Shown here piece after piece: positions 1 to 64,000 of a stretch of DNA of 64,000 nucleotides. The translations under genes were made by a program, and so were the position numbers. The stretch is from Hyphomonas sp. Its GTDB lineage: Bacteria > Pseudomonadota > Alphaproteobacteria > Caulobacterales > Hyphomonadaceae. The stretch spans positions 248,001 through 312,000 of the forward strand of contig WGNP01000003.1 of NCBI GenBank assembly GCA_016124495.1, read 5' to 3'. Below the pieces are notes generated by a model that was not told the origin of the DNA, searched no databases, and saw only the letters and a list, made by a program, of their open reading frames with translations. Numbering within the stretch: the stretch's first letter is position 1; each line of letters begins with the position of its first letter.

Positions 1-3000
1 GACCGGGATCGGCGAGAAGCCGACCGCGACATCGGCCGAGCCGGGCACATAGCCTTTCAGCAGGTCCTTGGTGACGGTGAAGGTGTCGCCCGGCCGCATG
101 AGCTGCGAGGTCGAGCGCGATTCCGGCAGGTAGGGCGAACGGGTCTGGATCTCGTAGTTACGGGTGACGGAGTATTTCTCCGGACCAGACACTTCAAGAC
201 GCAGCGGCGAGATGCCTTCGGCCTTCGCCGAGACACGCACCGGCAGGTCTGCACGCTGGCTCTTTCCGAGCGTGGGGGTGAGCGCAGTGGCCGGCACGCT
301 GACCTGCTGGCCGCCCGAGACCCTGGCCTTGAACTGGCCGGCGGCGAGTTCGACGTTGTCGATGGACACGGTGATGACCGCTTCATCGCCGGGGGCGAGG
401 AAACGCGGCATCACAAGCTCGGACGGCGCGCGGTCGCGCACTTTCATCTTCTTTTCAGCAGATCCGAGACCGGTCTTGGACCAGGCCACCGCCATCAGGC
501 GAAGTTCGCCGTTGAACTCCGGCAGGGCGAGCGGAACTTTCGCGCGTCCTCCTTTGACTTCGACGAGCCCGGAGAAGATTACGACCGACTTGGTCGGCAC
601 CACTGTCAGCCCTTCCCCGCCGAGCTGGTCACCGCCGACGCGCACTTCGGCCGGCAGGCCCATGTTCGGGTCCAGCAGGCGGCCATAGTCGTCATGCAGT
701 TCGACGCCGAGCGCCTTGCGGCCAAAGTAGTGGGCGACCGGGTCCGGCGACCTGAACTTCGTCAGTTGCAGGATGCCTTCATCCACGGCGGCCAGGGTCA
801 GGTAGACCTGTTCCTTCGGTCCACCCTCGATCCTGACGTCCACCGTCTGGTCCGTACGCGGACGGGCCACATCAGGTGCATCCAGCGTGACCTTGAAAGT
901 CCGCGAGGCCATGTCCACCGGCACATGGGCGATGCCGACCGCACGCCGCGGCTTGGCATTGAGAACCGGATCACGGCCGGAATAGACCGTGACCATGACA
1001 TAGGCGCCTTCACCCCACTCAGCCGTCACTGGCAGTGTGATCCTGGTGCCCTTGGCGACGACACCGACGTTCTGGACACTCAGCACACGGTCGGTCGCCA
1101 CCACAACCTGGGCCTGCCCGTCATAGGGCGGCACAATGGTAAGTTCGGCGCTCTGACCGGCCTTGGGCGACTTCTCGGAGGCGACGACCTTCACACGGTC
1201 CGGCCCTTCGGTTCCGTCTTCGCTCGTCCATCCGCCCCAGCCTACATAGAAGCTGGAACTCGCACCCGAGGCGGCAAACGCGCCCTGGCCTTCGATCACA
1301 AGTTCATGACTGCCCCATTCGAGGCCGGGCGCCTTAATCTCCCCAACACCGCCGGCGGGCGTGGTCAGCACGCCTTCATTGACCTTGGTGACCGTACGCG
1401 AGCGGCGCCAGGTCCACTGTTCGCCGTCACGGTACCAGTCGTAGTGATAGTCGATGGCGAGCACTTTCCAGTTGAGGCGCTGCGCAACGGCGGCGCCGTC
1501 GGCATTAACGACCACGACCTGAAACTTGGCTTCGCCGCCTTCCTCGACACTCGATTCAAAGGAGGGCTTGACGCCGACATAAACGGCTTCGGGCCGGTAG
1601 GGCACGCGGACGCTTTCGGCAACTGCGCGGCCACCGGGCTCGAGCACGCTGACAACTGTGTTGAGCCGCAGCGGCAGGCCGGAATTCGAACCCGCCGTGC
1701 CGGGCGAGAGGCGGATGACCGCCTTGCCGGAACCGTCCGTAGTCGTATCATTGAACTCGAGTATCTGTTCCTCGAATGTCTGATCGTGGCGGCCATAGGT
1801 GAAACCGTCGAACGCCTTGAAGGGCGACGGGTCGGCTTCGAGCCGGGCTTCGGCTTTCACCGTCAGGCCCGCGCCGGGGGCGCCATACAGGAAGCGCGCG
1901 TCGATCTCGACATCCCGCACGCCGCCCGCTTTGAGGGCGCTCTTCTCGTCGGTCTTCACGTCGACGGCAATGCGCTGGGGCACGAAATCCTCGACGGCAA
2001 AGCGCACTTCGCCGGCGGAAGCTGAAAGACCGTCGATTTCGATGCTGGCGCGCCATTCGCCGCGCGAGGCGCCGCGCGGCAGCGCGAAGGTCGACAGCAC
2101 GGCGCCGGATTTCGGATCCGTGAACCGCACTTTCGACGCGATCAGGCCGTTCGGCCGGTAGATCACAAGGTGGCCATTGCGGCCGGTGACCTGACGGCCG
2201 GCGCGGTCGCGCAGCATGGCGGTCAGCTCGACGCTTTCGCCGGGGCGGTAGATGCCGCGATCAGTATAGACGAAGGCATCCACGGGGCCGGGCGTACGCC
2301 GTCCTCCAACTTCCTGTTCGGAGAGATCAACCGGCGCGCGGGCAAGGTCCAGCGCAGCAAGTTCGCCGTTTGCGGCGGTCGCCAGCACCAGGCGGGGCGC
2401 CATGTTGCCCTGGCCGTTCATCAGCGGAGCATCAAACGTGACGCGGCCCTGTGCATTCGGTTTGGCTTCGGCGAGGACGGCGTTGTTGGAAGCAAGCAAC
2501 TGGACGGTCGCGTTGCGGACGGTCTTGCCATCCTTCAGCGAGCGCAGCGTGATATCGAGGCCGTTCTCGCCGCGGTAGGCGGTGAGCGCGAGATCGGTGA
2601 GGAGGATCCAGCGGCCGGACGAGGCGGCAGGGCCCTCGGCGTCGTTCAGTTCGGCGGCGTCGGTGACACTTACGAAATAGGCGCCGGGCTTCATCGGCCC
2701 GACGACATCCTGAAGCGGGAAGACGGTGACCACGGGCGCGTTGGCCGAGTTGGCGATGTCCATGGTGCCGGTGAAGAGTTCTTCGCCGACATCGTCCGGA
2801 GAATCCGGACCCCAGAGCCAGGACCACTGGCCCTGCCCGGTCGTGGTGCCTGCGTTGATGTTCTTGAAGACGAGCGCGCGGTCATTGATGCGGCTGACGG
2901 TGACGCGGACCTGGTCGACATTGACGGTCTCGATCGGCAGCCCGTCGGCATTCTCGCGCGGCAGGATCACGCCGGTACCCTTGAAGCCGACGAAAGGCGG

Positions 3001-3492
3001 ACGGTCAGCAAAGTCGATCGCAACGGTTTCAGCGCGTTTCAGCGTGCGGCCGTCAGCGGCGGGAAGACCGGCGAGGATCGTCGCAGTGCGGGTGGTACCG
3101 AAGGTGAGGCCGCCAACGCATAGCTCGCGGCCTTCAACGGTCAGCGCGGCCCGGAAGGCCGGGCGGAATTCGACATAGGGAGAGTAGTCCGTTTTCGGAT
3201 CAAGTGCGGCGGAAAAAACGAGGCAGGCGAGCGGTTGTTCGGTGGCGGTATCGATCCGGTAGCGGAAATAGGAGAACTCGGTTTCAGCGGCTTCGCGGGC
3301 GCGCTGGCGCGCTTCATCGCGTTTGCGGGCGGCGGCTTCGTCGGCCGGTGAACGTTCGACAAGGACCTGGGCATCGCTGTCCTCGCCCGGCCCCTGAGCG
3401 GTCTGCGAGCCGCCGCAGGCTGCCAGAGCAAGCATTGCTGCAGAGGCGAGCGCACCTAAGACCGCCCAACGGCCCCGGACCATGACTGACAT
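1..3492 (-). CDS. Alpha-2-macroglobulin family lipoprotein (YfhM-like), C-terminus cut off by window edge
   Basis: 1164 codons are open on the minus strand and run off the left edge. The start at 3492 is preceded by a GGAGG-type ribosome site at 3501-3508. The N-terminus is a lipoprotein signal with a lipobox ending in Cys26 (LALAAC), so the mature protein should be anchored in the cell envelope. The rest is a chain of MG-type beta-sandwich domains, including a recognisable MG2 stretch (DAFVYTDRGIYRPGESV) and a bait/MG7-like part. Bacterial alpha-2-macroglobulins are periplasmic protease traps, usually about 1600-1900 residues and often paired with PBP1C. The thioester motif (CxEQ), if present, would lie beyond the window, so I cannot say whether this is the thioester type. 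Family is clear; the exact subtype is not. Confidence 0.88.
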   Translation of the reverse strand, partial: MSVMVRGRWAVLGALASAAMLALAACGGSQTAQGPGEDSDAQVLVERSPADEAAARKRDEARQRAREAAETEFSYFRYRIDTATEQPLACLVFSAALDPKTDYSPYVEFRPAFRAALTVEGRELCVGGLTFGTTRTATILAGLPAADGRTLKRAETVAIDFADRPPFVGFKGTGVILPRENADGLPIETVNVDQVRVTVSRINDRALVFKNINAGTTTGQGQWSWLWGPDSPDDVGEELFTGTMDIANSANAPVVTVFPLQDVVGPMKPGAYFVSVTDAAELNDAEGPAASSGRWILLTDLALTAYRGENGLDITLRSLKDGKTVRNATVQLLASNNAVLAEAKPNAQGRVTFDAPLMNGQGNMAPRLVLATAANGELAALDLARAPVDLSEQEVGGRRTPGPVDAFVYTDRGIYRPGESVELTAMLRDRAGRQVTGRNGHLVIYRPNGLIASKVRFTDPKSGAVLSTFALPRGASRGEWRASIEIDGLSASAGEVRFAVEDFVPQRIAVDVKTDEKSALKAGGVRDVEIDARFLYGAPGAGLTVKAEARLEADPSPFKAFDGFTYGRHDQTFEEQILEFNDTTTDGSGKAVIRLSPGTAGSNSGLPLRLNTVVSVLEPGGRAVAESVRVPYRPEAVYVGVKPSFESSVEEGGEAKFQVVVVNADGAAVAQRLNWKVLAIDYHYDWYRDGEQWTWRRSRTVTKVNEGVLTTPAGGVGEIKAPGLEWGSHELVIEGQGAFAASGASSSFYVGWGGWTSEDGTEGPDRVKVVASEKSPKAGQSAELTIVPPYDGQAQVVVATDRVLSVQNVGVVAKGTRITLPVTAEWGEGAYVMVTVYSGRDPVLNAKPRRAVGIAHVPVDMASRTFKVTLDAPDVARPRTDQTVDVRIEGGPKEQVYLTLAAVDEGILQLTKFRSPDPVAHYFGRKALGVELHDDYGRLLDPNMGLPAEVRVGGDQLGGEGLTVVPTKSVVIFSGLVEVKGGRAKVPLALPEFNGELRLMAVAWSKTGLGSAEKKMKVRDRAPSELVMPRFLAPGDEAVITVSIDNVELAAGQFKARVSGGQQVSVPATALTPTLGKSQRADLPVRVSAKAEGISPLRLEVSGPEKYSVTRNYEIQTRSPYLPESRSTSQLMRPGDTFTVTKDLLKGYVPGSADVAVGFSPIPV

Positions 3493-3580
3493 CGATGAAA
3501 CTCCTCCCTCTCATCTGTACCATCTTACACACGATCGGGGCGGCGCCATAGGGGCGCGAATCTGGCGTAAGCAGGAATAT

Positions 3581-4441
3581 TCAGGAAGAAGCAGTGCTTT
3601 GCGCGGTGAGGATGGCGCGCAGGCCTTCCCGGTAGGTCGGATAGGCGGGCCGCCAGCCAAGCGCCGCTTTGGCGCGGGCGTTCGCGACGCGCTTGCATTC
3701 GGCGTAGAAGCTCGCCGCCATATCACTGAGCTGAGCGTGCCCGAAGGCAATTTCCGGCGGGGGCGCCATTCCGAGAAGCTGTGCGGCGAAGGTGGTCACG
3801 TCCTGCGGCGGCGCCGAAAGATCGTCACATAGATGGAACACTCCGGTCGCTTCCGGCCGTTGCACCAGCGCACCCAATCCGCTGGCAATGTCATCAACGT
3901 GCACGCGGGAGAAGACCTGGCCAGGCTTGATGACACACTGGGCGGTGCCGTCTCGCAACCGGTCGAAGGGTGAGCGGCCGGGTCCGTAGATGCCGGGAAG
4001 GCGCACGAGCCGGGCGCGGCCTTGGCTGGCATCCCGCCACTGGGTCTCTGCAAGAACACGCGCCGCAGCGCGCGGTGACGAGGGCGCCACCGGACTCCAT
4101 TCGAACGCCCAGCCCCCTTTCAGGTCTCCATAGACCCCCGTCGTGGACAGATAGGTTACGGACCGGGCATTGCCGGCCTGGCGGCCCGCCGCCAGTGCAG
4201 CGGGGCAGCCTTGCCGGCCGGGCGGCAGAGTGATCAGCCAGTGCGCGCCCGCCGGCACATCGACGGGCCCCTCCCCGGTCCAGACCGACGCGTCGATGCC
4301 CAGGGCCTTCAGATACGCCGCCTTTGCAGCCGTTCGGACGGTCCCGGCAACCTTCCAGCCCGCCGGCCGCAGCCGCCCCGAAAGCTGCAGGGCGCTATAG
4401 CCAAGCCCGAAAACAAAAAGCAGAGATTGCGGGAAAGTCAT
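3581..4441 (-). CDS. NAD(P)-dependent epimerase/dehydratase-like SDR protein (YeeZ-like)
   Basis: 286 residues. The N-terminus carries a Rossmann dinucleotide-binding turn, FGLGYSALQL (about residues 11-20), followed by the strand and helix order of extended SDR enzymes. Other matches are YLSTTGVYGDLKG (about 96-108) and GIYGPGRSPFDRLRDG (about 150-165), typical of the YeeZ/GalE-like group that has the Y of the catalytic YxxxK displaced or absent. Substrate is unknown. It is divergent from the TPR gene at 4505, with a 63-bp gap that must hold both promoters. It follows the alpha-2-macroglobulin gene only in position; nothing links their functions. Confidence 0.75.
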   Translation of the reverse strand: MTFPQSLLFVFGLGYSALQLSGRLRPAGWKVAGTVRTAAKAAYLKALGIDASVWTGEGPVDVPAGAHWLITLPPGRQGCPAALAAGRQAGNARSVTYLSTTGVYGDLKGGWAFEWSPVAPSSPRAAARVLAETQWRDASQGRARLVRLPGIYGPGRSPFDRLRDGTAQCVIKPGQVFSRVHVDDIASGLGALVQRPEATGVFHLCDDLSAPPQDVTTFAAQLLGMAPPPEIAFGHAQLSDMAASFYAECKRVANARAKAALGWRPAYPTYREGLRAILTAQSTASS

Positions 4442-4504
4442 TTGCCAACACCAGAGCGCCGTTGCCTAAACCGCGCTGAATAAACGGTTCGGAGCCAGCT
4501 GCCC

Positions 4505-5170
4505 ATGTCCCTGATAGCCTTCGCCGCCGCAACCGTTCTGATGATGCAGTCAGCAGGGGCAGAAATTGCCAGGGCCGAAGAGGCCCGGCTTGAGGCCTGT
4601 GTCGCGAAGATCGAGACCGATCCCGAGAACGCCTACGAAGATGCCCTCGCCTGGAGTTTCGAGGGCAACCTGCCCGGCGCGCGCCAGTGTACGGCGCTGG
4701 CCCTGATCGCGCTTGGCAATTACGAGACCGGCGCCGAGCGGCTGGAATCTCTCGCAGCTTCCACGGACGGCGGCACCATGGAGCAACGCGCGATCTACCT
4801 GTCACAGGCCGGTCAGGCCTGGATCATGGCCGGGGCGCCGGACGTCGCCGTGATATCTTTTTCGGACGCCCTTAAGATGGCGCCGGGGATGGTGGACCTG
4901 CTGCTCGACCGGGCGAGCGCCTACATCCTGATCGAAGAATGGGACAAGGCGCTGTCGGATCTCGACCTGGCGCTTGCCAGTTCGCCCGGCTTTGGCCCGG
5001 CGTACCAGTTGCGCGCGGAGGTCTACCTCAAAAGGAAGAGCTATGACCTCGCGATGCGCGACGTGGAAGCCGCGATGGCGGCCGATCCTAAGAACATCGA
5101 TACCCTGCTGGTGCGCGGGCGCGTGCGCGAGGCGATCCGGGTCGCTGCAGAAGACGGCGTGCCGCAATAA
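4505..5170 (+). CDS. Exported tetratricopeptide-repeat protein
   Basis: 221 residues with a short hydrophobic leader (MSLIAFAAATVLMMQSAGA) that looks like a cleavable signal peptide. The rest is alpha-helical with at least three TPR-like units from about residue 95: SQAGQAWIMAGAPDVAVISFSD, LLDRASAYILIEEWDKALSD and YQLRAEVYLKRKSYDLAMRD. Such proteins are scaffolds for protein-protein contacts, here in the periplasm. A GGAG about 10 nt before the ATG supports the start. It converges on the aminopeptidase gene with a 9-bp gap. Partner unknown. Confidence 0.75.
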   Translation: MSLIAFAAATVLMMQSAGAEIARAEEARLEACVAKIETDPENAYEDALAWSFEGNLPGARQCTALALIALGNYETGAERLESLAASTDGGTMEQRAIYLSQAGQAWIMAGAPDVAVISFSDALKMAPGMVDLLLDRASAYILIEEWDKALSDLDLALASSPGFGPAYQLRAEVYLKRKSYDLAMRDVEAAMAADPKNIDTLLVRGRVREAIRVAAEDGVPQ

Positions 5171-5179
5171 CCGGCTGCA

Positions 5180-6544
5180 TCAGGCGCCATACCGGGCCTC
5201 CAGCATCGACCAGACCGCGCGCAGGCTACACGGCGCGCCGCCTTCCGGCCGGCCGTATTTCGACTTGCGCCAGGCCCAGATGTCGAAGTGTGCCCAGCTC
5301 TTTGCGCTGACGAACTGCTTGAGGAACACCGCCGCTGTGATCGAGCCGGCGAAGCTGCCGCCGGAGTTAACGAGATCAGCAACCGGGCTCTTAAGCTCTG
5401 CCAGGTAGGGATCCCAGAGCGGCATGCGCCAGACCGGATCACCGGTGCGCTCCGACGCGGCGAGGATGTCAGCGGCCAGCTGGTTGTCGTCGGTGTAGAG
5501 CGGCGCAAGGTCGGCGCCGAGCGCAACGCGGGCCGCGCCGGTGAGGGTTGCGAAATCGAGCAGAAGGTCCGGGTCGTCTTCACTGGCGCGCGCGAGCGCA
5601 TCGCCGAGAACGAGGCGGCCTTCGGCGTCGGTATTGTCGATTTCGACCGTCAGGCCCTTACGGCTGGAGAGAATATCACCTGGCCGGAAAGAATTGCCGG
5701 CAATGGCGTTCTCGGCGGCCGATACGTAAAGCTTCAGGTGCACCGGCAGACCGGCGCCCATCACGAGTTCGGCGAGCGCGATGGCGTGCGCGGCGCCGCC
5801 CATGTCCTTCTTCATGATCCGCATGCCATCGCCGCCCTTGATGTTCAGGCCGCCGGAATCGAACGTGATGCCCTTGCCGACGAGCGAGACTTTCGTGTCC
5901 CCGGGCTTGCCCCATTCCAGTTCGAGGAAGCGCGGCGCTTCGGTGGCGGCGCGGCCCACGGCATGGACCATCGGATAGTTCGCCGCGAGCAGCGCGTCGC
6001 CAACGATGGCGGTGAGCTTGGCGCCGAAGCGTTCCGCCAGTGCGGCCATCTCCGCTTCCAGGCCGGCAGGTGTCATGTCCGCGGCCGGTGTGTTGACCAT
6101 GTCTCGCAGATGGGCGGCGGCCGCAGCCTCGCGCGACAGCCGCTCGCCTTCCTTGCCGCGAGGAACGCTGAGCCGGGGCGGATTGGTCTTCTCGGACTTA
6201 TAGCGCTCGAAACGGTACGCCCCGTCCGCCCAGGCGGCCGCGATCTGGGCGAAGGGCTGGCCGGCGTCCTGCGCGATTTCGTAGTCGCCTTCCGGCAGCC
6301 GGCCCGACAGGGCCGCGACCGCGAGCGCATCCTTACCGCTGCCGAGGCCGAACAGGACAGATTTTAGCGCTCCGGTCTCGCCTGGCACCAGAACCGCTTG
6401 CCCTGCCCCGGCCTTGAAGCTTTGCGCCGCCGCAATCGCGCGCGCGCCAGGGAACGGATCGTCCGTAAGCGCGGTGAAGGTCTGGGCGGTGTAGAGGTAA
6501 ATGCGGGCAGCGTGTTCCGGCTCGGCGGTGAAACTCTTGTGCAT
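5180..6544 (-). CDS. M17 family leucyl aminopeptidase
   Basis: 454 residues from ATG 6544, which has CAGGAA 8 nt upstream; a longer reading frame to 6619 lacks such a site. The C-terminal half holds the M17 catalytic core: the metal-ligand segment KGITFDSGGLNIKGGDGM and the family signature NTDAEGRL at about residues 304-311. These enzymes are cytoplasmic di-zinc or di-manganese exopeptidases that remove N-terminal residues from peptides. The N-terminal domain is shorter than in PepA, closer to the PepB/alphaproteobacterial branch, so a DNA-binding role like PepA's is not supported. Confidence 0.9.
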   Translation of the reverse strand: MHKSFTAEPEHAARIYLYTAQTFTALTDDPFPGARAIAAAQSFKAGAGQAVLVPGETGALKSVLFGLGSGKDALAVAALSGRLPEGDYEIAQDAGQPFAQIAAAWADGAYRFERYKSEKTNPPRLSVPRGKEGERLSREAAAAAHLRDMVNTPAADMTPAGLEAEMAALAERFGAKLTAIVGDALLAANYPMVHAVGRAATEAPRFLELEWGKPGDTKVSLVGKGITFDSGGLNIKGGDGMRIMKKDMGGAAHAIALAELVMGAGLPVHLKLYVSAAENAIAGNSFRPGDILSSRKGLTVEIDNTDAEGRLVLGDALARASEDDPDLLLDFATLTGAARVALGADLAPLYTDDNQLAADILAASERTGDPVWRMPLWDPYLAELKSPVADLVNSGGSFAGSITAAVFLKQFVSAKSWAHFDIWAWRKSKYGRPEGGAPCSLRAVWSMLEARYGA

Positions 6545-6660
6545 GGCGCGTTCCTGAAGGGTTTCAGGGTTAAGGCCGCACGCGGCGACGTTAACCGAAC
6601 TTTGACCCCGGCGGTTCAATATCGGGGCTTATGCTGGCGATACATACACGGAGCCCGATG

Positions 6661-7571
6661 ATGTCCAGTGCCAAAACGTCTCTGGCTTTGATTGCCTTTG
6701 CGCTCGCTGCGTCTGCCACCTCGTGTGCGTCTGCGCCAAAAGATGACGCGGCACTGGCGATGCAGGAAGCCATGAAGCCGGCCTCCCCCAAAGAACGCGC
6801 GGCAGCCAACCGCGCCGATCCGCTGACGCGTGCCAACTTCTGGGCCAAGGAACACCTGAAGGACGGCGAAGACCTGACGGTCAGCCTCGAATTTGCCCGG
6901 GCGCTGCGCGAAATCGGCAGCCATGAACGCGCCCTGGACGTCCTGTCACGCGCGTTGATCGTGCACCCTGAAAGCGCCGACGCGCTGATGCTGCTCGGCC
7001 GGATCCAGATGGCCACTGGCGATGTAGCTGCCGCCGGCCGGGTCTTCCACCGCGCGACTGAAGTTGCCCCGGAGCGGGCGGAAACCTGGGCTGCGCTCGG
7101 CACTACGTTCGACCGGGAAGGCCAGCACAAGCTTGCACAGACGGCCTATCAGAGAGCGCTGGAACTTGAGCCTCTGCGGACGACCACGCTGACCAACTAT
7201 GGTCTGTCGCTCGTACTTACCGGTGACCTGCCGGGCGCCGAAGCGAAGCTGCTTAAGGCAGCAGCGAACGCCGATGCCGGCGCCCGCGTAACCGAAAACC
7301 TGGCGCTGGTGCTGGGCTTGCAAGGCAAGTTCGATGACATGAAAACCGTCAGCGGCGCCGCAGCTCCCGAACAGGTAGTCGACCAGAATGTCGCCTTGCT
7401 GCAAGGGCTTATCCAGCCCGTGCGCAGCTGGGATGCACTGGCGGAGAAACCTGCGCCGGTTCGCGTTGCCGAAACCTTGCCCGGGGCAGAAGCGCAGATC
7501 GCTGAGCCCGTGAACGGCGTCGATGGCGCGGCCGCCGCCCAGAGCCCCGGGCGGACGCTGCGCCTGCGCAA

Positions 7572-7575
<4 letters not shown>
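6661..7575 (+). CDS. TPR lipoprotein, TadD-like
   Basis: 304 residues from ATG 6661 (another ATG lies at 6658; GGAG at 6650-6653 fits 6661 better). It has a hydrophobic leader and a possible lipobox Cys (SATSC) near residue 18-20. TPR units follow from about residue 65: SLEFARALREIGSHERALDVLSRAL, LMLLGRIQMATGDVAAAGRVF, WAALGTTFDREGQHKLAQTAY and LTNYGLSLVLTGDLPGAEAKL. The final NLALVLGLQGKFDD stretch and overall size are typical of TadD, the TPR lipoprotein of Flp pilus systems, and tadC lies 1.6 kb away; the identification as TadD is inference. It converges on the dehydrogenase gene, both ending in one shared CTAG (7572-7575). Confidence 0.7.
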
Positions 7576-9068
<1,493 letters not shown>

Positions 9069-9138
9069 GCGGCGGGTCTAGCGTCAACGGGCGCGCAGGG
9101 AAAGCCCTGCCCGTCCGACAGGTTTGTAGGCTGAGGTA

Positions 9139-10140
9139 TCAGGTCGGGGAGACGATTTGCGGGGCAGCCTGATTCTCGTTCTGCATCTTTTCGTACTTGA
9201 TGTAGGCCGGGCCGAGCACGACGAGGAAAAGCACAGGCAGGAAGAACAGGATCATCGGAACCGTCAGCTGGGCTGGTAGCGCAGCGGCCTTCTTCTCGGC
9301 TTCAGACATCCGCATCTCGCGGTTTTCCCGGGCCATCAGGCGCAGCGCGTCACCGAGCGGTGTGCCGTAACGCTCGGCCTGCCCAAGCGCCATGCAGACG
9401 GCTTTCACGCCTTCATGGCCGGTGCGGATCGCGAGATTTTCGTACGCCTGCCGGCGGTCCGGCAAAAAGGAGAGCTCCGCCACGGTGATACCGAACTCTT
9501 CGGCGAGTTCCGGCGACGCGCTGCCGATCTCCTGGCTGACTTTGTTGAAGCCCATCTCGATCGACATGCCGGCCTCGACGCAGATCAGCAGCATGTCTAG
9601 CGAGTCCGGGAAGGCCCGCATCAGGGACTTCTGACGTTTCTGAGCGAGGTTGGTTATGTAGATGTTGGGCGCATAGAATCCAGCAGCGGCGCCGAAGGCC
9701 AGCGAGCCGTATTTCATGACCGTACTGAGCCCATGGTCATTGATGAAGAAGATGTAGATGAACGCTCCCAGAGCACCAACGAACGGCAACGCCATGCGTG
9801 CGAAATAGAAGGCCGAGATCGGCCCGGGGCCGCGCATGCCCGCCTGGTTCATCAGCTTGACGACGTTCGGATCTTCCAGCGCCTTGGCGAGGTTCAGTTT
9901 CGACGAAATATTGCCAACGACGGAATCATTCTTCCGGCGCAGGCCCTTCTTCTCGAGCGCGGCGCGGCTCTGCTTGCGCAGTCGTTCGCGCTGGCTGGCG
10001 ACAGCCTTGAGGCGCGTCTCGAGCTTATTGCCCTGGAGGTAGGGCAGAAAAACGGTAAGCAGTGTACCGAACACCGCAGCCGCGACGAGATATGCCGCGA
10101 GCGTCTGAGGCCGGGATAAGGACAGAATGAACTCGTACAT
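9139..10140 (-). CDS. tadC: Tad pilus inner-membrane platform protein TadC
   Basis: 333 residues with an N-terminal membrane segment, two central membrane segments and a C-terminal one (VPMILFFLPVLFLVVLGP). The type II secretion F domain is at about residues 180-310 (AFPDSLDMLLICVEAGMSIEMGFNKV). TadC pairs with TadB to form the platform on which the CpaF ATPase acts to extrude Flp pilin. It is the last gene of the minus-strand pilus operon, 11 bp after tadB. Confidence 0.93.
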   Translation of the reverse strand: MYEFILSLSRPQTLAAYLVAAAVFGTLLTVFLPYLQGNKLETRLKAVASQRERLRKQSRAALEKKGLRRKNDSVVGNISSKLNLAKALEDPNVVKLMNQAGMRGPGPISAFYFARMALPFVGALGAFIYIFFINDHGLSTVMKYGSLAFGAAAGFYAPNIYITNLAQKRQKSLMRAFPDSLDMLLICVEAGMSIEMGFNKVSQEIGSASPELAEEFGITVAELSFLPDRRQAYENLAIRTGHEGVKAVCMALGQAERYGTPLGDALRLMARENREMRMSEAEKKAAALPAQLTVPMILFFLPVLFLVVLGPAYIKYEKMQNENQAAPQIVSPT

Positions 10141-10151
10141 CGCCGCCTGCC

Positions 10152-11183
10152 CTACATGTCGAAATTGATCATGTTGCGCATCACGGTTATGCCGAGGCCC
10201 ATCATAACCGCCGCAACTACGAGTATCACGTGTCCGGTTTCGGTCAGGAAGAGCTCCATGATGTAGTCGGGCGTTGTCATGAACACCATCGTACCCACAG
10301 CAAACGGCAGGGAGCCGATGATCATGCCGGACGCTTTGGCCTCCGAAGACAGGGCGCTGACCTTTTCCCGCATCATCTTGCGTGACCGGATGACTGTGGA
10401 GAGATTTCCGAGGGCTTCGGAAAGGTTGCCGCCTGCTTTCGCCTGGATCATCAGCACGATGGCGAAGAAATTCACTTCCTGCAGCGGCATGCGCTTGTAG
10501 AGCTGGCCAAGCGCCCGTTCGAGACCGGATCCCATTGATAGGTTGTCGGCAAAGGTCAGGAACTCCCTGCGCAACGGCTCAGGGCTTTCCTTGGCGATGA
10601 TCCGGATACACTCATTCAGCGGCAGGCCGGTCTTCACCCCGCGAACGATAACATCCAGCGCGTCGGCAAACTGGTTGATCATCTTTTTGTGACGGCCCTT
10701 GATCATCATGTTGAGTACAAAGTTAGGCAGCCCCAGAGTGCCCGCGAAGAACGCGGCCCCGCAGAGCAATGGCCGGCTCTTGAAGCTGATGCCGCTGATA
10801 ACGAGGCCCTCTGCACCGGACATCCAGACGGCTCCGGCGCAGACGACACCGGTAATGACCGAGATGATCCAGAATGCCGGAACTGACAGCTCAAGGCCGG
10901 CCTGGGTCAGCCGTGAACCGATATCCCTTGATGCCGATTTCCTGCGCGCCGTGTCCTGCTTGCGCAGGTTGTCAAGCATCTCCTGGGTCTTCGCCCGGCG
11001 CTTGGCTGTATCGTCGTTGGCCTTGCTGGCCGCTTTGGAAATCTTCGGCGCGCGCCCAGCCCCGATCTCGCGCGCGCGTTTCTTGGCCGCCTCGCCTTTG
11101 CCGGAAGTGAGCGTGAAACCAATACCGACGATCGCCATGAAGGCGAGAGCGGCCACGAGCAGGGTCAACAATGCGCTGCTCAT
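10152..11183 (-). CDS. tadB: Tad pilus inner-membrane platform protein TadB
   Basis: 343 residues with N-terminal and C-terminal membrane helices and a type II secretion F domain at about residues 175-300 (NQFADALDVIVRGVKTGLPLNECIRIIAKE). A basic, lysine- and alanine-rich cytoplasmic stretch follows the first helix. The start codon overlaps the cpaF stop by one base (TGATG at 11183), so translation is probably coupled to cpaF. It forms the membrane platform together with TadC. Confidence 0.93.
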   Translation of the reverse strand: MSSALLTLLVAALAFMAIVGIGFTLTSGKGEAAKKRAREIGAGRAPKISKAASKANDDTAKRRAKTQEMLDNLRKQDTARRKSASRDIGSRLTQAGLELSVPAFWIISVITGVVCAGAVWMSGAEGLVISGISFKSRPLLCGAAFFAGTLGLPNFVLNMMIKGRHKKMINQFADALDVIVRGVKTGLPLNECIRIIAKESPEPLRREFLTFADNLSMGSGLERALGQLYKRMPLQEVNFFAIVLMIQAKAGGNLSEALGNLSTVIRSRKMMREKVSALSSEAKASGMIIGSLPFAVGTMVFMTTPDYIMELFLTETGHVILVVAAVMMGLGITVMRNMINFDM

Positions 11184-12685
11184 CAGGAGTTATTCAACGC
11201 GTCGAGCGCGCCGGCTAATTCGCGCTCCATGTTGTAGTAGGCGGCACGCTCCCAGAAGCGCGGACGGCCGATCCCCATGCCGCGGTGCCGGCCGATGATC
11301 CGGCCGTCATCGTCCTCACCCTCGATCTCGTACTTGAGAAGATCCTGCAAGACGATGGTATCGCCCTCGAGACCGAGTACTTCCGTGATGCCCATGATAC
11401 GGCGCGAGCCATCACGCAGGCGCGAGGCCTGCACGACCACGTCAATCGAGCCGACGATCATTTCGCGGATGGTTTTCGCCGGCAATGCAAAGCCGCCCAT
11501 CGTGATCATGGATTCTACCCGGCTCAGTGCTTCGCGGGCCGAGTTGGCGTGCAGCGTGCCCATTGAGCCATCGTGGCCAGTGTTCATGGCCTGCAGAAGA
11601 TCGAACGCCTCGGGTCCGCGCACCTCGCCCACGATGATGCGTTCAGGACGCATACGCAGACAGTTCTTGACGAGATCGCGCATCGTGATCTCGCCGGATC
11701 CTTCGATATTGGGCGGGCGCGTTTCGAGACGAACGACGTGTGGTTGTTGCAGCTGAAGTTCGGCTGAGTCTTCGCAGGTAATGACGCGCTCGCCTGGCTC
11801 TATGAAAGCAGTAAGGCAGTTCAGAAGCGTCGTCTTGCCCGATCCGGTACCACCGGAGATCAGAACATTGCACCGGCTGAGGCCGATGATACGCAGGACT
11901 TCCGCGCCGGCTTCGCTGATCGAGCCGAACTTCACGAGGTCGTGCAGCTTCAGCTTGTCCTTTTTGAACTTACGGATAGTGAGCGTGGGGCCGTCAATTG
12001 CAAGCGGAGGCGCGATCACGTTGACGCGCGAGCCATCAAGCAGGCGTGCGTCGCAGATCGGCGAGCTTTCATCTACGCGGCGGCCGACCTGCGATACGAT
12101 CCGCTGACAGATATTCATAAGCTGGGCATTGTCGCGAAAGCGAATATTGGTGCGCTCGATCTTGCCGTTGACCTCAATATAGGTCGTGTCGGCGCCGTTG
12201 ACCATAATATCTGCGATGTCGTCCCTGGCCAGCAGCGGCTCAAGCGGGCCATAACCAAGCACGTCATTACAGATGTCGTCCAGCAGGTATTCCTGCTCCG
12301 ACATCGACATCACAACATTCTTTATACTGATGATCTCGACGACAATGTCGCGGATTTCCTCGCGCGCACTTTCCGTATCCAGCTGCGCGAGCTGGGAAAG
12401 GTCGATCGTGTCGATCAGGGCATTGAAGACCGTGGTCTTTATTGAATAATACTGCTCGGAGTGCTGGTTGACCTTGCGAATGGGCTCCGGCTTGATTTCG
12501 GGCACCTTGAGCTTGACGTCCGGTGCGGGCGCTGCGCCAGGCACGCCAGCTGCCGGTTTAGGCTGCGCCGTAGCGGAAGGAGACGCTGCGGGTTTCGGCG
12601 CCGCAGGCCTCGGCACCGACGCGGCCGCAGGCGCCGCGCCGGGAAGCGTGGGAGCTGTTGCGCCAGAGCGTTTTCCAAAGGCCAT
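11183..12685 (-). CDS. cpaF: Tad pilus assembly ATPase CpaF/TadA
   Basis: 500 residues. The first 70 or so are low-complexity, rich in Ala and Pro. The VirB11/GspE-type ATPase domain follows, with Walker [10 protein letters not shown] at about 278-286, the Asp/Walker B region [24 protein letters not shown] at about 350-373 and TLHANS after it. TadA ATPases power both extension and retraction of Flp pili at the cytoplasmic face. Length fits the family. It sits between cpaE and tadB in the operon. Confidence 0.95.
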
Positions 12686-12712
12686 ATTCCTACCAATCCA
12701 GTCGAAGCGGGC

Positions 12713-14113
12713 TTACTTGCCCAGAAGTTTCTTGATGAAAGATTTTTCCTCAACCTGTATCGCCCGGCCCGTCAGCAAGCAGGCAAGCTGGTCGATTGCC
12801 ATTGAGGATTTGGCTGCGGGCGAAGTTTCGGAAATCATCTGACCATTATTGGCTGCCATGCCGAACACCTCCGGCTCGAAAGGCACGATGATGTCCGGTT
12901 CAACACCGATCGCCGCAGCGAAGTCCTTCACCGGTATCTCAGGGCGTTTCGGCACGCCGCACATGTTCAGGACAAGGCGCGGCGCATGGTCGTTGACGCG
13001 ATGCCCCCTGATCTGGTCGATCATGTTCTTGCCATTGCGAAGCGAGGCGAGATCCGGCTGGCACACGATGATCACCTCGTCCGAAGCAATCAACATGTTA
13101 CGGAGCCAGTGACTCCAGACATGCGGCAGATCCAGCACCATGTAAGGCACATTGCGGCGCACACTCTCGATGACCATCGCATAGGACTCGTCGGGGATAT
13201 CGATGATCTGGTTGATGTTGGCCGGCGCCGTGAAGAGTGAAAGCCGTTCGGTCGCACGCGCCATCAGACGCTCAATAACGGCATTGTCGGCGCGCTCAGG
13301 CGCCAGCAGCGCATCCGCGATGGTCTGCGGCGTGTCCTGATTGAAGTCGAGGGCCGTTGTCCCGAACGACAGGTCGAGATCGACAAGCGTTGTATTGACG
13401 TGAGTGTTTTCAGCGAGCGCCCAGGCGAGGTTGTGCGCAATTGTCGAGGCTCCGACCCCGCCCTTGGCGCCGACTACCGAGATCTGCTTGCCAAGGAAGG
13501 GCGCACTCGGATCAGTGAACAGGGCCGAGATCGAGCGGATGATGCTCAGGGGCTGGAAGGGCGGAACAAGGTATTCGGAGACACCGCGTGCCACGAGTTG
13601 GCGATAAAGCCTGATGTCGTTGACGGCACCTATGACCAGAACCTTGACGTGATCGTCGCAATGCTCCGCCAGCGTATCAATCTCTTTCAGAACCTGGCTG
13701 GCCTGGGCCGAAGACTCGACCATCAGCAGGTTGGGCGTCGGATTGGCCCGCAGGTCAGCCACCGCAGCCGGGATCCCGCCTGGAATACATTGCACGGTTG
13801 CGCGCCCCATGCGACGGTCTGCAGCGCAGATCTGCATCAGGGCGCGGGTTTCCTCACGCTCATAAAACAGTTTGATCGAGATGGCCGGCAGGATCCCATC
13901 CCCGCCAGACTGCTCCACCGGCGCGAATGAGAATTGCGCTGGCGTAACAGGCTTCGAGGCAAACTCCGATACTGGCTGGACCGGCTGCGCATACGTCTGC
14001 GCAAACGGATCCCGCGTGTCATGATCGTTCGCCCATGTCAGCGCATCTTCATTGAACACGTCTTCGAATTCGGCTCCGAAGTCGTCTTCAAAAAGTGCCT
14101 TTTCCTTAGCCAT
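12713..14113 (-). CDS. cpaE: Tad pilus localisation ATPase CpaE/TadZ
   Basis: 466 residues. An N-terminal part of about 100 residues has no recognised motif. A degenerate receiver-like domain follows (about 105-215), then a ParA/MinD-like ATPase domain from about 225. Its deviant Walker A reads GAKGGVGAST, with the first lysine kept and the second replaced, as is usual for TadZ. These proteins place the pilus machine at the cell pole. 27 bp separate it from cpaF. Confidence 0.92.
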   Translation of the reverse strand: MAKEKALFEDDFGAEFEDVFNEDALTWANDHDTRDPFAQTYAQPVQPVSEFASKPVTPAQFSFAPVEQSGGDGILPAISIKLFYEREETRALMQICAADRRMGRATVQCIPGGIPAAVADLRANPTPNLLMVESSAQASQVLKEIDTLAEHCDDHVKVLVIGAVNDIRLYRQLVARGVSEYLVPPFQPLSIIRSISALFTDPSAPFLGKQISVVGAKGGVGASTIAHNLAWALAENTHVNTTLVDLDLSFGTTALDFNQDTPQTIADALLAPERADNAVIERLMARATERLSLFTAPANINQIIDIPDESYAMVIESVRRNVPYMVLDLPHVWSHWLRNMLIASDEVIIVCQPDLASLRNGKNMIDQIRGHRVNDHAPRLVLNMCGVPKRPEIPVKDFAAAIGVEPDIIVPFEPEVFGMAANNGQMISETSPAAKSSMAIDQLACLLTGRAIQVEEKSFIKKLLGK

Positions 14114-14146
14114 CTGCGCATACTCCTTTTGCCGGACGAGCCAGCT

Positions 14147-14857
14147 TTATTCCACAGCGTCTGAAACAGCGCCCGATTCCTGATCCGCCCGCGCGGCGGC
14201 CGTCGTCTCGCCGAGACGGAATTTCTCGAGGATGACTTCCCGCCTCAGAATGTCAGACTGGCCGAGCGGACGAGTGCCCAGAAGATCGGCAGGATCTGCG
14301 ATCATGGCCGCAAGGTTGCTGCGGATTGAACAGCCCAGTGACGGCAAGGCATTGTTGGATGACACGTCGGCAAAATCGAGCGTCGCCAGTGACTGGCAAT
14401 TCGGCGCAACAGCGTCATAGACCTGAAATGCAAGGATCATCGGCTGCGAGTACGCCTCCCCCGCGCCGTGGGCAGCGCCGGAAATCTCGTCATACTGAAT
14501 GCCCTTTTCCCAGGCGATCGTGCGAGCTTCGGCTATGGCCGTCACCGCGAGCTGCGGATTGGCGCTCGCTGCGGGCAGCGAAAGGACAAGCGGGCCTTGC
14601 CCGCTCTGGGCATAGGCGCCGATGAAGTTACGGATCCGCGCGCGGTCCTCGCCCGACAGTTCACTGGCCTCCGGATCGATCGCAACTTCTAGGAACTCTG
14701 TCCGCTTCGTGACGCCGATTTCATGACGGGAGAGTGCGGTGCCCTCGAGATAGTCCGGCGTGACGGCGGTTGGAGCGCTGCTCACGCAGGCACCGAGGCT
14801 CAGGAGCCCGGCACCGAGGGCGAGCAGCTTCAAGTTCGGTTTTGAGACGATGGTCAT
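14147..14857 (-). CDS. cpaD: Pilus assembly lipoprotein CpaD
   Basis: 236 residues. The leader ends in a lipobox (LGAC, Cys24), so it is predicted to be a lipoprotein; CpaD proteins assist the CpaC secretin. The body contains the CpaD-family pattern TKRTEFLEVAIDPEASELSGEDRARIRNF and a C-terminal GCSIRSNLAAMIADPADLLGTR stretch. It starts 11 bp after cpaC ends. Confidence 0.9.
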   Translation of the reverse strand: MTIVSKPNLKLLALGAGLLSLGACVSSAPTAVTPDYLEGTALSRHEIGVTKRTEFLEVAIDPEASELSGEDRARIRNFIGAYAQSGQGPLVLSLPAASANPQLAVTAIAEARTIAWEKGIQYDEISGAAHGAGEAYSQPMILAFQVYDAVAPNCQSLATLDFADVSSNNALPSLGCSIRSNLAAMIADPADLLGTRPLGQSDILRREVILEKFRLGETTAAARADQESGAVSDAVE

Positions 14858-14868
14858 GGCTCGGTCCC

Positions 14869-16428
14869 CTATTCTTCCATGAAGCCCACAGGGGCCCGGT
14901 AATCTTCTGCTTTGACCGGCGCGCCGTCGCGGCCGTAGGTTTCATTCAGCCTGCCAAAGAAGATGGTCTTGGCGTCAGAGGCATTTGCATAGCCATCGGC
15001 CGGTGTACGCAGTGCTGACTTGGCTGCGGGATTGACGAGGTAGGGCGTGACGATGACGACGAGTTCGCTTTCCTCTGACAGGAAATCCCGGGACTGAAAC
15101 AGGGCGCCGAGTACGGGCAGCTTTTTCAGGCCTGGAACCTGGTCAAGGTTCTGGCGATCTTTGACCGAGATGAGACCCGCCATCATCATTGAGCCGCCTG
15201 AAGGCAACTCAATGGTTGATTCCGCGCGCCGCACCGTAAGACCGGGCAGCGTGACTCCCTCGACCAGAATAACGTTGCCTTGATCATCGACTACCGTCTG
15301 GCTTTCGCCCTGGAACGCACCCTGGGAAGTCAGCTCCGAAACCTCGGTCGATATCTTGAGGGATATGCGACCTTCGGAGAGAACGACCGGGGTAAAGCCC
15401 AGCCCGACCCCATAAGGCTTGAACTCGATGGTGATGCGGCCCTGGTTATCCTGGCCAACGGGTACCGGGAACTCGCCGCCCGCGAGAAACTTGGCGCTTT
15501 CGCCAGACATCGCCACCATGGTCGGCTCGGCCAGCGTCTTGACGACCCCGATGCGCTCCAGCGCGTTGAACGCTGCACCGATGCGGGCCTGCAGGTCATC
15601 ACCAACATAGTTGGTATAAGCGGCCGTGCCACCGATACCCCCGAGCGGCCGGCCCTGGATCGGGAAGCCCAAATCGCTGCTGATGTTGCCTGTGCCGCTG
15701 AAGGGCAAACCTGGCACAAGTGCAGTATCCCCTGTACTGACAGGCGGTGAACCGAGGAAGAGCTGCTTTTCCACGAGATTGGCGAGATCGCCCCAGTTCG
15801 GCACGCCCGACAGGTTGATCCCCAGCTGCTTCACGATGTTGCGCTGCATCTCGACGATGCGCACTTCGAGCAGCACCTGGTCGGGAGCCAGTACGCTCAG
15901 CATGTTGACGATCTGCGGGGCGCTGTCGCCGCTCGGGAAATAGGCAGCGACAAGCTGGCGCACCCGGTCCGACTGGGACATGTCGTCCACCGACCCCGTC
16001 ATCACAATGCTGCCATTCATGCTTTCGAGCTTGACGCGGGCATCAGGCACATGCCGCGCTATGGTGTTTTCCAGCGCGGTCATGTCGGTTTCAACATGCA
16101 GCGACAGATCAAGCAGGGTGCGTCCGGCCCGGTCAAAGATGAGCGCGCTGGTCTGGCCATAGGCCACACCGCGGAAAATGATCCGTTGCGAAGTCTGTAC
16201 GACCGCATCTGCAATCTCGGGGTTTGCAATCACCACATCAGCGGCGGGCGCCTCGAGCTCAATTATCACCGACTTGTTGACGCCAACCGTCAGGCTGCGT
16301 GAATTTGTGCTGTCGCCGGCAGACGTGATGACGGTGCCCATGCCGGCCGGGCCTGACTGAGCCGGGGCTGGCAAGACCGGGGCGAGGGCCAGAACCGCAG
16401 AGACAGCAACAATCTTCAGGATACCCAT
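14869..16428 (-). CDS. cpaC: Pilus outer-membrane secretin CpaC/RcpA
   Basis: 519 residues with a signal peptide ending near residue 25. The pilus N-terminal domain is at about 40-115 (GVNKSVIIELEAPAADVVIANPEIADAVV), a BON-like part at about 115-190, and the secretin domain at about 255-480 (VKTLAEPTMVAMSGESAKFLAGGEFPVPV, and VPGLKKLPVLGALFQS near the end). It should multimerise into the outer-membrane channel for the Flp pilus. Only 2 bp separate it from cpaB. Confidence 0.95.
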   Translation of the reverse strand: MGILKIVAVSAVLALAPVLPAPAQSGPAGMGTVITSAGDSTNSRSLTVGVNKSVIIELEAPAADVVIANPEIADAVVQTSQRIIFRGVAYGQTSALIFDRAGRTLLDLSLHVETDMTALENTIARHVPDARVKLESMNGSIVMTGSVDDMSQSDRVRQLVAAYFPSGDSAPQIVNMLSVLAPDQVLLEVRIVEMQRNIVKQLGINLSGVPNWGDLANLVEKQLFLGSPPVSTGDTALVPGLPFSGTGNISSDLGFPIQGRPLGGIGGTAAYTNYVGDDLQARIGAAFNALERIGVVKTLAEPTMVAMSGESAKFLAGGEFPVPVGQDNQGRITIEFKPYGVGLGFTPVVLSEGRISLKISTEVSELTSQGAFQGESQTVVDDQGNVILVEGVTLPGLTVRRAESTIELPSGGSMMMAGLISVKDRQNLDQVPGLKKLPVLGALFQSRDFLSEESELVVIVTPYLVNPAAKSALRTPADGYANASDAKTIFFGRLNETYGRDGAPVKAEDYRAPVGFMEE

Positions 16429-16430
16429 GT

Positions 16431-17279
16431 TCAGTTGCCTCCCACGCCGGCAGGTGAAGGCTGACCGTTGCGGATGATCGTGATGCCAGATCCGGCCGCG
16501 CCATCACCGCCTTCGAGAAGTTCGATGCGGGGGTTGCGGTCCGTGCCGCTGATCATGTGGTCAAGTGGGCGAAGCGACAGGGACACTTCGCCGCGATGCA
16601 TCGACATGGCCAGCAGTTCAGCTTCCTGGGGTGAAACTTCCAGAGTGGCGGTGCTCCCGAGGCGGGCTGTTTCGCCTTCTGCATTATTCGCAAAGTTCTG
16701 GTCGATTGCCAGCACACGGACGTTCTTCACGATCGTGGTAGCCACCGTGCGCTCAGGGATACCGCGCGAGGCGTCGGCCATCTGGTTATAGGTAAGGATC
16801 AGATCGACCCTGTCATTTGGCAGGATAAAGCCGCCGGATGCCGATTCAGCGGAAATTTCAACCGACACGGCCCGCATCTCGGGATCCATCATTGCGGCAA
16901 GCAGTCCCTGATCGCCCCGGATCACCACTTTTTGTTGCAGGAGTGGCTCACCCTTGTAGAGGGCTGCCTTTACGACAGCGCCGGTCAGCGTCCCGATCGA
17001 GTCCGGGACCGCGGTCTGAACATAATAGCCTTCGACCAGGTTGGCTTGTGGCCAGGGCGCCCATTGCAGGTCTTCAGCCTTGATGGTCTCGCCAATGGCG
17101 AAGTCGCGAAGGACGGTAAGCACTTCGACTTCGGAGACTTCCCGCTCCTCGATCTTGAGTTTGTCCTGCAAGACGGTCTCGGTGACGATCTGCGGCTTAC
17201 TCAGCTGCAGGACCAGGAAGGCAGCCCCCCCCGCTGCGGCAAGCGCCAGAAGAAGGATGATGATGCGCATCGGCGACAT
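16431..17279 (-). CDS. cpaB: Flp pilus assembly protein CpaB/RcpC
   Basis: 282 residues: an N-terminal membrane anchor (IIILLLALAAAGGAAFLVLQL), a SAF domain at about residues 50-110 (VLRDFAIGETIKAEDLQWAPWP) and the CpaB/RcpC periplasmic region (AVSVEISAESASGGFILPNDRVDLILTY). CpaB links the secretin to other envelope parts. A 97-bp gap separates it from cpaA; part of this gap could hold a second promoter, but I cannot define one. Confidence 0.92.
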   Translation of the reverse strand: MSPMRIIILLLALAAAGGAAFLVLQLSKPQIVTETVLQDKLKIEEREVSEVEVLTVLRDFAIGETIKAEDLQWAPWPQANLVEGYYVQTAVPDSIGTLTGAVVKAALYKGEPLLQQKVVIRGDQGLLAAMMDPEMRAVSVEISAESASGGFILPNDRVDLILTYNQMADASRGIPERTVATTIVKNVRVLAIDQNFANNAEGETARLGSTATLEVSPQEAELLAMSMHRGEVSLSLRPLDHMISGTDRNPRIELLEGGDGAAGSGITIIRNGQPSPAGVGGN

Positions 17280-17376
17280 AAGGCGCCACTCCTCTTACTC
17301 TAAGCCTTAAGACCAGCGAAGGACGCGGCGGGCCTTATCGATCAGTATAGATTCGCACGCTGCGCCTAAGGGAGTG

Positions 17377-17892
17377 TTAACCGGCAAAACCAATGGATTC
17401 ATAAAAGCGGGCGAGCAGCGGAGAGGCTGACCCGGCGATGATCGCCCCCCCGGCAATCGCCACGCCATAAGGTACTCCGGCCTTCGGCTCAAAGGGCGCG
17501 CGCATGAAGCCCGGGACCGCGGCTGCCGGGAAGCTGCGCTTGCCAACCAGAAGAAACAGCGCACAGGCACCGCCCACGATGGCCATCCAGTAAACAAAGG
17601 GAAAGGCAGCCGCCGGGCCCATCCAGAGAACGACGGCCGGAATCATCTTCGCGTCCCCTCCCCCGAAAATCCGGAAGGCAAACAAACCGACGGCGATGAC
17701 AAAAGCGAGCGCGCCCGCAAGCAGGTGGCCGCCAAGTATCTCGAGGGGGATGCCGGACACGAGCGCAGCGGGCAGAAACAGACCGGCAATCGTGAGGTTC
17801 AGCCAGTTCGGAATTGTCAGCCGATTGACATCATGAAGGGCAGCAAAACAACACAGGGCTAGGAAAAGGCCCGAGAGAAGGATGAGAAACAT
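17377..17892 (-). CDS. cpaA: Flp prepilin peptidase CpaA/TadV (A24 family)
   Basis: 171 residues from ATG 17892, which has GGAG about 9 nt upstream; a longer frame to 17961 would add a hydrophilic leader that the family lacks. It is an integral membrane aspartic protease with several helices. The two catalytic aspartates are likely those in LHDVNRLTIPNW (about residues 21-32) and FGGGDAK (about 84-90, the GxGD motif). It removes the short leader of the Flp pilin and probably of the two pseudopilins encoded at 19109 and 19674. Confidence 0.92.
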   Translation of the reverse strand: MFLILLSGLFLALCCFAALHDVNRLTIPNWLNLTIAGLFLPAALVSGIPLEILGGHLLAGALAFVIAVGLFAFRIFGGGDAKMIPAVVLWMGPAAAFPFVYWMAIVGGACALFLLVGKRSFPAAAVPGFMRAPFEPKAGVPYGVAIAGGAIIAGSASPLLARFYESIGFAG

Positions 17893-17983
17893 GGCAGCAG
17901 CTCCAGTGCGGTAAGCCAGCGCAAACTGCCTCAAAAGGCTGAACGAAGCCTTTCCTGACACGGCGCCGCATGGGCCAGGAATC

Positions 17984-18013
17984 GAAAGAGCCGCCGGGCA
18001 GGCCCGGCGGCTC
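17984..18013 (-). terminator. Intrinsic terminator between pilA and cpaA
   Basis: A perfect 12-bp inverted repeat, GAGCCGCCGGGC and its complement with 2 bases between (17988-18013), is followed on the minus strand by TTTC. It lies 29 bp after the pilin stop and 90 bp before cpaA. It should end most pilin transcripts and let a minority continue into the assembly genes, the usual way to make far more pilin than machine. The T-tract is short, so termination is probably partial. Confidence 0.7.
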
Positions 18014-18041
18014 CATAGTCAGTCAGACTGACCGAGGTCGA

Positions 18042-18200
18042 TTAGACTTCGATTGCGTCAGCAACAGTGTTGAAGGCGGTGCCGGTCTGCTCACCGAGAG
18101 CGGTCACACCGCCGATGATGGCGACAGCGATCAGAGCGGCGATGAGGCCATACTCGATAGCGGTTGCGCCCGACTCGTCTTTAAGAAAACGTGCAAACAT
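18042..18200 (-). CDS. pilA: Flp family type IVb major pilin
   Basis: 52 residues. The start at 18200 has GGGAG 7 nt upstream. The leader is 11 residues (MFARFLKDESG). The predicted CpaA cut follows Gly11, giving ATAIEYGLIAALIAVAIIGG, with the Glu and Tyr at mature positions 5 and 6 that define Flp pilins and a hydrophobic assembly helix. The mature protein is only 41 residues. It heads the pilus operon and is separated from cpaA by a terminator. Confidence 0.95.
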   Translation of the reverse strand: MFARFLKDESGATAIEYGLIAALIAVAIIGGVTALGEQTGTAFNTVADAIEV

Positions 18201-18546
18201 TGGAAACTCCCATCATTCGTTTTTGACATGCCCCGGCTTAAACTTTTTTTCCCGGAACAAAATAACGTTTACACGTGCAGAGTTCCGATCTGATTGAAGA
18301 AATCAGAAAACTCGTGAAGCTGTGTCAGGCTTTCATTTACCAAGCCTGACGCAACCATGAATGCGATGAACGCAGGTCATGCACGTCTCTGCCATTAAAC
18401 ATATAGAGAGCATGACAGCGCCATTGCGCAGGGCGGCGAACCGGTGCTTGCCAACTGTATGCGATGCGGCTGAGGAAAGTTCCGGTTAGGATTCAGTAAA
18501 CCATAATCTGGAATATTCTGGTCACCCTATATGCTGGAGTGTCCGT
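18201..18546. promoter_or_regulatory. Divergent control region of the Tad locus with two inverted repeats
   Basis: 346 bp between pilA (minus) and the secretin N-domain gene (plus). Two perfect inverted repeats stand out: TCTGATT with its complement at 18289-18295/18301-18307 (5-nt spacer), and GTCAGGCTT with its complement at 18324-18332/18342-18350 (9-nt spacer). The latter is 124-150 bp upstream of the pilA start and could be a dimer-binding operator. The region is AT-richer than the surroundings. I see no clear TTAA-N7-TTAA CtrA box. No gene of usable length is present. Confidence 0.5.
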
Positions 18547-18993
18547 ATGATGACGATCTGCCTGAAAGCTGCCGCGTTCGGCGCCGTCGCCCTCTCTTTC
18601 GCCTCAGCGGCTTGGGCCGATCAATTGTTTGTTGAAGCCAGCAAGACGATCCCGCTGCCAATCAATGGCGCTGCGTCAAGCATCATCATCGGCAATAAGA
18701 ACATTGCGGATGTCAGCGTACACAACGAAAATCTGCTGTTCGTGACCGGAAAGAGCTATGGAACGACGAACCTGCTGGTTTTCGACAAGGCTGGTCGGGA
18801 GATCTACAGCTCGGATGTGCTGGTCACTACCAATTCTGCCGCGCTGGTCACGATCAACCGGGCCGGCCAATCCTACACCTACAACTGCTCTCCCAATTGC
18901 AAGGCAGTGCTCAGCATCGGTGACCAGGCAGATCATTTCGCCACCCTGATCGACCAGCAGCTCCAATCCCAGATCCTGACCGAAGGCGAATAG
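18547..18993 (+). CDS. Stand-alone secretin N-terminal (pilus assembly N) domain protein
   Basis: 148 residues with a signal peptide ending near residue 24 (AAWA). The rest is one copy of the domain found at the N-terminus of CpaC: ASKTIPLPINGAASSIIIGN ... DVSVHNENLLFVTGKSYGTTNLLVFDKAGREI, clearly alignable with CpaC residues 40-110. No secretin channel follows. A Cys pair (YNCSPNCKAVL) near residue 120 could form a disulfide. GGAG 7 nt before the ATG supports the start. Likely periplasmic, acting with the pilus secretin. It is divergent from pilA and 115 bp ahead of the TadE gene. Confidence 0.85.
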   Translation: MMTICLKAAAFGAVALSFASAAWADQLFVEASKTIPLPINGAASSIIIGNKNIADVSVHNENLLFVTGKSYGTTNLLVFDKAGREIYSSDVLVTTNSAALVTINRAGQSYTYNCSPNCKAVLSIGDQADHFATLIDQQLQSQILTEGE

Positions 18994-19108
18994 GGCTGAA
19001 GTTAATGCGGCCTTTGCCGGACAGGTAAAGATTGAGCAAACACCGAAAACATGCACCAACCAGTGTATGATAAGCCTGCTGTTTGTAACTTAGCAGGGAA
19101 TCGGAACG

Positions 19109-19669
19109 ATGTTTGGCGCCCACGAATTCAGCCTTTCAGCACGCCTCAGGTCGCGCTGGCAGATCTTTGCCAAAGACCGTCGCGGCGCCGCAGCTGTTGA
19201 ATTCGCGATGATTGCAGCCCCCTTCTTCTTTCTCATCTTTGGTCTTCTCGAAGTGTGCCTGATCTTCATCATGACCACCGTCATGGAGAATGCGGTTTCT
19301 GAAGCCGCTCGGCCCCTGCGCACCGGTGAGGCTCAAGCCGCTGGAATGACCGCAGCGGATTTCCGCGAGGCCGTCTGTGCCGGGTTCCTGGAAATCCTTG
19401 AATGCGACGATCGCCTTTCGATTGATGTCCGCACGGCCGCAGACTTCGGCTCGACACCGACAGGCTCTCCGCTGGACGAAGACGGCGACCTCGACAATGA
19501 TGACTTCATATTTGAGGCAGGCGGCGCCAACGACATTGTGGCGGTTCGCCTGTTCTATGAGTGGGAACTTATCACACCGGCATTATCGCGCCCGCTCGTC
19601 AACATGTCGGGCAACAAGCATCTCCTCCAGGCCAGCACCGTATTTCGCAATGAACCGTTCGGGAGCTGA
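19109..19669 (+). CDS. tadE: TadE-like pseudopilin
   Basis: 186 residues. After a basic cytoplasmic stretch (about 1-28) it has RRG/AAAVEFAMIAAPFFFLIFGLLEV, a prepilin-like processing site with Glu at mature position 5 and one membrane helix. The C-terminal part is periplasmic and has an acidic calcium-like stretch (PLDEDGDLDNDDF, about 113-125). TadE and TadF are minor pseudopilins cleaved by TadV/CpaA and needed for Flp pilus assembly. Only 4 bp separate it from the next gene. Confidence 0.85.
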   Translation: MFGAHEFSLSARLRSRWQIFAKDRRGAAAVEFAMIAAPFFFLIFGLLEVCLIFIMTTVMENAVSEAARPLRTGEAQAAGMTAADFREAVCAGFLEILECDDRLSIDVRTAADFGSTPTGSPLDEDGDLDNDDFIFEAGGANDIVAVRLFYEWELITPALSRPLVNMSGNKHLLQASTVFRNEPFGS

Positions 19670-19673
19670 CATC

Positions 19674-20282
19674 ATGGCACTCAGATCAGCTCTGTCCCTG
19701 CTAACCCGCCGCACCCGTTGGCGCGGGATCCGGGGAATATGGTACAATGAAAAAGGCGTGTCGGCTGTAGAGTTTGCGCTGATCGCGCCGCTCATGGTGT
19801 TTATCTATTTCGGCTTTATCGAGCTCAGCCTGCTGATGCGGGCTGACCAGCGCGTGACCTCGACCGCCTCGAGCCTCGGAGACCTGACGGCCCGCCTCGT
19901 GACTGCCAGTGACGCCGATATGCAGGAACTTTTCAATGCTGCATCGGTGACGATGCAGCCCTATGCCGCCGAAACCGCACGCATGCGGATCACGTCCGTA
20001 GTCGACAATGGCGACGGTGAAACCCGTGTCGACTGGTCGGACGGCTACAATATGGCTGCCTATACCCCCGATACCCTGATCACGGTTCCGGACGGTCTCG
20101 TGCCCAGCCCGGGTTCGGTCATCGTTGCTGAAGTCGAGTTCGAATACGAAAGCACGCTGGGCGTGGTTCTGGACGCCTCGCAGACCCTGAAGGACGTATT
20201 CTACCTGCGTCCGCGCCGGGTTACCCAGATTGCCCGCTCGCCAGACGCTAACCCCGCAACCGGCTTTATGCCTGCCGGCTAG
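19674..20282 (+). CDS. TadE/TadF-like pseudopilin
   Basis: 202 residues from ATG 19674, chosen because GGGAG lies 8 nt upstream; the open frame extends further upstream but overlaps tadE. It has a basic N-terminus, then NEKG/VSAVEFALIAPLMVFIYFGFIEL with the Glu at mature position 5, and a periplasmic C-terminal domain (MRADQRVTSTASSLGDLTARLV). It is probably co-transcribed with tadE. It ends in a CTAG shared with the convergent transporter gene. Whether it is TadF or a second TadE cannot be decided from sequence alone. Confidence 0.8.
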   Translation: MALRSALSLLTRRTRWRGIRGIWYNEKGVSAVEFALIAPLMVFIYFGFIELSLLMRADQRVTSTASSLGDLTARLVTASDADMQELFNAASVTMQPYAAETARMRITSVVDNGDGETRVDWSDGYNMAAYTPDTLITVPDGLVPSPGSVIVAEVEFEYESTLGVVLDASQTLKDVFYLRPRRVTQIARSPDANPATGFMPAG

Positions 20283-21772
20283 GCTGCTGAAGATTCAACG
20301 GCAGCGGGCTCATTCCTGACCGTCAGCAGTACAGCAAGACCGAGGAAAAACAGGACCGCGATGGCCGACATGCCGATTCGCTGATCACCTGACATGCGGG
20401 TGAAATACTCGATCATCATAGGACCAATCCAGACGGTTACCGTTCCTGCAATGGCGAAGAGACCAAAGAACTCCCCGCGCATGTTTGGCGGCGCGACATG
20501 TATCAGCATTGAGCGGCTTGAGGAGATGTTCGCGGTGGCAAAGACGGCGATCAACGCCCCTTGCGCCAGATAGATAAGATCCGACGACCCCGAGAAGAAC
20601 GGCCAATCATTGAGTCTGACGTTCGGTAACAATCCGAAGAACGCAGATTCGCGCGTGATTGACAGTCCGAGAAACAAAATCAGTACAATTGCGGCGAGTT
20701 CAACGATCAATGCGTTCTTCGGCCCAAGGCGTTGATCCAGCCACCCGCCGAAAACGCCGCCGATCACGGCCCAGGCTGACGCCCAGATTGCATAGATTGT
20801 CAGCTCGATCAGTCCCCATCCAAGGAACAGGCTGACATACACGGCGCCCATCGTCAGCAGCGCAAACATGCCGTCTGCGTAAATTGTTCGCGCTATCAGA
20901 AACTTGAACGCTTCACGGTGGTGCGCCGCGCGTTTGATGGTTCGCAGAACACCCTTCGCGCCTTCGGTAATCGCGGTCACCGGCGAGGTGCCCTTTATCC
21001 CCGTGTCGCGCGAATGCAGAAAGAAGTACCACATCGACAGGATCATCCAGACAGCGCAGATCGGCCCGGCGATGCGGAACTGTTCATACTTGGTGGTATC
21101 AATTCCGAAGAAGGGTTCCTTGGCGGGCCAACCAATCGCATCCGGCAAGGCGAAGAAGAAAACGATGCCGACGAACATGATGGTCGCCGCCGCGTTCCCG
21201 AGCGCGAGCCCCAATCCCGATACCGCTGGCAAGGCTGATGGCGCCGCCGCATCGGGGAGCATCGAATTGTGGGCCACCTCGCTATAACTGTAGCAGACAT
21301 ATGCAGTGATCAGCAGCGCCATGATAGCGCCGGTCGACAGGCCTTCAGGACCTGGGATTGCCCACCAGAGTGACATGCTCACCAAAGTGATCAGCGACAG
21401 GCAAAGGAGCAGCAATGGCTTGCGGCGCAGCCCCCGATCAAAGGCAGCGCCCAGAAACGGCGCGGTCAAGGCAGCGATATAACCGGCCGTCTTGGAAAGG
21501 TTGGCGACCATCGCCTGCCCTTCTGCGCCTGCGGCCCGCTGGGCCTCCTCGGGGCTTAGACCTTCCAGCTTGCCGCTTGCAAGAATATCGGCGCCGACAA
21601 TGTCGCGCGCAAAATAGGGGGCAAAGACATAGATGACGATCAGAATGTAATAGGGATTCCGGGCGGCCTCGAACCAGGCCCAGGCGAAACCTGTCTTCCC
21701 GAGCGCGCCGCCCTCACCTGGCGCTACACCTCGCGCCGAGCCTGCAGACGCGTCGAGCACCACATTCGCCAT
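20279..21772 (-). CDS. UMF1 / Atg22-like MFS transporter
   Basis: 497 residues with about 12 hydrophobic segments. The N-terminal WAWFEAARNPYYILIVIYVFAPYFARDIVG and YSEVAHNSMLPD motifs are typical of the UMF1 family, related to yeast vacuolar Atg22 amino-acid effluxer. Substrate is unknown in bacteria. It lies 131 bp downstream of murC on the same strand but has no overlap, so it may be a separate unit. It converges on the pseudopilin gene. Confidence 0.8.
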   Translation of the reverse strand: MANVVLDASAGSARGVAPGEGGALGKTGFAWAWFEAARNPYYILIVIYVFAPYFARDIVGADILASGKLEGLSPEEAQRAAGAEGQAMVANLSKTAGYIAALTAPFLGAAFDRGLRRKPLLLLCLSLITLVSMSLWWAIPGPEGLSTGAIMALLITAYVCYSYSEVAHNSMLPDAAAPSALPAVSGLGLALGNAAATIMFVGIVFFFALPDAIGWPAKEPFFGIDTTKYEQFRIAGPICAVWMILSMWYFFLHSRDTGIKGTSPVTAITEGAKGVLRTIKRAAHHREAFKFLIARTIYADGMFALLTMGAVYVSLFLGWGLIELTIYAIWASAWAVIGGVFGGWLDQRLGPKNALIVELAAIVLILFLGLSITRESAFFGLLPNVRLNDWPFFSGSSDLIYLAQGALIAVFATANISSSRSMLIHVAPPNMRGEFFGLFAIAGTVTVWIGPMMIEYFTRMSGDQRIGMSAIAVLFFLGLAVLLTVRNEPAAVESSAA

Positions 21773-21903
21773 TCGAGATCCTCCCGGCGCAAGTACCTGC
21801 GCTCATGAGGGCAAGACTATCTGTTCGCAGGGAAAGGGGAAGCGGATTTGCTCATGACCGCGCGTCAGCCCCGGATCGCCGCCGTCTTTACCTTGCAGGG
21901 CTG

Positions 21904-23322
21904 CTAAAGCTTGCCGGCGAGTTCGCCCGCATATTTCGTGATGTCGCCTGCCCCGAGGCAAACGATCATGGCGCCCGGGCCCGCGAGCGGACGCACCGCG
22001 TCCGCAAGACCGGCGAGTCCAGGCAAGGCAATGGCGCTCTTGTGCCCATGGCGGCGGATCGAATTGACCAGCGCCTCGCTGGTAATCCCCAGGATCGGCG
22101 TCTCGCCCGCTTCATACACCGGCGCGACCAGCACATGATCGGCCGCGTCGAAGCAGGTAGAGAATTCCTCGAACAGGTCGTTCAGACGGGAGTACCGGTG
22201 CGGCTGGCACACGGCGATCAGGGTGCCTTTGCCCTGCATCGCGCGGCCTGCCTTCAGCACGGCGGCGATCTCGACCGGGTGGTGGCCGTAGTCGTCGATG
22301 ATCTTCACCGCCGGCTCGCCTGCTACCGGCGCCCAGTCTCCGACCGGGGTGAAGCGCCGCTTCACGCCGCCGAACTTCGCCAGCGCGGCGCGCATCTGCG
22401 CATCGGTTGCACCAAGCTCCAGCGCCACCGCGATGGCGGCGAGCGAGTTCTGCACATTGTGCTCGCCTGCCATCGGCAGCGACAAATCCTTGATCAGGCG
22501 CACATCGGCGCCAGGCGCGCGCCGGATCTCGACATCGAAATGCGCGCCGCTGAGATCAGTGCGCAGGTTGGTGGCCCGCACATCGGCCTGCAGGTTGAAC
22601 CCGTACGTGATGCGGCGCCGGTCGGTGACGCGCGCCGCAAGTGCCTGCACCTCAGGATGGTCCGTACACAGAACGGCAAAACCATAGAAAGGCAGATTTT
22701 CGACGAAGGTGTCGAAGGCTTCGCGCAGCCGGTCCATGGTGCCGTAATGGTCCATGTGCTCGGGATCGATATTGGTGACGATGGCGCAGGTGGGATGCAG
22801 CTTGGCAAAGGTGCCGTCACTCTCGTCGCTCTCGACGACCATCCAGTCGCTCTCGCCTGCCTTATAGTTCGAGCCATAGGCATGGATGATCCCGCCATTG
22901 ATGACGGTCGGGTCAATCCCCGCCCCGTCCAACAGGCAGGCGACCAGCGAGGTCGTGGTCGTTTTGCCATGCGTGCCAGCTATGCATACCGTGTATTTCA
23001 GCCGCGTGATCTCAGCCAGCATGTTGGCGCGCCGCACGACCGGAATCCCCGCGGCGCGGGCGGCGCGCACTTCAGGATTGTCGCGCCTGATCGCGGACGA
23101 GATAATCACCGTTCCCGCGCCCGCCACGTTCTCCGGCTGGTGGCCGATGAACACCTTCACGCCGCGTGCACGCAGGCGCTCCACGTTGGCGCTGTCGGCG
23201 ACGTCCGAGCCCTGCACCTGGTAGCCCATGGTGAGCATCACGTCCGCGATGCCGGACATGCCGATACCACCGATGCCGACAATATGCGCAGGGCCTACGG
23301 TAAACGGTGTGGGAGACGTCAT
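21904..23322 (-). CDS. murC: UDP-N-acetylmuramate--L-alanine ligase
   Basis: 472 residues. Mur-ligase features in order: N-terminal Rossmann (HIVGIGGIGMSGIADVM), ATP loop GTHGKTTTTSLVACLL (about 112-127), and the central and C-terminal ligase domains. It adds L-Ala to UDP-MurNAc in the cytoplasm. It is the last recognisable dcw gene here and overlaps the preceding membrane-protein gene by 4 bp. Confidence 0.96.
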   Translation of the reverse strand: MTSPTPFTVGPAHIVGIGGIGMSGIADVMLTMGYQVQGSDVADSANVERLRARGVKVFIGHQPENVAGAGTVIISSAIRRDNPEVRAARAAGIPVVRRANMLAEITRLKYTVCIAGTHGKTTTTSLVACLLDGAGIDPTVINGGIIHAYGSNYKAGESDWMVVESDESDGTFAKLHPTCAIVTNIDPEHMDHYGTMDRLREAFDTFVENLPFYGFAVLCTDHPEVQALAARVTDRRRITYGFNLQADVRATNLRTDLSGAHFDVEIRRAPGADVRLIKDLSLPMAGEHNVQNSLAAIAVALELGATDAQMRAALAKFGGVKRRFTPVGDWAPVAGEPAVKIIDDYGHHPVEIAAVLKAGRAMQGKGTLIAVCQPHRYSRLNDLFEEFSTCFDAADHVLVAPVYEAGETPILGITSEALVNSIRRHGHKSAIALPGLAGLADAVRPLAGPGAMIVCLGAGDITKYAGELAGKL

Positions 23323-23714
23323 GGACGGGATCGAAGCTCCTGGATGGGCCGGCGCGACAGGGACATCATCAGACCGGCAATGGCCGCCAAAAGCATCCCA
23401 CCGATGATCAGCGTCAGCATGCTTTGGGGCACCGGGCCGCTGGCGTAAGTGTATGCGGCGCCCTGGCTCAGGGCCTCCGCATGAGAAAAGGACGAGATCC
23501 AGAAAATGCCGCCGGTAAAACCCCAGGCAGCGGAAAGAAGGCGCGACGACCCCCGGCTAAGGGTGTGCAGCCCGCCCCAGACCAGAGCGCCAGCGGCGAT
23601 GAAGTCAGCGAGCCAGAAGGGCCAGGCCTGCCAGTTACCCCAATTGCGCATGACTTCGGAAATCGCGAGGAAGGCGCCGAAGCCGAGCGCCAGCAAGGCC
23701 GAGTTGCGCGTCAT
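23319..23714 (-). CDS. Small four-helix membrane protein of unknown function inside the dcw cluster
   Basis: 131 residues, mostly hydrophobic, with about four membrane segments ([68 protein letters not shown]) and a basic C-terminus. I do not recognise the family. It overlaps murG and murC by 4 bp each, so it is almost certainly translated with them, which hints at an envelope role. Its place between murG and murC is not part of the classical cluster. Confidence 0.8.
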
Positions 23715-24811
23715 AGCTCGGCAATCCTCTCAGCCATGTCGGCGAGTTCCCGAGCCGCGTCCGGCTTGGCCGCAGACCTCGCCGCTGCCGCGCGCGCCTT
23801 CAGGTCAACCGGATCAGACAGCCGCGCCGCGATCAGGGCGCCGAGAAGTTTCGGATTGACGTTGGCTTCCAGAAGCATGTCGGCCGCGCCGACATCCGTC
23901 AGCGCTTCGGCATTGGCAGCCTGGTGGTCATCCATCGCGATGGCAAGCGGAATAAGAATGGAGGGCCGCCCGACCGCTGCCAGTTCACTGACCGTGCCTG
24001 CGCCCGAGCGCGCGATCACGAGGTGCGCGTCGGCGAGCCGGTCCGGCATGTCGGAGAAGAACGGCGCAAGCTCGCACTCGATCTTGGCCACGCGGTAGAG
24101 CGCGCGGACGCTTTCGACCTGCTCTTCCCTCACCTGCTGCACCACCTTGATCCGCGCCATCAGGGGCGGGGGCAGTTGCTGGGCAATCGCCAGGGGCACC
24201 ATTTCGCCGATGATGCGCGAGCCCTGGCTGCCGCCGGTGATGAAGATGTTGAGTTCGCCGTCCATCTGCGGAAAGGGACGTGCGGCCGCCGCAAGGATCG
24301 GCGCGCGCACGGGATTGCCGACCGCGAGATGCGCGCAGCCGGGCGGCAGGAAATCCAGCCGCGGGAAGCCGCTGGCCACCAGCCTGGCATGCTTTGCGAA
24401 CTGCCGGTTCACGCGGCCGAGGACCGCATTCTGTTCATGGATGATGATCGCCGCTCCCTGCCGCCGGGCCGCAGCCAGCGCCGGGAAGGCGGGATAACCG
24501 CCGAAACCGGCGACCAGCGCCGGGCGGTGCTGCTTCAGGAGGCGGGAGGCTTTTGCGATCCCGGCATTGATCTTCAGCGCCGCGCCCGGAACCGTCCAGG
24601 GTTTGCGGAAGTTCGGGGAGGCGGCCTCGATCTCTTCCTTCCAGTCAGCGGGAAAGTCGGCGGCATAGCGCAGCCCGCGCGAATCCGAAATGAGCGCCGT
24701 CTGCCAGCCGCGCGCGCGCAGCTCGTCAGCAAAGGCCCGCGCGGGGAACATGTGGCCACCCGTCCCGCCTGCGGCGATGACGACCAGCTTCTCTCGGGGG
24801 GATTTAGCCAT
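23711..24811 (-). CDS. murG: UDP-GlcNAc--lipid I N-acetylglucosaminyl transferase
   Basis: 366 residues from ATG 24811. A longer frame to 24859 exists but would add an unusual 16-residue leader inside ftsW. The GT-B fold is marked by [18 protein letters not shown] (about 9-26), the GGFGGYPA loop, GGSQGSRI (about 190-197) and [23 protein letters not shown] near the UDP-GlcNAc site. It turns lipid I into lipid II on the inner face of the membrane. It overlaps ftsW by 8 bp. Confidence 0.96.
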
Positions 24812-25958
24812 ACGGCCCGGGGCTCCTCGTGCCTTCTCCGCGCACGAGAGCAAGCGCAAGGCCGAGCGTCAATCCCATGCCGACCATCGCGCTGCCCCCA
24901 TACGATATGAAAGGCAGTGTCAGGCCCGTCGGCGGGACGATCGCAAGATTGACGCCGATGTTGATCACCGCCTGGATGGCGAACAGCGCAAACAGGCCGG
25001 CAGCGGCGGTCCGCGCAAAGCCGTCCTCAATGCGGGCCGCCGCGCGGAAGCCCCGGATAGCGATCAGGCCATAGATGGCCATCACCGCTACGATCGCCAC
25101 GAGGCCGAATTCTTCGGCAATCACCGCGAAAATGAAATCAGTGTGTGCCTCTGGGATCTGCGTTTTCACCAGCCCCTCGCCCGGCCCGGTCCCGAACAGG
25201 CCGCCCCGGCTGATCGCGGCGCCGGCCATGTCGATCTGGAACCTATCGGCATTGCTGGACGGGTTGAAGATCATGTCGACCCGCCGCTTCACGTTCGGGA
25301 GCACGTTGTAAAGAAGGACCGCGAGCGCCGCGCCGCCGGCCGCAAAGCCGACGATCCAGCGCTTGGGCAGGCCACTGACAAAAAACGTTACGACGAACGC
25401 TGCCGAAATCAGTGCTGCGCCGCCGACATCCGGCTGCAGAAGGAACAGGCCGAGGGTGACGGCGAAGAAGACGAAGGAGACGATCGCCCAGGGCACGTCC
25501 GGATAGCGCTCGCGCTGTGACAGCAGCCAGGCGCACAGCACAATCAGACCGGGCTTTACCTGTTCGCTGGGCTGGACCGAGAACGCGCTGAACCGGAACC
25601 AGCTCTGCGCGCCGTTCACTTCATGGCCGACGCCGAGGATGGCCGCCATCAGCAGCAACGCCCCGGCAAAGATCAGCACGCCGAGGCGGCGCGCCCATTT
25701 GCGCTCCAGTACGCTCACAGCCAGCATCAGGCCGATGCCGATGGAGGCGTGCACCGCCTGCCGGTAGAGATAATGATAGGGGTCTTCGTATCCGATCTTC
25801 GCCGCCGCGGTCGGGCCCACGGCCAGCGACATCAGCAGCCCGATACCGGCGAGCAGCAGGATCCCGGCGACCAGTCCCCAATCCAGTGTCCGGCGCCACT
25901 CTGTGAACCAGGAGGTGTCCGACCGGGGCAGCAGGGGTGCAGCAGCGGTATGGCTCAC
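24804..25958 (-). CDS. ftsW: Septal peptidoglycan glycosyltransferase FtsW (SEDS family)
   Basis: 384 residues with about ten membrane helices. SEDS signatures are present: [25 protein letters not shown] (about 113-137), the periplasmic loop with [10 protein letters not shown], and [20 protein letters not shown] near the C-terminus. FtsW polymerises glycan from lipid II at the septum together with PBP3 (ftsI, same cluster). It overlaps murD by 4 bp. Confidence 0.95.
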
Positions 25959-27370
25959 GCAGACTCCTTCAGCGGTGCGGACATCATGGCCTTCACCAGG
26001 CTGCGGAAGACATCCCCGCGATGCTCATAATCCTTGAACTGATCAAAGCTGGCACACGCCGGTGAAAAAAGGACCACCGGGGACGCATCGCCGGCCGCCT
26101 TGGCATCGCGGAACGCCTGGTCGACCGCGCGGTCGAGCGTGCCGCATGCCTGCACGGGCACCTTGCCTTGAAGGGTGGCGCTGAAGGCTTCCTCGGCCTG
26201 TCCGAACAGGTAGGCCTTCGAGACATGCGGGAACAGCGGCGCCAGCGGCATGATGCCCTCGGCTTTCGCTACCCCGCCGGCAATCCAGTAGATGTTCTTG
26301 AACGCGCGCAGCGCCTGTTCAGCTGCTTGTGCATTGGTGGCCTTGGAATCGTTGACGAACCGCACGCCGTCGATGGCGCCGATGTTCTCCATACGGTGCG
26401 CCAGGCCAGGGAAAGACTTGAGCCCCGCCATGATCGTTGCCGGGTCGAGCCCTAGTGCGCGACAGGTTGCGTAAGCGGCCGCCGCATTCTGGAAATTGTG
26501 ACGGCCCTGCAGCGCTGGGCAGTCTTCCAGCTTGCCGATGAATTCGGCCTTGCCGTTCAGGTTGTCATACAGCCGGCCTTCGACGGCGCTGACGCCTTTG
26601 CCCAGCGTGTAGGTCGATGAAATCTGCGTGATGTGCTGCGGCCCGCTGGCCGAGAGGCCGATGGCCATCGACTGGGTATAGATGTCGTCGAACCCGATCA
26701 CCGCGAGATCCTGCGGCGTCTGGTTCTGGAATATCCGCATCTTCGCGGCCTGGTAGCCGTCCATGCCGCCATGCCGGTCGAGATGGTCCGGCGAGAGATT
26801 CAGCATCACCGCGACATTGCAGTGCAGGCTCTTCACGAGGTCGAGCTGGTAGGAAGAAAGCTCAAGCACATAGATCGCGTTCGAATGCAGCGCGGCAAGG
26901 TCCAGAACGCCGGTGCCGATATTGCCGCCGACGCGTACATCGCGTCCGGCTTCCTTCAGGATGTGGCCGATCAGCGTCGTGGTGGTCGACTTGCCATTAG
27001 TGCCCGTGATGCCGACGACTTTCGGACGGCCACGCTCCGGCAGCGCCTGCACGGCGCGGGCGAACAGTTCCATATCGCCGATCACCGGCACGCCGGTCAT
27101 CTCTGCCATGCGCACGAGGCGGTGCGGCTGCGGGAACTTGTAGGGAATACCGGGCGACAGGACCAGCGCGGCAAATGTCTGCCAGTCGCGCTTGTTGATG
27201 TCCGACAGGGCGATCCCCGCCGCTTCGGCCTTGGCGCGGGTCTCCTCGTTATCGTCCCACGCATGAACGCGCGCGCCGCCGGCCTTAAGGGCCAGCGCCG
27301 CGCTGAGACCTGTGCGGCCCAGGCCGTACACAGCAACGTCTCGTCCAGCGTATTCGGTAATCCGGATCAT
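25955..27370 (-). CDS. murD: UDP-N-acetylmuramoyl-L-alanine--D-glutamate ligase
   Basis: 471 residues. It has an N-terminal Rossmann (VAVYGLGRTGLSAALALKAGG), the ATP loop GITGTNGKSTTTTLIGHIL (about 120-138) and the ligase C-domain with FVNDSKATNAQAAEQAL and FSPACASFDQF. It adds D-Glu. It is 10 bp after mraY, one of the few junctions in the cluster without overlap. Confidence 0.96.
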   Translation of the reverse strand: MIRITEYAGRDVAVYGLGRTGLSAALALKAGGARVHAWDDNEETRAKAEAAGIALSDINKRDWQTFAALVLSPGIPYKFPQPHRLVRMAEMTGVPVIGDMELFARAVQALPERGRPKVVGITGTNGKSTTTTLIGHILKEAGRDVRVGGNIGTGVLDLAALHSNAIYVLELSSYQLDLVKSLHCNVAVMLNLSPDHLDRHGGMDGYQAAKMRIFQNQTPQDLAVIGFDDIYTQSMAIGLSASGPQHITQISSTYTLGKGVSAVEGRLYDNLNGKAEFIGKLEDCPALQGRHNFQNAAAAYATCRALGLDPATIMAGLKSFPGLAHRMENIGAIDGVRFVNDSKATNAQAAEQALRAFKNIYWIAGGVAKAEGIMPLAPLFPHVSKAYLFGQAEEAFSATLQGKVPVQACGTLDRAVDQAFRDAKAAGDASPVVLFSPACASFDQFKDYEHRGDVFRSLVKAMMSAPLKESA

Positions 27371-27380
27371 CGCGCGCGCT

Positions 27381-28574
27381 TCACCTCAGCTTCAGGGTGG
27401 CGAGGCCCGCAAGGGCGAAGAGGACGGAAAGGATCCAGAACCGGACGACGACGCGCGTCTCCGGCCAGTTTTTCTTTTGGAAGTGATGGTGCAGCGGCGC
27501 CATCAGGAAGATGCGTTTGCCCTCCCCGGTCAGGCGTTTGGTGATCTTGAACCAGCCGATCTGGGTGAGCACCGAAACCGCCTCGATTACGAACAGGCCG
27601 CCTATCACCACCAGCGCGAACTCGTGCTTGGTCGCCACGGCGACCACACCGAGCATGCCGCCGAGACCCAGCGAACCGGTATCGCCCATGAAGACCTTGG
27701 CGGGGTAGGCGTTATACCATAGGAAGCCCATGCCCGCGCCGATCATCGCGCCGAGCACGACGGCAAGCTCGCCGGCGCCCGGCGCAAACTGGATGCCGAG
27801 ATACTGCGCGAACACGAAGTTGCCGGTGAGATAGGCGATCATCGCATAGGCGGCGGCCGCAAAGGTCATCGGCACGATCGCGAGGCCATCGAGCCCGTCC
27901 GTGAAATTCACGGCATTGGCTGCGCCGACGATCACGATCATGCCAAACAGGATGAAGAAACCCCCGAGAGGGAGGAAGTAATTGTTGACGAAAGGCACCG
28001 CGACGCCGCCCGAAAAATCCGGGTCGGCCGGTTCGACCGATGTCTGCGGCGCCAGCGTCGCGATCCATTCGGCGAGCGGATTAAGCGGGCCCCACTGGGC
28101 ATGGCCTGCCGGCGTATGCGCGCCGTGCAGGCCCATGATGAACGCGCAGGCGAGGGCGGCAATCGCGAACCCGGCGATCAGGCGAACGCCGGCAGAGACA
28201 CCGTCCGTCGATTGCTTGGTGACCTTGGCATAGTCATCCATGAAACCGAGAAAGGCATACGAGAAGGTGACGAACAGCGTGACGTACACATAGGGGTTCT
28301 GCAGGTTGCCCCACAGCGCGACACCGACGATCAGGCCGAGCCAGATCAGCAGGCCGCCCATTGTCGGCGTGCCCTTCTTCGACATCTGCGCTTCCAGCGA
28401 CAGGTCGCGGATCGGCTGCCCCTTGCCCTGGCGCGCGCGCAGCGTGTTGATCATCCAGTCACCGAGCAACACGGTGATCAGGAACGCCGTCACCACCGCC
28501 GCACCGGTGCGGAACGTAATGTAGTTCAACAGATTGAAAGCACCGCTTGGCGCGGCGAGCCATTCATAAAGCAT
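27381..28574 (-). CDS. mraY: Phospho-N-acetylmuramoyl-pentapeptide transferase
   Basis: 397 residues from ATG 28574, whose first base is the last base of the murF stop codon (TGATG). Several membrane helices are visible. The conserved [14 protein letters not shown] (the Asp pair), [11 protein letters not shown] and APLHHHFQ motifs of MraY are all present. It transfers phospho-MurNAc-pentapeptide to undecaprenyl phosphate to make lipid I. The loop around residues 155-190 ([20 protein letters not shown]) is somewhat longer than in E. coli. Confidence 0.95.
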
Positions 28575-30010
28575 CAGCTTTTCCCCGCGGGCCTTTCTGG
28601 CCCGCCATCCATCTTGCCCAATGCGGCCTCCGCGCTCCATTGGCGCAAGCGGTCCGCTAACCGTCCCATCCCGGAGGCATTCGACCCTTTGATCAAGAGC
28701 AGATCGCTGTCTTTCAGCGCTTTATGCAGCTGATTCCACAAGTCATCCGCTGACGGAGCAGACGCCTGGGGCAGGCCCGGCGGAAGGGCCTCGGCAAGGC
28801 GCTGCATTTCGGGTCCGGCGAGGAAAATTCCCTCGACACCGGCCTCGACGACCGGGCCGGCGAGGGCGATGTGTTCCTCGATCGAAGTCGAGCCGATTTC
28901 GCGCATGTCGCCGAGCGCGGCGAGACGGCGCCCGCCGGTGCGCTGCGCCAGTGATTGCAGAGCGGCGCGCATGCTGGCGGGGTTGGCGTTATAGGCGTCA
29001 TCGATCAACGTGAACGAACCGCCACCCGGCAGGGAAAGCGTCTCCGCAGTACCGCGGCCCGGCGGCGGGACATACCCCGACAGCGCCTCGGCGCACTCGG
29101 CGACCGAGCGTCCCGTCTGGCTGGCCGCGAGAAGGGCGGCGGCGACATTCAGCGCCCAGTGCTCGCCGACCGCATTGATGGAGACGGCCGCACTGCGCCC
29201 GACCACGTCCACGGTGATCCTGCTGGTCAGGCCATCTGTTTCGTAGCCCGTGATGCGGGCCGTGGCGTCCGCCGAACGTCCGAAGGTCTCGACATTCCCG
29301 GTCGGGCAAAATTCGCGCGCGCGCGCCGCAAGCAAATCGACGAAGGCGTCTTCAGCCGGCAGGATGATCGTGCCACCCGCTTCGAGACCGGCGAAGATGT
29401 CCGACTTCTCGCGCGCGATGGCCTCGACCGAGCCGAGACCTTCAAGGTGGGCCGCCGCGATACAGGTGATGATCCCGATCTGGGGGCGTACCATCTGGCT
29501 GCGCGGCGCAATCTCGCCCGGGGTATTCATGCCGATCTCGAACACCGCGCGCAGCGTCTCTTCCGGCATCCGCGCGAGGGTCAGCGGCACGCCCCAGTGA
29601 TTGTTGAAACTCCTGGCATTCGAATGCGCCGGCCCGAACGCGCCGTAGATGCGCGCCAGCATCTCCTTCACCGAGGTTTTGCCAGCCGAGCCCGTCACCG
29701 CTGTGCGGATCGCGCCGCAGCGGATGCGCGCTGCAATGCCCATCGCCGTCAGCGCGTCCAGGACATCATCGACCTGCACCGCGGGGCCGCCGCTCACCGG
29801 CTTCGAGACCAAAGCGCCCGCCGCGCCGGCCTTGAACGCCGCCTCGACAAAATCATGCCCGTCACGCTGATCCGTCAACGCCACGAACAGATCGCCCGGC
29901 TGCAGAGAACGGGTATCGATCGACACGCCTCCGGTCACCGTGAACGGCGCGCTTGCGCTGCCGCCGGTGGCGAGTTCGATATCCTCGGAGGTCCAGAGCG
30001 GCACACTCAT
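28574..30010 (-). CDS. murF: UDP-MurNAc-tripeptide--D-alanyl-D-alanine ligase
   Basis: 478 residues. It has the MurF-type N-domain ([17 protein letters not shown]), the ATP loop [17 protein letters not shown] (about 104-120) and the C-domain with [15 protein letters not shown]. It adds D-Ala-D-Ala to the tripeptide. It overlaps murE by 4 bp and abuts mraY by a single shared base. Confidence 0.95.
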
Positions 30011-31443
30011 GCGCGCGCCCCCGTCAGCGCAGCCTGCGCCTCGTCCTGGTCGGAGAACGCCAGCACGGTATTGCCGACAATCTGCCCGGTCTCGTGGCCC
30101 TTGCCCGCGATCACCAGCGTATCGCCCTTCCTGAGTTCGCTGATCACCGTGCGGATCGCCTCGCCCCGATCACCGATTTCGCGCGCGCCCTTGGCGCCGG
30201 CGAGCACGGCGGCACGGATTTTCGTAGGATCTTCCGAACGCGGATTATCATCCGTGACGACCACATCGTCTGCCTGACGGCTGGCAATCTCGCCCATCAG
30301 AGGACGCTTCTTCGCATCCCGGTCCCCGCCGCAGCCGAAGATCACCTTCAGGCGGCCGGCCGTGTGCGGACGCACCGCGCGCAGGAGAACATCCAGCCCG
30401 TCAGGCGTGTGCGCATAGTCCACGAACACCGCGGCGCCCGTCTGCGTCTTGCCGATGAATTCGAGCCGGCCCTTGACCGGCTTGAGATTTGCGAGGCCGT
30501 CGGCCACCGCCGGAAACTCCATGCCGAGCGACAGGCAGATCGCGGCAGCAGCGAGGGCGTTGAGCGCCTGGAACTCCCCGATCAGCGGCAGTTCGACAGG
30601 CTTCTGCTCGACATCGCGCCAGTAGAGGAACAGCGATTGGCCCGCCTGCTTCGGCATCAGCTCGTCGATCCACAGGTCCTCGCCGCGCCAGCCGAACGAG
30701 ACGACCTGCAGGCCGGCAGCCCGCGCCGCGTTTTCAAAATCGACCCTTTGCGGACTATCGGCGTTGACGATCGCCGGAATGCCCTTCGGCGCCAGCGCCG
30801 TAAACAGGCGCAGCTTCGACTTGAGGTATTCCTCCATCGAGCCGTGATAATCGAGGTGGTCCTGAGTGAAGTTCAGGAAGCCGACAGCCGAGAGGTCCAC
30901 ACCATCGAGCCGCTGCTGCTCGAGGCCATGGCTCGAGGCCTCCATCGCGCAGTGCGTCACACCCTGCCCGGCCAGCGCCGATAGCGTCTCGTGGATCGTC
31001 ACTGGATCCGGCGTCGTATGGCCGACATCAATCCTGCCACTCGGGCCAATAGCGCCGAGGGTCCCCATCGAGGCTGCCTTCAGGCCTGCCCGACTCCAGA
31101 TCTGGCGCGCGAAATCGACAGTCGAGGATTTGCCGTTGGTGCCGGTGACGGCGACCACGAACTCAGGCTGCGCGGCGTGGAAGCGCTTTGCCGCGAGGGC
31201 CAGTGCGCGGCGCGGCTCATCGGCAATGACGTGCGGCAGACCGCCTGCGCCGGCGCTGCCATCAGAGAGGATGGCCGCGGCGCCTTTCTGGATCGCCATC
31301 GCCACAAACTGGCTGCCATCCTGCACGCTGCCTTTCAGGGCGGCGAACAGGAATCCGGGCTCGACCCTGCGGCTGTCGGCCGTCATTCCGAGGATCTCGG
31401 TCTCGCCGTTCTCGGCGAGCGGGAAGAGGTCCTTCAATTTCAC
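30007..31443 (-). CDS. murE: UDP-MurNAc-L-alanyl-D-glutamate--meso-diaminopimelate ligase
   Basis: 478 residues. N-domain TADSRRVEPGFLFAALKG, ATP loop TGTNGKSSTVDFARQIW (about 99-115) and the C-terminal DNPRSEDPTKIRAAV. The DNPR motif is the known determinant for meso-diaminopimelate rather than lysine, so the cell wall should be the Gram-negative DAP type. It overlaps ftsI by 4 bp. Confidence 0.96.
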   Translation of the reverse strand: MKLKDLFPLAENGETEILGMTADSRRVEPGFLFAALKGSVQDGSQFVAMAIQKGAAAILSDGSAGAGGLPHVIADEPRRALALAAKRFHAAQPEFVVAVTGTNGKSSTVDFARQIWSRAGLKAASMGTLGAIGPSGRIDVGHTTPDPVTIHETLSALAGQGVTHCAMEASSHGLEQQRLDGVDLSAVGFLNFTQDHLDYHGSMEEYLKSKLRLFTALAPKGIPAIVNADSPQRVDFENAARAAGLQVVSFGWRGEDLWIDELMPKQAGQSLFLYWRDVEQKPVELPLIGEFQALNALAAAAICLSLGMEFPAVADGLANLKPVKGRLEFIGKTQTGAAVFVDYAHTPDGLDVLLRAVRPHTAGRLKVIFGCGGDRDAKKRPLMGEIASRQADDVVVTDDNPRSEDPTKIRAAVLAGAKGAREIGDRGEAIRTVISELRKGDTLVIAGKGHETGQIVGNTVLAFSDQDEAQAALTGARA

Positions 31444-33074
31444 AGGGCACTCCTTTCTGGGGTCCGCTGCGTGAAGCCTGGCCGGGCGGGGCGGACATCC
31501 TCGAAGCGCGGGATAACTCCCAGAAGCGGCGCCACGCGTTCGATGATGCGGCCCGCCACGGGTGCTGCACTTGCAGACGCCGTTGCACCTCGGCCAGCCT
31601 TGGCCTTCGGGTCATCCAGCGTCACGATCAGGGCATATTGCGGGCCGTCCTCGGGAAAGACCGCCGCAAAGCTCGAAATATTTGCATTCTTGTCATAGCC
31701 ACCGGCAACCGGCTTCTCGCCGGTGCCGGTCTTGCCCGCGACCCGGTAGCCGGCGACTTCAGCACTGACCCCCGATCCGCGGATCACCGACTCACGCATC
31801 ATGCGCGTCACGATCTCGGCGGTGATCGCCGACATCAGCCGTACCGGCTCGACCTTGCGCTGCGGGTCATACACGATCGTTGGCGGCGCCATCTCGCCGC
31901 CATTTCCCAGGGCGGCGAAGGCTGTCAGGAACGCCAGCGGCGAGACGGAAATCCCGTGCCCATAGGAGATCGTCGCAGCGGTCACTTCGTCCAGGTTCGC
32001 CGGCACCAGCGGCGCCTCACTGCCCGGCAGCTCGATTGCCGCCCGCTGCATGAGGCCGGCCTCCCTGAGGAAGGCGCCCTGCCGGCGCACGCCCAGTTCC
32101 CGAGCCACATGCACGGTGCCGATATTGGAACTTTCAACGATGATCTCGGTCAGGTTGGCCGACGCCGCAAACTTATGCGTGTCCTTCACTTCGAAACGGC
32201 CGACCAGAACCGGCGCGCTGACATCGAACTGGTCATTCGGGCGCACAGCGCCCGCTTCCAGTGCAGCCGCCAGCGTCAGCGGCTTGAACACCGAGCCGAG
32301 CTCGTAGACCGCGCCGATCGCACGATTTAGCCGGGACGGGTCTGCTGCCGGAATCTCCGCTGCACGGTTGGGGTCGAACGCCGGCCAGCTGGCCATCGCC
32401 AGCACTTCGCCTGTGTGCGTCTCCATAAGGATCGCCGCCGCGCCCTCCATGTCAAAATCGTCCGCTGCCGCCGCCAGCTCGCGCTCGAGCGCCGTCTGCG
32501 CCTCGATGTTGAGCGTCAGGCGCACCGGCGCCGTGCCGGCCACAAGCGCTTCATTAAACGAGCGCTCGATCCCGGCGATCCCCTTGCCGTCCACATTGAC
32601 CTGGCCGAGCACGTGGCCCGCGAGTTCGCCCAGCGGATAGACGCGCCGCGTTTCGGTCCGGAAGCCGAGGCCTTCCAGCCGCAGGTCCATCACCGCTTCG
32701 CGCTGGCGCGGCGTCAGCCCGCGCTTGACCCAGACAAACTGTTTCGACGTGTCCGAAAGCCGTTCCTTGAGATTGGTGCTGGCCAGTTCGGGAAACATCT
32801 TCACGAGACCGGCATGTACTTCGTTCGGATCCCAGATCAGGCTTGGATTGACCCAGAGCGACGAGGTTTCGACCGAGGTGGCGAGCATCTCGCCGTTGCG
32901 GTCCAGGATTTCGGCACGCAGCACTTTCGGCGCCGCCGGAGCTGTAACTATCGTGAGGCCTTCATCCGGCGCGCCGGATAGCGCCAGGTATCCGCTCCGC
33001 CCGGCCATGACGACGAACAATCCGCAGAGCACGAGCCCAGCGAGCCGCGTACGGTCGCGTGAAGCTTCGCTCAT
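31440..33074 (-). CDS. ftsI: Septal peptidoglycan transpeptidase PBP3 (FtsI)
   Basis: 544 residues with one N-terminal membrane anchor (about 10-33), a class B PBP dimerisation domain and a transpeptidase domain. The active-site motifs are the nucleophile Ser261 in SVFK, SSN in VESSNIGT (about 315) and KTGTG (about 450). It crosslinks the glycan strands made by FtsW. It lies between ftsL and murE with 4-bp overlaps on both sides. Confidence 0.95.
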   Translation of the reverse strand: MSEASRDRTRLAGLVLCGLFVVMAGRSGYLALSGAPDEGLTIVTAPAAPKVLRAEILDRNGEMLATSVETSSLWVNPSLIWDPNEVHAGLVKMFPELASTNLKERLSDTSKQFVWVKRGLTPRQREAVMDLRLEGLGFRTETRRVYPLGELAGHVLGQVNVDGKGIAGIERSFNEALVAGTAPVRLTLNIEAQTALERELAAAADDFDMEGAAAILMETHTGEVLAMASWPAFDPNRAAEIPAADPSRLNRAIGAVYELGSVFKPLTLAAALEAGAVRPNDQFDVSAPVLVGRFEVKDTHKFAASANLTEIIVESSNIGTVHVARELGVRRQGAFLREAGLMQRAAIELPGSEAPLVPANLDEVTAATISYGHGISVSPLAFLTAFAALGNGGEMAPPTIVYDPQRKVEPVRLMSAITAEIVTRMMRESVIRGSGVSAEVAGYRVAGKTGTGEKPVAGGYDKNANISSFAAVFPEDGPQYALIVTLDDPKAKAGRGATASASAAPVAGRIIERVAPLLGVIPRFEDVRPARPGFTQRTPERSAL

Positions 33075-33430
33075 GGCGCCGCCTCCGCCGCCTCGGGCAC
33101 GGCCTCTTCCGCCTGCGGATCAACTGCCGGCGCAAGACCGTCCGTCGGAGGTCCGACGACATCGTCAAGATCGTCCTCATACGCCATCTGGTCGGCTTTC
33201 GGCGGCGCCATGCCCAGCTCCTTGCGGGCGTATTCCTCGATCCAGTCGCGCCGGCTCATGTGCGCCAGCTCGGTTTCGAGCAACGCCTTTTCCTTTTGCG
33301 CCTGTTCGATCTGGGCCTCGACCGCCATAAGTTCGGCGGCGGTATCACGCGCGCCATACTTGGCCCGGTACAGGCTGAAAACGAGAAGGGCGGCAACAAG
33401 CAGCCCGAAGAAAAATGCACGCCGGCTCAT
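33071..33430 (-). CDS. ftsL: Cell division protein FtsL
   Basis: 119 residues with one membrane helix ([18 protein letters not shown], about 6-23), then a short coiled-coil ([29 protein letters not shown]) and a conserved [13 protein letters not shown] segment. The last 35 residues are an acidic Pro/Ala-rich tail. FtsL is a bitopic member of the FtsQLB complex that activates FtsWI. Identification rests on layout and position between rsmH and ftsI, as FtsL sequences diverge strongly. Confidence 0.85.
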
Positions 33431-34458
33431 GGGGAGGCCTCCAGCTCAGTAATCGGCGGCAGGCCCATTCCATCATCCGCCGGACTGGCAAAGGCGGCGG
33501 CCTCGGTCCGCACCGCCGCCCGCAGTCGTGCAGACCGTGCCCGTGGATTAGTTTCCACTTCCTTTTCAGATGGTTGCAGCGCCTTGTTTGTAATCAGCTC
33601 GAAGCTCGGCGGGCGCGGCTTGGCGAGCAGGGGGACATGCCGCGATCCGGCCGGAACCCCGCCTGTCCGCTCGCGCAGCCATTGCTTGACCAGCCGGTCT
33701 TCCAGTGAGTGGAACGTCACCACCACCATCCGCCCGCCCGGCTTCAGAACCGTCTCTGCAGCCCGCAGTCCGCTCGCCAGTTCGCCCAGCTCGTCGTTCA
33801 CGTACATCCGGATCGCCTGGAAAGTATGGGTCGCCGGATGGGTCCGCGCGCCGCGCCGCCCGCCCACGGCCACTTCCACCAGTGCCGCCAGATCCGCTGT
33901 TGTTTCAAAGGGTTTAGACACCCTGCGCTCGGCAATCGACCGGGCAATCCGGCGCGCATTTCGCTCCTCGCCCAGCCGGAAGATGATGTTTGCGAGGTCG
34001 CGCTCGGCCATCCGGTTGACGACATCCGCCGCCGACGGCCCGGCCGCGCCCATCCGCATGTCAAGCGGGCCGTCTTTCATAAAGGAAAAGCCCCGCTCTG
34101 CCTCGTCAAGCTGGAAGCTAGAGACGCCGATGTCCAGCACCACGCCTTCGACCTTCGGATGACCGGCCTGCGCCAGCAGCGTATCCATGTCACCAAACCG
34201 TCCAAGCAGAGGCACCAGCCGCGGAAATTCCGCTGCCAGAGCCTCTGCCCGCACGATGGCATCGAGATCACGGTCGATTCCGAGGACGGAACAGTTTGCT
34301 GCCTTGAGGATGGCGCGCGTGTAGCCGCCGCCGCCGAACGTGCCGTCCGCGATGACGTCGCCGTCCGCCGGCGCCAGCGTCTGCAGCACCTCGGCCAGCA
34401 TGACGGGGAGGTGGCCGGACGCAGCCGGCGAGCGGGTTCCCGTCCGGGCCACCATCAT
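33427..34458 (-). CDS. rsmH: 16S rRNA (cytosine1402-N4)-methyltransferase
   Basis: 343 residues. It begins near [16 protein letters not shown], has the SAM-binding motif [22 protein letters not shown], the [20 protein letters not shown] signature and the late [21 protein letters not shown] block. It methylates C1402 of 16S rRNA. As in most bacteria it is the second gene of the dcw cluster, overlapping mraZ by 4 bp. Confidence 0.96.
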
Positions 34459-34949
34459 CCAGCCTCCCCGCGCGAGAGCACCGCGCGCCGGCGGCGCACT
34501 TCGCGGTAGGCCTCATGGAACGCGTCCAGCGTGCCAGGCTGCTGCGCGATGCCGTTCTGTTTGGCGCGGTGCGCGTCGAACCGGGCAGGGTCCCAGATCT
34601 TGAAGCTCTCGATCGCGCCAGTGAACCGGATGCGCCCTGAAATACCCGCTGCTTCGCAGAACTCATCCGGCAGCCTGATGCGCCCGGTATCATCGATCTT
34701 GAGGTCGGCCGATCCCGCAATGACCGACGTCACGAAGGCTTCGCGGACGGGCGATTGCAGCGGCAGCTCGGCCAGCGTCTCGGCATACAGTTCCATCAAT
34801 GCTTCGCCGCCGCCTTCCAGAGCGCCGGATCCGTCCGGCGCTATCCAGATGAAAACACGGGAGTTTCCGCCCAGCGCGGCGCGATAGGGTGCCGGGATCG
34901 AAACCCGCCCTTTTGCGTCAATAGCGCCCTCATAGGTGGAATAAAACAC
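34455..34949 (-). CDS. mraZ: Transcriptional regulator MraZ, first gene of the dcw cluster
   Basis: 164 residues when started at GTG 34949, which has CAGGAC about 8 nt upstream. Two SpoVT/AbrB-like swapped-hairpin domains are visible: [19 protein letters not shown] at the start and [21 protein letters not shown] in the second half. The open frame reaches an ATG at 35018, but MraZ proteins normally begin just before this first block (MF.ST.E..LD.KGR), and the ATG at 35018 falls inside the TGGG repeat array. MraZ represses its own operon in E. coli. Confidence 0.88.
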
Positions 34950-34985
34950 CCGCCCGTCCTGTTCTGGATTTGCCTCAACCCCGCC

Positions 34986-35041
34986 ATGGGTAAACCATGT
35001 CTTAACGTGGACTAACATGGGCTGGTATGGGTCTCAATGGG
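34986..35041 (-). promoter_or_regulatory. Putative MraZ operator: TGGG repeats at 10-bp spacing
   Basis: Read on the plus strand, RTGKN pentamers start at 34997, 35007, 35017, 35027 and 35037, exactly 10 bp apart, with a sixth ATGGG at 34986 out of step by 1. The last three are perfect ATGGG. The known E. coli MraZ site is TGGGN-N5 repeated at 10-bp steps. The array lies 37-92 bp upstream of the GTG start chosen for mraZ. A possible minus-strand -35 TTGAGA (35032-35037) with -10-like TAGTCC 17 bp on would overlap the array. Confidence 0.72.
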
Positions 35042-35475
35042 CAGCCGGACCGAATCAGGATTTCCACATAAGCTCAATAAGGGAACAAAGCACGCTCATT
35101 GCAGAAACCCGGTGAAGGCGGCGGATCGGATCGCGTGGAAGGCGACAAAATTTCCGCGCCTTTTCCGGGTCTTGAGTTCATGTGTTGCGATGCCGCATCG
35201 GTCGCTCCGGAAGCGTTGCATCTACCGGAACGGGCACAGAACCTAACAGGGCGGCAATGTCGGTTGCTGAATGTCCGGGCGCCGTGCGCGCTGCGCTCGC
35301 CCAGGCTCCGCGAACGGATCGTCCGTAAACGAAAAACCAGCGTTTGTTGGATCTCAAGGGGAAAACCATCCGGCCCCGAAGCGTATTCGCATTCGAAAGG
35401 GGGAGGATCGAAGCGGCTCCAGAGCCGGATGGCAACCTGTGAATTAATGTTACCGCCGGCCGTCTGATAACAAAA
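35042..35475. other. Intergenic stretch between mraZ and oxyR
   Basis: 434 bp between the mraZ repeat array and the oxyR operator. I find no reading frame that looks coding and none of the signatures of RNase P RNA, tmRNA or tRNA. It must hold part of the mraZ promoter and any leader. A long AT-rich segment begins only near 35440. Confidence 0.5.
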
Positions 35476-35512
35476 ATTGATTAATCCTCAGTTTGATATA
35501 GACTTACCCTAT
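35476..35512 (+). promoter_or_regulatory. Putative OxyR operator overlapping the oxyR start
   Basis: Four tetramers at exact 7-bp spacing: ATTG (35476), CTCA (35487), ATAG (35498), CTAT (35509). The OxyR consensus is ATAG-N7-CTAT-N7-ATAG-N7-CTAT; this scores 13 of 16, with the last two perfect. The final CTAT includes the first two bases of the start codon. A -10-like TATAGA sits at 35497-35502, 8 nt before the ATG, so the mRNA may start at the ATG. Binding here would block transcription, fitting autorepression. Confidence 0.68.
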
Positions 35513-36428
35513 GATTCTCCCGACACTCCGACAGCTCCAGTTTCTCGTCGCCCTGGGCGAAACCGGCTCGTTTTCCCGCGCCGCAGAAGCCTGCCATGTC
35601 ACCCAGCCCACCCTCTCGGCCGGCATCAAGGAACTCGAAGACCTGTTCAGCGTCTCGCTCGCCGAGCGCGAGCCGCGCGGCGCCACCCTTACGCATGCCG
35701 GCGAAATCGCCGCCGCCCGCGCCTCGGCCTTGCTCGCCGATGCCCACGCCCTCGTCCAGGCCGTCACCACAGCCGGAGAGATCTTTTCGGGCCCGTTCAA
35801 CCTCGGCGCCATACCTACCATCGCGCCGTTTGTGCTGCCCCAGACCGTTAGTGTGCTGACCAAAGAATACCCGGACCTCAAGCTCTATCTCAACGAGGAC
35901 CGCACCAGCCGCCTGATCGACCAGCTCAAGGCCCGCACCCTCGACGCAGCCTTCATAGCCCTTCCCTATGATGTTCCCGGCATCGAAACGATGACGCTGT
36001 TCGACGACGAGTTCCTGCTCGCTGCGCCCGCCGGTCATCCGCTCGCCCGCAAGAACGGTCTGTCCCCGGAGGACCTGAAAGATACCGACCTCCTCCTTCT
36101 CGAAGATGGACACTGCCTGCGCGAACACGCGCTGTCAGTCTGCCGCCTGAAAGCCGGGGCGGGGCGCGAGCAGGTCGCGGCCACCTCGCTCGGCACGCTC
36201 GTCAACATGGTCGCCGGCGGCCTCGGCGTCTCGTTGATCCCCCGCCTTGCCGCCGACAACGGTCTCGCGCTGGGACCCGACGTCGCTGTGCGCGCCTTCG
36301 TCACGCCCATAATCGGCCGGCAGATCGGCATCGCCTGGAAAGGGGGCAGCCCCCGCGCCGCCGAGGCCCGACAGCTCGGCGAACTGGTGCGCGAACACCT
36401 CAAGCCCCGCGCCACCCTTCACGCCTGA
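35511..36428 (+). CDS. oxyR: Hydrogen-peroxide-sensing LysR-type regulator OxyR
   Basis: 305 residues. N-terminal LysR winged HTH (LRQLQFLVALGETGSFSRAAEACHVTQPTLSAGIKELED). The effector domain contains EDGHCLREHALSVC, matching the redox-active pair of OxyR: Cys202 and Cys211, nine apart as Cys199/Cys208 in E. coli. ATSLGTLVNMVAGGLGVSLIP follows as expected. There is no ribosome site in front of the ATG, consistent with a leaderless message. No catalase or peroxidase gene is adjacent; the glutathione peroxidase at 61.6 kb is a distant candidate target. Confidence 0.92.
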   Translation: MILPTLRQLQFLVALGETGSFSRAAEACHVTQPTLSAGIKELEDLFSVSLAEREPRGATLTHAGEIAAARASALLADAHALVQAVTTAGEIFSGPFNLGAIPTIAPFVLPQTVSVLTKEYPDLKLYLNEDRTSRLIDQLKARTLDAAFIALPYDVPGIETMTLFDDEFLLAAPAGHPLARKNGLSPEDLKDTDLLLLEDGHCLREHALSVCRLKAGAGREQVAATSLGTLVNMVAGGLGVSLIPRLAADNGLALGPDVAVRAFVTPIIGRQIGIAWKGGSPRAAEARQLGELVREHLKPRATLHA

Positions 36429-36549
36429 CAGTCCTGCGCGCGTCCCAGCAGCCACACCCCGGATTTATCTGCGCCGGGGGCTTCCGGCGTCGCCCGGCTC
36501 CGGCATAAGAGGCCGGAAGACAGGGGACGCTTCGGGGCAAGGATCACAG

Positions 36550-37743
36550 ATGAAGCTCAGCGCCTCCTGGCGAGCGACCCTGGCAGCCAGCTGCGTTCAT
36601 TTGGTGATGGGCGCAAACCTGCCCTACCTGCCGGTCTGGATGGAGAAGGTCGCCGGCATGTCCGGCGCCGAGATTGCGGGCGCTGCCACCATCGCGATGA
36701 TCATCCGCATCGTCGCCGGGCCGATTACCGCCGGCATCGCGCAGGACCGCGGCCTGCGCGCCACCCTCGCCGTATCCATGGCGGTCAGCTTCGCTGGCTA
36801 TGCGCTGCTCTTCCCGGCCTCGCCCCGCGCAGCAGATTTCCTGCTCTGCATCGTCATCTACAGCGCCCTCAACGTTGCCGGGCCCTTGTTCGAGGCGATC
36901 CTCGTCTATGGCACGCGCGGCGGCAGCCCGGATTACGGGCAGGGCCGCGCCATCGTCTCGCTCGCCTTTGTGATCGCCAATCTTGCAGGCGGCGCGATCC
37001 TTGGCGCCTTCGGTCCCGATTGGATGCTCGTATATCTCGTAATCACCGCCGCGATGGCGACCATCGCCCCGCTCTTCACGCAGCAGGGCGCGCGCCAGGC
37101 GATCCCGAAACGCACGATCGCCTCCACTTTCCGCGAAGGCTTCGCGCTGTTTCGCATCCAAGGCGTCTTCATCTTCATCCTCGCCGCCGCCCTCATCCAG
37201 GCCACACACGGCGCCTACTACGCCTTCGCCTCCAACATCTGGATCGCGCAGGGCATCGGCGGCGGCCATATCGGCGCCCTCTGGGCCACCGGCGTCGGCG
37301 CCGAGATCCTGCTGCTGCTGTTCTCCGCCCGCCTGCTCGGCGGCCTGACACCGCAAACCCTGCTCTGGATCGGCGGCATCGGATCCCTGCTGCGCTGGAC
37401 AATGGCGGGCTTCGTGCTCCCCATCGAAGCCGTCTACGTCCAGCAGCTGCTGCACGCGCTGACCTTCGCGGTAACCCATATCGCCACGATGCGCTTCCTG
37501 CAGGCCGCGCTCCCGGAAGACAAGCTGCCGATGTCCTACGCCGTCAACGGCGCGCTGATCTTCGGCCCGATCATGGCGATCACCAGCATCGTCGCCGGTC
37601 TCGCTTACGACGCCTTCGCCCCCGGCGGCATCGAAGCCCAGTCGCGCCTCTACTGGATCATGCTGCCGGTGGCGGCTGCCGGTCTCGTGCTGACACACAT
37701 GGCCAAACCGCTCCCCGCCGACGCGGCCACCGCGCGCGTCTGA
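36550..37743 (+). CDS. MFS transporter (HcaT/LacY-like MFS_1_like group)
   Basis: 397 residues, about 12 membrane helices. The N-terminal SASWRATLAASCVHLVMGANLPYLPVWMEKVAGMSGAEI and GPITAGIAQDRGLR are like the phenylpropionic-acid transporter HcaT group. Substrate is not predictable. It follows oxyR after 121 bp on the same strand; a GC-rich hairpin of CCCCGG and CCGGGG after oxyR could separate them but has no T-tract. No catabolic genes are adjacent. Confidence 0.75.
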   Translation: MKLSASWRATLAASCVHLVMGANLPYLPVWMEKVAGMSGAEIAGAATIAMIIRIVAGPITAGIAQDRGLRATLAVSMAVSFAGYALLFPASPRAADFLLCIVIYSALNVAGPLFEAILVYGTRGGSPDYGQGRAIVSLAFVIANLAGGAILGAFGPDWMLVYLVITAAMATIAPLFTQQGARQAIPKRTIASTFREGFALFRIQGVFIFILAAALIQATHGAYYAFASNIWIAQGIGGGHIGALWATGVGAEILLLLFSARLLGGLTPQTLLWIGGIGSLLRWTMAGFVLPIEAVYVQQLLHALTFAVTHIATMRFLQAALPEDKLPMSYAVNGALIFGPIMAITSIVAGLAYDAFAPGGIEAQSRLYWIMLPVAAAGLVLTHMAKPLPADAATARV

Positions 37744-37780
37744 CAAACACGCCGCTGCCGGCTCACCCCGCCACCCTGCC

Positions 37781-37810
37781 TTGATACCCCTTGTACATAA
37801 CATGTTATAT
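37781..37810 (+). promoter_or_regulatory. Promoter with perfect palindrome upstream of the MarR-GNAT gene
   Basis: A -35 TTGATA (37781-37786) and -10 TTATAT (37805-37810) are 18 bp apart. A perfect 12-bp palindrome, ATAACATGTTAT (37797-37808), overlaps the spacer and -10. This is the size and position expected of a MarR operator, so the gene at 37840 probably represses itself. Confidence 0.6.
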
Positions 37811-37839
37811 ATCAAAATCTCAAAGCGGAGAGGGATAGC

Positions 37840-38829
37840 ATGGCGCGCGATGTTCTGGCGGAGATGGGCTATCTCGCGCTGGGCAGCCGGCTGAAACGCC
37901 TCGCCGAGCGCATGCAGGCGGACGCCACGAAGGCCTTCGTCGACCGGGGCATCCCGGTCCAGGCGACGCACTTCCCCTTGCTCGCCGCGCTGACCACTTA
38001 TGGCCCGATGAGCGTGACCGAAGCCGTCGAAGCCGTCGGCATCAGCCAGCCCGCCGTCACCCGCATCCACAACAGCCTTCAGGCCCTCGGGCTCACCTGC
38101 GCTGTGCCTGTGAAAGGCGACAAACGCCAGAGGCAGATCCGCCTAACGGCGAAAGGCGAAGCACTGATCGCCCGGATGAAGCATGACATTTGGCCCCACG
38201 TGCGCCGCGCCGCGCAGGCCCTCTGCGATGGTCCGGACACGGATATCCTCTCACAGATCACACGTCTGGAGGACAGCCTCCAGGCCCGCCCCCTGCACCT
38301 GCGCATCCAGGACGAGATTGCCGCCACCAGCGGCCTGCCGCCGCTCCGGCTCGTGGAATATGACGATCGCCTTGCGCCGGAGTTCGACGCAATCACCCGC
38401 GAATGGGTGGAAGACATGTTCACGCTGGAAGCCAATGACCTCAAGATCATCGAGAATCCGAAGGCAATGATCCTCGACCGGGGCGGCGAAATCCTGTTCG
38501 TCGAAGCGGCAGGTCTTGGCATTGTCGGGACCTGCGCCCTGATGCGGGTGGACGGCGACAGTTTCGAACTCACGAAGATGGGCGTGCGCGCCTCGGCCCG
38601 AGGGCTAAAGGCCGGCGAATTCCTGCTGCACCGCGTACTCGAGCGCGCCCGGCAGATGCCGATCGGCGAACTCTTCCTGCTGACGAACCTGAAATGCGCC
38701 GCCGCCGTGCATCTCTATGAGAAGGCAGGCTTCGTCCATGATGCGGACATCATGGAAAGGTACGGCAAACGCTACGCGCGCTGCAACGTCGCCATGTCCT
38801 ACGACCTCGGCAAACCGCCAAAGCTCTAG
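37840..38829 (+). CDS. MarR-type HTH fused to GNAT acetyltransferase
   Basis: 329 residues. Residues about 1-145 are a MarR winged helix (LLAALTTYGPMSVTEAVEAVGISQPAVTRIHNSLQALGLT, then GDKRQRQIRLTAKGEALI). Residues about 165-325 are a GNAT domain, with GIVGTCALMRVDGDSFELTKMGVRASARGLKAGEFLLHRVLERA and LYEKAGFVHDADIMERYGKRYARCNVAM. This fusion is known in bacteria; substrates are unknown. GGAGAGG precedes the ATG. It converges on the NtrC-like gene, both ending in the shared CTAG at 38826-38829. Confidence 0.85.
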   Translation: MARDVLAEMGYLALGSRLKRLAERMQADATKAFVDRGIPVQATHFPLLAALTTYGPMSVTEAVEAVGISQPAVTRIHNSLQALGLTCAVPVKGDKRQRQIRLTAKGEALIARMKHDIWPHVRRAAQALCDGPDTDILSQITRLEDSLQARPLHLRIQDEIAATSGLPPLRLVEYDDRLAPEFDAITREWVEDMFTLEANDLKIIENPKAMILDRGGEILFVEAAGLGIVGTCALMRVDGDSFELTKMGVRASARGLKAGEFLLHRVLERARQMPIGELFLLTNLKCAAAVHLYEKAGFVHDADIMERYGKRYARCNVAMSYDLGKPPKL

Positions 38830-40292
38830 CCCGCTTCGCGTTCGCCGCGCACGTCGAGGTCGTACTCGCGCACCTTGCGGTACAGCGTCGAGCGGCCGAT
38901 GCCGAGACGGCGCGAGACTTCGCTCATGTGGCCGTCATAGAATTCTATCGCATACTGAAGAAGGTCACGTTCGATATCCTGCAGGCTGCGCAATTCGCCG
39001 TCCTTGTCCTTGATTGCCAGAGGGCTGGACCTATCCACCGGACCAAGATCGTTCGCGGCCACCAACAGCGCGCTGCGCACGTCCGGTGCCGACGGCAGAC
39101 CCGTTACATCCGGCATCTGGCCCGAAATCTGCGGGAAATCCTGCGGGCGCAGCAGATCGCCATCACACAGCACGACCGCTCGGAAAACAGCGTTCTCGAG
39201 CTGGCGCACGTTGCCTGGCCATTCATAGGCGTGGAGCATCTTCATCGTGTCCGGCGCGGCGCCGGTCACTTTCGCGCCTTCGCTCGCATTGAAGCGGGCA
39301 ATGAAATGCTCGACCAGCGCCGGGATGTCTTCGCGCCGATGCTTCAACGATGGCATATCGAGCGGGAACACGTTGAGACGGTAGAACAAGTCCTCGCGGA
39401 ACGTGCCGGCTTTCACCTGGCCGGCGAGATCACGATTCGTCGCAGATATTATGCGCACATTGACCTTGGTGGGACGGCGTGAGCCGACCGCGTCGACCTC
39501 GCCTTCCTGCAGCACACGGAGCAGTTTTACCTGGGCGTCGAGCGGCAGCTCGCCGACCTCATCGAGGAACAGCGTGCCATCATCGGCCTCGACGAACTTG
39601 CCCAGCGATTTCGACACGGCGCCGGTAAAGGCGCCTTTCTCGTGGCCGAACAGGATCGACTCGACGAGGTTTTCCGGGATCGCGCCGCAGTTCACCGTTA
39701 CGAACGGTTTGCCCGCGCGGGTCGAGGCGCCCTGGATGCAGCGCGCCATCACCTCTTTACCGACACCGCTCTCGCCGAGGATCAGTACCGGAATATCCGA
39801 CGTCGCCGCCCGCTCCGCCATGCGAAGGACGCCGCGCATCGAAGGCGCCGAGGCGATCATGTCGTCGAACTTCATGCCGCCTTCGGCCTTGCGCGACAGG
39901 CGTTTCACTTCGCCGGTCAGGCTCTGCATCTTGAGGGCGTTTCGTATACTGACGACCACGCGCTCTGGATTGGCCGGCTTGACGATAAAATCTACCGCGC
40001 CGCGCCGCATCGACTGCACGATCGTATCGATCCCGCTGGTCGCGGTCAGCATGATCACCGGCAGTTCCGCCCGGCGTTCGGTCAGCTTGTCCAGCGTCTC
40101 CATGCCGGAAAGCCCCGGCATCGTCAGGTCCAGGAGTACCACGTCAATCGCCTCGTGCGCGTCGCAGGACATTGCAATCCCGGTCTCGCCATCCGGCGCC
40201 GTGCGGCAGGCAAAGCCCGCTTTCTCCACGGCGGCCTGCAGAAGGCGGCGCTGGGTCGGATCATCATCGATCACGAGGATTGTCTTGGCCAT
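38826..40292 (-). CDS. NtrC-family sigma-54-dependent response regulator
   Basis: 488 residues from ATG 40292, with AAGGG about 8 nt upstream; a GTG at 40307 is less likely. Receiver domain 1-120 with phospho-acceptor Asp55 ([10 protein letters not shown]) and Lys105. AAA+ domain about 143-380 with Walker A GESGVGKE (173-180), GAFTGA (220-225, the sigma-54 contact loop) and the Walker B region [15 protein letters not shown] Fis-type HTH ends the protein ([23 protein letters not shown]). It activates sigma-54 promoters when phosphorylated. No cognate kinase is adjacent, so its signal is unknown. Confidence 0.9.
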
Positions 40293-40800
40293 GTTATCAC
40301 CCTTCACGTCTTATCCGTGGGCGGACGCTGACGCGCACCCTGCCACATCGTTACGGCCCGTTCTGACACACAGGGATCAAGTTACGGTTTCCCGGAACCT
40401 TGAAATTTCATCGAATGGCGCCTCGCCGGCCTCCGAAGCGCGCGCCACTGACGCCGCTGCAACAGGCCTGATAAGCGCTTCGGGTAACAAGTTGTCAAAA
40501 TCTGAAGCAGATCATCGGATTAACCCCCGGACGGGCCTCCAAATGGCCGACGCCTCACGCCGCCCGGGCGGCGCTTATCGAGCAACCCGAAGAAAACGGC
40601 CCAGAGGCAGGATAGGGCGGGACAGGCTTACGCGGCCCGGTCCGGCGCCTGCCTGCCCCCTGAAAAGCGTTCCCCATGGCGAGCGAGCGCACAAGTCTGC
40701 CCCGGCCTTCGCCGCCGGGGCGCAAGAGCCTAACGCTGCCCGGCGAACAAAACAGGAATACTCTGGACACAACCCTACCCACCGCCCATATCTCGCGACA
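40293..40800. other. Intergenic stretch between the NtrC-like gene and uvrB
   Basis: 508 bp carrying two divergent promoters. The open frame of uvrB extends back through it, but its composition there (many Arg and Ser) is not UvrB-like, so I read it as non-coding. A GC palindrome, CGCCGCCCGGGCGGCG, lies at about 40558-40573. The only regulatory site I can name is the LexA-type box at 40745. Confidence 0.5.
40745..40759 (+). promoter_or_regulatory. Putative LexA (SOS) box upstream of uvrB
   Basis: GAAC-N7-GAAT, 7 of 8 to the alphaproteobacterial LexA site GAAC-N7-GAAC, with an A-rich spacer as in many such boxes. It is 41 bp before the uvrB ATG. uvrB is an SOS gene in several bacteria. Confidence 0.55.
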
Positions 40801-42984
40801 ATGGCCCGCCCCCCCCGCCCCCCCGCCCGCGGCGTCGCCGACGCCTCCGCTGCCTTCAGCTTTGACGGCTTCGCGATGGACGCTGGCGGCGCTCTGGCTT
40901 CCGACCAGTGGACGCCCCACCGGCCGGACCGCGCCTGGGTCAAACTCGAGGGCGGGCGCCGTTTCCGCGTCCAGGCGGACTACCAGCCCGCCGGTGACCA
41001 GCGCACCGCCATCCCCGAACTCGTGGGGGGCATCGCCTCCGGCGAGCGCGACCAGGTCCTCCTCGGCGCGACCGGAACGGGGAAGACCTTCACCATGGCC
41101 AAGATCATCGAGGCGACGCAGCGCCCCGCGCTCATCCTGGCCCCCAACAAGACCCTCGCCGCCCAGCTCTATGGCGAGTTCAAATCCTTCTTCCCGGACA
41201 ACGCGGTCGAGTATTTCGTCTCCTATTACGACTATTACCAGCCCGAGGCCTATGTTCCGCGTGCGGACCTTTATATCGAGAAGGAAAGCTCGATCAACGA
41301 AGCCATCGACCGGATGCGCCACTCCGCCACACGCTCCATCCTTGAGCGCGACGACGTCATCATCGTCGCCTCGGTCTCCTGCCTCTATGGTATCGGCTCG
41401 GTCGAATCCTACACCTCAATGACTTTCACCCTCAACGCCGGCGAGCGCATCGACCCGCGCGCCGTCGCCGAGCGGCTCGTCGCCAACCAGTATACCCGCA
41501 ACGATGTCGCCTTCGGCCGCGGCACCTTCCGCCTCAAGGGCGACGTGCTCGACATCTTCCCCGCCCACTACGAGGACCGCGCCTGGAAGCTCTCCTTCTT
41601 CGGCGACGAACTGGAATCCATCGTCGAGTTCGATCCGCTGACCGGGCGTACACTGCAGAAGCTGCCTGCCATCAAGATCTATGCGAACAGCCACTACGTG
41701 ACCCCGCGGCCGACACTCACGCAGGCGGTGGAAGCCATCAAGCAGGAACTGAAGGCCACGATCGCGCATTTCGAAAAACACGGCAAACTCATCGAGGCCC
41801 AGCGCATCGCCCAGCGCTGCCAGTATGATATCGAGATGATGGCTGCCACCGGCTCGTGCAACGGTATCGAGAACTATTCCCGCTACCTCACCGGGCGTAA
41901 GCCCGGCGAGCCGCCGCCGACCCTGTTCGAATACCTGCCCCAGAACGCCCTCGTCTTCACCGACGAGTCCCACCAGACGATCCCACAGATCGGCGCTATG
42001 TTCAAAGGCGACTTCAGCCGCAAGTCCACGCTCGCCGAATACGGCTTTCGCCTGCCCTCCTGCATCGACAACCGCCCCCTCAAGTTCGAGGAATGGGACG
42101 CGATGCGCCCGCAGACTGTCCATGTCTCCGCCACCCCGGGCAAGTGGGAGCTGGAGCGCACCGGCGGCGTCTTCACCGAGCAGGTCATCCGGCCCACCGG
42201 CCTGATCGACCCGCCCGTCGAGGTCCGCCCCGTCTCGACGGACGGCGCCAACCAGGTCGATGACGTGATGGCCGAAGTGAAAACCGTCGCCGCTGCCGGC
42301 TTTCGCTCATTGATCACGACCCTGACGAAGAAGATGGCGGAAAACCTGACCGATTTCCTGCACGAGAACGGCGTGCGCGTGCGCTACATGCACTCCGACA
42401 TCGACACGATCGAGCGCATCGAGATTATCCGCGACTTACGTCTGGGTGTGTTCGACGTCCTCGTCGGCATCAACCTCCTTCGCGAAGGCCTCGACATCCC
42501 GGAATGCGCCTTCGTCGGCATTCTGGACGCCGACAAGGAAGGCTTCCTGCGTTCGGAGACCTCCCTCGTGCAGACGATCGGCCGCGCCGCGCGCAACTCG
42601 GAGGCCCGCGTTGTTCTCTATGCGGACCGGATCACCGGCTCGATGGAGCACGCGATGGAGGAGACCCGCCGCCGCCGCGAGAAACAGCACGCCTACAACC
42701 TTGAACACGCCATCACGCCGACCACCATCATCCGCGACGTCTCGGACATCCTCGGTGAACTCGGAGACAAACCCTCCGCCAGCCGCTCCCGCCGCGCCCG
42801 CGAACGCGGTGTAACCGAAGCAAAACCCCTGCCACTTTCGGGCGAAGCCGGCCACAATCTGAAAGCCGTCATCGCCAGCGTCGAAAAACAGATGCGCGAA
42901 GCGGCGGCGAACCTGGAATTTGAAGACGCCGCCAGGCTCAGGGATGAGCTGAAACGGCTGAGAGAGCAGGATCTGGGGATTTGA
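40801..42984 (+). CDS. uvrB: Excinuclease ABC subunit B
   Basis: 727 residues from ATG 40801. Helicase-type features: Walker A GATGTGKT (89-96), the UvrB beta-hairpin region [44 protein letters not shown], the late [13 protein letters not shown] and QTIGRAARN motifs, and a C-terminal UVR domain ([28 protein letters not shown]) that binds UvrC. It is the damage-verifying factor of nucleotide excision repair. The start is uncertain: no ribosome site is evident, and the first 35 residues are Pro/Arg/Ala-rich and run over two poly-C tracts (8 and 7 C) just after the ATG; another ATG is at 40876. Confidence 0.95.
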
Positions 42985-43525
42985 TTGCCTGCTGACGAAT
43001 TTTCAGAACTGTGGTGCCGTGACCATCACGATCCGAAACTCGGTGTTTCTTATCGGTGCGTGCACTTCAGCGCCGTTTTGAATGCCGTCAGGCGCTGACC
43101 GGTTTCCCCAGATCAGGACCTGATTGGCCAATGAACCGGATTCGTTTGACGCCCTGGTTTCCAGAGACACTCTCGAAGCATTGGGCTGGCTCAGAAATGC
43201 GTCCACTCGCTACAAAGGATCCGAGCGATATCCGGTAGTGGGCGCGATTTCCCGCCAGTTCTTAGATGCGGACCGGAGGACTTCTGACACCCGCGAACTG
43301 GAAAAGCCCTTGGCTATTCAAGACCGGCTTAAGCTCGGATATCCGGGCGACCCCCCCCCTGGACAGACTGAGCCGGCGAAGCTTCGCGCAGAGCAGGGCG
43401 GGATCAGCTTCCGCCCGCCCTGGCTGGCGGCATCAGGAACGGCGGGACGACATCCCACCCTGCACCTCACGCAACCTTAACCCCTGCCTGCCATCTCTGG
43501 CCCCAACGCGAAGGAGAGCTCCCAG
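42985..43525. other. Intergenic stretch after uvrB, no confident gene
   Basis: 541 bp. Short open frames exist on both strands (for example a TTG-started frame at 43124-43480 and a minus-strand frame at 43003-43206), but none has a ribosome site or a recognisable motif. A run of nine C is at 43351-43359. The end of the stretch must hold the promoter of the small gene at 43526. Confidence 0.45.
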
Positions 43526-43825
43526 ATGTGGATTCACCGCAAGGAACATTTCCGCAATGCCAGCGGCGCGCCGGAGCGCTCCAGGGTCGCCGCCACGGTC
43601 TACTACCTCCCCGACACCGCCGAGCCCCCGCCCCGCCAGGGCTGGGACGAGCGCTGCCCCCAGTGCAGCGCCGCCATCCGCGTCTCCCGCCCCCGGCACG
43701 GCGGCACCGCGATCAGCGAAATCCTCCCCTCCGGCCGCCTCATCCCCCACCCCTGCTTTGACCGCCTCCGCGGCAAACGCCCCAGCGACGAGACGATGGA
43801 CCTGTTCGAATGGACCCCGAAATAG
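43526..43825 (+). CDS. Small conserved-looking protein with zinc-ribbon-like Cys motif
   Basis: 99 residues with a strong ribosome site (AAGGAGAG) 11 nt before the ATG. The middle has ERCPQCSAAIRVSRPRHGG (CxxC at about residues 44-47) and a later HPCFDRLRG, so a partial metal site is possible. The third codon position is very GC-rich, as in real genes here. I do not recognise a family. Confidence 0.6.
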   Translation: MWIHRKEHFRNASGAPERSRVAATVYYLPDTAEPPPRQGWDERCPQCSAAIRVSRPRHGGTAISEILPSGRLIPHPCFDRLRGKRPSDETMDLFEWTPK

Positions 43826-43925
43826 TCCGCCTGCGGACCATCGCCCCTGCTGCGCCGCACCAATTCCACACCGCGTCTTAAATCTGTGAAATTTATCCCC
43901 CGAAAAGCGAATCACCCCCTCGACT

Positions 43926-44540
43926 CACACCAAAATTGGTGAGATCGTTGCGTCAAGCCAACGAAATCCCGGCGGGAGACAACCCGCAAAGTGGAGCGAA
44001 GGCGAGCCCATCGCCCCCATGAAGAGGGCCGGGCCAGGAGCAAAGCCGGGAGACCGGGCGCGCAAAAGGCCAGGCAGGACGCACGGGATAAAAACAGGCG
44101 ATGGCCCATGGCAGCGGGAGCTAGACCCGCGAGATGGGAGCCGTACGCCGTAACCGGGGCGCAAACCCGAACTACGGTGGCCAAGAGCCCGAAAGCTCCA
44201 CCAGGGAGCATGAAGAAGAACTGCGCCCGCAAGGGCACAGAACGACCAAATGCGACCAACGGTGAAGCGCCAGAGATGGGCGGGAAAAGCGGCCAAAGCC
44301 CCTGAACTGTAAGCGGCCCCCCGGCCGCGAGCGGACTCAGGGCAACGCAAAAGGAGCGTGCGCCTGCCAGGGCGAACGTCCAGATGCGGAAGGGTTATGG
44401 AAGGGCCACGTCAGTGGGCCGGAAAAAACCCGGTGTCTCCGAAGAGCGTCTCCGAGTGCTAGCACTAGTAATCGGTAGCCCGATTCGAAACACCATGGAA
44501 GGCGCGGCGCCCTTCAAAAGGCACCGCGCCTTTCTTTGTT
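43926..44540 (+). ncRNA. Candidate large structured RNA of unknown class
   Basis: About 600 nt with no convincing reading frame on either strand. The plus strand is purine-rich between many short perfect stems: GCGGG/CCCGC at 43973-43986; CCCAT-4-GCGGG-7-CCCGC-3-ATGGG at 44105-44137; GCCGTA/TACGG around a CGGG/CCCG stem at 44148-44178; GAGC/GCTC at 44185-44198; a GCCCCTGA/TCAGGGC stem enclosing GCGGCC/GGCCGC at 44298-44343; GTGCTAGCAC at 44457-44466; ATCGG/CCGAT at 44471-44484. It ends in an intrinsic terminator. RNase P, tmRNA, SRP and 6S signatures are absent. The 5' end is a guess; a CTCAC(A)CCAA/TTGGTGAG repeat lies at 43924-43943. Confidence 0.5.
44499..44537 (+). terminator. Intrinsic terminator ending the candidate structured RNA
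   Basis: Stem AAGGCGCGG (44499-44507) with its perfect complement at 44524-44532, a smaller GCC-TT/AAGGC stem inside, then TCTTTG. Oriented to stop plus-strand transcription coming through the hairpin-rich region. Confidence 0.75.
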
Positions 44541-44543
44541 GTG

Positions 44544-44573
44544 AAAAAGCCCCCGGCGCAACGCGCCAGAGGC
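44544..44573 (-). terminator. Intrinsic terminator of the tiny minus-strand gene
   Basis: On the minus strand GGCGC/GCGCC with 3-nt loop, extended by GCC/GGC after a short mismatch, followed by TTTTT. It lies 10 bp after the stop of the 48-residue frame at 44584 and faces the terminator of the plus-strand candidate RNA. Confidence 0.6.
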
Positions 44574-44583
44574 CTCTCCATCA

Positions 44584-44730
44584 TTACCCGGAAGCCCAGT
44601 ACCCGGCCTTCCGGGCGCAGTGTTCCGCCTCGCTGAGGTCGCCGCCCGCATCGGTGCGATGCTTCGCCGGCTTCTCGGCCGTCATCTCCGGCTTCGCCGC
44701 CTGGATTTCCGCCAGCGCGCCCCCTGCCAC
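44584..44730 (-). CDS. Tiny ORF, unknown protein
   Basis: 48 residues from GTG 44730. The sequence is protein-like and soluble (LAEIQAAKPEMTAEKPAKH, then DLSEAEHCARKAGYWASG). A GGAG lies about 10 nt upstream. The adjacent downstream terminator in the right direction supports a real transcript. The start could lie further upstream, since the frame stays open. Function unknown. Confidence 0.4.
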   Translation of the reverse strand: MAGGALAEIQAAKPEMTAEKPAKHRTDAGGDLSEAEHCARKAGYWASG

Positions 44731-44831
44731 TCCGCGCCGTCTCCGCTCCGCGCCGCCCAACTCCGCCGTAAGCCCTTTTCAAGTGCGTGAATGTTTCTTC
44801 GCTATGCGGGTCCCGGAGGGCTCCGCCCGTG

Positions 44832-44867
44832 AAAAAACCGCCCGCACGCTTGTGTGGGCGGTTTTTT
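44832..44867. terminator. Bidirectional intrinsic terminator
   Basis: A 16-bp stem: AAAAAACCGCCC pairs with GGGCGGTTTTTT around a GCAC-GCTT-GTGT hairpin. Six A on one side and six T on the other make it work both ways. On the minus strand it is 22 bp after the stop of the lipoprotein gene at 44890, whose natural terminator it is. Confidence 0.85.
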
Positions 44868-44889
44868 GACTCCCGGGAGGGAGGAAGGC

Positions 44890-45492
44890 TTATGGCGAGA
44901 CGGGCGCCATCGTCACTTCAGGCTCTTTGGCCGGGGCTTCGACCGGAGCGGCCTCTTCGCCTTCAACCAGCGAGTCCGCCGGTTGCGGCACCGAGCTCGC
45001 CGTGCCGCAGCAGCGCACCTGCATCTCGAGGACGCGGTCGTTGAAGCGGCATTGCCGGTCGTTGATCTCGCGCAGGATCGAGGGGCCACCGGCGCGGTAG
45101 GTGTAGCGCGTCTGGTTGCAGCTGGTCAGCGTATAGCCTTCGCGGCAGGAGCCGACGTTGCTTTTCTGCACGGTGGTGGTCTCGCAGACCATCGTGTCGG
45201 CCAGCGCCGCTTCGGCTTTTGCCATCGCGGCGGCGGCATCGGCCCTAGCCGAGTCTGCCGTGGCCTGTGCCTCGGCCGTCAGCTTCAGGGCATCGGCCAG
45301 TCGCATGTCGGTCGACGCGAGCGCGGTGGACGTGCCATCAATCTCGACTTTCAGGCGGCAAACGTTCTCGTCCGCCTTCTTCGGGTTGGCGCAATACTCC
45401 GCAACGGTCATCTCGTTTGGAATGTTCATACACGCGGAAACACTCAACGCGGCAAGCAACAGCCCGCCAGAAAGGAATTTCGTGAACTTCAT
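44890..45492 (-). CDS. Lipoprotein with coiled-coil and Cys-rich region
   Basis: 200 residues. Signal with lipobox ending in Cys21 (LSVSAC). Residues about 50-100 are Ala-rich heptad-like helix (LADALKLTAEAQATADSARADAAAAMAKAEAALADT). Then a Cys-containing domain (MVCETTTVQKSNVGSCREGYTLTSCNQTRYTYRAGG and QCRFNDRVLEMQVRCC) and an acidic Pro/Ala tail. No known family recognised. The coil suggests oligomers or cell-wall contact in the periplasm. Confidence 0.75.
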   Translation of the reverse strand: MKFTKFLSGGLLLAALSVSACMNIPNEMTVAEYCANPKKADENVCRLKVEIDGTSTALASTDMRLADALKLTAEAQATADSARADAAAAMAKAEAALADTMVCETTTVQKSNVGSCREGYTLTSCNQTRYTYRAGGPSILREINDRQCRFNDRVLEMQVRCCGTASSVPQPADSLVEGEEAAPVEAPAKEPEVTMAPVSP

Positions 45493-45606
45493 ATGGGTTC
45501 TCCATCACCTCTGACCGGGGGCATTTTTACCTCCCCCCAAGCCGGATGACGCCGAAATGTGGCGGAAAATGAGCAGGAAGGCCGATTGGGGAGATTCTGG
45601 CAGATC

Positions 45607-46437
45607 TCAGGCCTTCAGCTTGTAGCCGTTCCGGAACATCGCCCAGACGCCGACAGTCGAGCCGAGGGCGAGCAATCCTGTATAGATTACACCAATTTGC
45701 AGAAATCCGTTGGCGACGCCGATATGGCCGTAACGGTAGCCGTCGATCATGTAGAAAATCGGATTGAAATGGGTGATGGATTCAAACGGCTCGACCATCA
45801 CCTTCACGTCGTAGAACGTGCCGGAGAGGAAAGTCAGCGGCACGATGACGAAGTTAGTGACGGCGGCGAGGTGGTCGAACTTGTCGGCCCAGATGCCGCC
45901 GGCGATGCCGAGGGCGCCGAGGATCACGGCGCTGGTGAGCGCGAACCAGAGGATCGGCCAGATGTGGCGGATGGGGAGGTTGGCGAGGCCGGAAAGCTGG
46001 ATCGCCACGCCGCAGATCAGCGCGATCAGCAGCGCGCGAGTGACCGCGCCGCCGAGGAAAGCCAGCGTCAGCTCCAAAGGCGAGAGCGGCGGCATCAGGA
46101 AGTCCACATGGGTCGAGTTAAACTTCGCCTGCACGAGGCTGGAGCTCGTATTGGCGAAGGCGTTCTGCAGGATCGCCATCATGATCAGGCCGGGCGCCAG
46201 GAAGTCATTGTAGCGCAGGGCTTCAAAGTCACCTGTCAGCTGCCCCCGGTCCCCGAACGCAAGCTTGAAAACCGTCATGAACAGCAGCGTCGTCACCACT
46301 GGCGCAAACACCGTCTGCATCCAGACCTTCAGGAACCGCCCCACCTCCCGCTGGTAAAGCGTCCACAGGCCGAGGCCGTTGAAGGCCCCGTACTGGCGCA
46401 GGGTGCGGACTTGATCGGCTTTGGGAATCGTATCCAT
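45607..46437 (-). CDS. ABC-2 type transporter permease (YadH-like)
   Basis: 276 residues with six hydrophobic segments. The layout and motifs (TLYQREVGRFLKVWMQTVFAPVVTTLLFMTVF, FLAPGLIMMAILQNAFANTSSSL, PLTFLSGTFYDV) match the YadH group of ABC-2 permeases, used for export of polysaccharide, drugs or lipids. The ATPase partner is not next to it in this window. It is divergent from gcrA with 230 bp between. Confidence 0.8.
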   Translation of the reverse strand: MDTIPKADQVRTLRQYGAFNGLGLWTLYQREVGRFLKVWMQTVFAPVVTTLLFMTVFKLAFGDRGQLTGDFEALRYNDFLAPGLIMMAILQNAFANTSSSLVQAKFNSTHVDFLMPPLSPLELTLAFLGGAVTRALLIALICGVAIQLSGLANLPIRHIWPILWFALTSAVILGALGIAGGIWADKFDHLAAVTNFVIVPLTFLSGTFYDVKVMVEPFESITHFNPIFYMIDGYRYGHIGVANGFLQIGVIYTGLLALGSTVGVWAMFRNGYKLKA

Positions 46438-46565
46438 GCCTAATGCTCTTAAGCGATGCAGCCCGCACTTGCGAGTGGCGTCGCGGGGTCAAAACGGCTC
46501 CACAAGATATAGAACCCTGTGGAAAGCGGGGCCTGCATGTTGTGTTTCATTACGCCTCTGATACG

Positions 46566-46618
46566 ACATATAGGTGTCATAACAGTTGGCGCGTATAGCC
46601 ACAACAACATATAGGGGT
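46566..46618 (+). promoter_or_regulatory. Two direct repeats in the gcrA promoter
   Basis: ACATATAGGKGT occurs at 46566-46577 and again at 46607-46618, 41 bp apart (about four helical turns). The second contains a -10-like TATAGG, with TTGGCG 18 bp upstream as a possible -35. The spacing suggests a regulator binding on one face of the DNA, or two tandem promoters. Confidence 0.4.
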
Positions 46619-46667
46619 AAGCGCACCCGGCGACGGGACGTGCCCTGAGATGCGGGAGACTTCCAAT

Positions 46668-47198
46668 ATGTCGTGGAACGACGAGCGGGTGAACACCCTC
46701 AAGAAACTCTGGGCCGAGGGCCATTCAGCCTCCCAGATCGCCAAGCAGCTGGGCGGGGTCACCCGCAACGCGGTGATTGGCAAAGTCCACCGCCTCGGCC
46801 TGTCGGGCCGCGCCACCCCGTCGCGCCCCGTGAAGCGCCCGCCGCGCCTCGCCCGTCCGAAGCCCCGTTTCCTCGCAGATGGCACGATCGCCGCAGCCGC
46901 GCCGGCCGTCCCCGCGCCGTCCCTGCCGGTCCCGGCCCTCGCAATCGAGCGTGTTACGGCGATCAAGCCTCTGCCCCCGCTTCTGGTGGACGGCACACCG
47001 GCAACGATCCTCACGCTGCGCGACACGATGTGCAAATGGCCGATCGGCGACCCGGCTGACCCGAAATTCGCCTTCTGCGGCCGCAAGTCCGACTGCGGCC
47101 CCTATTGCGCCGAACACGCCCAGGTTGCATTCCAGCCTGCCCGCAAGCGGGAAGCGCGCAAATCGGAATATGACTACGTCAGGCGGATTGCCGGCTGA
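46668..47198 (+). CDS. gcrA: Cell-cycle regulator GcrA
   Basis: 176 residues from ATG 46668 with GGGAG 9 nt upstream. N-terminal HTH (MSWNDERVNTLKKLWAEGHSASQIAKQLGGVTRNAVIGKVHRLGLSGR), a Pro/Ala-rich linker, and a C-terminal domain with MCKWPIGDPADPKFAFCGRKSDCGPYCAEH. GcrA binds sigma70-RNA polymerase and activates promoters holding GANTC sites methylated by CcrM. A mark of Alphaproteobacteria with Caulobacter-type cell cycle. Confidence 0.96.
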   Translation: MSWNDERVNTLKKLWAEGHSASQIAKQLGGVTRNAVIGKVHRLGLSGRATPSRPVKRPPRLARPKPRFLADGTIAAAAPAVPAPSLPVPALAIERVTAIKPLPPLLVDGTPATILTLRDTMCKWPIGDPADPKFAFCGRKSDCGPYCAEHAQVAFQPARKREARKSEYDYVRRIAG

Positions 47199-47227
47199 CG
47201 CCGCGCTGACATCGCCAAATGTGAGAG

Positions 47228-47258
47228 CCCCCGGAGCAGAGATGTTCCGGGGGTTTTT
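47228..47258 (+). terminator. Intrinsic terminator of gcrA
   Basis: CCCCCGGA (47228-47235) pairs with TCCGGGGG (47246-47253) around a 10-nt loop and is followed by TTTTT. It is 29 bp after the gcrA stop. Confidence 0.88.
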
Positions 47259-47873
47259 CGTGACTCACGCCGCCGGCTATGAAACAGCAATCGCTCTAAT
47301 GGATACAGGTATCTGCGCGAGCCCGTCAGAGTCGCGTAGTCCAGCAACCGTCCAAATCCGCATGCGAAACGTTATGCCTCTCCGGAACGGCTTAAATATT
47401 TGATTATGCACGCACTTGAATGGGCGCGCGCGGGACAGGCAAACTGCGGGTAGGCCTGGCAGGTTGGAGGAGATGCAGCCCGCATCGTGACGTGGATGGA
47501 GCGTAGCGAAATCCGCAGCCGCGCAACGCATCCCTTGAGACTGGCAGATTTCGCTGCGCATGAATGAGACGGGGGCCGGGCAGGTGCGCGGCGAGTACAC
47601 CGTCCAATGTGCCCTCAGGCAGGGGCGTCTGAACCCGGCCGGTCTGCAGCGGAATGGTCGACGCCCCCTTAACTCCCTCCCGGTTGCAGGACGGTGCCCA
47701 TAGCGAGGCACCGCCCCGTTCGCCGGACCCGGGCGGTATCCGGAACGGAACGGGCGCAGTTCGCGGGGGTGGAATGACCGTCTGCCACTTCAGGCAACAC
47801 ACTTTCTGTGAGGCGCAAGCCTGCCCGACGCATGCCGCGGGCCGGGGCTTTACCACAGTGCGGACCGGACGGG
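47259..47873. repeat. Gene-free stretch with REP-like inverted repeat
   Basis: 615 bp without a supported gene. An imperfect inverted repeat (14 of 16) of GCGTAGCGAAATCCGC at 47501-47516 and GCAGATTTCGCTGCGC at 47544-47559, 27 nt apart, resembles dispersed intergenic hairpins of the REP type. Only one copy is present here. Long minus-strand open frames across it have no motif or ribosome site. Confidence 0.4.
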
Positions 47874-48866
47874 TTATTCTGCGGGGAGCCCCCTTCCCGG
47901 GGCGGAGGAGGCTTGCTTCGGGGTGAAGGTATCGCGGCGCCATTTGCGGAAGCGGTGGGCCGTGTGGCTGAAATATCCGCCGCCGAAGACGTAGGCGGCG
48001 ACGGAATCCTTGCCGTAGGTCTCGGCGAGGCGACGGGCGCGCGAGGGATCGCGCACGGCCACGGAGGCGAGGCCCGGGTGCGGGTCGCGCCGGAACACCG
48101 CCGTGGTCGAGTCCAGCGTGCCGCCAGCGGCCGGCACCATATGGTGGCAGCGAAGCGCGGCGCCGAGCGTCTCCGGCGTGAAGCCATAGATGTGGGCGAA
48201 ATGGAACCGCTCGAAGCTGGGCTTTGTGTTGGCGCGCATGTCGGGCACCGAGATGTAGAGCGAGCCCTCGGGCTTCAGCCAGGCGACCATGGCGCCAAGC
48301 GCGGCCATCGGATCGCGCAGGTGTTCGACAACCTGCTGACAGGTGACAACGTCAAAACTGCCCAGCGGCAGGTCCGCCTTCTGCCAGGGCGCGTTGATCA
48401 CCTCCAGGCCGTACTCGGACCGGGCGAACTTCGCATAGGTCTCGCCCGGCTCGATGCCGACGACTTCACAGCCCTTTTCGCGGGCAACTTTCAGGAACTC
48501 TCCGGTGCCGCATCCAAGGTCGAGCACACGGGCGCCCGGTTTCAGGACACCGGCCAGTCGCGCGGCCCGGCTGCAGGCCTCGCGGTTCGAGCGAACGATG
48601 TGGAATTTAGGTGGCCTGTCCCCGGCCAGCTGGTAGTCCAGCCGGTAATCGTTGCGGTAGTAAAGTTCAAGCTCTGCATCGGTCGGCATCGGATCGGTCC
48701 GCATCAGCCCGCAATCGGTGCAGGCGACGGTAGCCAGCTTTTTCCAGCGCCGGTCTGTCGCACAGATCGGCGTCTTCTGGTCGCTGCCGCAGAGATTGCA
48801 GGCAATCGGCTCGCCCACGTAGGGATAGGACGTGAACGGGAGGTTGTTCCTGAGGAAGCTGTTCAT
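47874..48866 (-). CDS. Class I SAM-dependent methyltransferase with N-terminal zinc ribbon
   Basis: 330 residues. The N-terminus has CNLCGS and, about 25 residues later, CTDCGL, likely one zinc site. The methyltransferase core starts near residue 105 with VLDLGCGTGEFLKVA (motif I), then VVGIEPGE and SFDVVTCQQVVEHLRDP. This is the UbiG/Methyltransf_23-type domain often found with sugar or polysaccharide synthesis. Substrate unknown. It has an 82-bp gap to the divergent response regulator. Confidence 0.82.
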   Translation of the reverse strand: MNSFLRNNLPFTSYPYVGEPIACNLCGSDQKTPICATDRRWKKLATVACTDCGLMRTDPMPTDAELELYYRNDYRLDYQLAGDRPPKFHIVRSNREACSRAARLAGVLKPGARVLDLGCGTGEFLKVAREKGCEVVGIEPGETYAKFARSEYGLEVINAPWQKADLPLGSFDVVTCQQVVEHLRDPMAALGAMVAWLKPEGSLYISVPDMRANTKPSFERFHFAHIYGFTPETLGAALRCHHMVPAAGGTLDSTTAVFRRDPHPGLASVAVRDPSRARRLAETYGKDSVAAYVFGGGYFSHTAHRFRKWRRDTFTPKQASSAPGRGLPAE

Positions 48867-48948
48867 GCGAGGTCTTTCGGCCGGCGCTTCAACGAAATTG
48901 GCGGAAAGGACTGGTTAAACGCGCAAGCTTGCGGCAACCTGACAGGCC

Positions 48949-49632
48949 ATGAGCCGTATCCTGCTGATCGAAGACCATCCCTCGCTTGGCGCGGCGATTG
49001 CCGAATATCTCCGGCGGGGCGGCCATGCGGTGGACCTTGCGCCGACCTTGGCGGCCGCGCGGTCGCTGCTGGCGGATGTCGCGTTCGACCTCGTGCTGCT
49101 GGATCTCGGCCTGCCGGACGGCTGCGGGCTGGACTTCCTGCGCCAGCGCCCGTCCCCTGCCCCCGTACTGGTGCTGACGGCGCGCGGGGCGCTGAATGAC
49201 CGGATAGAAGGGCTCGACCGGGGCGCGGAGGATTATCTCGTCAAGCCTTTCGCCCTTGAGGAACTGGCGGCGCGGTGCCGCACCATCCTGCGGCGGGCGG
49301 CGCGCCTGCAGAAGGCCCGGGTCGAGCTCGGGCGGCTGAGCTTTGATGCGGGGACCGAAGCGCTAGAAGCGGGCAATGCGAGGTTCGACCTTGCCCGGCG
49401 CGAACGCCAGTTGCTGACGGCGCTGATGTTGCGGCCCGGCAAGGTCTGCACCCGCCAATATCTCGAGACGCAGCTTTACGACCAGTCCGAACCGGTCGGA
49501 CCGAACGCACTGGAGACGGCCATGTCACGCCTGCGCGCGCAACTGGACCGGCATGATTGCGGCGTCGAAGTGCGCACCATCCGGGGCGTCGGATACCTGC
49601 TGGAAGCGAGCCCGGATGCCTCCAAGAACTGA
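48949..49632 (+). CDS. OmpR-family response regulator
   Basis: 227 residues. Receiver domain with phospho-acceptor Asp52 (LVLLDLGLPDG) and Lys (YLVKPF); C-terminal OmpR winged helix (LARRERQLLTALMLRPGKVCTRQYLETQLYDQSEPVGPNALETAMSRLRAQL). QseB/TctD-like. A perfect 12-bp palindrome CGCAAGCTTGCG is at 48922-48933, 16 bp before the start, a possible operator. The kinase gene overlaps its end by 17 bp. Confidence 0.9.
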   Translation: MSRILLIEDHPSLGAAIAEYLRRGGHAVDLAPTLAAARSLLADVAFDLVLLDLGLPDGCGLDFLRQRPSPAPVLVLTARGALNDRIEGLDRGAEDYLVKPFALEELAARCRTILRRAARLQKARVELGRLSFDAGTEALEAGNARFDLARRERQLLTALMLRPGKVCTRQYLETQLYDQSEPVGPNALETAMSRLRAQLDRHDCGVEVRTIRGVGYLLEASPDASKN

Positions 49633-50968
49633 ATGGTCTCTTGCCAACCGGCTGCGGCGGCGGGGGCTTCTGGCAACGGCCCTGATCACCCTGCTGCTGA
49701 GCGCCACTGTGGCCGTCCATTATGGCGGCGACATGCCGGAGCTGCGCCACCGCAGCCTGCACGTTCTGGCCGAGCGCTTTGCGACTGATGCAGCTGAAGC
49801 CTCCAGGCAGGGCGACTGGGACGTGATCAACAAGCGGCACCCGATCTTCAGCCGGCATCCCGAAAACTACTACTGGGCAGTGACCGACGCGGAGGGGCAT
49901 ATCATCGCCGCGTCACCGAAACGCCCGTCCGACAAGGAAATCGGGATTGCAGCTGATCCGTTCCCGGACGTCTGGACGAGTGCAACGGAGCACGGCGGCT
50001 GGATCGGCGGGCGAGCCATCGAAGGAGGAGGACAGGGTGCTTTCATAGTGATCGAAATTCACAAGGACACTGCTGGCCTGCTGCCCCTGCTGATCGCCGA
50101 AGAGATCTTTGTACACATCATCCTGCCGGTTGTTCCGTTCACGCTGCTGCTGCTGCTTGGCCTTGATGCTACGCTGCGCCAGACGCTTGCTCCGATGCGC
50201 AGGTTATCTGATGCGAGCGCGGCGATCCGGCCCGGACAGAAGTTCGAACCAATCGACATGGCCGATGTACCCATTGAGGTCAGCGGAATAGCGGGAAAGC
50301 TGAATGAGTCGCTGACGTCCCTGAACGCAGCGCTGGATCGCGAGCGCTTGTTCATTGCGGAAGCGGCACACTCGCTACGCACCCCGATTGCAGCAATGAA
50401 GGCGCGTTTGGAGCTGGACGGCGAGAAGACACAGCCGGCGCACTTGAAGACCGACCTTGAGGGTCTCGTCCGGCTCACAAACCGGCTTCTGGCTTCGGCC
50501 GACGCCGCGCGTTTTTCCGTCAACGGAGCATCCTTGGTCGATCTCGGCGAACTTGCACGCAGTGTTGTCATCCAGCTCACTCCGGTTGCGCTGGCGGTAT
50601 CAGTTGACCTCGGGCTCGAGAGCGGGAGCGAGGTTGTAACGGTGACCGGGGACGCGGATGCGCTGAGTCAGGCCCTGGTCTGCCTCGTCGAGAATGCCGT
50701 CCAGTTCACGCCGGCCGGCAAGCAGGTCACCGTCAAGGTCTCTGCAGCGCCGCCCGCATTGACAGTCGAGGATTCCGGCGCTGGCTTTGCTGCAGCCGGC
50801 GACAACACCCTGCCGCGCAGCGCGGCTGGGGGCGGCGGCGTGCATGCGGGGCTTGGGCTGCGCATCGCGCAGCAAGTGGCAACGGCCCATGGGGGCGAAC
50901 TGGAAATCGGAGCAGCGCCCGGCGGCGGCGCGTCGGTAAGCATCCGCTTTACCGCGGCGGCGCCATGA
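49616..50968 (+). CDS. Sensor histidine kinase (QseC/TctE-like), partner of the upstream regulator
   Basis: 450 residues from ATG 49616. First membrane helix about 18-35, a periplasmic domain of about 120 residues (MPELRHRSLHVLAERFATDA), a second helix about 160-183, HAMP-like region, then His252 in EAAHSLRTP and the HATPase domain (LVENAVQFTPAG, DSGAG, GLGLRIA). Sensing signal unknown. Confidence 0.88.
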   Translation: MPPRTEWSLANRLRRRGLLATALITLLLSATVAVHYGGDMPELRHRSLHVLAERFATDAAEASRQGDWDVINKRHPIFSRHPENYYWAVTDAEGHIIAASPKRPSDKEIGIAADPFPDVWTSATEHGGWIGGRAIEGGGQGAFIVIEIHKDTAGLLPLLIAEEIFVHIILPVVPFTLLLLLGLDATLRQTLAPMRRLSDASAAIRPGQKFEPIDMADVPIEVSGIAGKLNESLTSLNAALDRERLFIAEAAHSLRTPIAAMKARLELDGEKTQPAHLKTDLEGLVRLTNRLLASADAARFSVNGASLVDLGELARSVVIQLTPVALAVSVDLGLESGSEVVTVTGDADALSQALVCLVENAVQFTPAGKQVTVKVSAAPPALTVEDSGAGFAAAGDNTLPRSAAGGGGVHAGLGLRIAQQVATAHGGELEIGAAPGGGASVSIRFTAAAP

Positions 50969-50981
50969 GGCAGCGGCGAGA

Positions 50982-52358
50982 TCAGGCGTCGCGCCCTGTC
51001 GGCATCCAGACGCCGAAGGCTGAGCCCTGGCCCATCAGGGTCTCAACGGCGAGGCCGCCGCGGTGGTGGGCCATGATGTGCTTGACTATGGCAAGGCCGA
51101 GACCGGTGCCGGTGATCTTGCCCCCGCGCGACTGGTCGGCCCGGTAGAAACGCTCTCCCAATCTGGGCAGGTGTTCGCGCTCGATGCCGGGGCCCTGGTC
51201 TTCGACGCGCAGCCAGACGGCTGCTTCTGGTGCGCTGGTGCGGGCGAGGGCCTGGAGCAGGGTCATCCGTGCGCTGAGGTCCCAGCGCTGCGACGCGGTG
51301 ATGCGGGCCTCGGCGAGCGAGGGCGCCGCTCCGAAGCTGAGCGTGACCGTGCTGCCCGCCTTCGAATACTTGACGGCATTTGAGACAAGGTTCTCGACAA
51401 CCTGGACCAGTTCGTCCCGGTGGGCCGTCATTTCAGGCATCTCGGTGGGCGCCGCCTGTACCGTCAGGGTGACGCCCGTCCCCGCCGCGATTGGCTCCAA
51501 TGCGGCGAGCGAAGCTGAGACGATCTCGGCGAGGTTTTCCCTTCCGCGCGGCAGGACGTGTTCGGACGATTCAATCCGCGAGAGGGAGAGGAGATCGGCA
51601 ATCAGCCGGCTCATCCGGTCGGACTCGCCGGCCATGATGTCGAGGAAACGGGGCCAGGCTGCGGTGTCGTCCCGGGCCGGGCCGCGCATGGTTTCGATGA
51701 AACCGGAGATGGCGGTCAGCGGCGTGCGCAGCTCGTGGCTGGCATTGGCGAGAAAGTCCGCCCGGGCGCGAGCGGCGCGCTTCACGGGGGTGAGATCCTC
51801 CATCAGCACCAGCACGTTCCTGCCGGCGGGAATGCGGCTGACATGCGCCCGCCAGGTCTCGTCCGGGCCGGTTTCGAGTTCGGCGGAGATGGGCGCGGCG
51901 TTCGTGCGCTCCAGTGCCTGGTCGATGGCGGCGAGGAGGACGGGGGAACGGATCACCGCGCTGGCCCGGGCGAAGGGAAGGTTCGTGAGCTGGAACAAGT
52001 CATCGGCAGCGCGGTTGAAGGCCATGATCTTCTGGCCCGGGCCGATCTCGAGCGCGGGCAGCGGGAGGGCACCTAAAAGGCTGGGGCCGGGCTCGGCGGT
52101 CTCAGGTGCGGGCTTGTCGGCCCATGTATCGGTAATGCCGGCGGGGACGCGGGCGGCAGAGCCAACGAAATAGGCCAGCGCGACGGAGGCGATGACGCCG
52201 AACGCGCTTAGCGCTTCGATCAGGCCGAGCGCGCCGGTGATGGCGAGCAGAAACAGGACGAGCGCCATTGCCCCGAGCAGCACGGTGAAGTCGCGCGTCC
52301 GCCGCGTCATCGACCGCCGGCTTGCATCCTCACTCAAAGTTTCACCTGCAGGATCCAT
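50982..52358 (-). CDS. PhoR-like sensor histidine kinase
   Basis: 458 residues from ATG 52358 (start uncertain; ATG 52310 also fits). Two adjacent membrane helices (about 23-66), then a PAS-like cytoplasmic domain (LPALEIGPGQKIMAFNRAADDLFQ) and a kinase core with His208 in ANASHELRTPLTAISGFIETM, LVSNAVKYS and GTGLGLAIVKHI. This layout and the FIETM motif fit PhoR. Unlike typical alphaproteobacterial phoR, no pst/phoU/phoB genes are next to it. It converges on the other kinase with a 13-bp gap. Confidence 0.82.
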   Translation of the reverse strand: MDPAGETLSEDASRRSMTRRTRDFTVLLGAMALVLFLLAITGALGLIEALSAFGVIASVALAYFVGSAARVPAGITDTWADKPAPETAEPGPSLLGALPLPALEIGPGQKIMAFNRAADDLFQLTNLPFARASAVIRSPVLLAAIDQALERTNAAPISAELETGPDETWRAHVSRIPAGRNVLVLMEDLTPVKRAARARADFLANASHELRTPLTAISGFIETMRGPARDDTAAWPRFLDIMAGESDRMSRLIADLLSLSRIESSEHVLPRGRENLAEIVSASLAALEPIAAGTGVTLTVQAAPTEMPEMTAHRDELVQVVENLVSNAVKYSKAGSTVTLSFGAAPSLAEARITASQRWDLSARMTLLQALARTSAPEAAVWLRVEDQGPGIEREHLPRLGERFYRADQSRGGKITGTGLGLAIVKHIMAHHRGGLAVETLMGQGSAFGVWMPTGRDA

Positions 52359-52470
52359 CTTATGGCGAGCCCTGCGGCAGGGGCTCCGTTCTGGCGCTAA
52401 CGCGCGCTCCGGCATCTGCCAAGCCCCGACCGCCGTAAGACCCTCAGCAAGGGCACTACAAATTCAAGAC

Positions 52471-52526
52471 AAATTATTGAATTTCGATAATTTCATATTG
52501 ACGCTCGACAAGTGCGGGCGTATCGC
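52471..52526 (+). promoter_or_regulatory. Promoter and palindromic operator of the RND operon
   Basis: A perfect inverted repeat AAATTAT-N9-ATAATTT (52471-52493) lies just before -35 TTGACG (52498-52503), with -10-like TATCGC at 52521-52526, spacer 17. The position just upstream of -35 could suit an activator or repressor. No regulator gene is adjacent. Confidence 0.5.
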
Positions 52527-52559
52527 ATCGCAATCTTCAGACGGACCTGACTTCATCGC

Positions 52560-54008
52560 ATGAGAAAATCACTTTTACTGCTTGGTTCTGCGATGTTGTC
52601 GGCTTGTGCGGTCATACCGGATGGGACCGAGCGCTATATCGACGACCGCAATGCGCTGTTCGAGACGGTGCCGGATGCGCCGGCCGAATGGGCCGCGCGC
52701 GGCGTGGCCGGCGCGGTACCGACGGGCGACTGGCTGAGCCAGTTCAATGATCCGGTGATGACGCAACTGGTCGGCGAGGCGCTGGCCCGTAACCCGACGC
52801 TGGAATCGCGGGCAGCGCTGACGCGGGCGACCGAAGCGCTGACGCGCGCGGCGCGCGGGCAACGGCTGCCGGGCCTGTCGGCCTCGATGTCGGCCGGCGG
52901 AACTTCGACCGGCGCAGATGTGGCCGGGACAAATGAGCGGTTCAACAATCCGTTCTACGGCTTCGGCATCGATGCGAGTTGGGAAGCGGATCTCTGGGGC
53001 CGCGTGTCGAATTCCGTAGCGCAGGCGGATGCGGACTATGCCGCCAGCGCGGCAGACCTTGCGGCGACCGAGCTGTCGATCGCGGCGCAGACGGCTTTCG
53101 CCTGGATCGCGCTGAACGAGGCGCTGGCGCAGGAACGGATCGCCATTCTGTCCTTCGAGGCGCGCGACCGCGTGCTGACGATCACGGACCGGCGCGTGCG
53201 GTCCGGCGTGTCGGATCCGCTGGAGTTGCGTACGGCGCGCTCCGCACTGGCCAGCGCCGAAGCCGGGATTGCGGCGCGGCGGCAAGCCTCGACCGAGGCG
53301 GCACGGCGTCTGGAAGTGCTGCTGGGACGCTATCCCGGCGCAGAGATTACCGCGACCGCGACGATCCCGGAGCTTGAGGAAATGGCAACGGAGGGCAACC
53401 CAGCCCTTCTGCTGTCACGCCGGCCGGATATTGCCGCGCTGGAAGCCCGCGTGGTAGCGGCAGGCCTGCGCGCCGAGGAAGCGCGTCTCGCGATGCTGCC
53501 ATCGCTCCGGCTGACCGGCTCGGCCTCGACGAGTTCATCGGAGTTTGAAGATGCCATCGATCCGCAGCTCATCGCGGCGCGGCTCGTAGCCGGGCTGGTG
53601 CAGCCGCTGTTTACGGGCGGCCGTCTCAAGGCGCAGCAGGAAACGGCGATCGCGCAGGCGCAGTCGTCGGTTGCGAATTATGTCGGCGGCGTGCTGACCG
53701 CCTGGCGCGAAGTGGAAGACGCGCTAACCGCCGATGTGCTGCTGGCACAGCAGGAAACGGCGCAGAAGACTGCGTTTGAAGAAGCGCGCTATGCCGAGGA
53801 ACTGGCCGAGCGCCAGTATATCAGCGGCACAATCACCATCTTCAACCTGATCGACGCCCAGACCCGCCGGCTGACCGCTGAAAGCCAGCTGGTCTCAGCC
53901 CGGGCAAGCCGTGCTATAAACCGGGTTTCGTATCATCTCGCGCTCGGAGGCGGTGTGCCCGCCGCGCCTGCCCTACCCGCCCCCTCAGAAGTCCAGACCC
54001 CGCAGTAA
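52560..54008 (+). CDS. RND efflux outer-membrane lipoprotein (OprM/NodT type)
   Basis: 482 residues. Lipobox LSAC with Cys16. Two OEP repeats form the TolC-like barrel and tunnel (PTLESRAALTRATEALTRAARGQRLPGLSASM; SRRPDIAALEARVVAAGLRAEEARLAMLPSLRLTGSAS). It closes the tripartite pump at the outer membrane. First gene of the operon; 20 bp before the adaptor. Confidence 0.92.
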   Translation: MRKSLLLLGSAMLSACAVIPDGTERYIDDRNALFETVPDAPAEWAARGVAGAVPTGDWLSQFNDPVMTQLVGEALARNPTLESRAALTRATEALTRAARGQRLPGLSASMSAGGTSTGADVAGTNERFNNPFYGFGIDASWEADLWGRVSNSVAQADADYAASAADLAATELSIAAQTAFAWIALNEALAQERIAILSFEARDRVLTITDRRVRSGVSDPLELRTARSALASAEAGIAARRQASTEAARRLEVLLGRYPGAEITATATIPELEEMATEGNPALLLSRRPDIAALEARVVAAGLRAEEARLAMLPSLRLTGSASTSSSEFEDAIDPQLIAARLVAGLVQPLFTGGRLKAQQETAIAQAQSSVANYVGGVLTAWREVEDALTADVLLAQQETAQKTAFEEARYAEELAERQYISGTITIFNLIDAQTRRLTAESQLVSARASRAINRVSYHLALGGGVPAAPALPAPSEVQTPQ

Positions 54009-54028
54009 GCGGCAGGAGCCATATCCCC

Positions 54029-55297
54029 ATGGGACGCCTAATTGCCATCATCGCCCCCATCGTCATCATCCTCGTCCTCGGGATCGGCGGGTTCATCGCT
54101 GTCCAGGCGATGAAGCCGGAAGCCGAGAAGAGCGACGAGCCCCGCGCCGGCCTCAATGTGTTTGCCGAGCCGCTGCGGGAAGTCGCGCTGACGCTGACCG
54201 TCGAGGCGCAGGGCGAAGTGCGCCCGAAGACGGAGATCATCGTCGCGCCGCAGACCTCCGGCCGGATCGCCTATGTCTCGCCGGACTTTATCGACGGCGG
54301 CTTCATCCGCCGCGGCCAGGTGCTTGTACGCGTCGATGCGCAGGACTATGAGCTGGGCGTCGTGCGCGCACGTTCGCTGGTCGCTTCGGCCGAGCAACGC
54401 CTCGCCCGCGAGGTTGCCGAGTCCGAACTGGCGCTGCAGGACCTCAAGGATCTCGGCATGACCGATGCCTCCCCGCTGGCACGGCGCGAGCCGCAGCTGG
54501 CCGAGGCGCAGGCCTCACTGGACGCGGCCAAGTCGCAGCTGAAGGATGCCGAACTCGCGCTCGCCCGCACGGCTGTGATTGCGCCATTCGATGGCCGCGT
54601 GCGCGAACGCAGCGTGGACATCGGCCAGGTGGTCGCGCCCGGCCAGTCGCTCGGGCGCATCTTCGGCAATGATGCCGTAGAAGTCTCGCTGCCGCTCAAG
54701 GATGCCGAACTGGGACGCCTCGGCTTGCCGATCGCCTTCGAGGACAGCGAAAAAACACCGGGTCCGGAAGTGATTTTCACCGGAAACGTCGGCGGCGAAC
54801 CGCGTACATGGAAGGGCAAGGTCGTTCGCACCGGCGCGGCCGTCAACTCGCAGACGCGCCAGATCAACGTCATCGCCGAACTGAAGGAACCGTTTGGCAA
54901 GGGTGCGGACAATGGCGCGCCGATGGCGCCCGGGTTGTTCGTGAACGCAGAGATACAAGGCCGCAGCCTTGACCGCGTGATGGTGGCGCCGCGCTCCGCA
55001 CTGCGCGGCAATGACCAGCTTTACATCGGCGATCCGAAGACTGGAAAATTGTCGATCCGCACAGTGGATATCGAGCATTCGGACCGCGAAGGCGCTTACT
55101 TCCATGACGGCGCGGAAGCCGGCGAACTCGCGATCACCAGCCCGATCCAGGCACCTTTCGACGGCATGAGCCTGACGGTCATGCAGCGGATGGAAGACGG
55201 CACGGTGAAAGTTCACAACCCGCCCAAACCGGCTGCAGGCGCCGGAAAGATCGCTGAAGCCGAGACCGGCAACGGCACTGAGGGAGCGGCCCAATGA
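54029..55297 (+). CDS. RND efflux periplasmic adaptor (membrane fusion protein)
   Basis: 422 residues with an N-terminal membrane anchor (LIAIIAPIVIILVLGIGGFIAVQAM), a lipoyl/hairpin region (AQGEVRPKTEIIVAPQTSGRIAYVSPDFIDGGFIRRGQVLVRVD) and the second lipoyl half (ALARTAVIAPFDGRVRERSVDIGQVVAPGQSLGRIF). It links pump and outer channel. Overlaps the permease gene by 4 bp. Confidence 0.93.
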   Translation: MGRLIAIIAPIVIILVLGIGGFIAVQAMKPEAEKSDEPRAGLNVFAEPLREVALTLTVEAQGEVRPKTEIIVAPQTSGRIAYVSPDFIDGGFIRRGQVLVRVDAQDYELGVVRARSLVASAEQRLAREVAESELALQDLKDLGMTDASPLARREPQLAEAQASLDAAKSQLKDAELALARTAVIAPFDGRVRERSVDIGQVVAPGQSLGRIFGNDAVEVSLPLKDAELGRLGLPIAFEDSEKTPGPEVIFTGNVGGEPRTWKGKVVRTGAAVNSQTRQINVIAELKEPFGKGADNGAPMAPGLFVNAEIQGRSLDRVMVAPRSALRGNDQLYIGDPKTGKLSIRTVDIEHSDREGAYFHDGAEAGELAITSPIQAPFDGMSLTVMQRMEDGTVKVHNPPKPAAGAGKIAEAETGNGTEGAAQ

Positions 55298-58200
55298 AAG
55301 GGATTGTCGCCTGGTTTGCGCGTAACTCGGTTGCGGCAAACCTCCTGATGTTCATCTTCTTTGCCGGCGGCGTATTCGGCTACTCGTCAATGGAGCGGGA
55401 AATGTTCCCGGTCGTGAAGGTGTCCGGCGCGTCGGTGTCGGTAGCCTGGACCGGCGCAAGCCCGCGCGACATCGAAGATCAGATCGTGACCCGGATCGAG
55501 GAAGCGGTGGCCGACATCAACGGCCTCGACCGCGTTACGTCCACCGCCAGCGAAGGCTTTGGCGTCGTCAATGTCCGCGGCCGCGATGACATCGACATGG
55601 ACACCTTCCTCGACGAAGTGAAGCTCCGCGTCGACCAGATCAACAACCTGCCGCAGGCGGCGTTCGAGCCGCAGGTGCAGCGCTGGGAACAGCGCAACTG
55701 GTTCATGGGCCTGGCGGTGCACGGCGACCTGGACGCGCGCACGCTTCGCAAGATCGGTGACAAGGTCCGCGACGAGATCGCTGCGCAGCCCGGCGGCGAG
55801 CTCGCGGTGCTGCAAGGCACGCTGAGCGAACAGGTAAGCATCGAAGTCTCCGAGGAGGCGCTGCGCCGGTTCGGCCTCAGCCTGTCGGATGTCGCGAATG
55901 CCGTGCGGCAGACCTCGCTGAACTCCTCCGGAGGCCGGATTGAATCGCCGGTCGGCGACGTTCAGCTGACAGCACGCAACCTCGCCGACACGGCAGAACA
56001 GTTCGGTGAAATCATAATACGTCAGTCAAGCGAAGAAGGCACGGTCCGCGTGGCGGATGTGGCAACCGTTGTCGACGGGTTCGTCAGCGACAGGCTGCAG
56101 GCGAGTTTCAATGGCCGTGCGACCACCTTCGTGATGATCCCTGAACCGGACAACATGGATATCACGCGGTATGCCGAGGGCTTCCGCGATTACATCGAGC
56201 GCGCCAACGACCCGGCCAGCGGCGTGCTGCCGGAAGGGGTGAAGATCGACGTCCTGTGGGACGATTCCGAAACTTTCCAGGCCCGAATGGACCTTATAAG
56301 CGCGTCAGCGATTTCCGGCGCCATCCTCGTGATGATCGTCCTGCTGCTGTTTCTTCGTCCTGTCGTTGCCATGTGGGTCACCGTCGGCATCTTCACGGCA
56401 TTTGCCGGCAGCATCATGCTATTCCCGGTAATGGACGTGTCCTGGAACATCCTGTCGACCTTTGCCGTGCTGCTGGTGATAGGCGTGATCGTCGATGATG
56501 CGATCGTTGTCGGGGAGAATATCCACAAGGAAGTCGAGAGCGGCCGGCGCGACGGCATTGATGCCGCCGTCATCGGCACACAGCTGGTTATGAAGCCAAT
56601 CATATTCGGCGTGTTGACAACCATCATAGCCTTTCTCCCCTGGGCCTTCGTGACAGGGCCGACGCGGGTGTTCACGCAGCAGATCACCTTCGTGGTAGTC
56701 ATCTCGCTGACGATCTCGATCATCGAATGCCTTCTGATCCTTCCCGCGCACCTCGCCCACATGAAGAAGCAGAAGTTTGACGGCCAGGCCGGAAACCTGA
56801 TGAAGTTCCAGCGCCGGATAGCCGACAGCCTGCTGTGGTTTGCCAGCAATCTCTACCGCCCGGTGCTCGAACTGGCGATCAGGTTCAGATACGCGACGCT
56901 CGCCTTCTTCTTCTCGCTCCTTGCGATTGCAATCTCGCTTCAGTCAAGCGGCATCGTGCCCTTCAAGTTCATGCCGGAAATCGAATCCGACCTGATCCAG
57001 GTCAATATCGAGATGCCCGACGGCACGCCGTTCGAGCGGGTCGTGGAAGTGCGCGACCAGCTTCAGGCTGGCGTCGTTGCAGCGACGGAACTAACCGCCA
57101 AGCAGAACCCCGAGGTTGACGGCGGACTGATCCGGGACGCGTCCATCGTGGCGGGCGGAACCAGTGTGCAGGCATGGATTGGGATCGTTCCTCCGGAAGA
57201 GCGCCCGGAAGGCATACGCTCGAAGGATATTGCGGACGTACTGCGCAAGGCGACAGGAGAAATTCAGGACGCCGAGGAGATCAATTTCGATTTCACCTTC
57301 AACCGGCCGGACACAGGTCTGACCTTTGCGCTGAGCCACCCGGACCTCGAAAGGTTGCGTGCGTCCGCCGACTATGTGAAGGCCCATCTCGCGACCTATT
57401 CCGAAGCGTATGACATTACCGACAACCTCTCTTCGGCGGCCGAAGAGATCCAGATAACGATGAAGCCAGGCGCCGAAACGCTGGGCATAACGCTCGCGGA
57501 CGTATCGAACCAGCTGCGCCAGGCCTACTTCGGAGAACTGGCGGACCGAATGGCGCGCGACGGGGAGGACGTGGAAGTGCGCGTTCGTCTGCCGGAAGCA
57601 GCGCGCGACGATCTCGACAGCCTTGCTTCCATCCGTATACGCACGATCGATGGTCGCGAGATTCCTGTAACGGAAGTAGCTGAATTCGATTTTGCACCCG
57701 GCATAAACCGGATCGTTCGCCGCGACCGCGTGCGTTCGGTTTCGGTCGGCGCCGAAGTTCTGGGCGAGGGCGGCCGAGCACGTATCATGGAGGCGATGGA
57801 AAAAGAGTTCTGGCCCCAGTTCAAACAGGAGTTTCCAGACGTCGTACGCGGAGAAGCGGGCGGGTTTGAGCAGGAACAGGAATTCTTTGCCGATATTCTC
57901 AAGCTGGTCCTTATGGCTATCGGCGCAATGTATATTCTTCTGGCGATCGGCTTCAGGTCCTATACTCAGCCCATTCTTCTGATGATGGCCTTACCGTTCG
58001 CCTATTGCGGCGCGGTTCTGGGTCTTGCAATCACGGGCACGCCGATGGCGATGTTTGCATTCTTCGGAATCGCGGCGGCTGCAGGCGTCGTGATCAATGA
58101 CAATCTCGTGCTGATCGACTATGTGAACAAGCGCCGGGACGAAGGCGCGGGGGCCGTTCAGGCGCTGGTCGATGCGGGCGTCTCACGGTTCCGCCCGATC

Positions 58201-58515
58201 CTGCTGACCTCACTGACAACATTTGTCGGCCTTGCGCCGATGCTGTTCGAAAAGTCAGTACAGGCACAGTTCCTCCAGCCAATGGTCGTGTCATTGGCTT
58301 ATGCCGTGGCATTTGCCCTATTCGTTTCCTTGCTGATGGTGCCTGCAATGTATGCGATCGGCTCGGAAGTGGGCCGCGTGTTTGCGTGGACCTGGGGCGG
58401 AAAGCCTTATCGGAATATCGGTGAGAGCTACTCCGGCCATGCGACCATTGACGATGATGAACTGATCGGCACGAGCGCAGGTCAAGGCCCTGGCCGTCCT
58501 TCGCCGGCCGAGTAA
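55294..58515 (+). CDS. RND efflux permease (AcrB/HAE1 family)
   Basis: 1073 residues, full length for the family, with the duplicated 12-helix layout. The proton-relay Asp pair is in VIVDDAIVVGENIHKE of helix 4 (about residues 400-415). The N-terminus is MKGIVAWFARNSVAANLLMFIFFAGGVFGYSSMEREMFP. Closest to the non-AcrB branch of HAE/acriflavin-type pumps often found in alpha- and gammaproteobacteria. Substrate cannot be read from sequence. Confidence 0.93.
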   Translation: MKGIVAWFARNSVAANLLMFIFFAGGVFGYSSMEREMFPVVKVSGASVSVAWTGASPRDIEDQIVTRIEEAVADINGLDRVTSTASEGFGVVNVRGRDDIDMDTFLDEVKLRVDQINNLPQAAFEPQVQRWEQRNWFMGLAVHGDLDARTLRKIGDKVRDEIAAQPGGELAVLQGTLSEQVSIEVSEEALRRFGLSLSDVANAVRQTSLNSSGGRIESPVGDVQLTARNLADTAEQFGEIIIRQSSEEGTVRVADVATVVDGFVSDRLQASFNGRATTFVMIPEPDNMDITRYAEGFRDYIERANDPASGVLPEGVKIDVLWDDSETFQARMDLISASAISGAILVMIVLLLFLRPVVAMWVTVGIFTAFAGSIMLFPVMDVSWNILSTFAVLLVIGVIVDDAIVVGENIHKEVESGRRDGIDAAVIGTQLVMKPIIFGVLTTIIAFLPWAFVTGPTRVFTQQITFVVVISLTISIIECLLILPAHLAHMKKQKFDGQAGNLMKFQRRIADSLLWFASNLYRPVLELAIRFRYATLAFFFSLLAIAISLQSSGIVPFKFMPEIESDLIQVNIEMPDGTPFERVVEVRDQLQAGVVAATELTAKQNPEVDGGLIRDASIVAGGTSVQAWIGIVPPEERPEGIRSKDIADVLRKATGEIQDAEEINFDFTFNRPDTGLTFALSHPDLERLRASADYVKAHLATYSEAYDITDNLSSAAEEIQITMKPGAETLGITLADVSNQLRQAYFGELADRMARDGEDVEVRVRLPEAARDDLDSLASIRIRTIDGREIPVTEVAEFDFAPGINRIVRRDRVRSVSVGAEVLGEGGRARIMEAMEKEFWPQFKQEFPDVVRGEAGGFEQEQEFFADILKLVLMAIGAMYILLAIGFRSYTQPILLMMALPFAYCGAVLGLAITGTPMAMFAFFGIAAAAGVVINDNLVLIDYVNKRRDEGAGAVQALVDAGVSRFRPILLTSLTTFVGLAPMLFEKSVQAQFLQPMVVSLAYAVAFALFVSLLMVPAMYAIGSEVGRVFAWTWGGKPYRNIGESYSGHATIDDDELIGTSAGQGPGRPSPAE

Positions 58516-58584
58516 ACAGAGTAACACAGTACAGGTTTTGCAATCGCACCGACCCTCCAGGCGGAGCACCCAGGGAGTATACAC

Positions 58585-60771
58585 ATGAAGAAACTTTTGC
58601 TTGGCGCAGCATCGCTTACGTTGATCACGGCCTGCGCTCACCACAAGGATGCGACCCCGCCGGAAGCGCCCGGGGCGGCAACGCTTGCGCCGGCGCAACC
58701 TGCTGAGGAGCTGAAACTGTCGGCGCCGGACGTCTGGGGTGAATGGGGCGTCAACACGGACACGAAGGATACCTCTGTCAGGCCGGGCGACGACTTCAAT
58801 GCTTATGTCAATGGTGCCTGGATTTCGTCGTTCGAGATTCCGGCAGACCAATCCCGCTATGGTTCATTCGACCTTCTGCGCGAAAAATCCGAACAGCGGG
58901 TTCGCTTTATCATCGACGACCTTGCGGCCGCCTCCCCTGCAATCGACACGCCGGAAGGCAAGATCGGAGCAATCTACAACGCCTATATGAATACCGATGC
59001 CATCAATGCTGCGGGCCTGGAGCCGGCGGCGCCTTACTTCGCGAAGATCGATGCAGTCTCGAACCTCGGGGATCTGGCGAAACTTACCGCAAGTGTCGGC
59101 TATGCCTCACCGATCGGCGGCTTCGTCTTCGTTGACGACAAGGACCCTGAAACCTACATCTTTCAGATGTCGCTCGGCGGCCTCGGCATGCCGGACCGCG
59201 ATTATTACCTCAAGGATGACGAAAAGTCGGTCGAGCTGCGCGCCAAGTACCTGGATCTGCTCACCTTCATGCTGGGCCAGGCGGGCTATGCAGACGCGGC
59301 CGCGAAAGCCGCTGACGTGATGGCTTTTGAAACCGAGATCGCAAAGCTCGACTGGGACCGGACGGTTTCACGCAATCCTGAAGTTACGTACAACAAGCTC
59401 AGCCGCGAAGAGTTCCTCGCCTTGTCGGGCGACTTCCCCATCCAGACCGTGCTCGACACACTCGGTGTTGGCACCCAGACACATTTCCTTGTTTCGGAAA
59501 TTCCTCCGACAACGGACGAACTCGCCTCTGCCGGTCTGACGGCCGAGGATGCCGCAAAACTGGGCGGCGGGTTCCCGGGCATTTTCGCGCTCAGCGCACA
59601 GACGCCGCTGGACACCTGGAAAGCCTACCTTAAAGCACATTTCCTGATCGACCATGCGGACGTGCTGCCCGAGGATATCGACAACGCCCAGTTCGCCTTC
59701 TACGGCAAAGCGCTGCGCGGCCAGCCGGAGAAGCGTGAGCGCTGGAAGCGCGCCGTCACAGCGACCGAGAACATTGTCGGAGAAGCAATCGGCAAGGTCT
59801 TCGTGGAGCGCTACTTCCCTGCGGAGAACAAGGCGGAAATGGACAAGCTGGTCGCGAACCTGCGCAAGGCCATGGATGCGAACATCGCCGAACTGGCCTG
59901 GATGAGCGACGACACGAAAGTCAAAGCTGTCGAGAAGCTGAACACATTCAATCCGAAGATCGGCTATCCGGAAAAGTTCGAGACCTACGAGACGCTCGTG
60001 GTGGGCTCAAACGCTCTCGACAATGCCATGGCCGCTGCAAAATGGGCGTTTGAAGACAACATGTCCCTGCTCGGGACAACAGTTGACAAGACAGAGTGGT
60101 TCATGACCCCGCAGACGGTTAACGCGTATTACAATCCGAGCTTCAACGAGATCGTGTTTCCGGCTGCGATCCTGCAGCCGCCCTTCTTCAACCTGTCGGC
60201 AGACCCGGCTGTGAACTATGGCGCCATCGGCGGCGTGATCGGTCATGAGATGGGTCACGGGTTTGATGACCAGGGCGCCAAGTTTGACGCGGTGGGCGCA
60301 CTGAACAACTGGTGGACCGATACCGACCAGGCCGCCTTCCGGATGCTGACGGACGCGCTGGCGGACCAGTATGACGGGTTCTGCCCGCTCGATGACGGCA
60401 AGACCTGCGTCAATGGCCGTTTGGGACTGGGCGAAAATATCGGCGACGTCGGCGGTCTTTCCATGGCCTACAAGGCCTACCAGCTTAGCCTCGATACCAA
60501 CGGCGACGGCGCGGTCAGCGAGGCCGAGCAGGCGCCCCTGATCGACGGGTTGAGCGGTGACCAGCGCTTCTTCCTCGGCTGGGCCCAGATCTGGCGGTCT
60601 AAATACCGTGAAGAGGCACTGCGCCAGCAATTGAAAACCGGGCCACACTCCCCGCCGGAGTACCGCATCAATGGGGTGGTCCGGAATTTCGACGAATGGT
60701 ACGAGGCGTTTGATGTAAGTCCTGACGATGCGCTGTACCTGCCCCCGGAAGAGCGTATCCGCATCTGGTAA
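58585..60771 (+). CDS. M13 family zinc metallopeptidase (neprilysin/PepO type), lipoprotein, with EF-hand-like insert
   Basis: 728 residues, as usual for the family. Lipobox ITAC (Cys17). Zinc site HEMGH at about 554-558 (in VIGHEMGHGFDDQGAKFD) and the second ligand Glu617 in GENIGDVGGL. NAYYNPSFNEIVFPAAILQPPFF is the family substrate-binding block. Residues 637-648 read DTNGDGAVSEAE, a full EF-hand loop, where relatives have a short plain loop. It cleaves peptides, probably in the periplasm. GGGAG precedes the start. Confidence 0.92.
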   Translation: MKKLLLGAASLTLITACAHHKDATPPEAPGAATLAPAQPAEELKLSAPDVWGEWGVNTDTKDTSVRPGDDFNAYVNGAWISSFEIPADQSRYGSFDLLREKSEQRVRFIIDDLAAASPAIDTPEGKIGAIYNAYMNTDAINAAGLEPAAPYFAKIDAVSNLGDLAKLTASVGYASPIGGFVFVDDKDPETYIFQMSLGGLGMPDRDYYLKDDEKSVELRAKYLDLLTFMLGQAGYADAAAKAADVMAFETEIAKLDWDRTVSRNPEVTYNKLSREEFLALSGDFPIQTVLDTLGVGTQTHFLVSEIPPTTDELASAGLTAEDAAKLGGGFPGIFALSAQTPLDTWKAYLKAHFLIDHADVLPEDIDNAQFAFYGKALRGQPEKRERWKRAVTATENIVGEAIGKVFVERYFPAENKAEMDKLVANLRKAMDANIAELAWMSDDTKVKAVEKLNTFNPKIGYPEKFETYETLVVGSNALDNAMAAAKWAFEDNMSLLGTTVDKTEWFMTPQTVNAYYNPSFNEIVFPAAILQPPFFNLSADPAVNYGAIGGVIGHEMGHGFDDQGAKFDAVGALNNWWTDTDQAAFRMLTDALADQYDGFCPLDDGKTCVNGRLGLGENIGDVGGLSMAYKAYQLSLDTNGDGAVSEAEQAPLIDGLSGDQRFFLGWAQIWRSKYREEALRQQLKTGPHSPPEYRINGVVRNFDEWYEAFDVSPDDALYLPPEERIRIW

Positions 60772-60794
60772 GGGTTAACGCGCTGATTGAACGC

Positions 60795-60838
60795 GCGGCC
60801 GCATGCCAAAACCCGGCAAGCGGCCGCAGTTTCCTTTT
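60795..60838 (+). terminator. Intrinsic terminator of the M13 peptidase gene
   Basis: GCGGCCGC at 60795-60802 and 60820-60827 pair, with an inner TGCC/GGCA stem, followed by AGTTTCCTTTT. 24 bp after the stop codon. Confidence 0.78.
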
Positions 60839-60905
60839 AACTGGCCCGGAATTTGCTTCTCCTGAGGTGGAATAGTCCAACTTTGCCGCCGGAAGCCTGC
60901 TCATG

Positions 60906-61232
60906 ATGCCTAACCTTCCCCGCGTCTTCGGTTCGAGGCAGCCTGTACAGGCCGTACCTGGCCGGGTGCATGAGGTCGCAGCTGCCACACCCGGCAGGGC
61001 GCGCCCCGTGCGGACACATGTCTACCGCGAAGCCTGCATCACCTACGAATCCGGTTATCGCCGCAGGGGCGTGGTGATGGATTTCACCGACGCGGGCCTT
61101 CGCATCCGCTTTCCCACCAACGAGCTCCTGCCTTCAGTAGTCACCGTCAATGCCCGCGCGGTAGGGCTTTTAGGCGAGGCCGATGTCATCTGGCAGAAGG
61201 GTTCGGAAGTCGGCCTGCGGCTGCGCAAATAG
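60906..61232 (+). CDS. PilZ-domain protein
   Basis: 108 residues (an ATG at 60903 is also possible). The first 40 residues are loop-like. The rest fits a PilZ barrel: RRRGVVMDFTDAGLRIRF (RxxR-like start and D-[FN]-[ST]-x-x-G) and VIWQKGSEVGLRLRK. PilZ domains often bind cyclic di-GMP; the second motif (D/NxSxxG) reads DFTDAG, so binding is plausible but not certain. Confidence 0.65.
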   Translation: MPNLPRVFGSRQPVQAVPGRVHEVAAATPGRARPVRTHVYREACITYESGYRRRGVVMDFTDAGLRIRFPTNELLPSVVTVNARAVGLLGEADVIWQKGSEVGLRLRK

Positions 61233-61324
61233 ACCTGCATTTCGTCTCAAACGCGATCCGGCTTGCCGAAATTCGTCATCGGCGCACTCTGACCTCGCGT
61301 AAAGCGCAGGGAGGGAAACGCCGT

Positions 61325-61564
61325 ATGTCCATCATGAAATCAGAAGAGATCACGGCCGAATCCTCGAGATCTTCCGAGGATGCCATCCAGGTTGCGATCA
61401 GCCGGTTCTCCAAGACCGTCCGAGGGCTGGCCTCCTGTCACATCAATTCCATGTCGACCACGATCAAGGACGCCAGGATCGACATGTACCGCGTCAATAT
61501 GCAGATGACCTTCCAGGTCGATGCGGCGCCTGAAAAGTCCGGGGACGGCAAGAAGAAGAAATAG
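61325..61564 (+). CDS. Dodecin-family protein
   Basis: 79 residues. ITAESSRSSEDAIQVAISRFSKTVRGLASCHINSMSTTIKDARIDMYRVNMQMTFQVD follows the dodecin fold: beta-strand, one helix, two strands. Dodecins form dodecamers that store flavins or similar ligands in the cytoplasm. The tail is Lys-rich. GGGAGGG lies upstream of the start. Confidence 0.8.
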   Translation: MSIMKSEEITAESSRSSEDAIQVAISRFSKTVRGLASCHINSMSTTIKDARIDMYRVNMQMTFQVDAAPEKSGDGKKKK

Positions 61565-61648
61565 CGCTCCCCTCCGTTCCGCAACTGGAGGGATGACGTC
61601 GCAGAAGTTCCGCCTATATGCAGGTGGGAAACCGTCGTGGAGCCTACG

Positions 61649-62230
61649 ATGCATCCTCTCGCCGCCCTGCTAACAGCCGCTGCCCTGCTCTCCGGGTGCG
61701 GCGCGCCCGCGCGCAGCGAACCTGCCGTCCCGACCTCAACCCAGGAAACTCCGTCCATGTCCGCCACACAGTTTATCTCGATCAACGGCAAGCCCCTCGA
61801 CCTCACCACCCTTGGCGCGAAGGCCATCCTCGTGGTGAACACGGCGTCAAAGTGCGGCTTCACCCCGCAGTACAAAGGCCTTCAGGCGCTCTACGAGGAC
61901 AAGAAGGACGAGGGCCTGAGCATAGTCGGCGTGCCGTCCAATGATTTCGGATCGCAGGAGCCGGGCACCGAAGAAGAAGTGAAAACCTTCTGCGAGATCA
62001 ATTATGGCGTCACCTTCCCGCTGACGAAGAAATATGCCGTCAAGGGCGCCTCGCAGCACCCCTTCTATGCCGGCGCCGTTGCCACGCTGGGCAAGGAGGC
62101 GGAGCCCGGCTGGAACTTCCACAAGATCCTGGTCAAGGGCGACGGCACCCCGATCAAGGCCTACAATTCCAAGGTCAAGCCGGACGACAAGGCGCTGCTC
62201 GCAGACATCGAGGCGGCTCTCAAGGGCTGA
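61649..62230 (+). CDS. Glutathione-peroxidase family lipoprotein
   Basis: 193 residues from ATG 61649, with GGAG 7 nt upstream. Lipobox LLSGC (Cys17), then a linker and a complete GPx fold: peroxidatic Cys69 in VVNTASKCGFTPQYKGL, PSNDFGSQEPGTEEEV and the Trp in WNFHKILV. Such proteins reduce peroxides using thioredoxin or glutathione. The lipoprotein leader means it acts outside the cytoplasm, unlike BtuE. Confidence 0.9.
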   Translation: MHPLAALLTAAALLSGCGAPARSEPAVPTSTQETPSMSATQFISINGKPLDLTTLGAKAILVVNTASKCGFTPQYKGLQALYEDKKDEGLSIVGVPSNDFGSQEPGTEEEVKTFCEINYGVTFPLTKKYAVKGASQHPFYAGAVATLGKEAEPGWNFHKILVKGDGTPIKAYNSKVKPDDKALLADIEAALKG

Positions 62231-62317
62231 GCCGCGCGTCACCTTGACGAACCCGCCCAGGCAGCGCCTAAGTCTGGTTACGGCACTTGCACATAAACTT
62301 CAGGAAGGAATGCCCCC

Positions 62318-63499
62318 ATGTCTGAGAAAGATCCGGTTGTCATCGTTGGTATGGCGCGCACCCCGATGGGCGGCCTTCTGGGCGACCTTGCAGGCTTTTC
62401 GGCCAACGAACTCGGCGCCATGGCCATCAGGGCGGCCGTCGCCGAAGCCGGGCTGAAGCCGGGCGAAGCCAATGAAGTGATCATGGGCAACTGCCTCCCC
62501 GCTGGTCAGGGCCAGGCGCCTGCCCGTCAGGCCGGCATCAAGTCCGGCGAAGACAAGGGCCTCGAGGCCACCACCATCAACAAGATGTGTGGCTCGGGCA
62601 TGCAGGCGGCCGTGATGGGCCGCAACGCGATTCTGGCGGGCGACGCGAACATCGTCATCGTCGGCGGTATGGAATCGATGACCAACGCCCCGCACCTGAT
62701 CAACGTGCGCAAGGGCCACAAGTATGGCACGATGGGCGCCGAGGACCACATGGCGCTCGACGGCCTGACCGATGCCTATGCCAAGGGCCCGATGGGCTTG
62801 TTCGCCGACAAGATTGCCGGTGAGTATCAGTTCACCCGCGAGCAGCAGGACGCCTACGCCCTCGAGACGCTGACCCGCGCGCAGAACGCCACCAGGAACG
62901 GCAAGTTCAAACGCGAGATCACGCCGATCACGGTGAAGGGCAAGAAGGGCGACACGATCATCGATACAGATGAGCTGCCGCGCACCGCAATGCCGGAAAA
63001 GATCCCGACGCTGAAGCCAGCCTTCTCGAAAGACGGAACAGTCACCGCCGCCAACGCTTCGGCGATTTCCGACGGCGCAGCCGCCCTCGTGCTGATGCGC
63101 GAGTCCGAAGCCAGGAAGCGCGGCCTGAAACCGCTCGCCCGCATCGTCGCCTCTTCGAGCCACGCTCATGAGCCGGAATATTTCACCACGGCCCCAGTGC
63201 CCGCGATGAAGAAGACGCTCGCGAAAGCCGGATGGAAAATCGAGGACGTCGATCTCTGGGAGGTCAACGAGGCCTTCGCAGTCGTCCCGATGATCGCGAT
63301 GAAAGAGCTCGGCATCAGCCATGACCGGGTCAACGTGAATGGCGGCGCCTGCGCCATGGGCCACCCGATTGGGGCGTCCGGCGCCCGCGTGCTGATCACG
63401 CTGATTGCAGCGATGGAAGACCGCGGCGCCAAGAAGGGCATGGCCTCGCTGTGCATCGGCGGCGGCGAAGGCATCGCCATGGCCGTCGAGCGCATCTGA
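62318..63499 (+). CDS. Thiolase (acetyl-CoA C-acetyltransferase)
   Basis: 393 residues. Catalytic Cys91 in NKMCGSGMQA, NEAFAVVPM, GGACAMGHPIGASGAR with the catalytic His, and the second Cys in LCIGGGEGIA. Typical of biosynthetic (PhaA/AtoB) thiolases, forming acetoacetyl-CoA, or of beta-oxidation enzymes; the sequence favours the acetyl-CoA acetyltransferase branch. GGAAGG sits about 8 nt before the ATG. Confidence 0.92.
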   Translation: MSEKDPVVIVGMARTPMGGLLGDLAGFSANELGAMAIRAAVAEAGLKPGEANEVIMGNCLPAGQGQAPARQAGIKSGEDKGLEATTINKMCGSGMQAAVMGRNAILAGDANIVIVGGMESMTNAPHLINVRKGHKYGTMGAEDHMALDGLTDAYAKGPMGLFADKIAGEYQFTREQQDAYALETLTRAQNATRNGKFKREITPITVKGKKGDTIIDTDELPRTAMPEKIPTLKPAFSKDGTVTAANASAISDGAAALVLMRESEARKRGLKPLARIVASSSHAHEPEYFTTAPVPAMKKTLAKAGWKIEDVDLWEVNEAFAVVPMIAMKELGISHDRVNVNGGACAMGHPIGASGARVLITLIAAMEDRGAKKGMASLCIGGGEGIAMAVERI

Positions 63500-63529
63500 A
63501 CCTCGCGTCGCCCAAAAGGCTGAAACCCG

Positions 63530-63570
63530 GCCCGGACGATGCGAAACGGCATCGTCCGGGCTTTTTTTTT
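63530..63570 (+). terminator. Strong intrinsic terminator of the thiolase gene
   Basis: A perfect 13-bp stem GCCCGGACGATGC (63530-63542) and complement (63549-63561), 6-nt loop, then nine T. Confidence 0.95.
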
Positions 63571-63584
63571 CAGGGGTGCGAGCC

Positions 63585-64000
63585 ATGCCTCTCAAGAACC
63601 ACGTTGATCCGTCTGGCGAGCTGCATGCTGTGCCTGATCGCGGCTTGTTCATGGAAATCCGGGGCGGCTGTTTCCACCGCGAGGACCGGACGCTGAAGGA
63701 CCGGCACTGGACTGGCAAACGGTGGATCCTCTGCGTAGCGAGCTTCAAGGATCGCAAGCGCGCCCTGATGCAGCCAGGGCGTCATACTAAGCTGTTTTTC
63801 CTGAATGAAGCGACCGTACTGGCGGCCGGGCACCGGCCGCCTTTCGGACGCCGCCGCGCCGAAGCAAGCGCCTTCCGCGACGGCGTCATCATTATCGGAA
63901 ACCTGCAGGCCGGAGAGACGACCGACCAGCTGGACGCACTTGCCGGAGGCGAGATTCAGACGGTACTGAGCGGCGCCCCGCAGCGCGGGATCGTGGCGCC
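63585..64000 (+). CDS. Conserved hypothetical protein, C-terminus cut off by window edge
   Basis: 138 codons are open to the right edge. The start has CAGGGG 8 nt upstream. Motifs GRHTKLFFLNEATVLAAGHRPPFGRRRAEASAF and IIGNLQAGETTDQLDAL look conserved. I recall similar uncharacterised proteins with HRPC..C in place of HRPPFGR, but cannot check it here. No function assigned. Confidence 0.7.
   Translation, partial: MPLKNHVDPSGELHAVPDRGLFMEIRGGCFHREDRTLKDRHWTGKRWILCVASFKDRKRALMQPGRHTKLFFLNEATVLAAGHRPPFGRRRAEASAFRDGVIIIGNLQAGETTDQLDALAGGEIQTVLSGAPQRGIVA

Follow-up and report, generated by a model that had tools for sequence, protein, structure and literature searches.

A family of large structured non-coding RNAs in the Hyphomonadaceae with a self-complementary loop and a putative GcrA/CcrM promoter

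What does a hairpin-rich stretch of bacterial DNA encode when it ends in a terminator and holds no evident gene? The question arose in a 64,000-nt segment of a Hyphomonas sp. genome (contig WGNP01000003.1; hereafter the window), in which a first-pass annotation, made from the letters alone, had marked positions 43926–44540 as a candidate large non-coding RNA. On the basis of blastn searches, alignments and a covariance model, we report that the plus strand from about 43955 to about 44537 (both ends are approximate) almost certainly encodes a large structured non-coding RNA that represents a new family in the Hyphomonadaceae. Most of the originally marked span is thus upheld, but its beginning (43926–43954) looks like promoter rather than RNA. 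The molecule is a large, ornate bacterial RNA that belongs to no known family; it is conserved by common descent, has covarying helices and its own covarying terminator, and is not tied to one neighbouring gene. The reading that we favour, with moderate confidence, is that of a free-standing, probably dimeric scaffold RNA whose synthesis would be timed by GcrA and CcrM.

Structure and conservation of the RNA

The plus strand of the locus folds with a predicted energy of −270.9 kcal/mol (z −5.65 against 20 shuffles) and the minus strand with a z of −4.22 against shuffles. Because both strands fold better than shuffled sequence, folding energy alone does not prove an RNA, and the case is decided by comparison, that is, by compensatory change and conservation. 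The alignment shows conserved ends and a middle region (44181–44421, plus strand) whose length differs between species. The RNA is about 580 nt long in the window and about 300–750 nt in the other homologues. The middle region holds the stem GCCCCTGA...TCAGGGC around GCGGCC/GGCCGC (about 44298–44343), which, like the stem CCCAT/GCGGG...CCCGC/ATGGG near 44105–44137, had been picked out in the first-pass annotation; both are borne out by the sequence. At two loci of one genus (L105:8194-8362 and L106:461-629) the RNA looks much shorter: the terminator finder placed a terminator no more than about 250–280 nt from where the 5′ domain starts, and GATTCG is missing from the 650 nt that follow.

The conserved 5′ domain (44004–44180, plus strand; 39 pairs over 172 positions in covariance models R1 and R2) covaries in alignments of 35 and of 56 sequences. 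The smaller alignment (A1), a plain MAFFT alignment fitted to no structure and the one on which R1 was built, shows two-sided changes at 22 of the 39 predicted pairs; the 35-row set omits L038, which lies at a contig edge and has the 3′ end only, and L051, whose 3′ end is cut. In the larger alignment (A2), which keeps L051 as a truncated row, standard pairs fill 96.1% of the cells (79.3% in shuffles), 32 of the 39 pairs have two-sided changes (21.0 in shuffles) and 359 cells carry them (109.7 in shuffles), with none of 500 shuffles reaching any of these values; because A2 was fitted to the structure of R1, its figures lean towards the model. Sliding the structure along A2 by 1–3 columns leaves 34.6–40.8% paired. 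Pairs are therefore kept by two-sided changes beyond both the shuffled and the slid controls, as in a structured non-coding RNA, and covariation among Hyphomonadaceae is strong. The G-U wobbles identify the plus strand as the RNA, one pair, for example, reading U-A in 30, U-G in 19 and C-G in 6 sequences.

Within the domain, the hairpin CCGG-GAGA-CCGG (44046–44057, plus strand) has a helix that is 100% paired in the 55 sequences with letters there and a GNRA-type tetraloop that reads GAGA or GAAA (rows read by eye). Two helices of the 56-sequence alignment make up a strongly conserved hairpin with CCGUAACCGGGGCGCAAACCCGAACUACGG (44147–44178, plus strand). A terminal helix proposed by RNAalifold (5′ GUUUCG, 3′ CGAAAC) was dropped, its 5′ strand lying in the −10 region and the helix failing in some sequences, the window's among them.

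The 3′ end comprises a conserved element (44433–44495, plus strand; 21 sequences), with GATTCGAAACACC at 44482–44494, and an intrinsic terminator with a covarying stem (44498–44540, plus strand; terminator scan and alignments). This is the terminator that had been read from the letters, and we find it at 44498–44537; one of its stem pairs is G-C in 11, A-U in 10, C-G in 9 and G-U in 3 sequences and unpaired in 2. For terminators we used the alignment, because the automatic finder worked in 21 of the 56 sequences, among them L066 with a plainly wrong hairpin. A tandem repeat of GTCTCCGA, described in the same annotation, is real, with copies at 44435 and 44448, but among the 22 alignment rows listed it is confined to the window and the sequences closest to it. 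A second terminator-like hairpin followed by a T run stands at 44847–44866, between the RNA and the next gene.

The view that the segment holds no plausible coding frames needs amending, since mechanical open reading frames are present (104 aa on the plus strand, 141 and 115 aa on the minus strand), but none of them is conserved. These three frames are free of stops in just 7, 2 and 6 of the 35 sequences, respectively, and their lengths agree modulo 3 in 8, 16 and 20 of the 35. A 42-aa frame is stop-free in 21 of 35 sequences, with lengths agreeing modulo 3 in 7 of 35; five open reading frames that overlap the RNA, this one not among them, have no Pfam match. By frame conservation and Pfam, there is no conserved protein on either strand.

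Ornate folding and size recall OLE, ROOL and GOLLD, and the RNA might belong, as a divergent form, to one of the known classes (RNase P RNA, tmRNA, 6S, SRP, an intron, OLE, ROOL, GOLLD, HEARO or raiA). We regard this as extremely unlikely. Rfam 15 at gathering thresholds gives nothing in the window, with no match to 6S or SRP RNA there, and the loci of six relatives yield tRNAs alone. A sensitive scan (E up to 5) returned four small-RNA models (sau-5971, CC1840, ncS025 and NsiR1; E 0.14–3.2, far below their own thresholds), all of them where the 3′ end and the terminator lie. The OLE, ROOL, GOLLD, HEARO and raiA families, which we take to be among the 4227 Rfam models scanned, gave no covariance-model match in the window, in the sensitive scan or at the six relatives' loci. 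As the annotation had supposed, the RNA is neither RNase P RNA nor tmRNA, of which the genome has copies at other sites (310.5 and 243.7 bits). With no Rfam family at threshold, no conserved protein and strong covariation, its reading of the segment as a large non-coding RNA, possibly of an undescribed class, is upheld. The promoter elements, the self-complementary loops and the distribution had escaped that annotation.

Distribution and genomic setting

A blastn search with positions 43900–44545 against 101 genomes (the window's own and 100 relatives) matched 38. Among the 42 Hyphomonas genomes listed, 37 have a match, G038 by 63 bases at a contig edge; a 34-base match in a genome of another family (G092) was taken as chance. 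With R1, 105 genomes of the family were searched and 56 gave a full-length match, one of which a contig end truncates; the matches fall in four genera: 36 in Hyphomonas, 17 in a second genus, 2 in a third and 1 in a fourth. There is at most one strong match per genome, a second match in G035 having an E of 0.022. Over 398 genomes of the order, R1 gave 51 matches; 50 belong to the family, and the remaining one has an E of 0.034. Few candidates were scored per genome in this search, which missed G112 and G114, two family members found in the search of the 105 genomes. Over 385 genomes of the class, R2 gave seven matches, two of them in Hyphomonas and the other five weak (E 7e-4 to 0.015), with about 7.7 chance matches expected at E 0.02. 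With laxer filters, R2 gave one match (E 0.022) in 40 genomes, 39 of them from other families of the order, and two (E 0.045 and 0.078) in 29 chosen family members. We rejected the weak matches from these order-wide, class-wide and laxer-filter searches as chance-level.

In five Hyphomonas genomes (G002, G003, G015, G025 and G029), neither blastn nor R1 nor the more sensitive R2 search finds the RNA. A search with R2 within 1.5 kb of their uvrB found nothing real (best E 0.51, 8 bits). In four of these genomes, no TCGACTC, TCCACAG or L1 loop was seen in the 4.0–4.5 kb after uvrB. Because 5 of 42 Hyphomonas genomes do without it, the RNA is dispensable and can be lost. At three of these loci (L178, L179 and L180, from G002, G003 and G025) the DNA after uvrB looks unrelated, with a ParA-like gene in L178 by eye; the site after uvrB may take up foreign genes.

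A promoter-proximal pattern occurs in 21 named stretches, 11 titled Hyphomonas (including H. johnsonii and H. polymorpha), 3 Hyphomonadaceae and 7 otherwise (for example, Rhodobacterales, Alphaproteobacteria and Acidobacteria MAGs), several of these 7 being genomes filed under the same genus as the window. Strain CY54-11-8 also carries the pattern. No phage or plasmid record matched by blastn, and viral contigs scanned with one Hyphomonas-type pattern gave no match; on these grounds, and given the single strong match per genome, we rejected the idea of a mobile or phage RNA. The RNAs of four loci from genomes of another genus (L099–L102) cluster with Hyphomonas RNAs in the tree, suggesting possible horizontal transfer of the gene; two of them (L101 and L102) have a longer stretch ahead of the 3′ element. 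Among the results listed by searches of the open-access PMC literature, none reports this RNA.

In the window, uvrB (NCBIfam UvrB, 1038 bits) lies upstream of the RNA, and a gene for a 200-aa protein without a family match, an ABC-2 permease gene and gcrA (Pfam GcrA, 167.7 bits) lie downstream. Neighbours were compared at 48 of the 56 loci, several of which are cut by contig ends, and the protein cluster of the window's uvrB is present at 24 of the 48, mostly in Hyphomonas. In a second clade the RNA has other neighbours. The position downstream of uvrB in many Hyphomonas genomes would suit a cis-regulatory leader or the 3′ untranslated region of a neighbouring gene. Against this, the RNA has promoter elements and a terminator of its own, the downstream gene differs between clades and is sometimes possibly on the other strand, and at L113 the RNA adjoins hisI-like and PilZ-like genes (named by eye), all of which makes such a cis role highly improbable. 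The RNA remains recognisable although the genes around it differ, so that action in trans is probable.

Transfer RNA genes stand near the RNA at 4 of 28 loci (scanned along with the window). At three, tRNA-Tyr and tRNA-Gly lie about 200–550 nt upstream on the same strand (L103:6954-7185, L104:5706-5938 and L107:5675-5867), and at L108 the tRNA genes are further from the RNA. In one complete genome, the RNA is at 0.307 Mb, about 0.4 Mb from the GC-skew minimum near 0.7 Mb, a coarse estimate from 20 samples 175 kb apart. Its place away from this minimum does not support a replication-origin RNA like CcnA.

Promoter and candidate cell-cycle control

Upstream of the RNA, a −35-like element, CTCGACTC (43919–43926, plus strand), holds GACTC, a GANTC site for CcrM, and a −10-like GATCGT (43943–43948, plus strand) follows 17 nt after TCGACT at a position that is conserved, by eye, in the alignments. 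The same arrangement of TCGACT and −10-like element recurs in relatives (by eye), and we infer that transcription starts near 43955. A plain sigma-70 consensus scan of 43000–45500 returned no promoter. CGACTC is found in 54 of the 56 homologues and missing from 2, at −110 to −55 from the 5′ domain; the frequency of GANTC in the homologue loci is about 1.9 per kb. An own promoter and terminator are very probable.

Further upstream lies an inverted repeat, TTCCACA..CTGTGAA (43864–43890, plus strand), the core of which resembles DnaA boxes. The inverted pattern TYCACA..TGTGR occurs upstream in 48 of 56 homologues, as against 0.7% of mononucleotide shuffles.

The window's CGACTCA reads as YGAKTCG on the other strand, and YGAKTCG is described as the extended motif of GcrA (PMC7987155). 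The motif is present on one strand in 40 of the 56 homologues, at −100 to −60 from the 5′ domain, and its full form is missing from the other 16 promoters. A GANTC site within the core promoter, together with the recurrence of CGACTC and YGAKTCG, places the promoter among those of GcrA/CcrM type by motif, and control of the RNA by GcrA and CcrM is, on these motifs, probable. Since the putative −35 carries a CcrM site that matches the extended motif of GcrA, the level of the RNA probably follows the cell cycle; judged from sequence, expression could follow GcrA, CcrM or DnaA. The gcrA gene itself (46650–47198) lies about 2.1 kb downstream of this RNA whose promoter carries the GcrA/CcrM motif.

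Self-complementary loops, a proposed function and known systems

Hairpin L1 (CGGG-AGCUAGA-CCCG; 44115–44129, plus strand), with its CUAG core at 44121–44124, is a putative homodimer kissing loop. The loop measures 6–8 nt. Judged by a mechanical rule, the four bases at its centre are self-complementary in 53 of the 56 sequences; of the 18 distinct loops, 15 have this property. CUAG is the commonest core; UCGA replaces it in L066/L067 and L101/L102, CCGG in L099/L100 and AGCU in L105/L106. Three sequences (L057, L104 and L117) are non-palindromic by the rule, L117 having CUAG in another register. On a tree built without the L1 columns, the switched cores form four groups, of which L099/L100 and L101/L102 are sisters and so may share one step. 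Four palindromes among six or seven changes have a P of 2e-4 to 6e-3, counted by lineage and with one or two frames, supposing that a changed core is random; because the loop was picked after inspection, the figure supports the case without proving it. Palindromes also occur at other columns, in as many as 42 of 56 sequences, with at most two sequences there bearing a different one.

The second self-complementary site is the 10-nt palindrome GTGCTAGCAC (44456–44465, plus strand). All 35 Hyphomonas sequences have GUGC-NN-GCAC, with UA at the centre in 29 and AU in 6, so that the site alternates solely between GUGCUAGCAC and GUGCAUGCAC; among the 19 non-Hyphomonas loci listed, L118 alone has the full palindrome (by eye). 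Because adjacent bases cannot pair within one hairpin, the patterns at L1 and at the 3′ palindrome point to contacts between two copies of the RNA. In OLE L9.3 and GOLLD L21a, switching between palindromes has been interpreted as kissing between molecules (Kretsch et al., PMC12286853). The L1 loop of our RNA covaries in the same symmetric way, with the exceptions and the post hoc choice of loop given above, and we lean slightly towards a homodimer or oligomer on this sequence pattern.

Two other readings of the loop have to be weighed against contacts between copies. The RNA could be a genuine large structured RNA that acts as a monomer, regulating by base pairing or protein binding, with the palindromic loop a protein site or a product of chance. 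The large raiA motif, described as monomeric (PMC12286853), is a precedent; the self-pairing of L1 is weak in a plain duplex calculation (−4.0 kcal/mol), three loops are non-palindromic, and other columns are often palindromic. A protein site, however, would be expected to keep its sequence, whereas the L1 core has been replaced by other palindromes in four groups and the 3′ palindrome changes solely by inversion of the adjacent UA/AU, and we hold the monomer to be rather unlikely. In the other reading, L1 would pair intramolecularly with the CUAG that the 3′ palindrome contains. When the columns of the full-length Hyphomonas alignment are compared as partners for L1, the loop itself comes first (34 of 35 sequences) and the 3′ palindrome next, complementary in 26 of 35 but following neither of the two switched loops; moreover, it switches to CAUG while L1 stays CUAG. 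Such a contact is therefore disfavoured and, we think, quite improbable. Three further columns fit in just two of the 35 Hyphomonas sequences, the two with switched loops, and in the 5′-domain alignment no column outside the L1 loop fits more than two of the eight switched sequences.

Taken as a dimeric scaffold, the RNA would work as follows. It would be transcribed from its own promoter, with a CcrM methylation site in the −35, and its level would then, with fair probability, follow the cell cycle. The CUAG of L1 would form a symmetric kissing contact between two RNA molecules, and in Hyphomonas the 3′ palindrome could, by a slight preference, provide a second intermolecular contact, giving a dimer or a higher oligomer. 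Acting in trans, the RNA would serve as a structural scaffold, by itself or together with protein, and would be neither a cis leader nor an antisense regulator; the scaffold role is a tentative proposal. Some large bacterial RNAs solved lately are RNA-only dimers and cages (PMC12286853). More speculatively still, the family could stand for a new class of ornate chromosomal RNA that forms homo-oligomers and is made in step with the CcrM/GcrA cell-cycle methylation clock; it would build an RNA-only or RNA–protein particle once per cycle in stalked budding alphaproteobacteria.

Few bacterial RNAs of such size are known, and the Hyphomonas family adds one that is present in named isolates (H. johnsonii and H. 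polymorpha). It comes with a covariance model, with loops that vary in nature yet stay self-complementary and with natural knockouts (5 of 42 Hyphomonas genomes), and its promoter motif suggests when the RNA is made. With these at hand, what large self-associating bacterial RNAs do becomes directly testable.

Comparison with known systems places these features in context. With GcrA/CcrM-dependent promoters the RNA shares a GANTC site in the promoter and, in 40 of 56 homologues, the YGAKTCG motif (PMC7987155); it differs in that 2 of 56 have no CGACTC and that its dependence on GcrA and CcrM is putative. CcnA, a cell-cycle non-coding RNA of Caulobacter, is likewise an alphaproteobacterial RNA tied to the CtrA/GcrA circuit (PMC8959179), a tie that we infer for the present RNA; CcnA is described as 182 nt long and inside the replication origin (PMC8959179), whereas the RNA here is about 580 nt long and about 0.4 Mb off the coarse skew minimum. 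GOLLD and ROOL are, like this RNA, large and have symmetric kissing loops, which are putative here. GOLLD is described as often near tRNA islands, and here too tRNA genes are near the RNA at 4 of 28 loci. GOLLD is also described as encoded by phages and prophages, whereas here blastn found no phage or plasmid copy and viral contigs scanned with one Hyphomonas-type pattern gave none. The ornate large extremophilic (OLE) RNA is about 600 nt long. The Hyphomonas RNA differs from it in having no Rfam match at threshold, in being seen in Hyphomonadaceae alone and in showing no fixed partner gene. The two are alike in their ornate, covarying stems and similar size, and also in a loop, L9.3 in OLE, that switches between palindromic tetranucleotides, OLE being described as an RNA dimer (PMC12286853).
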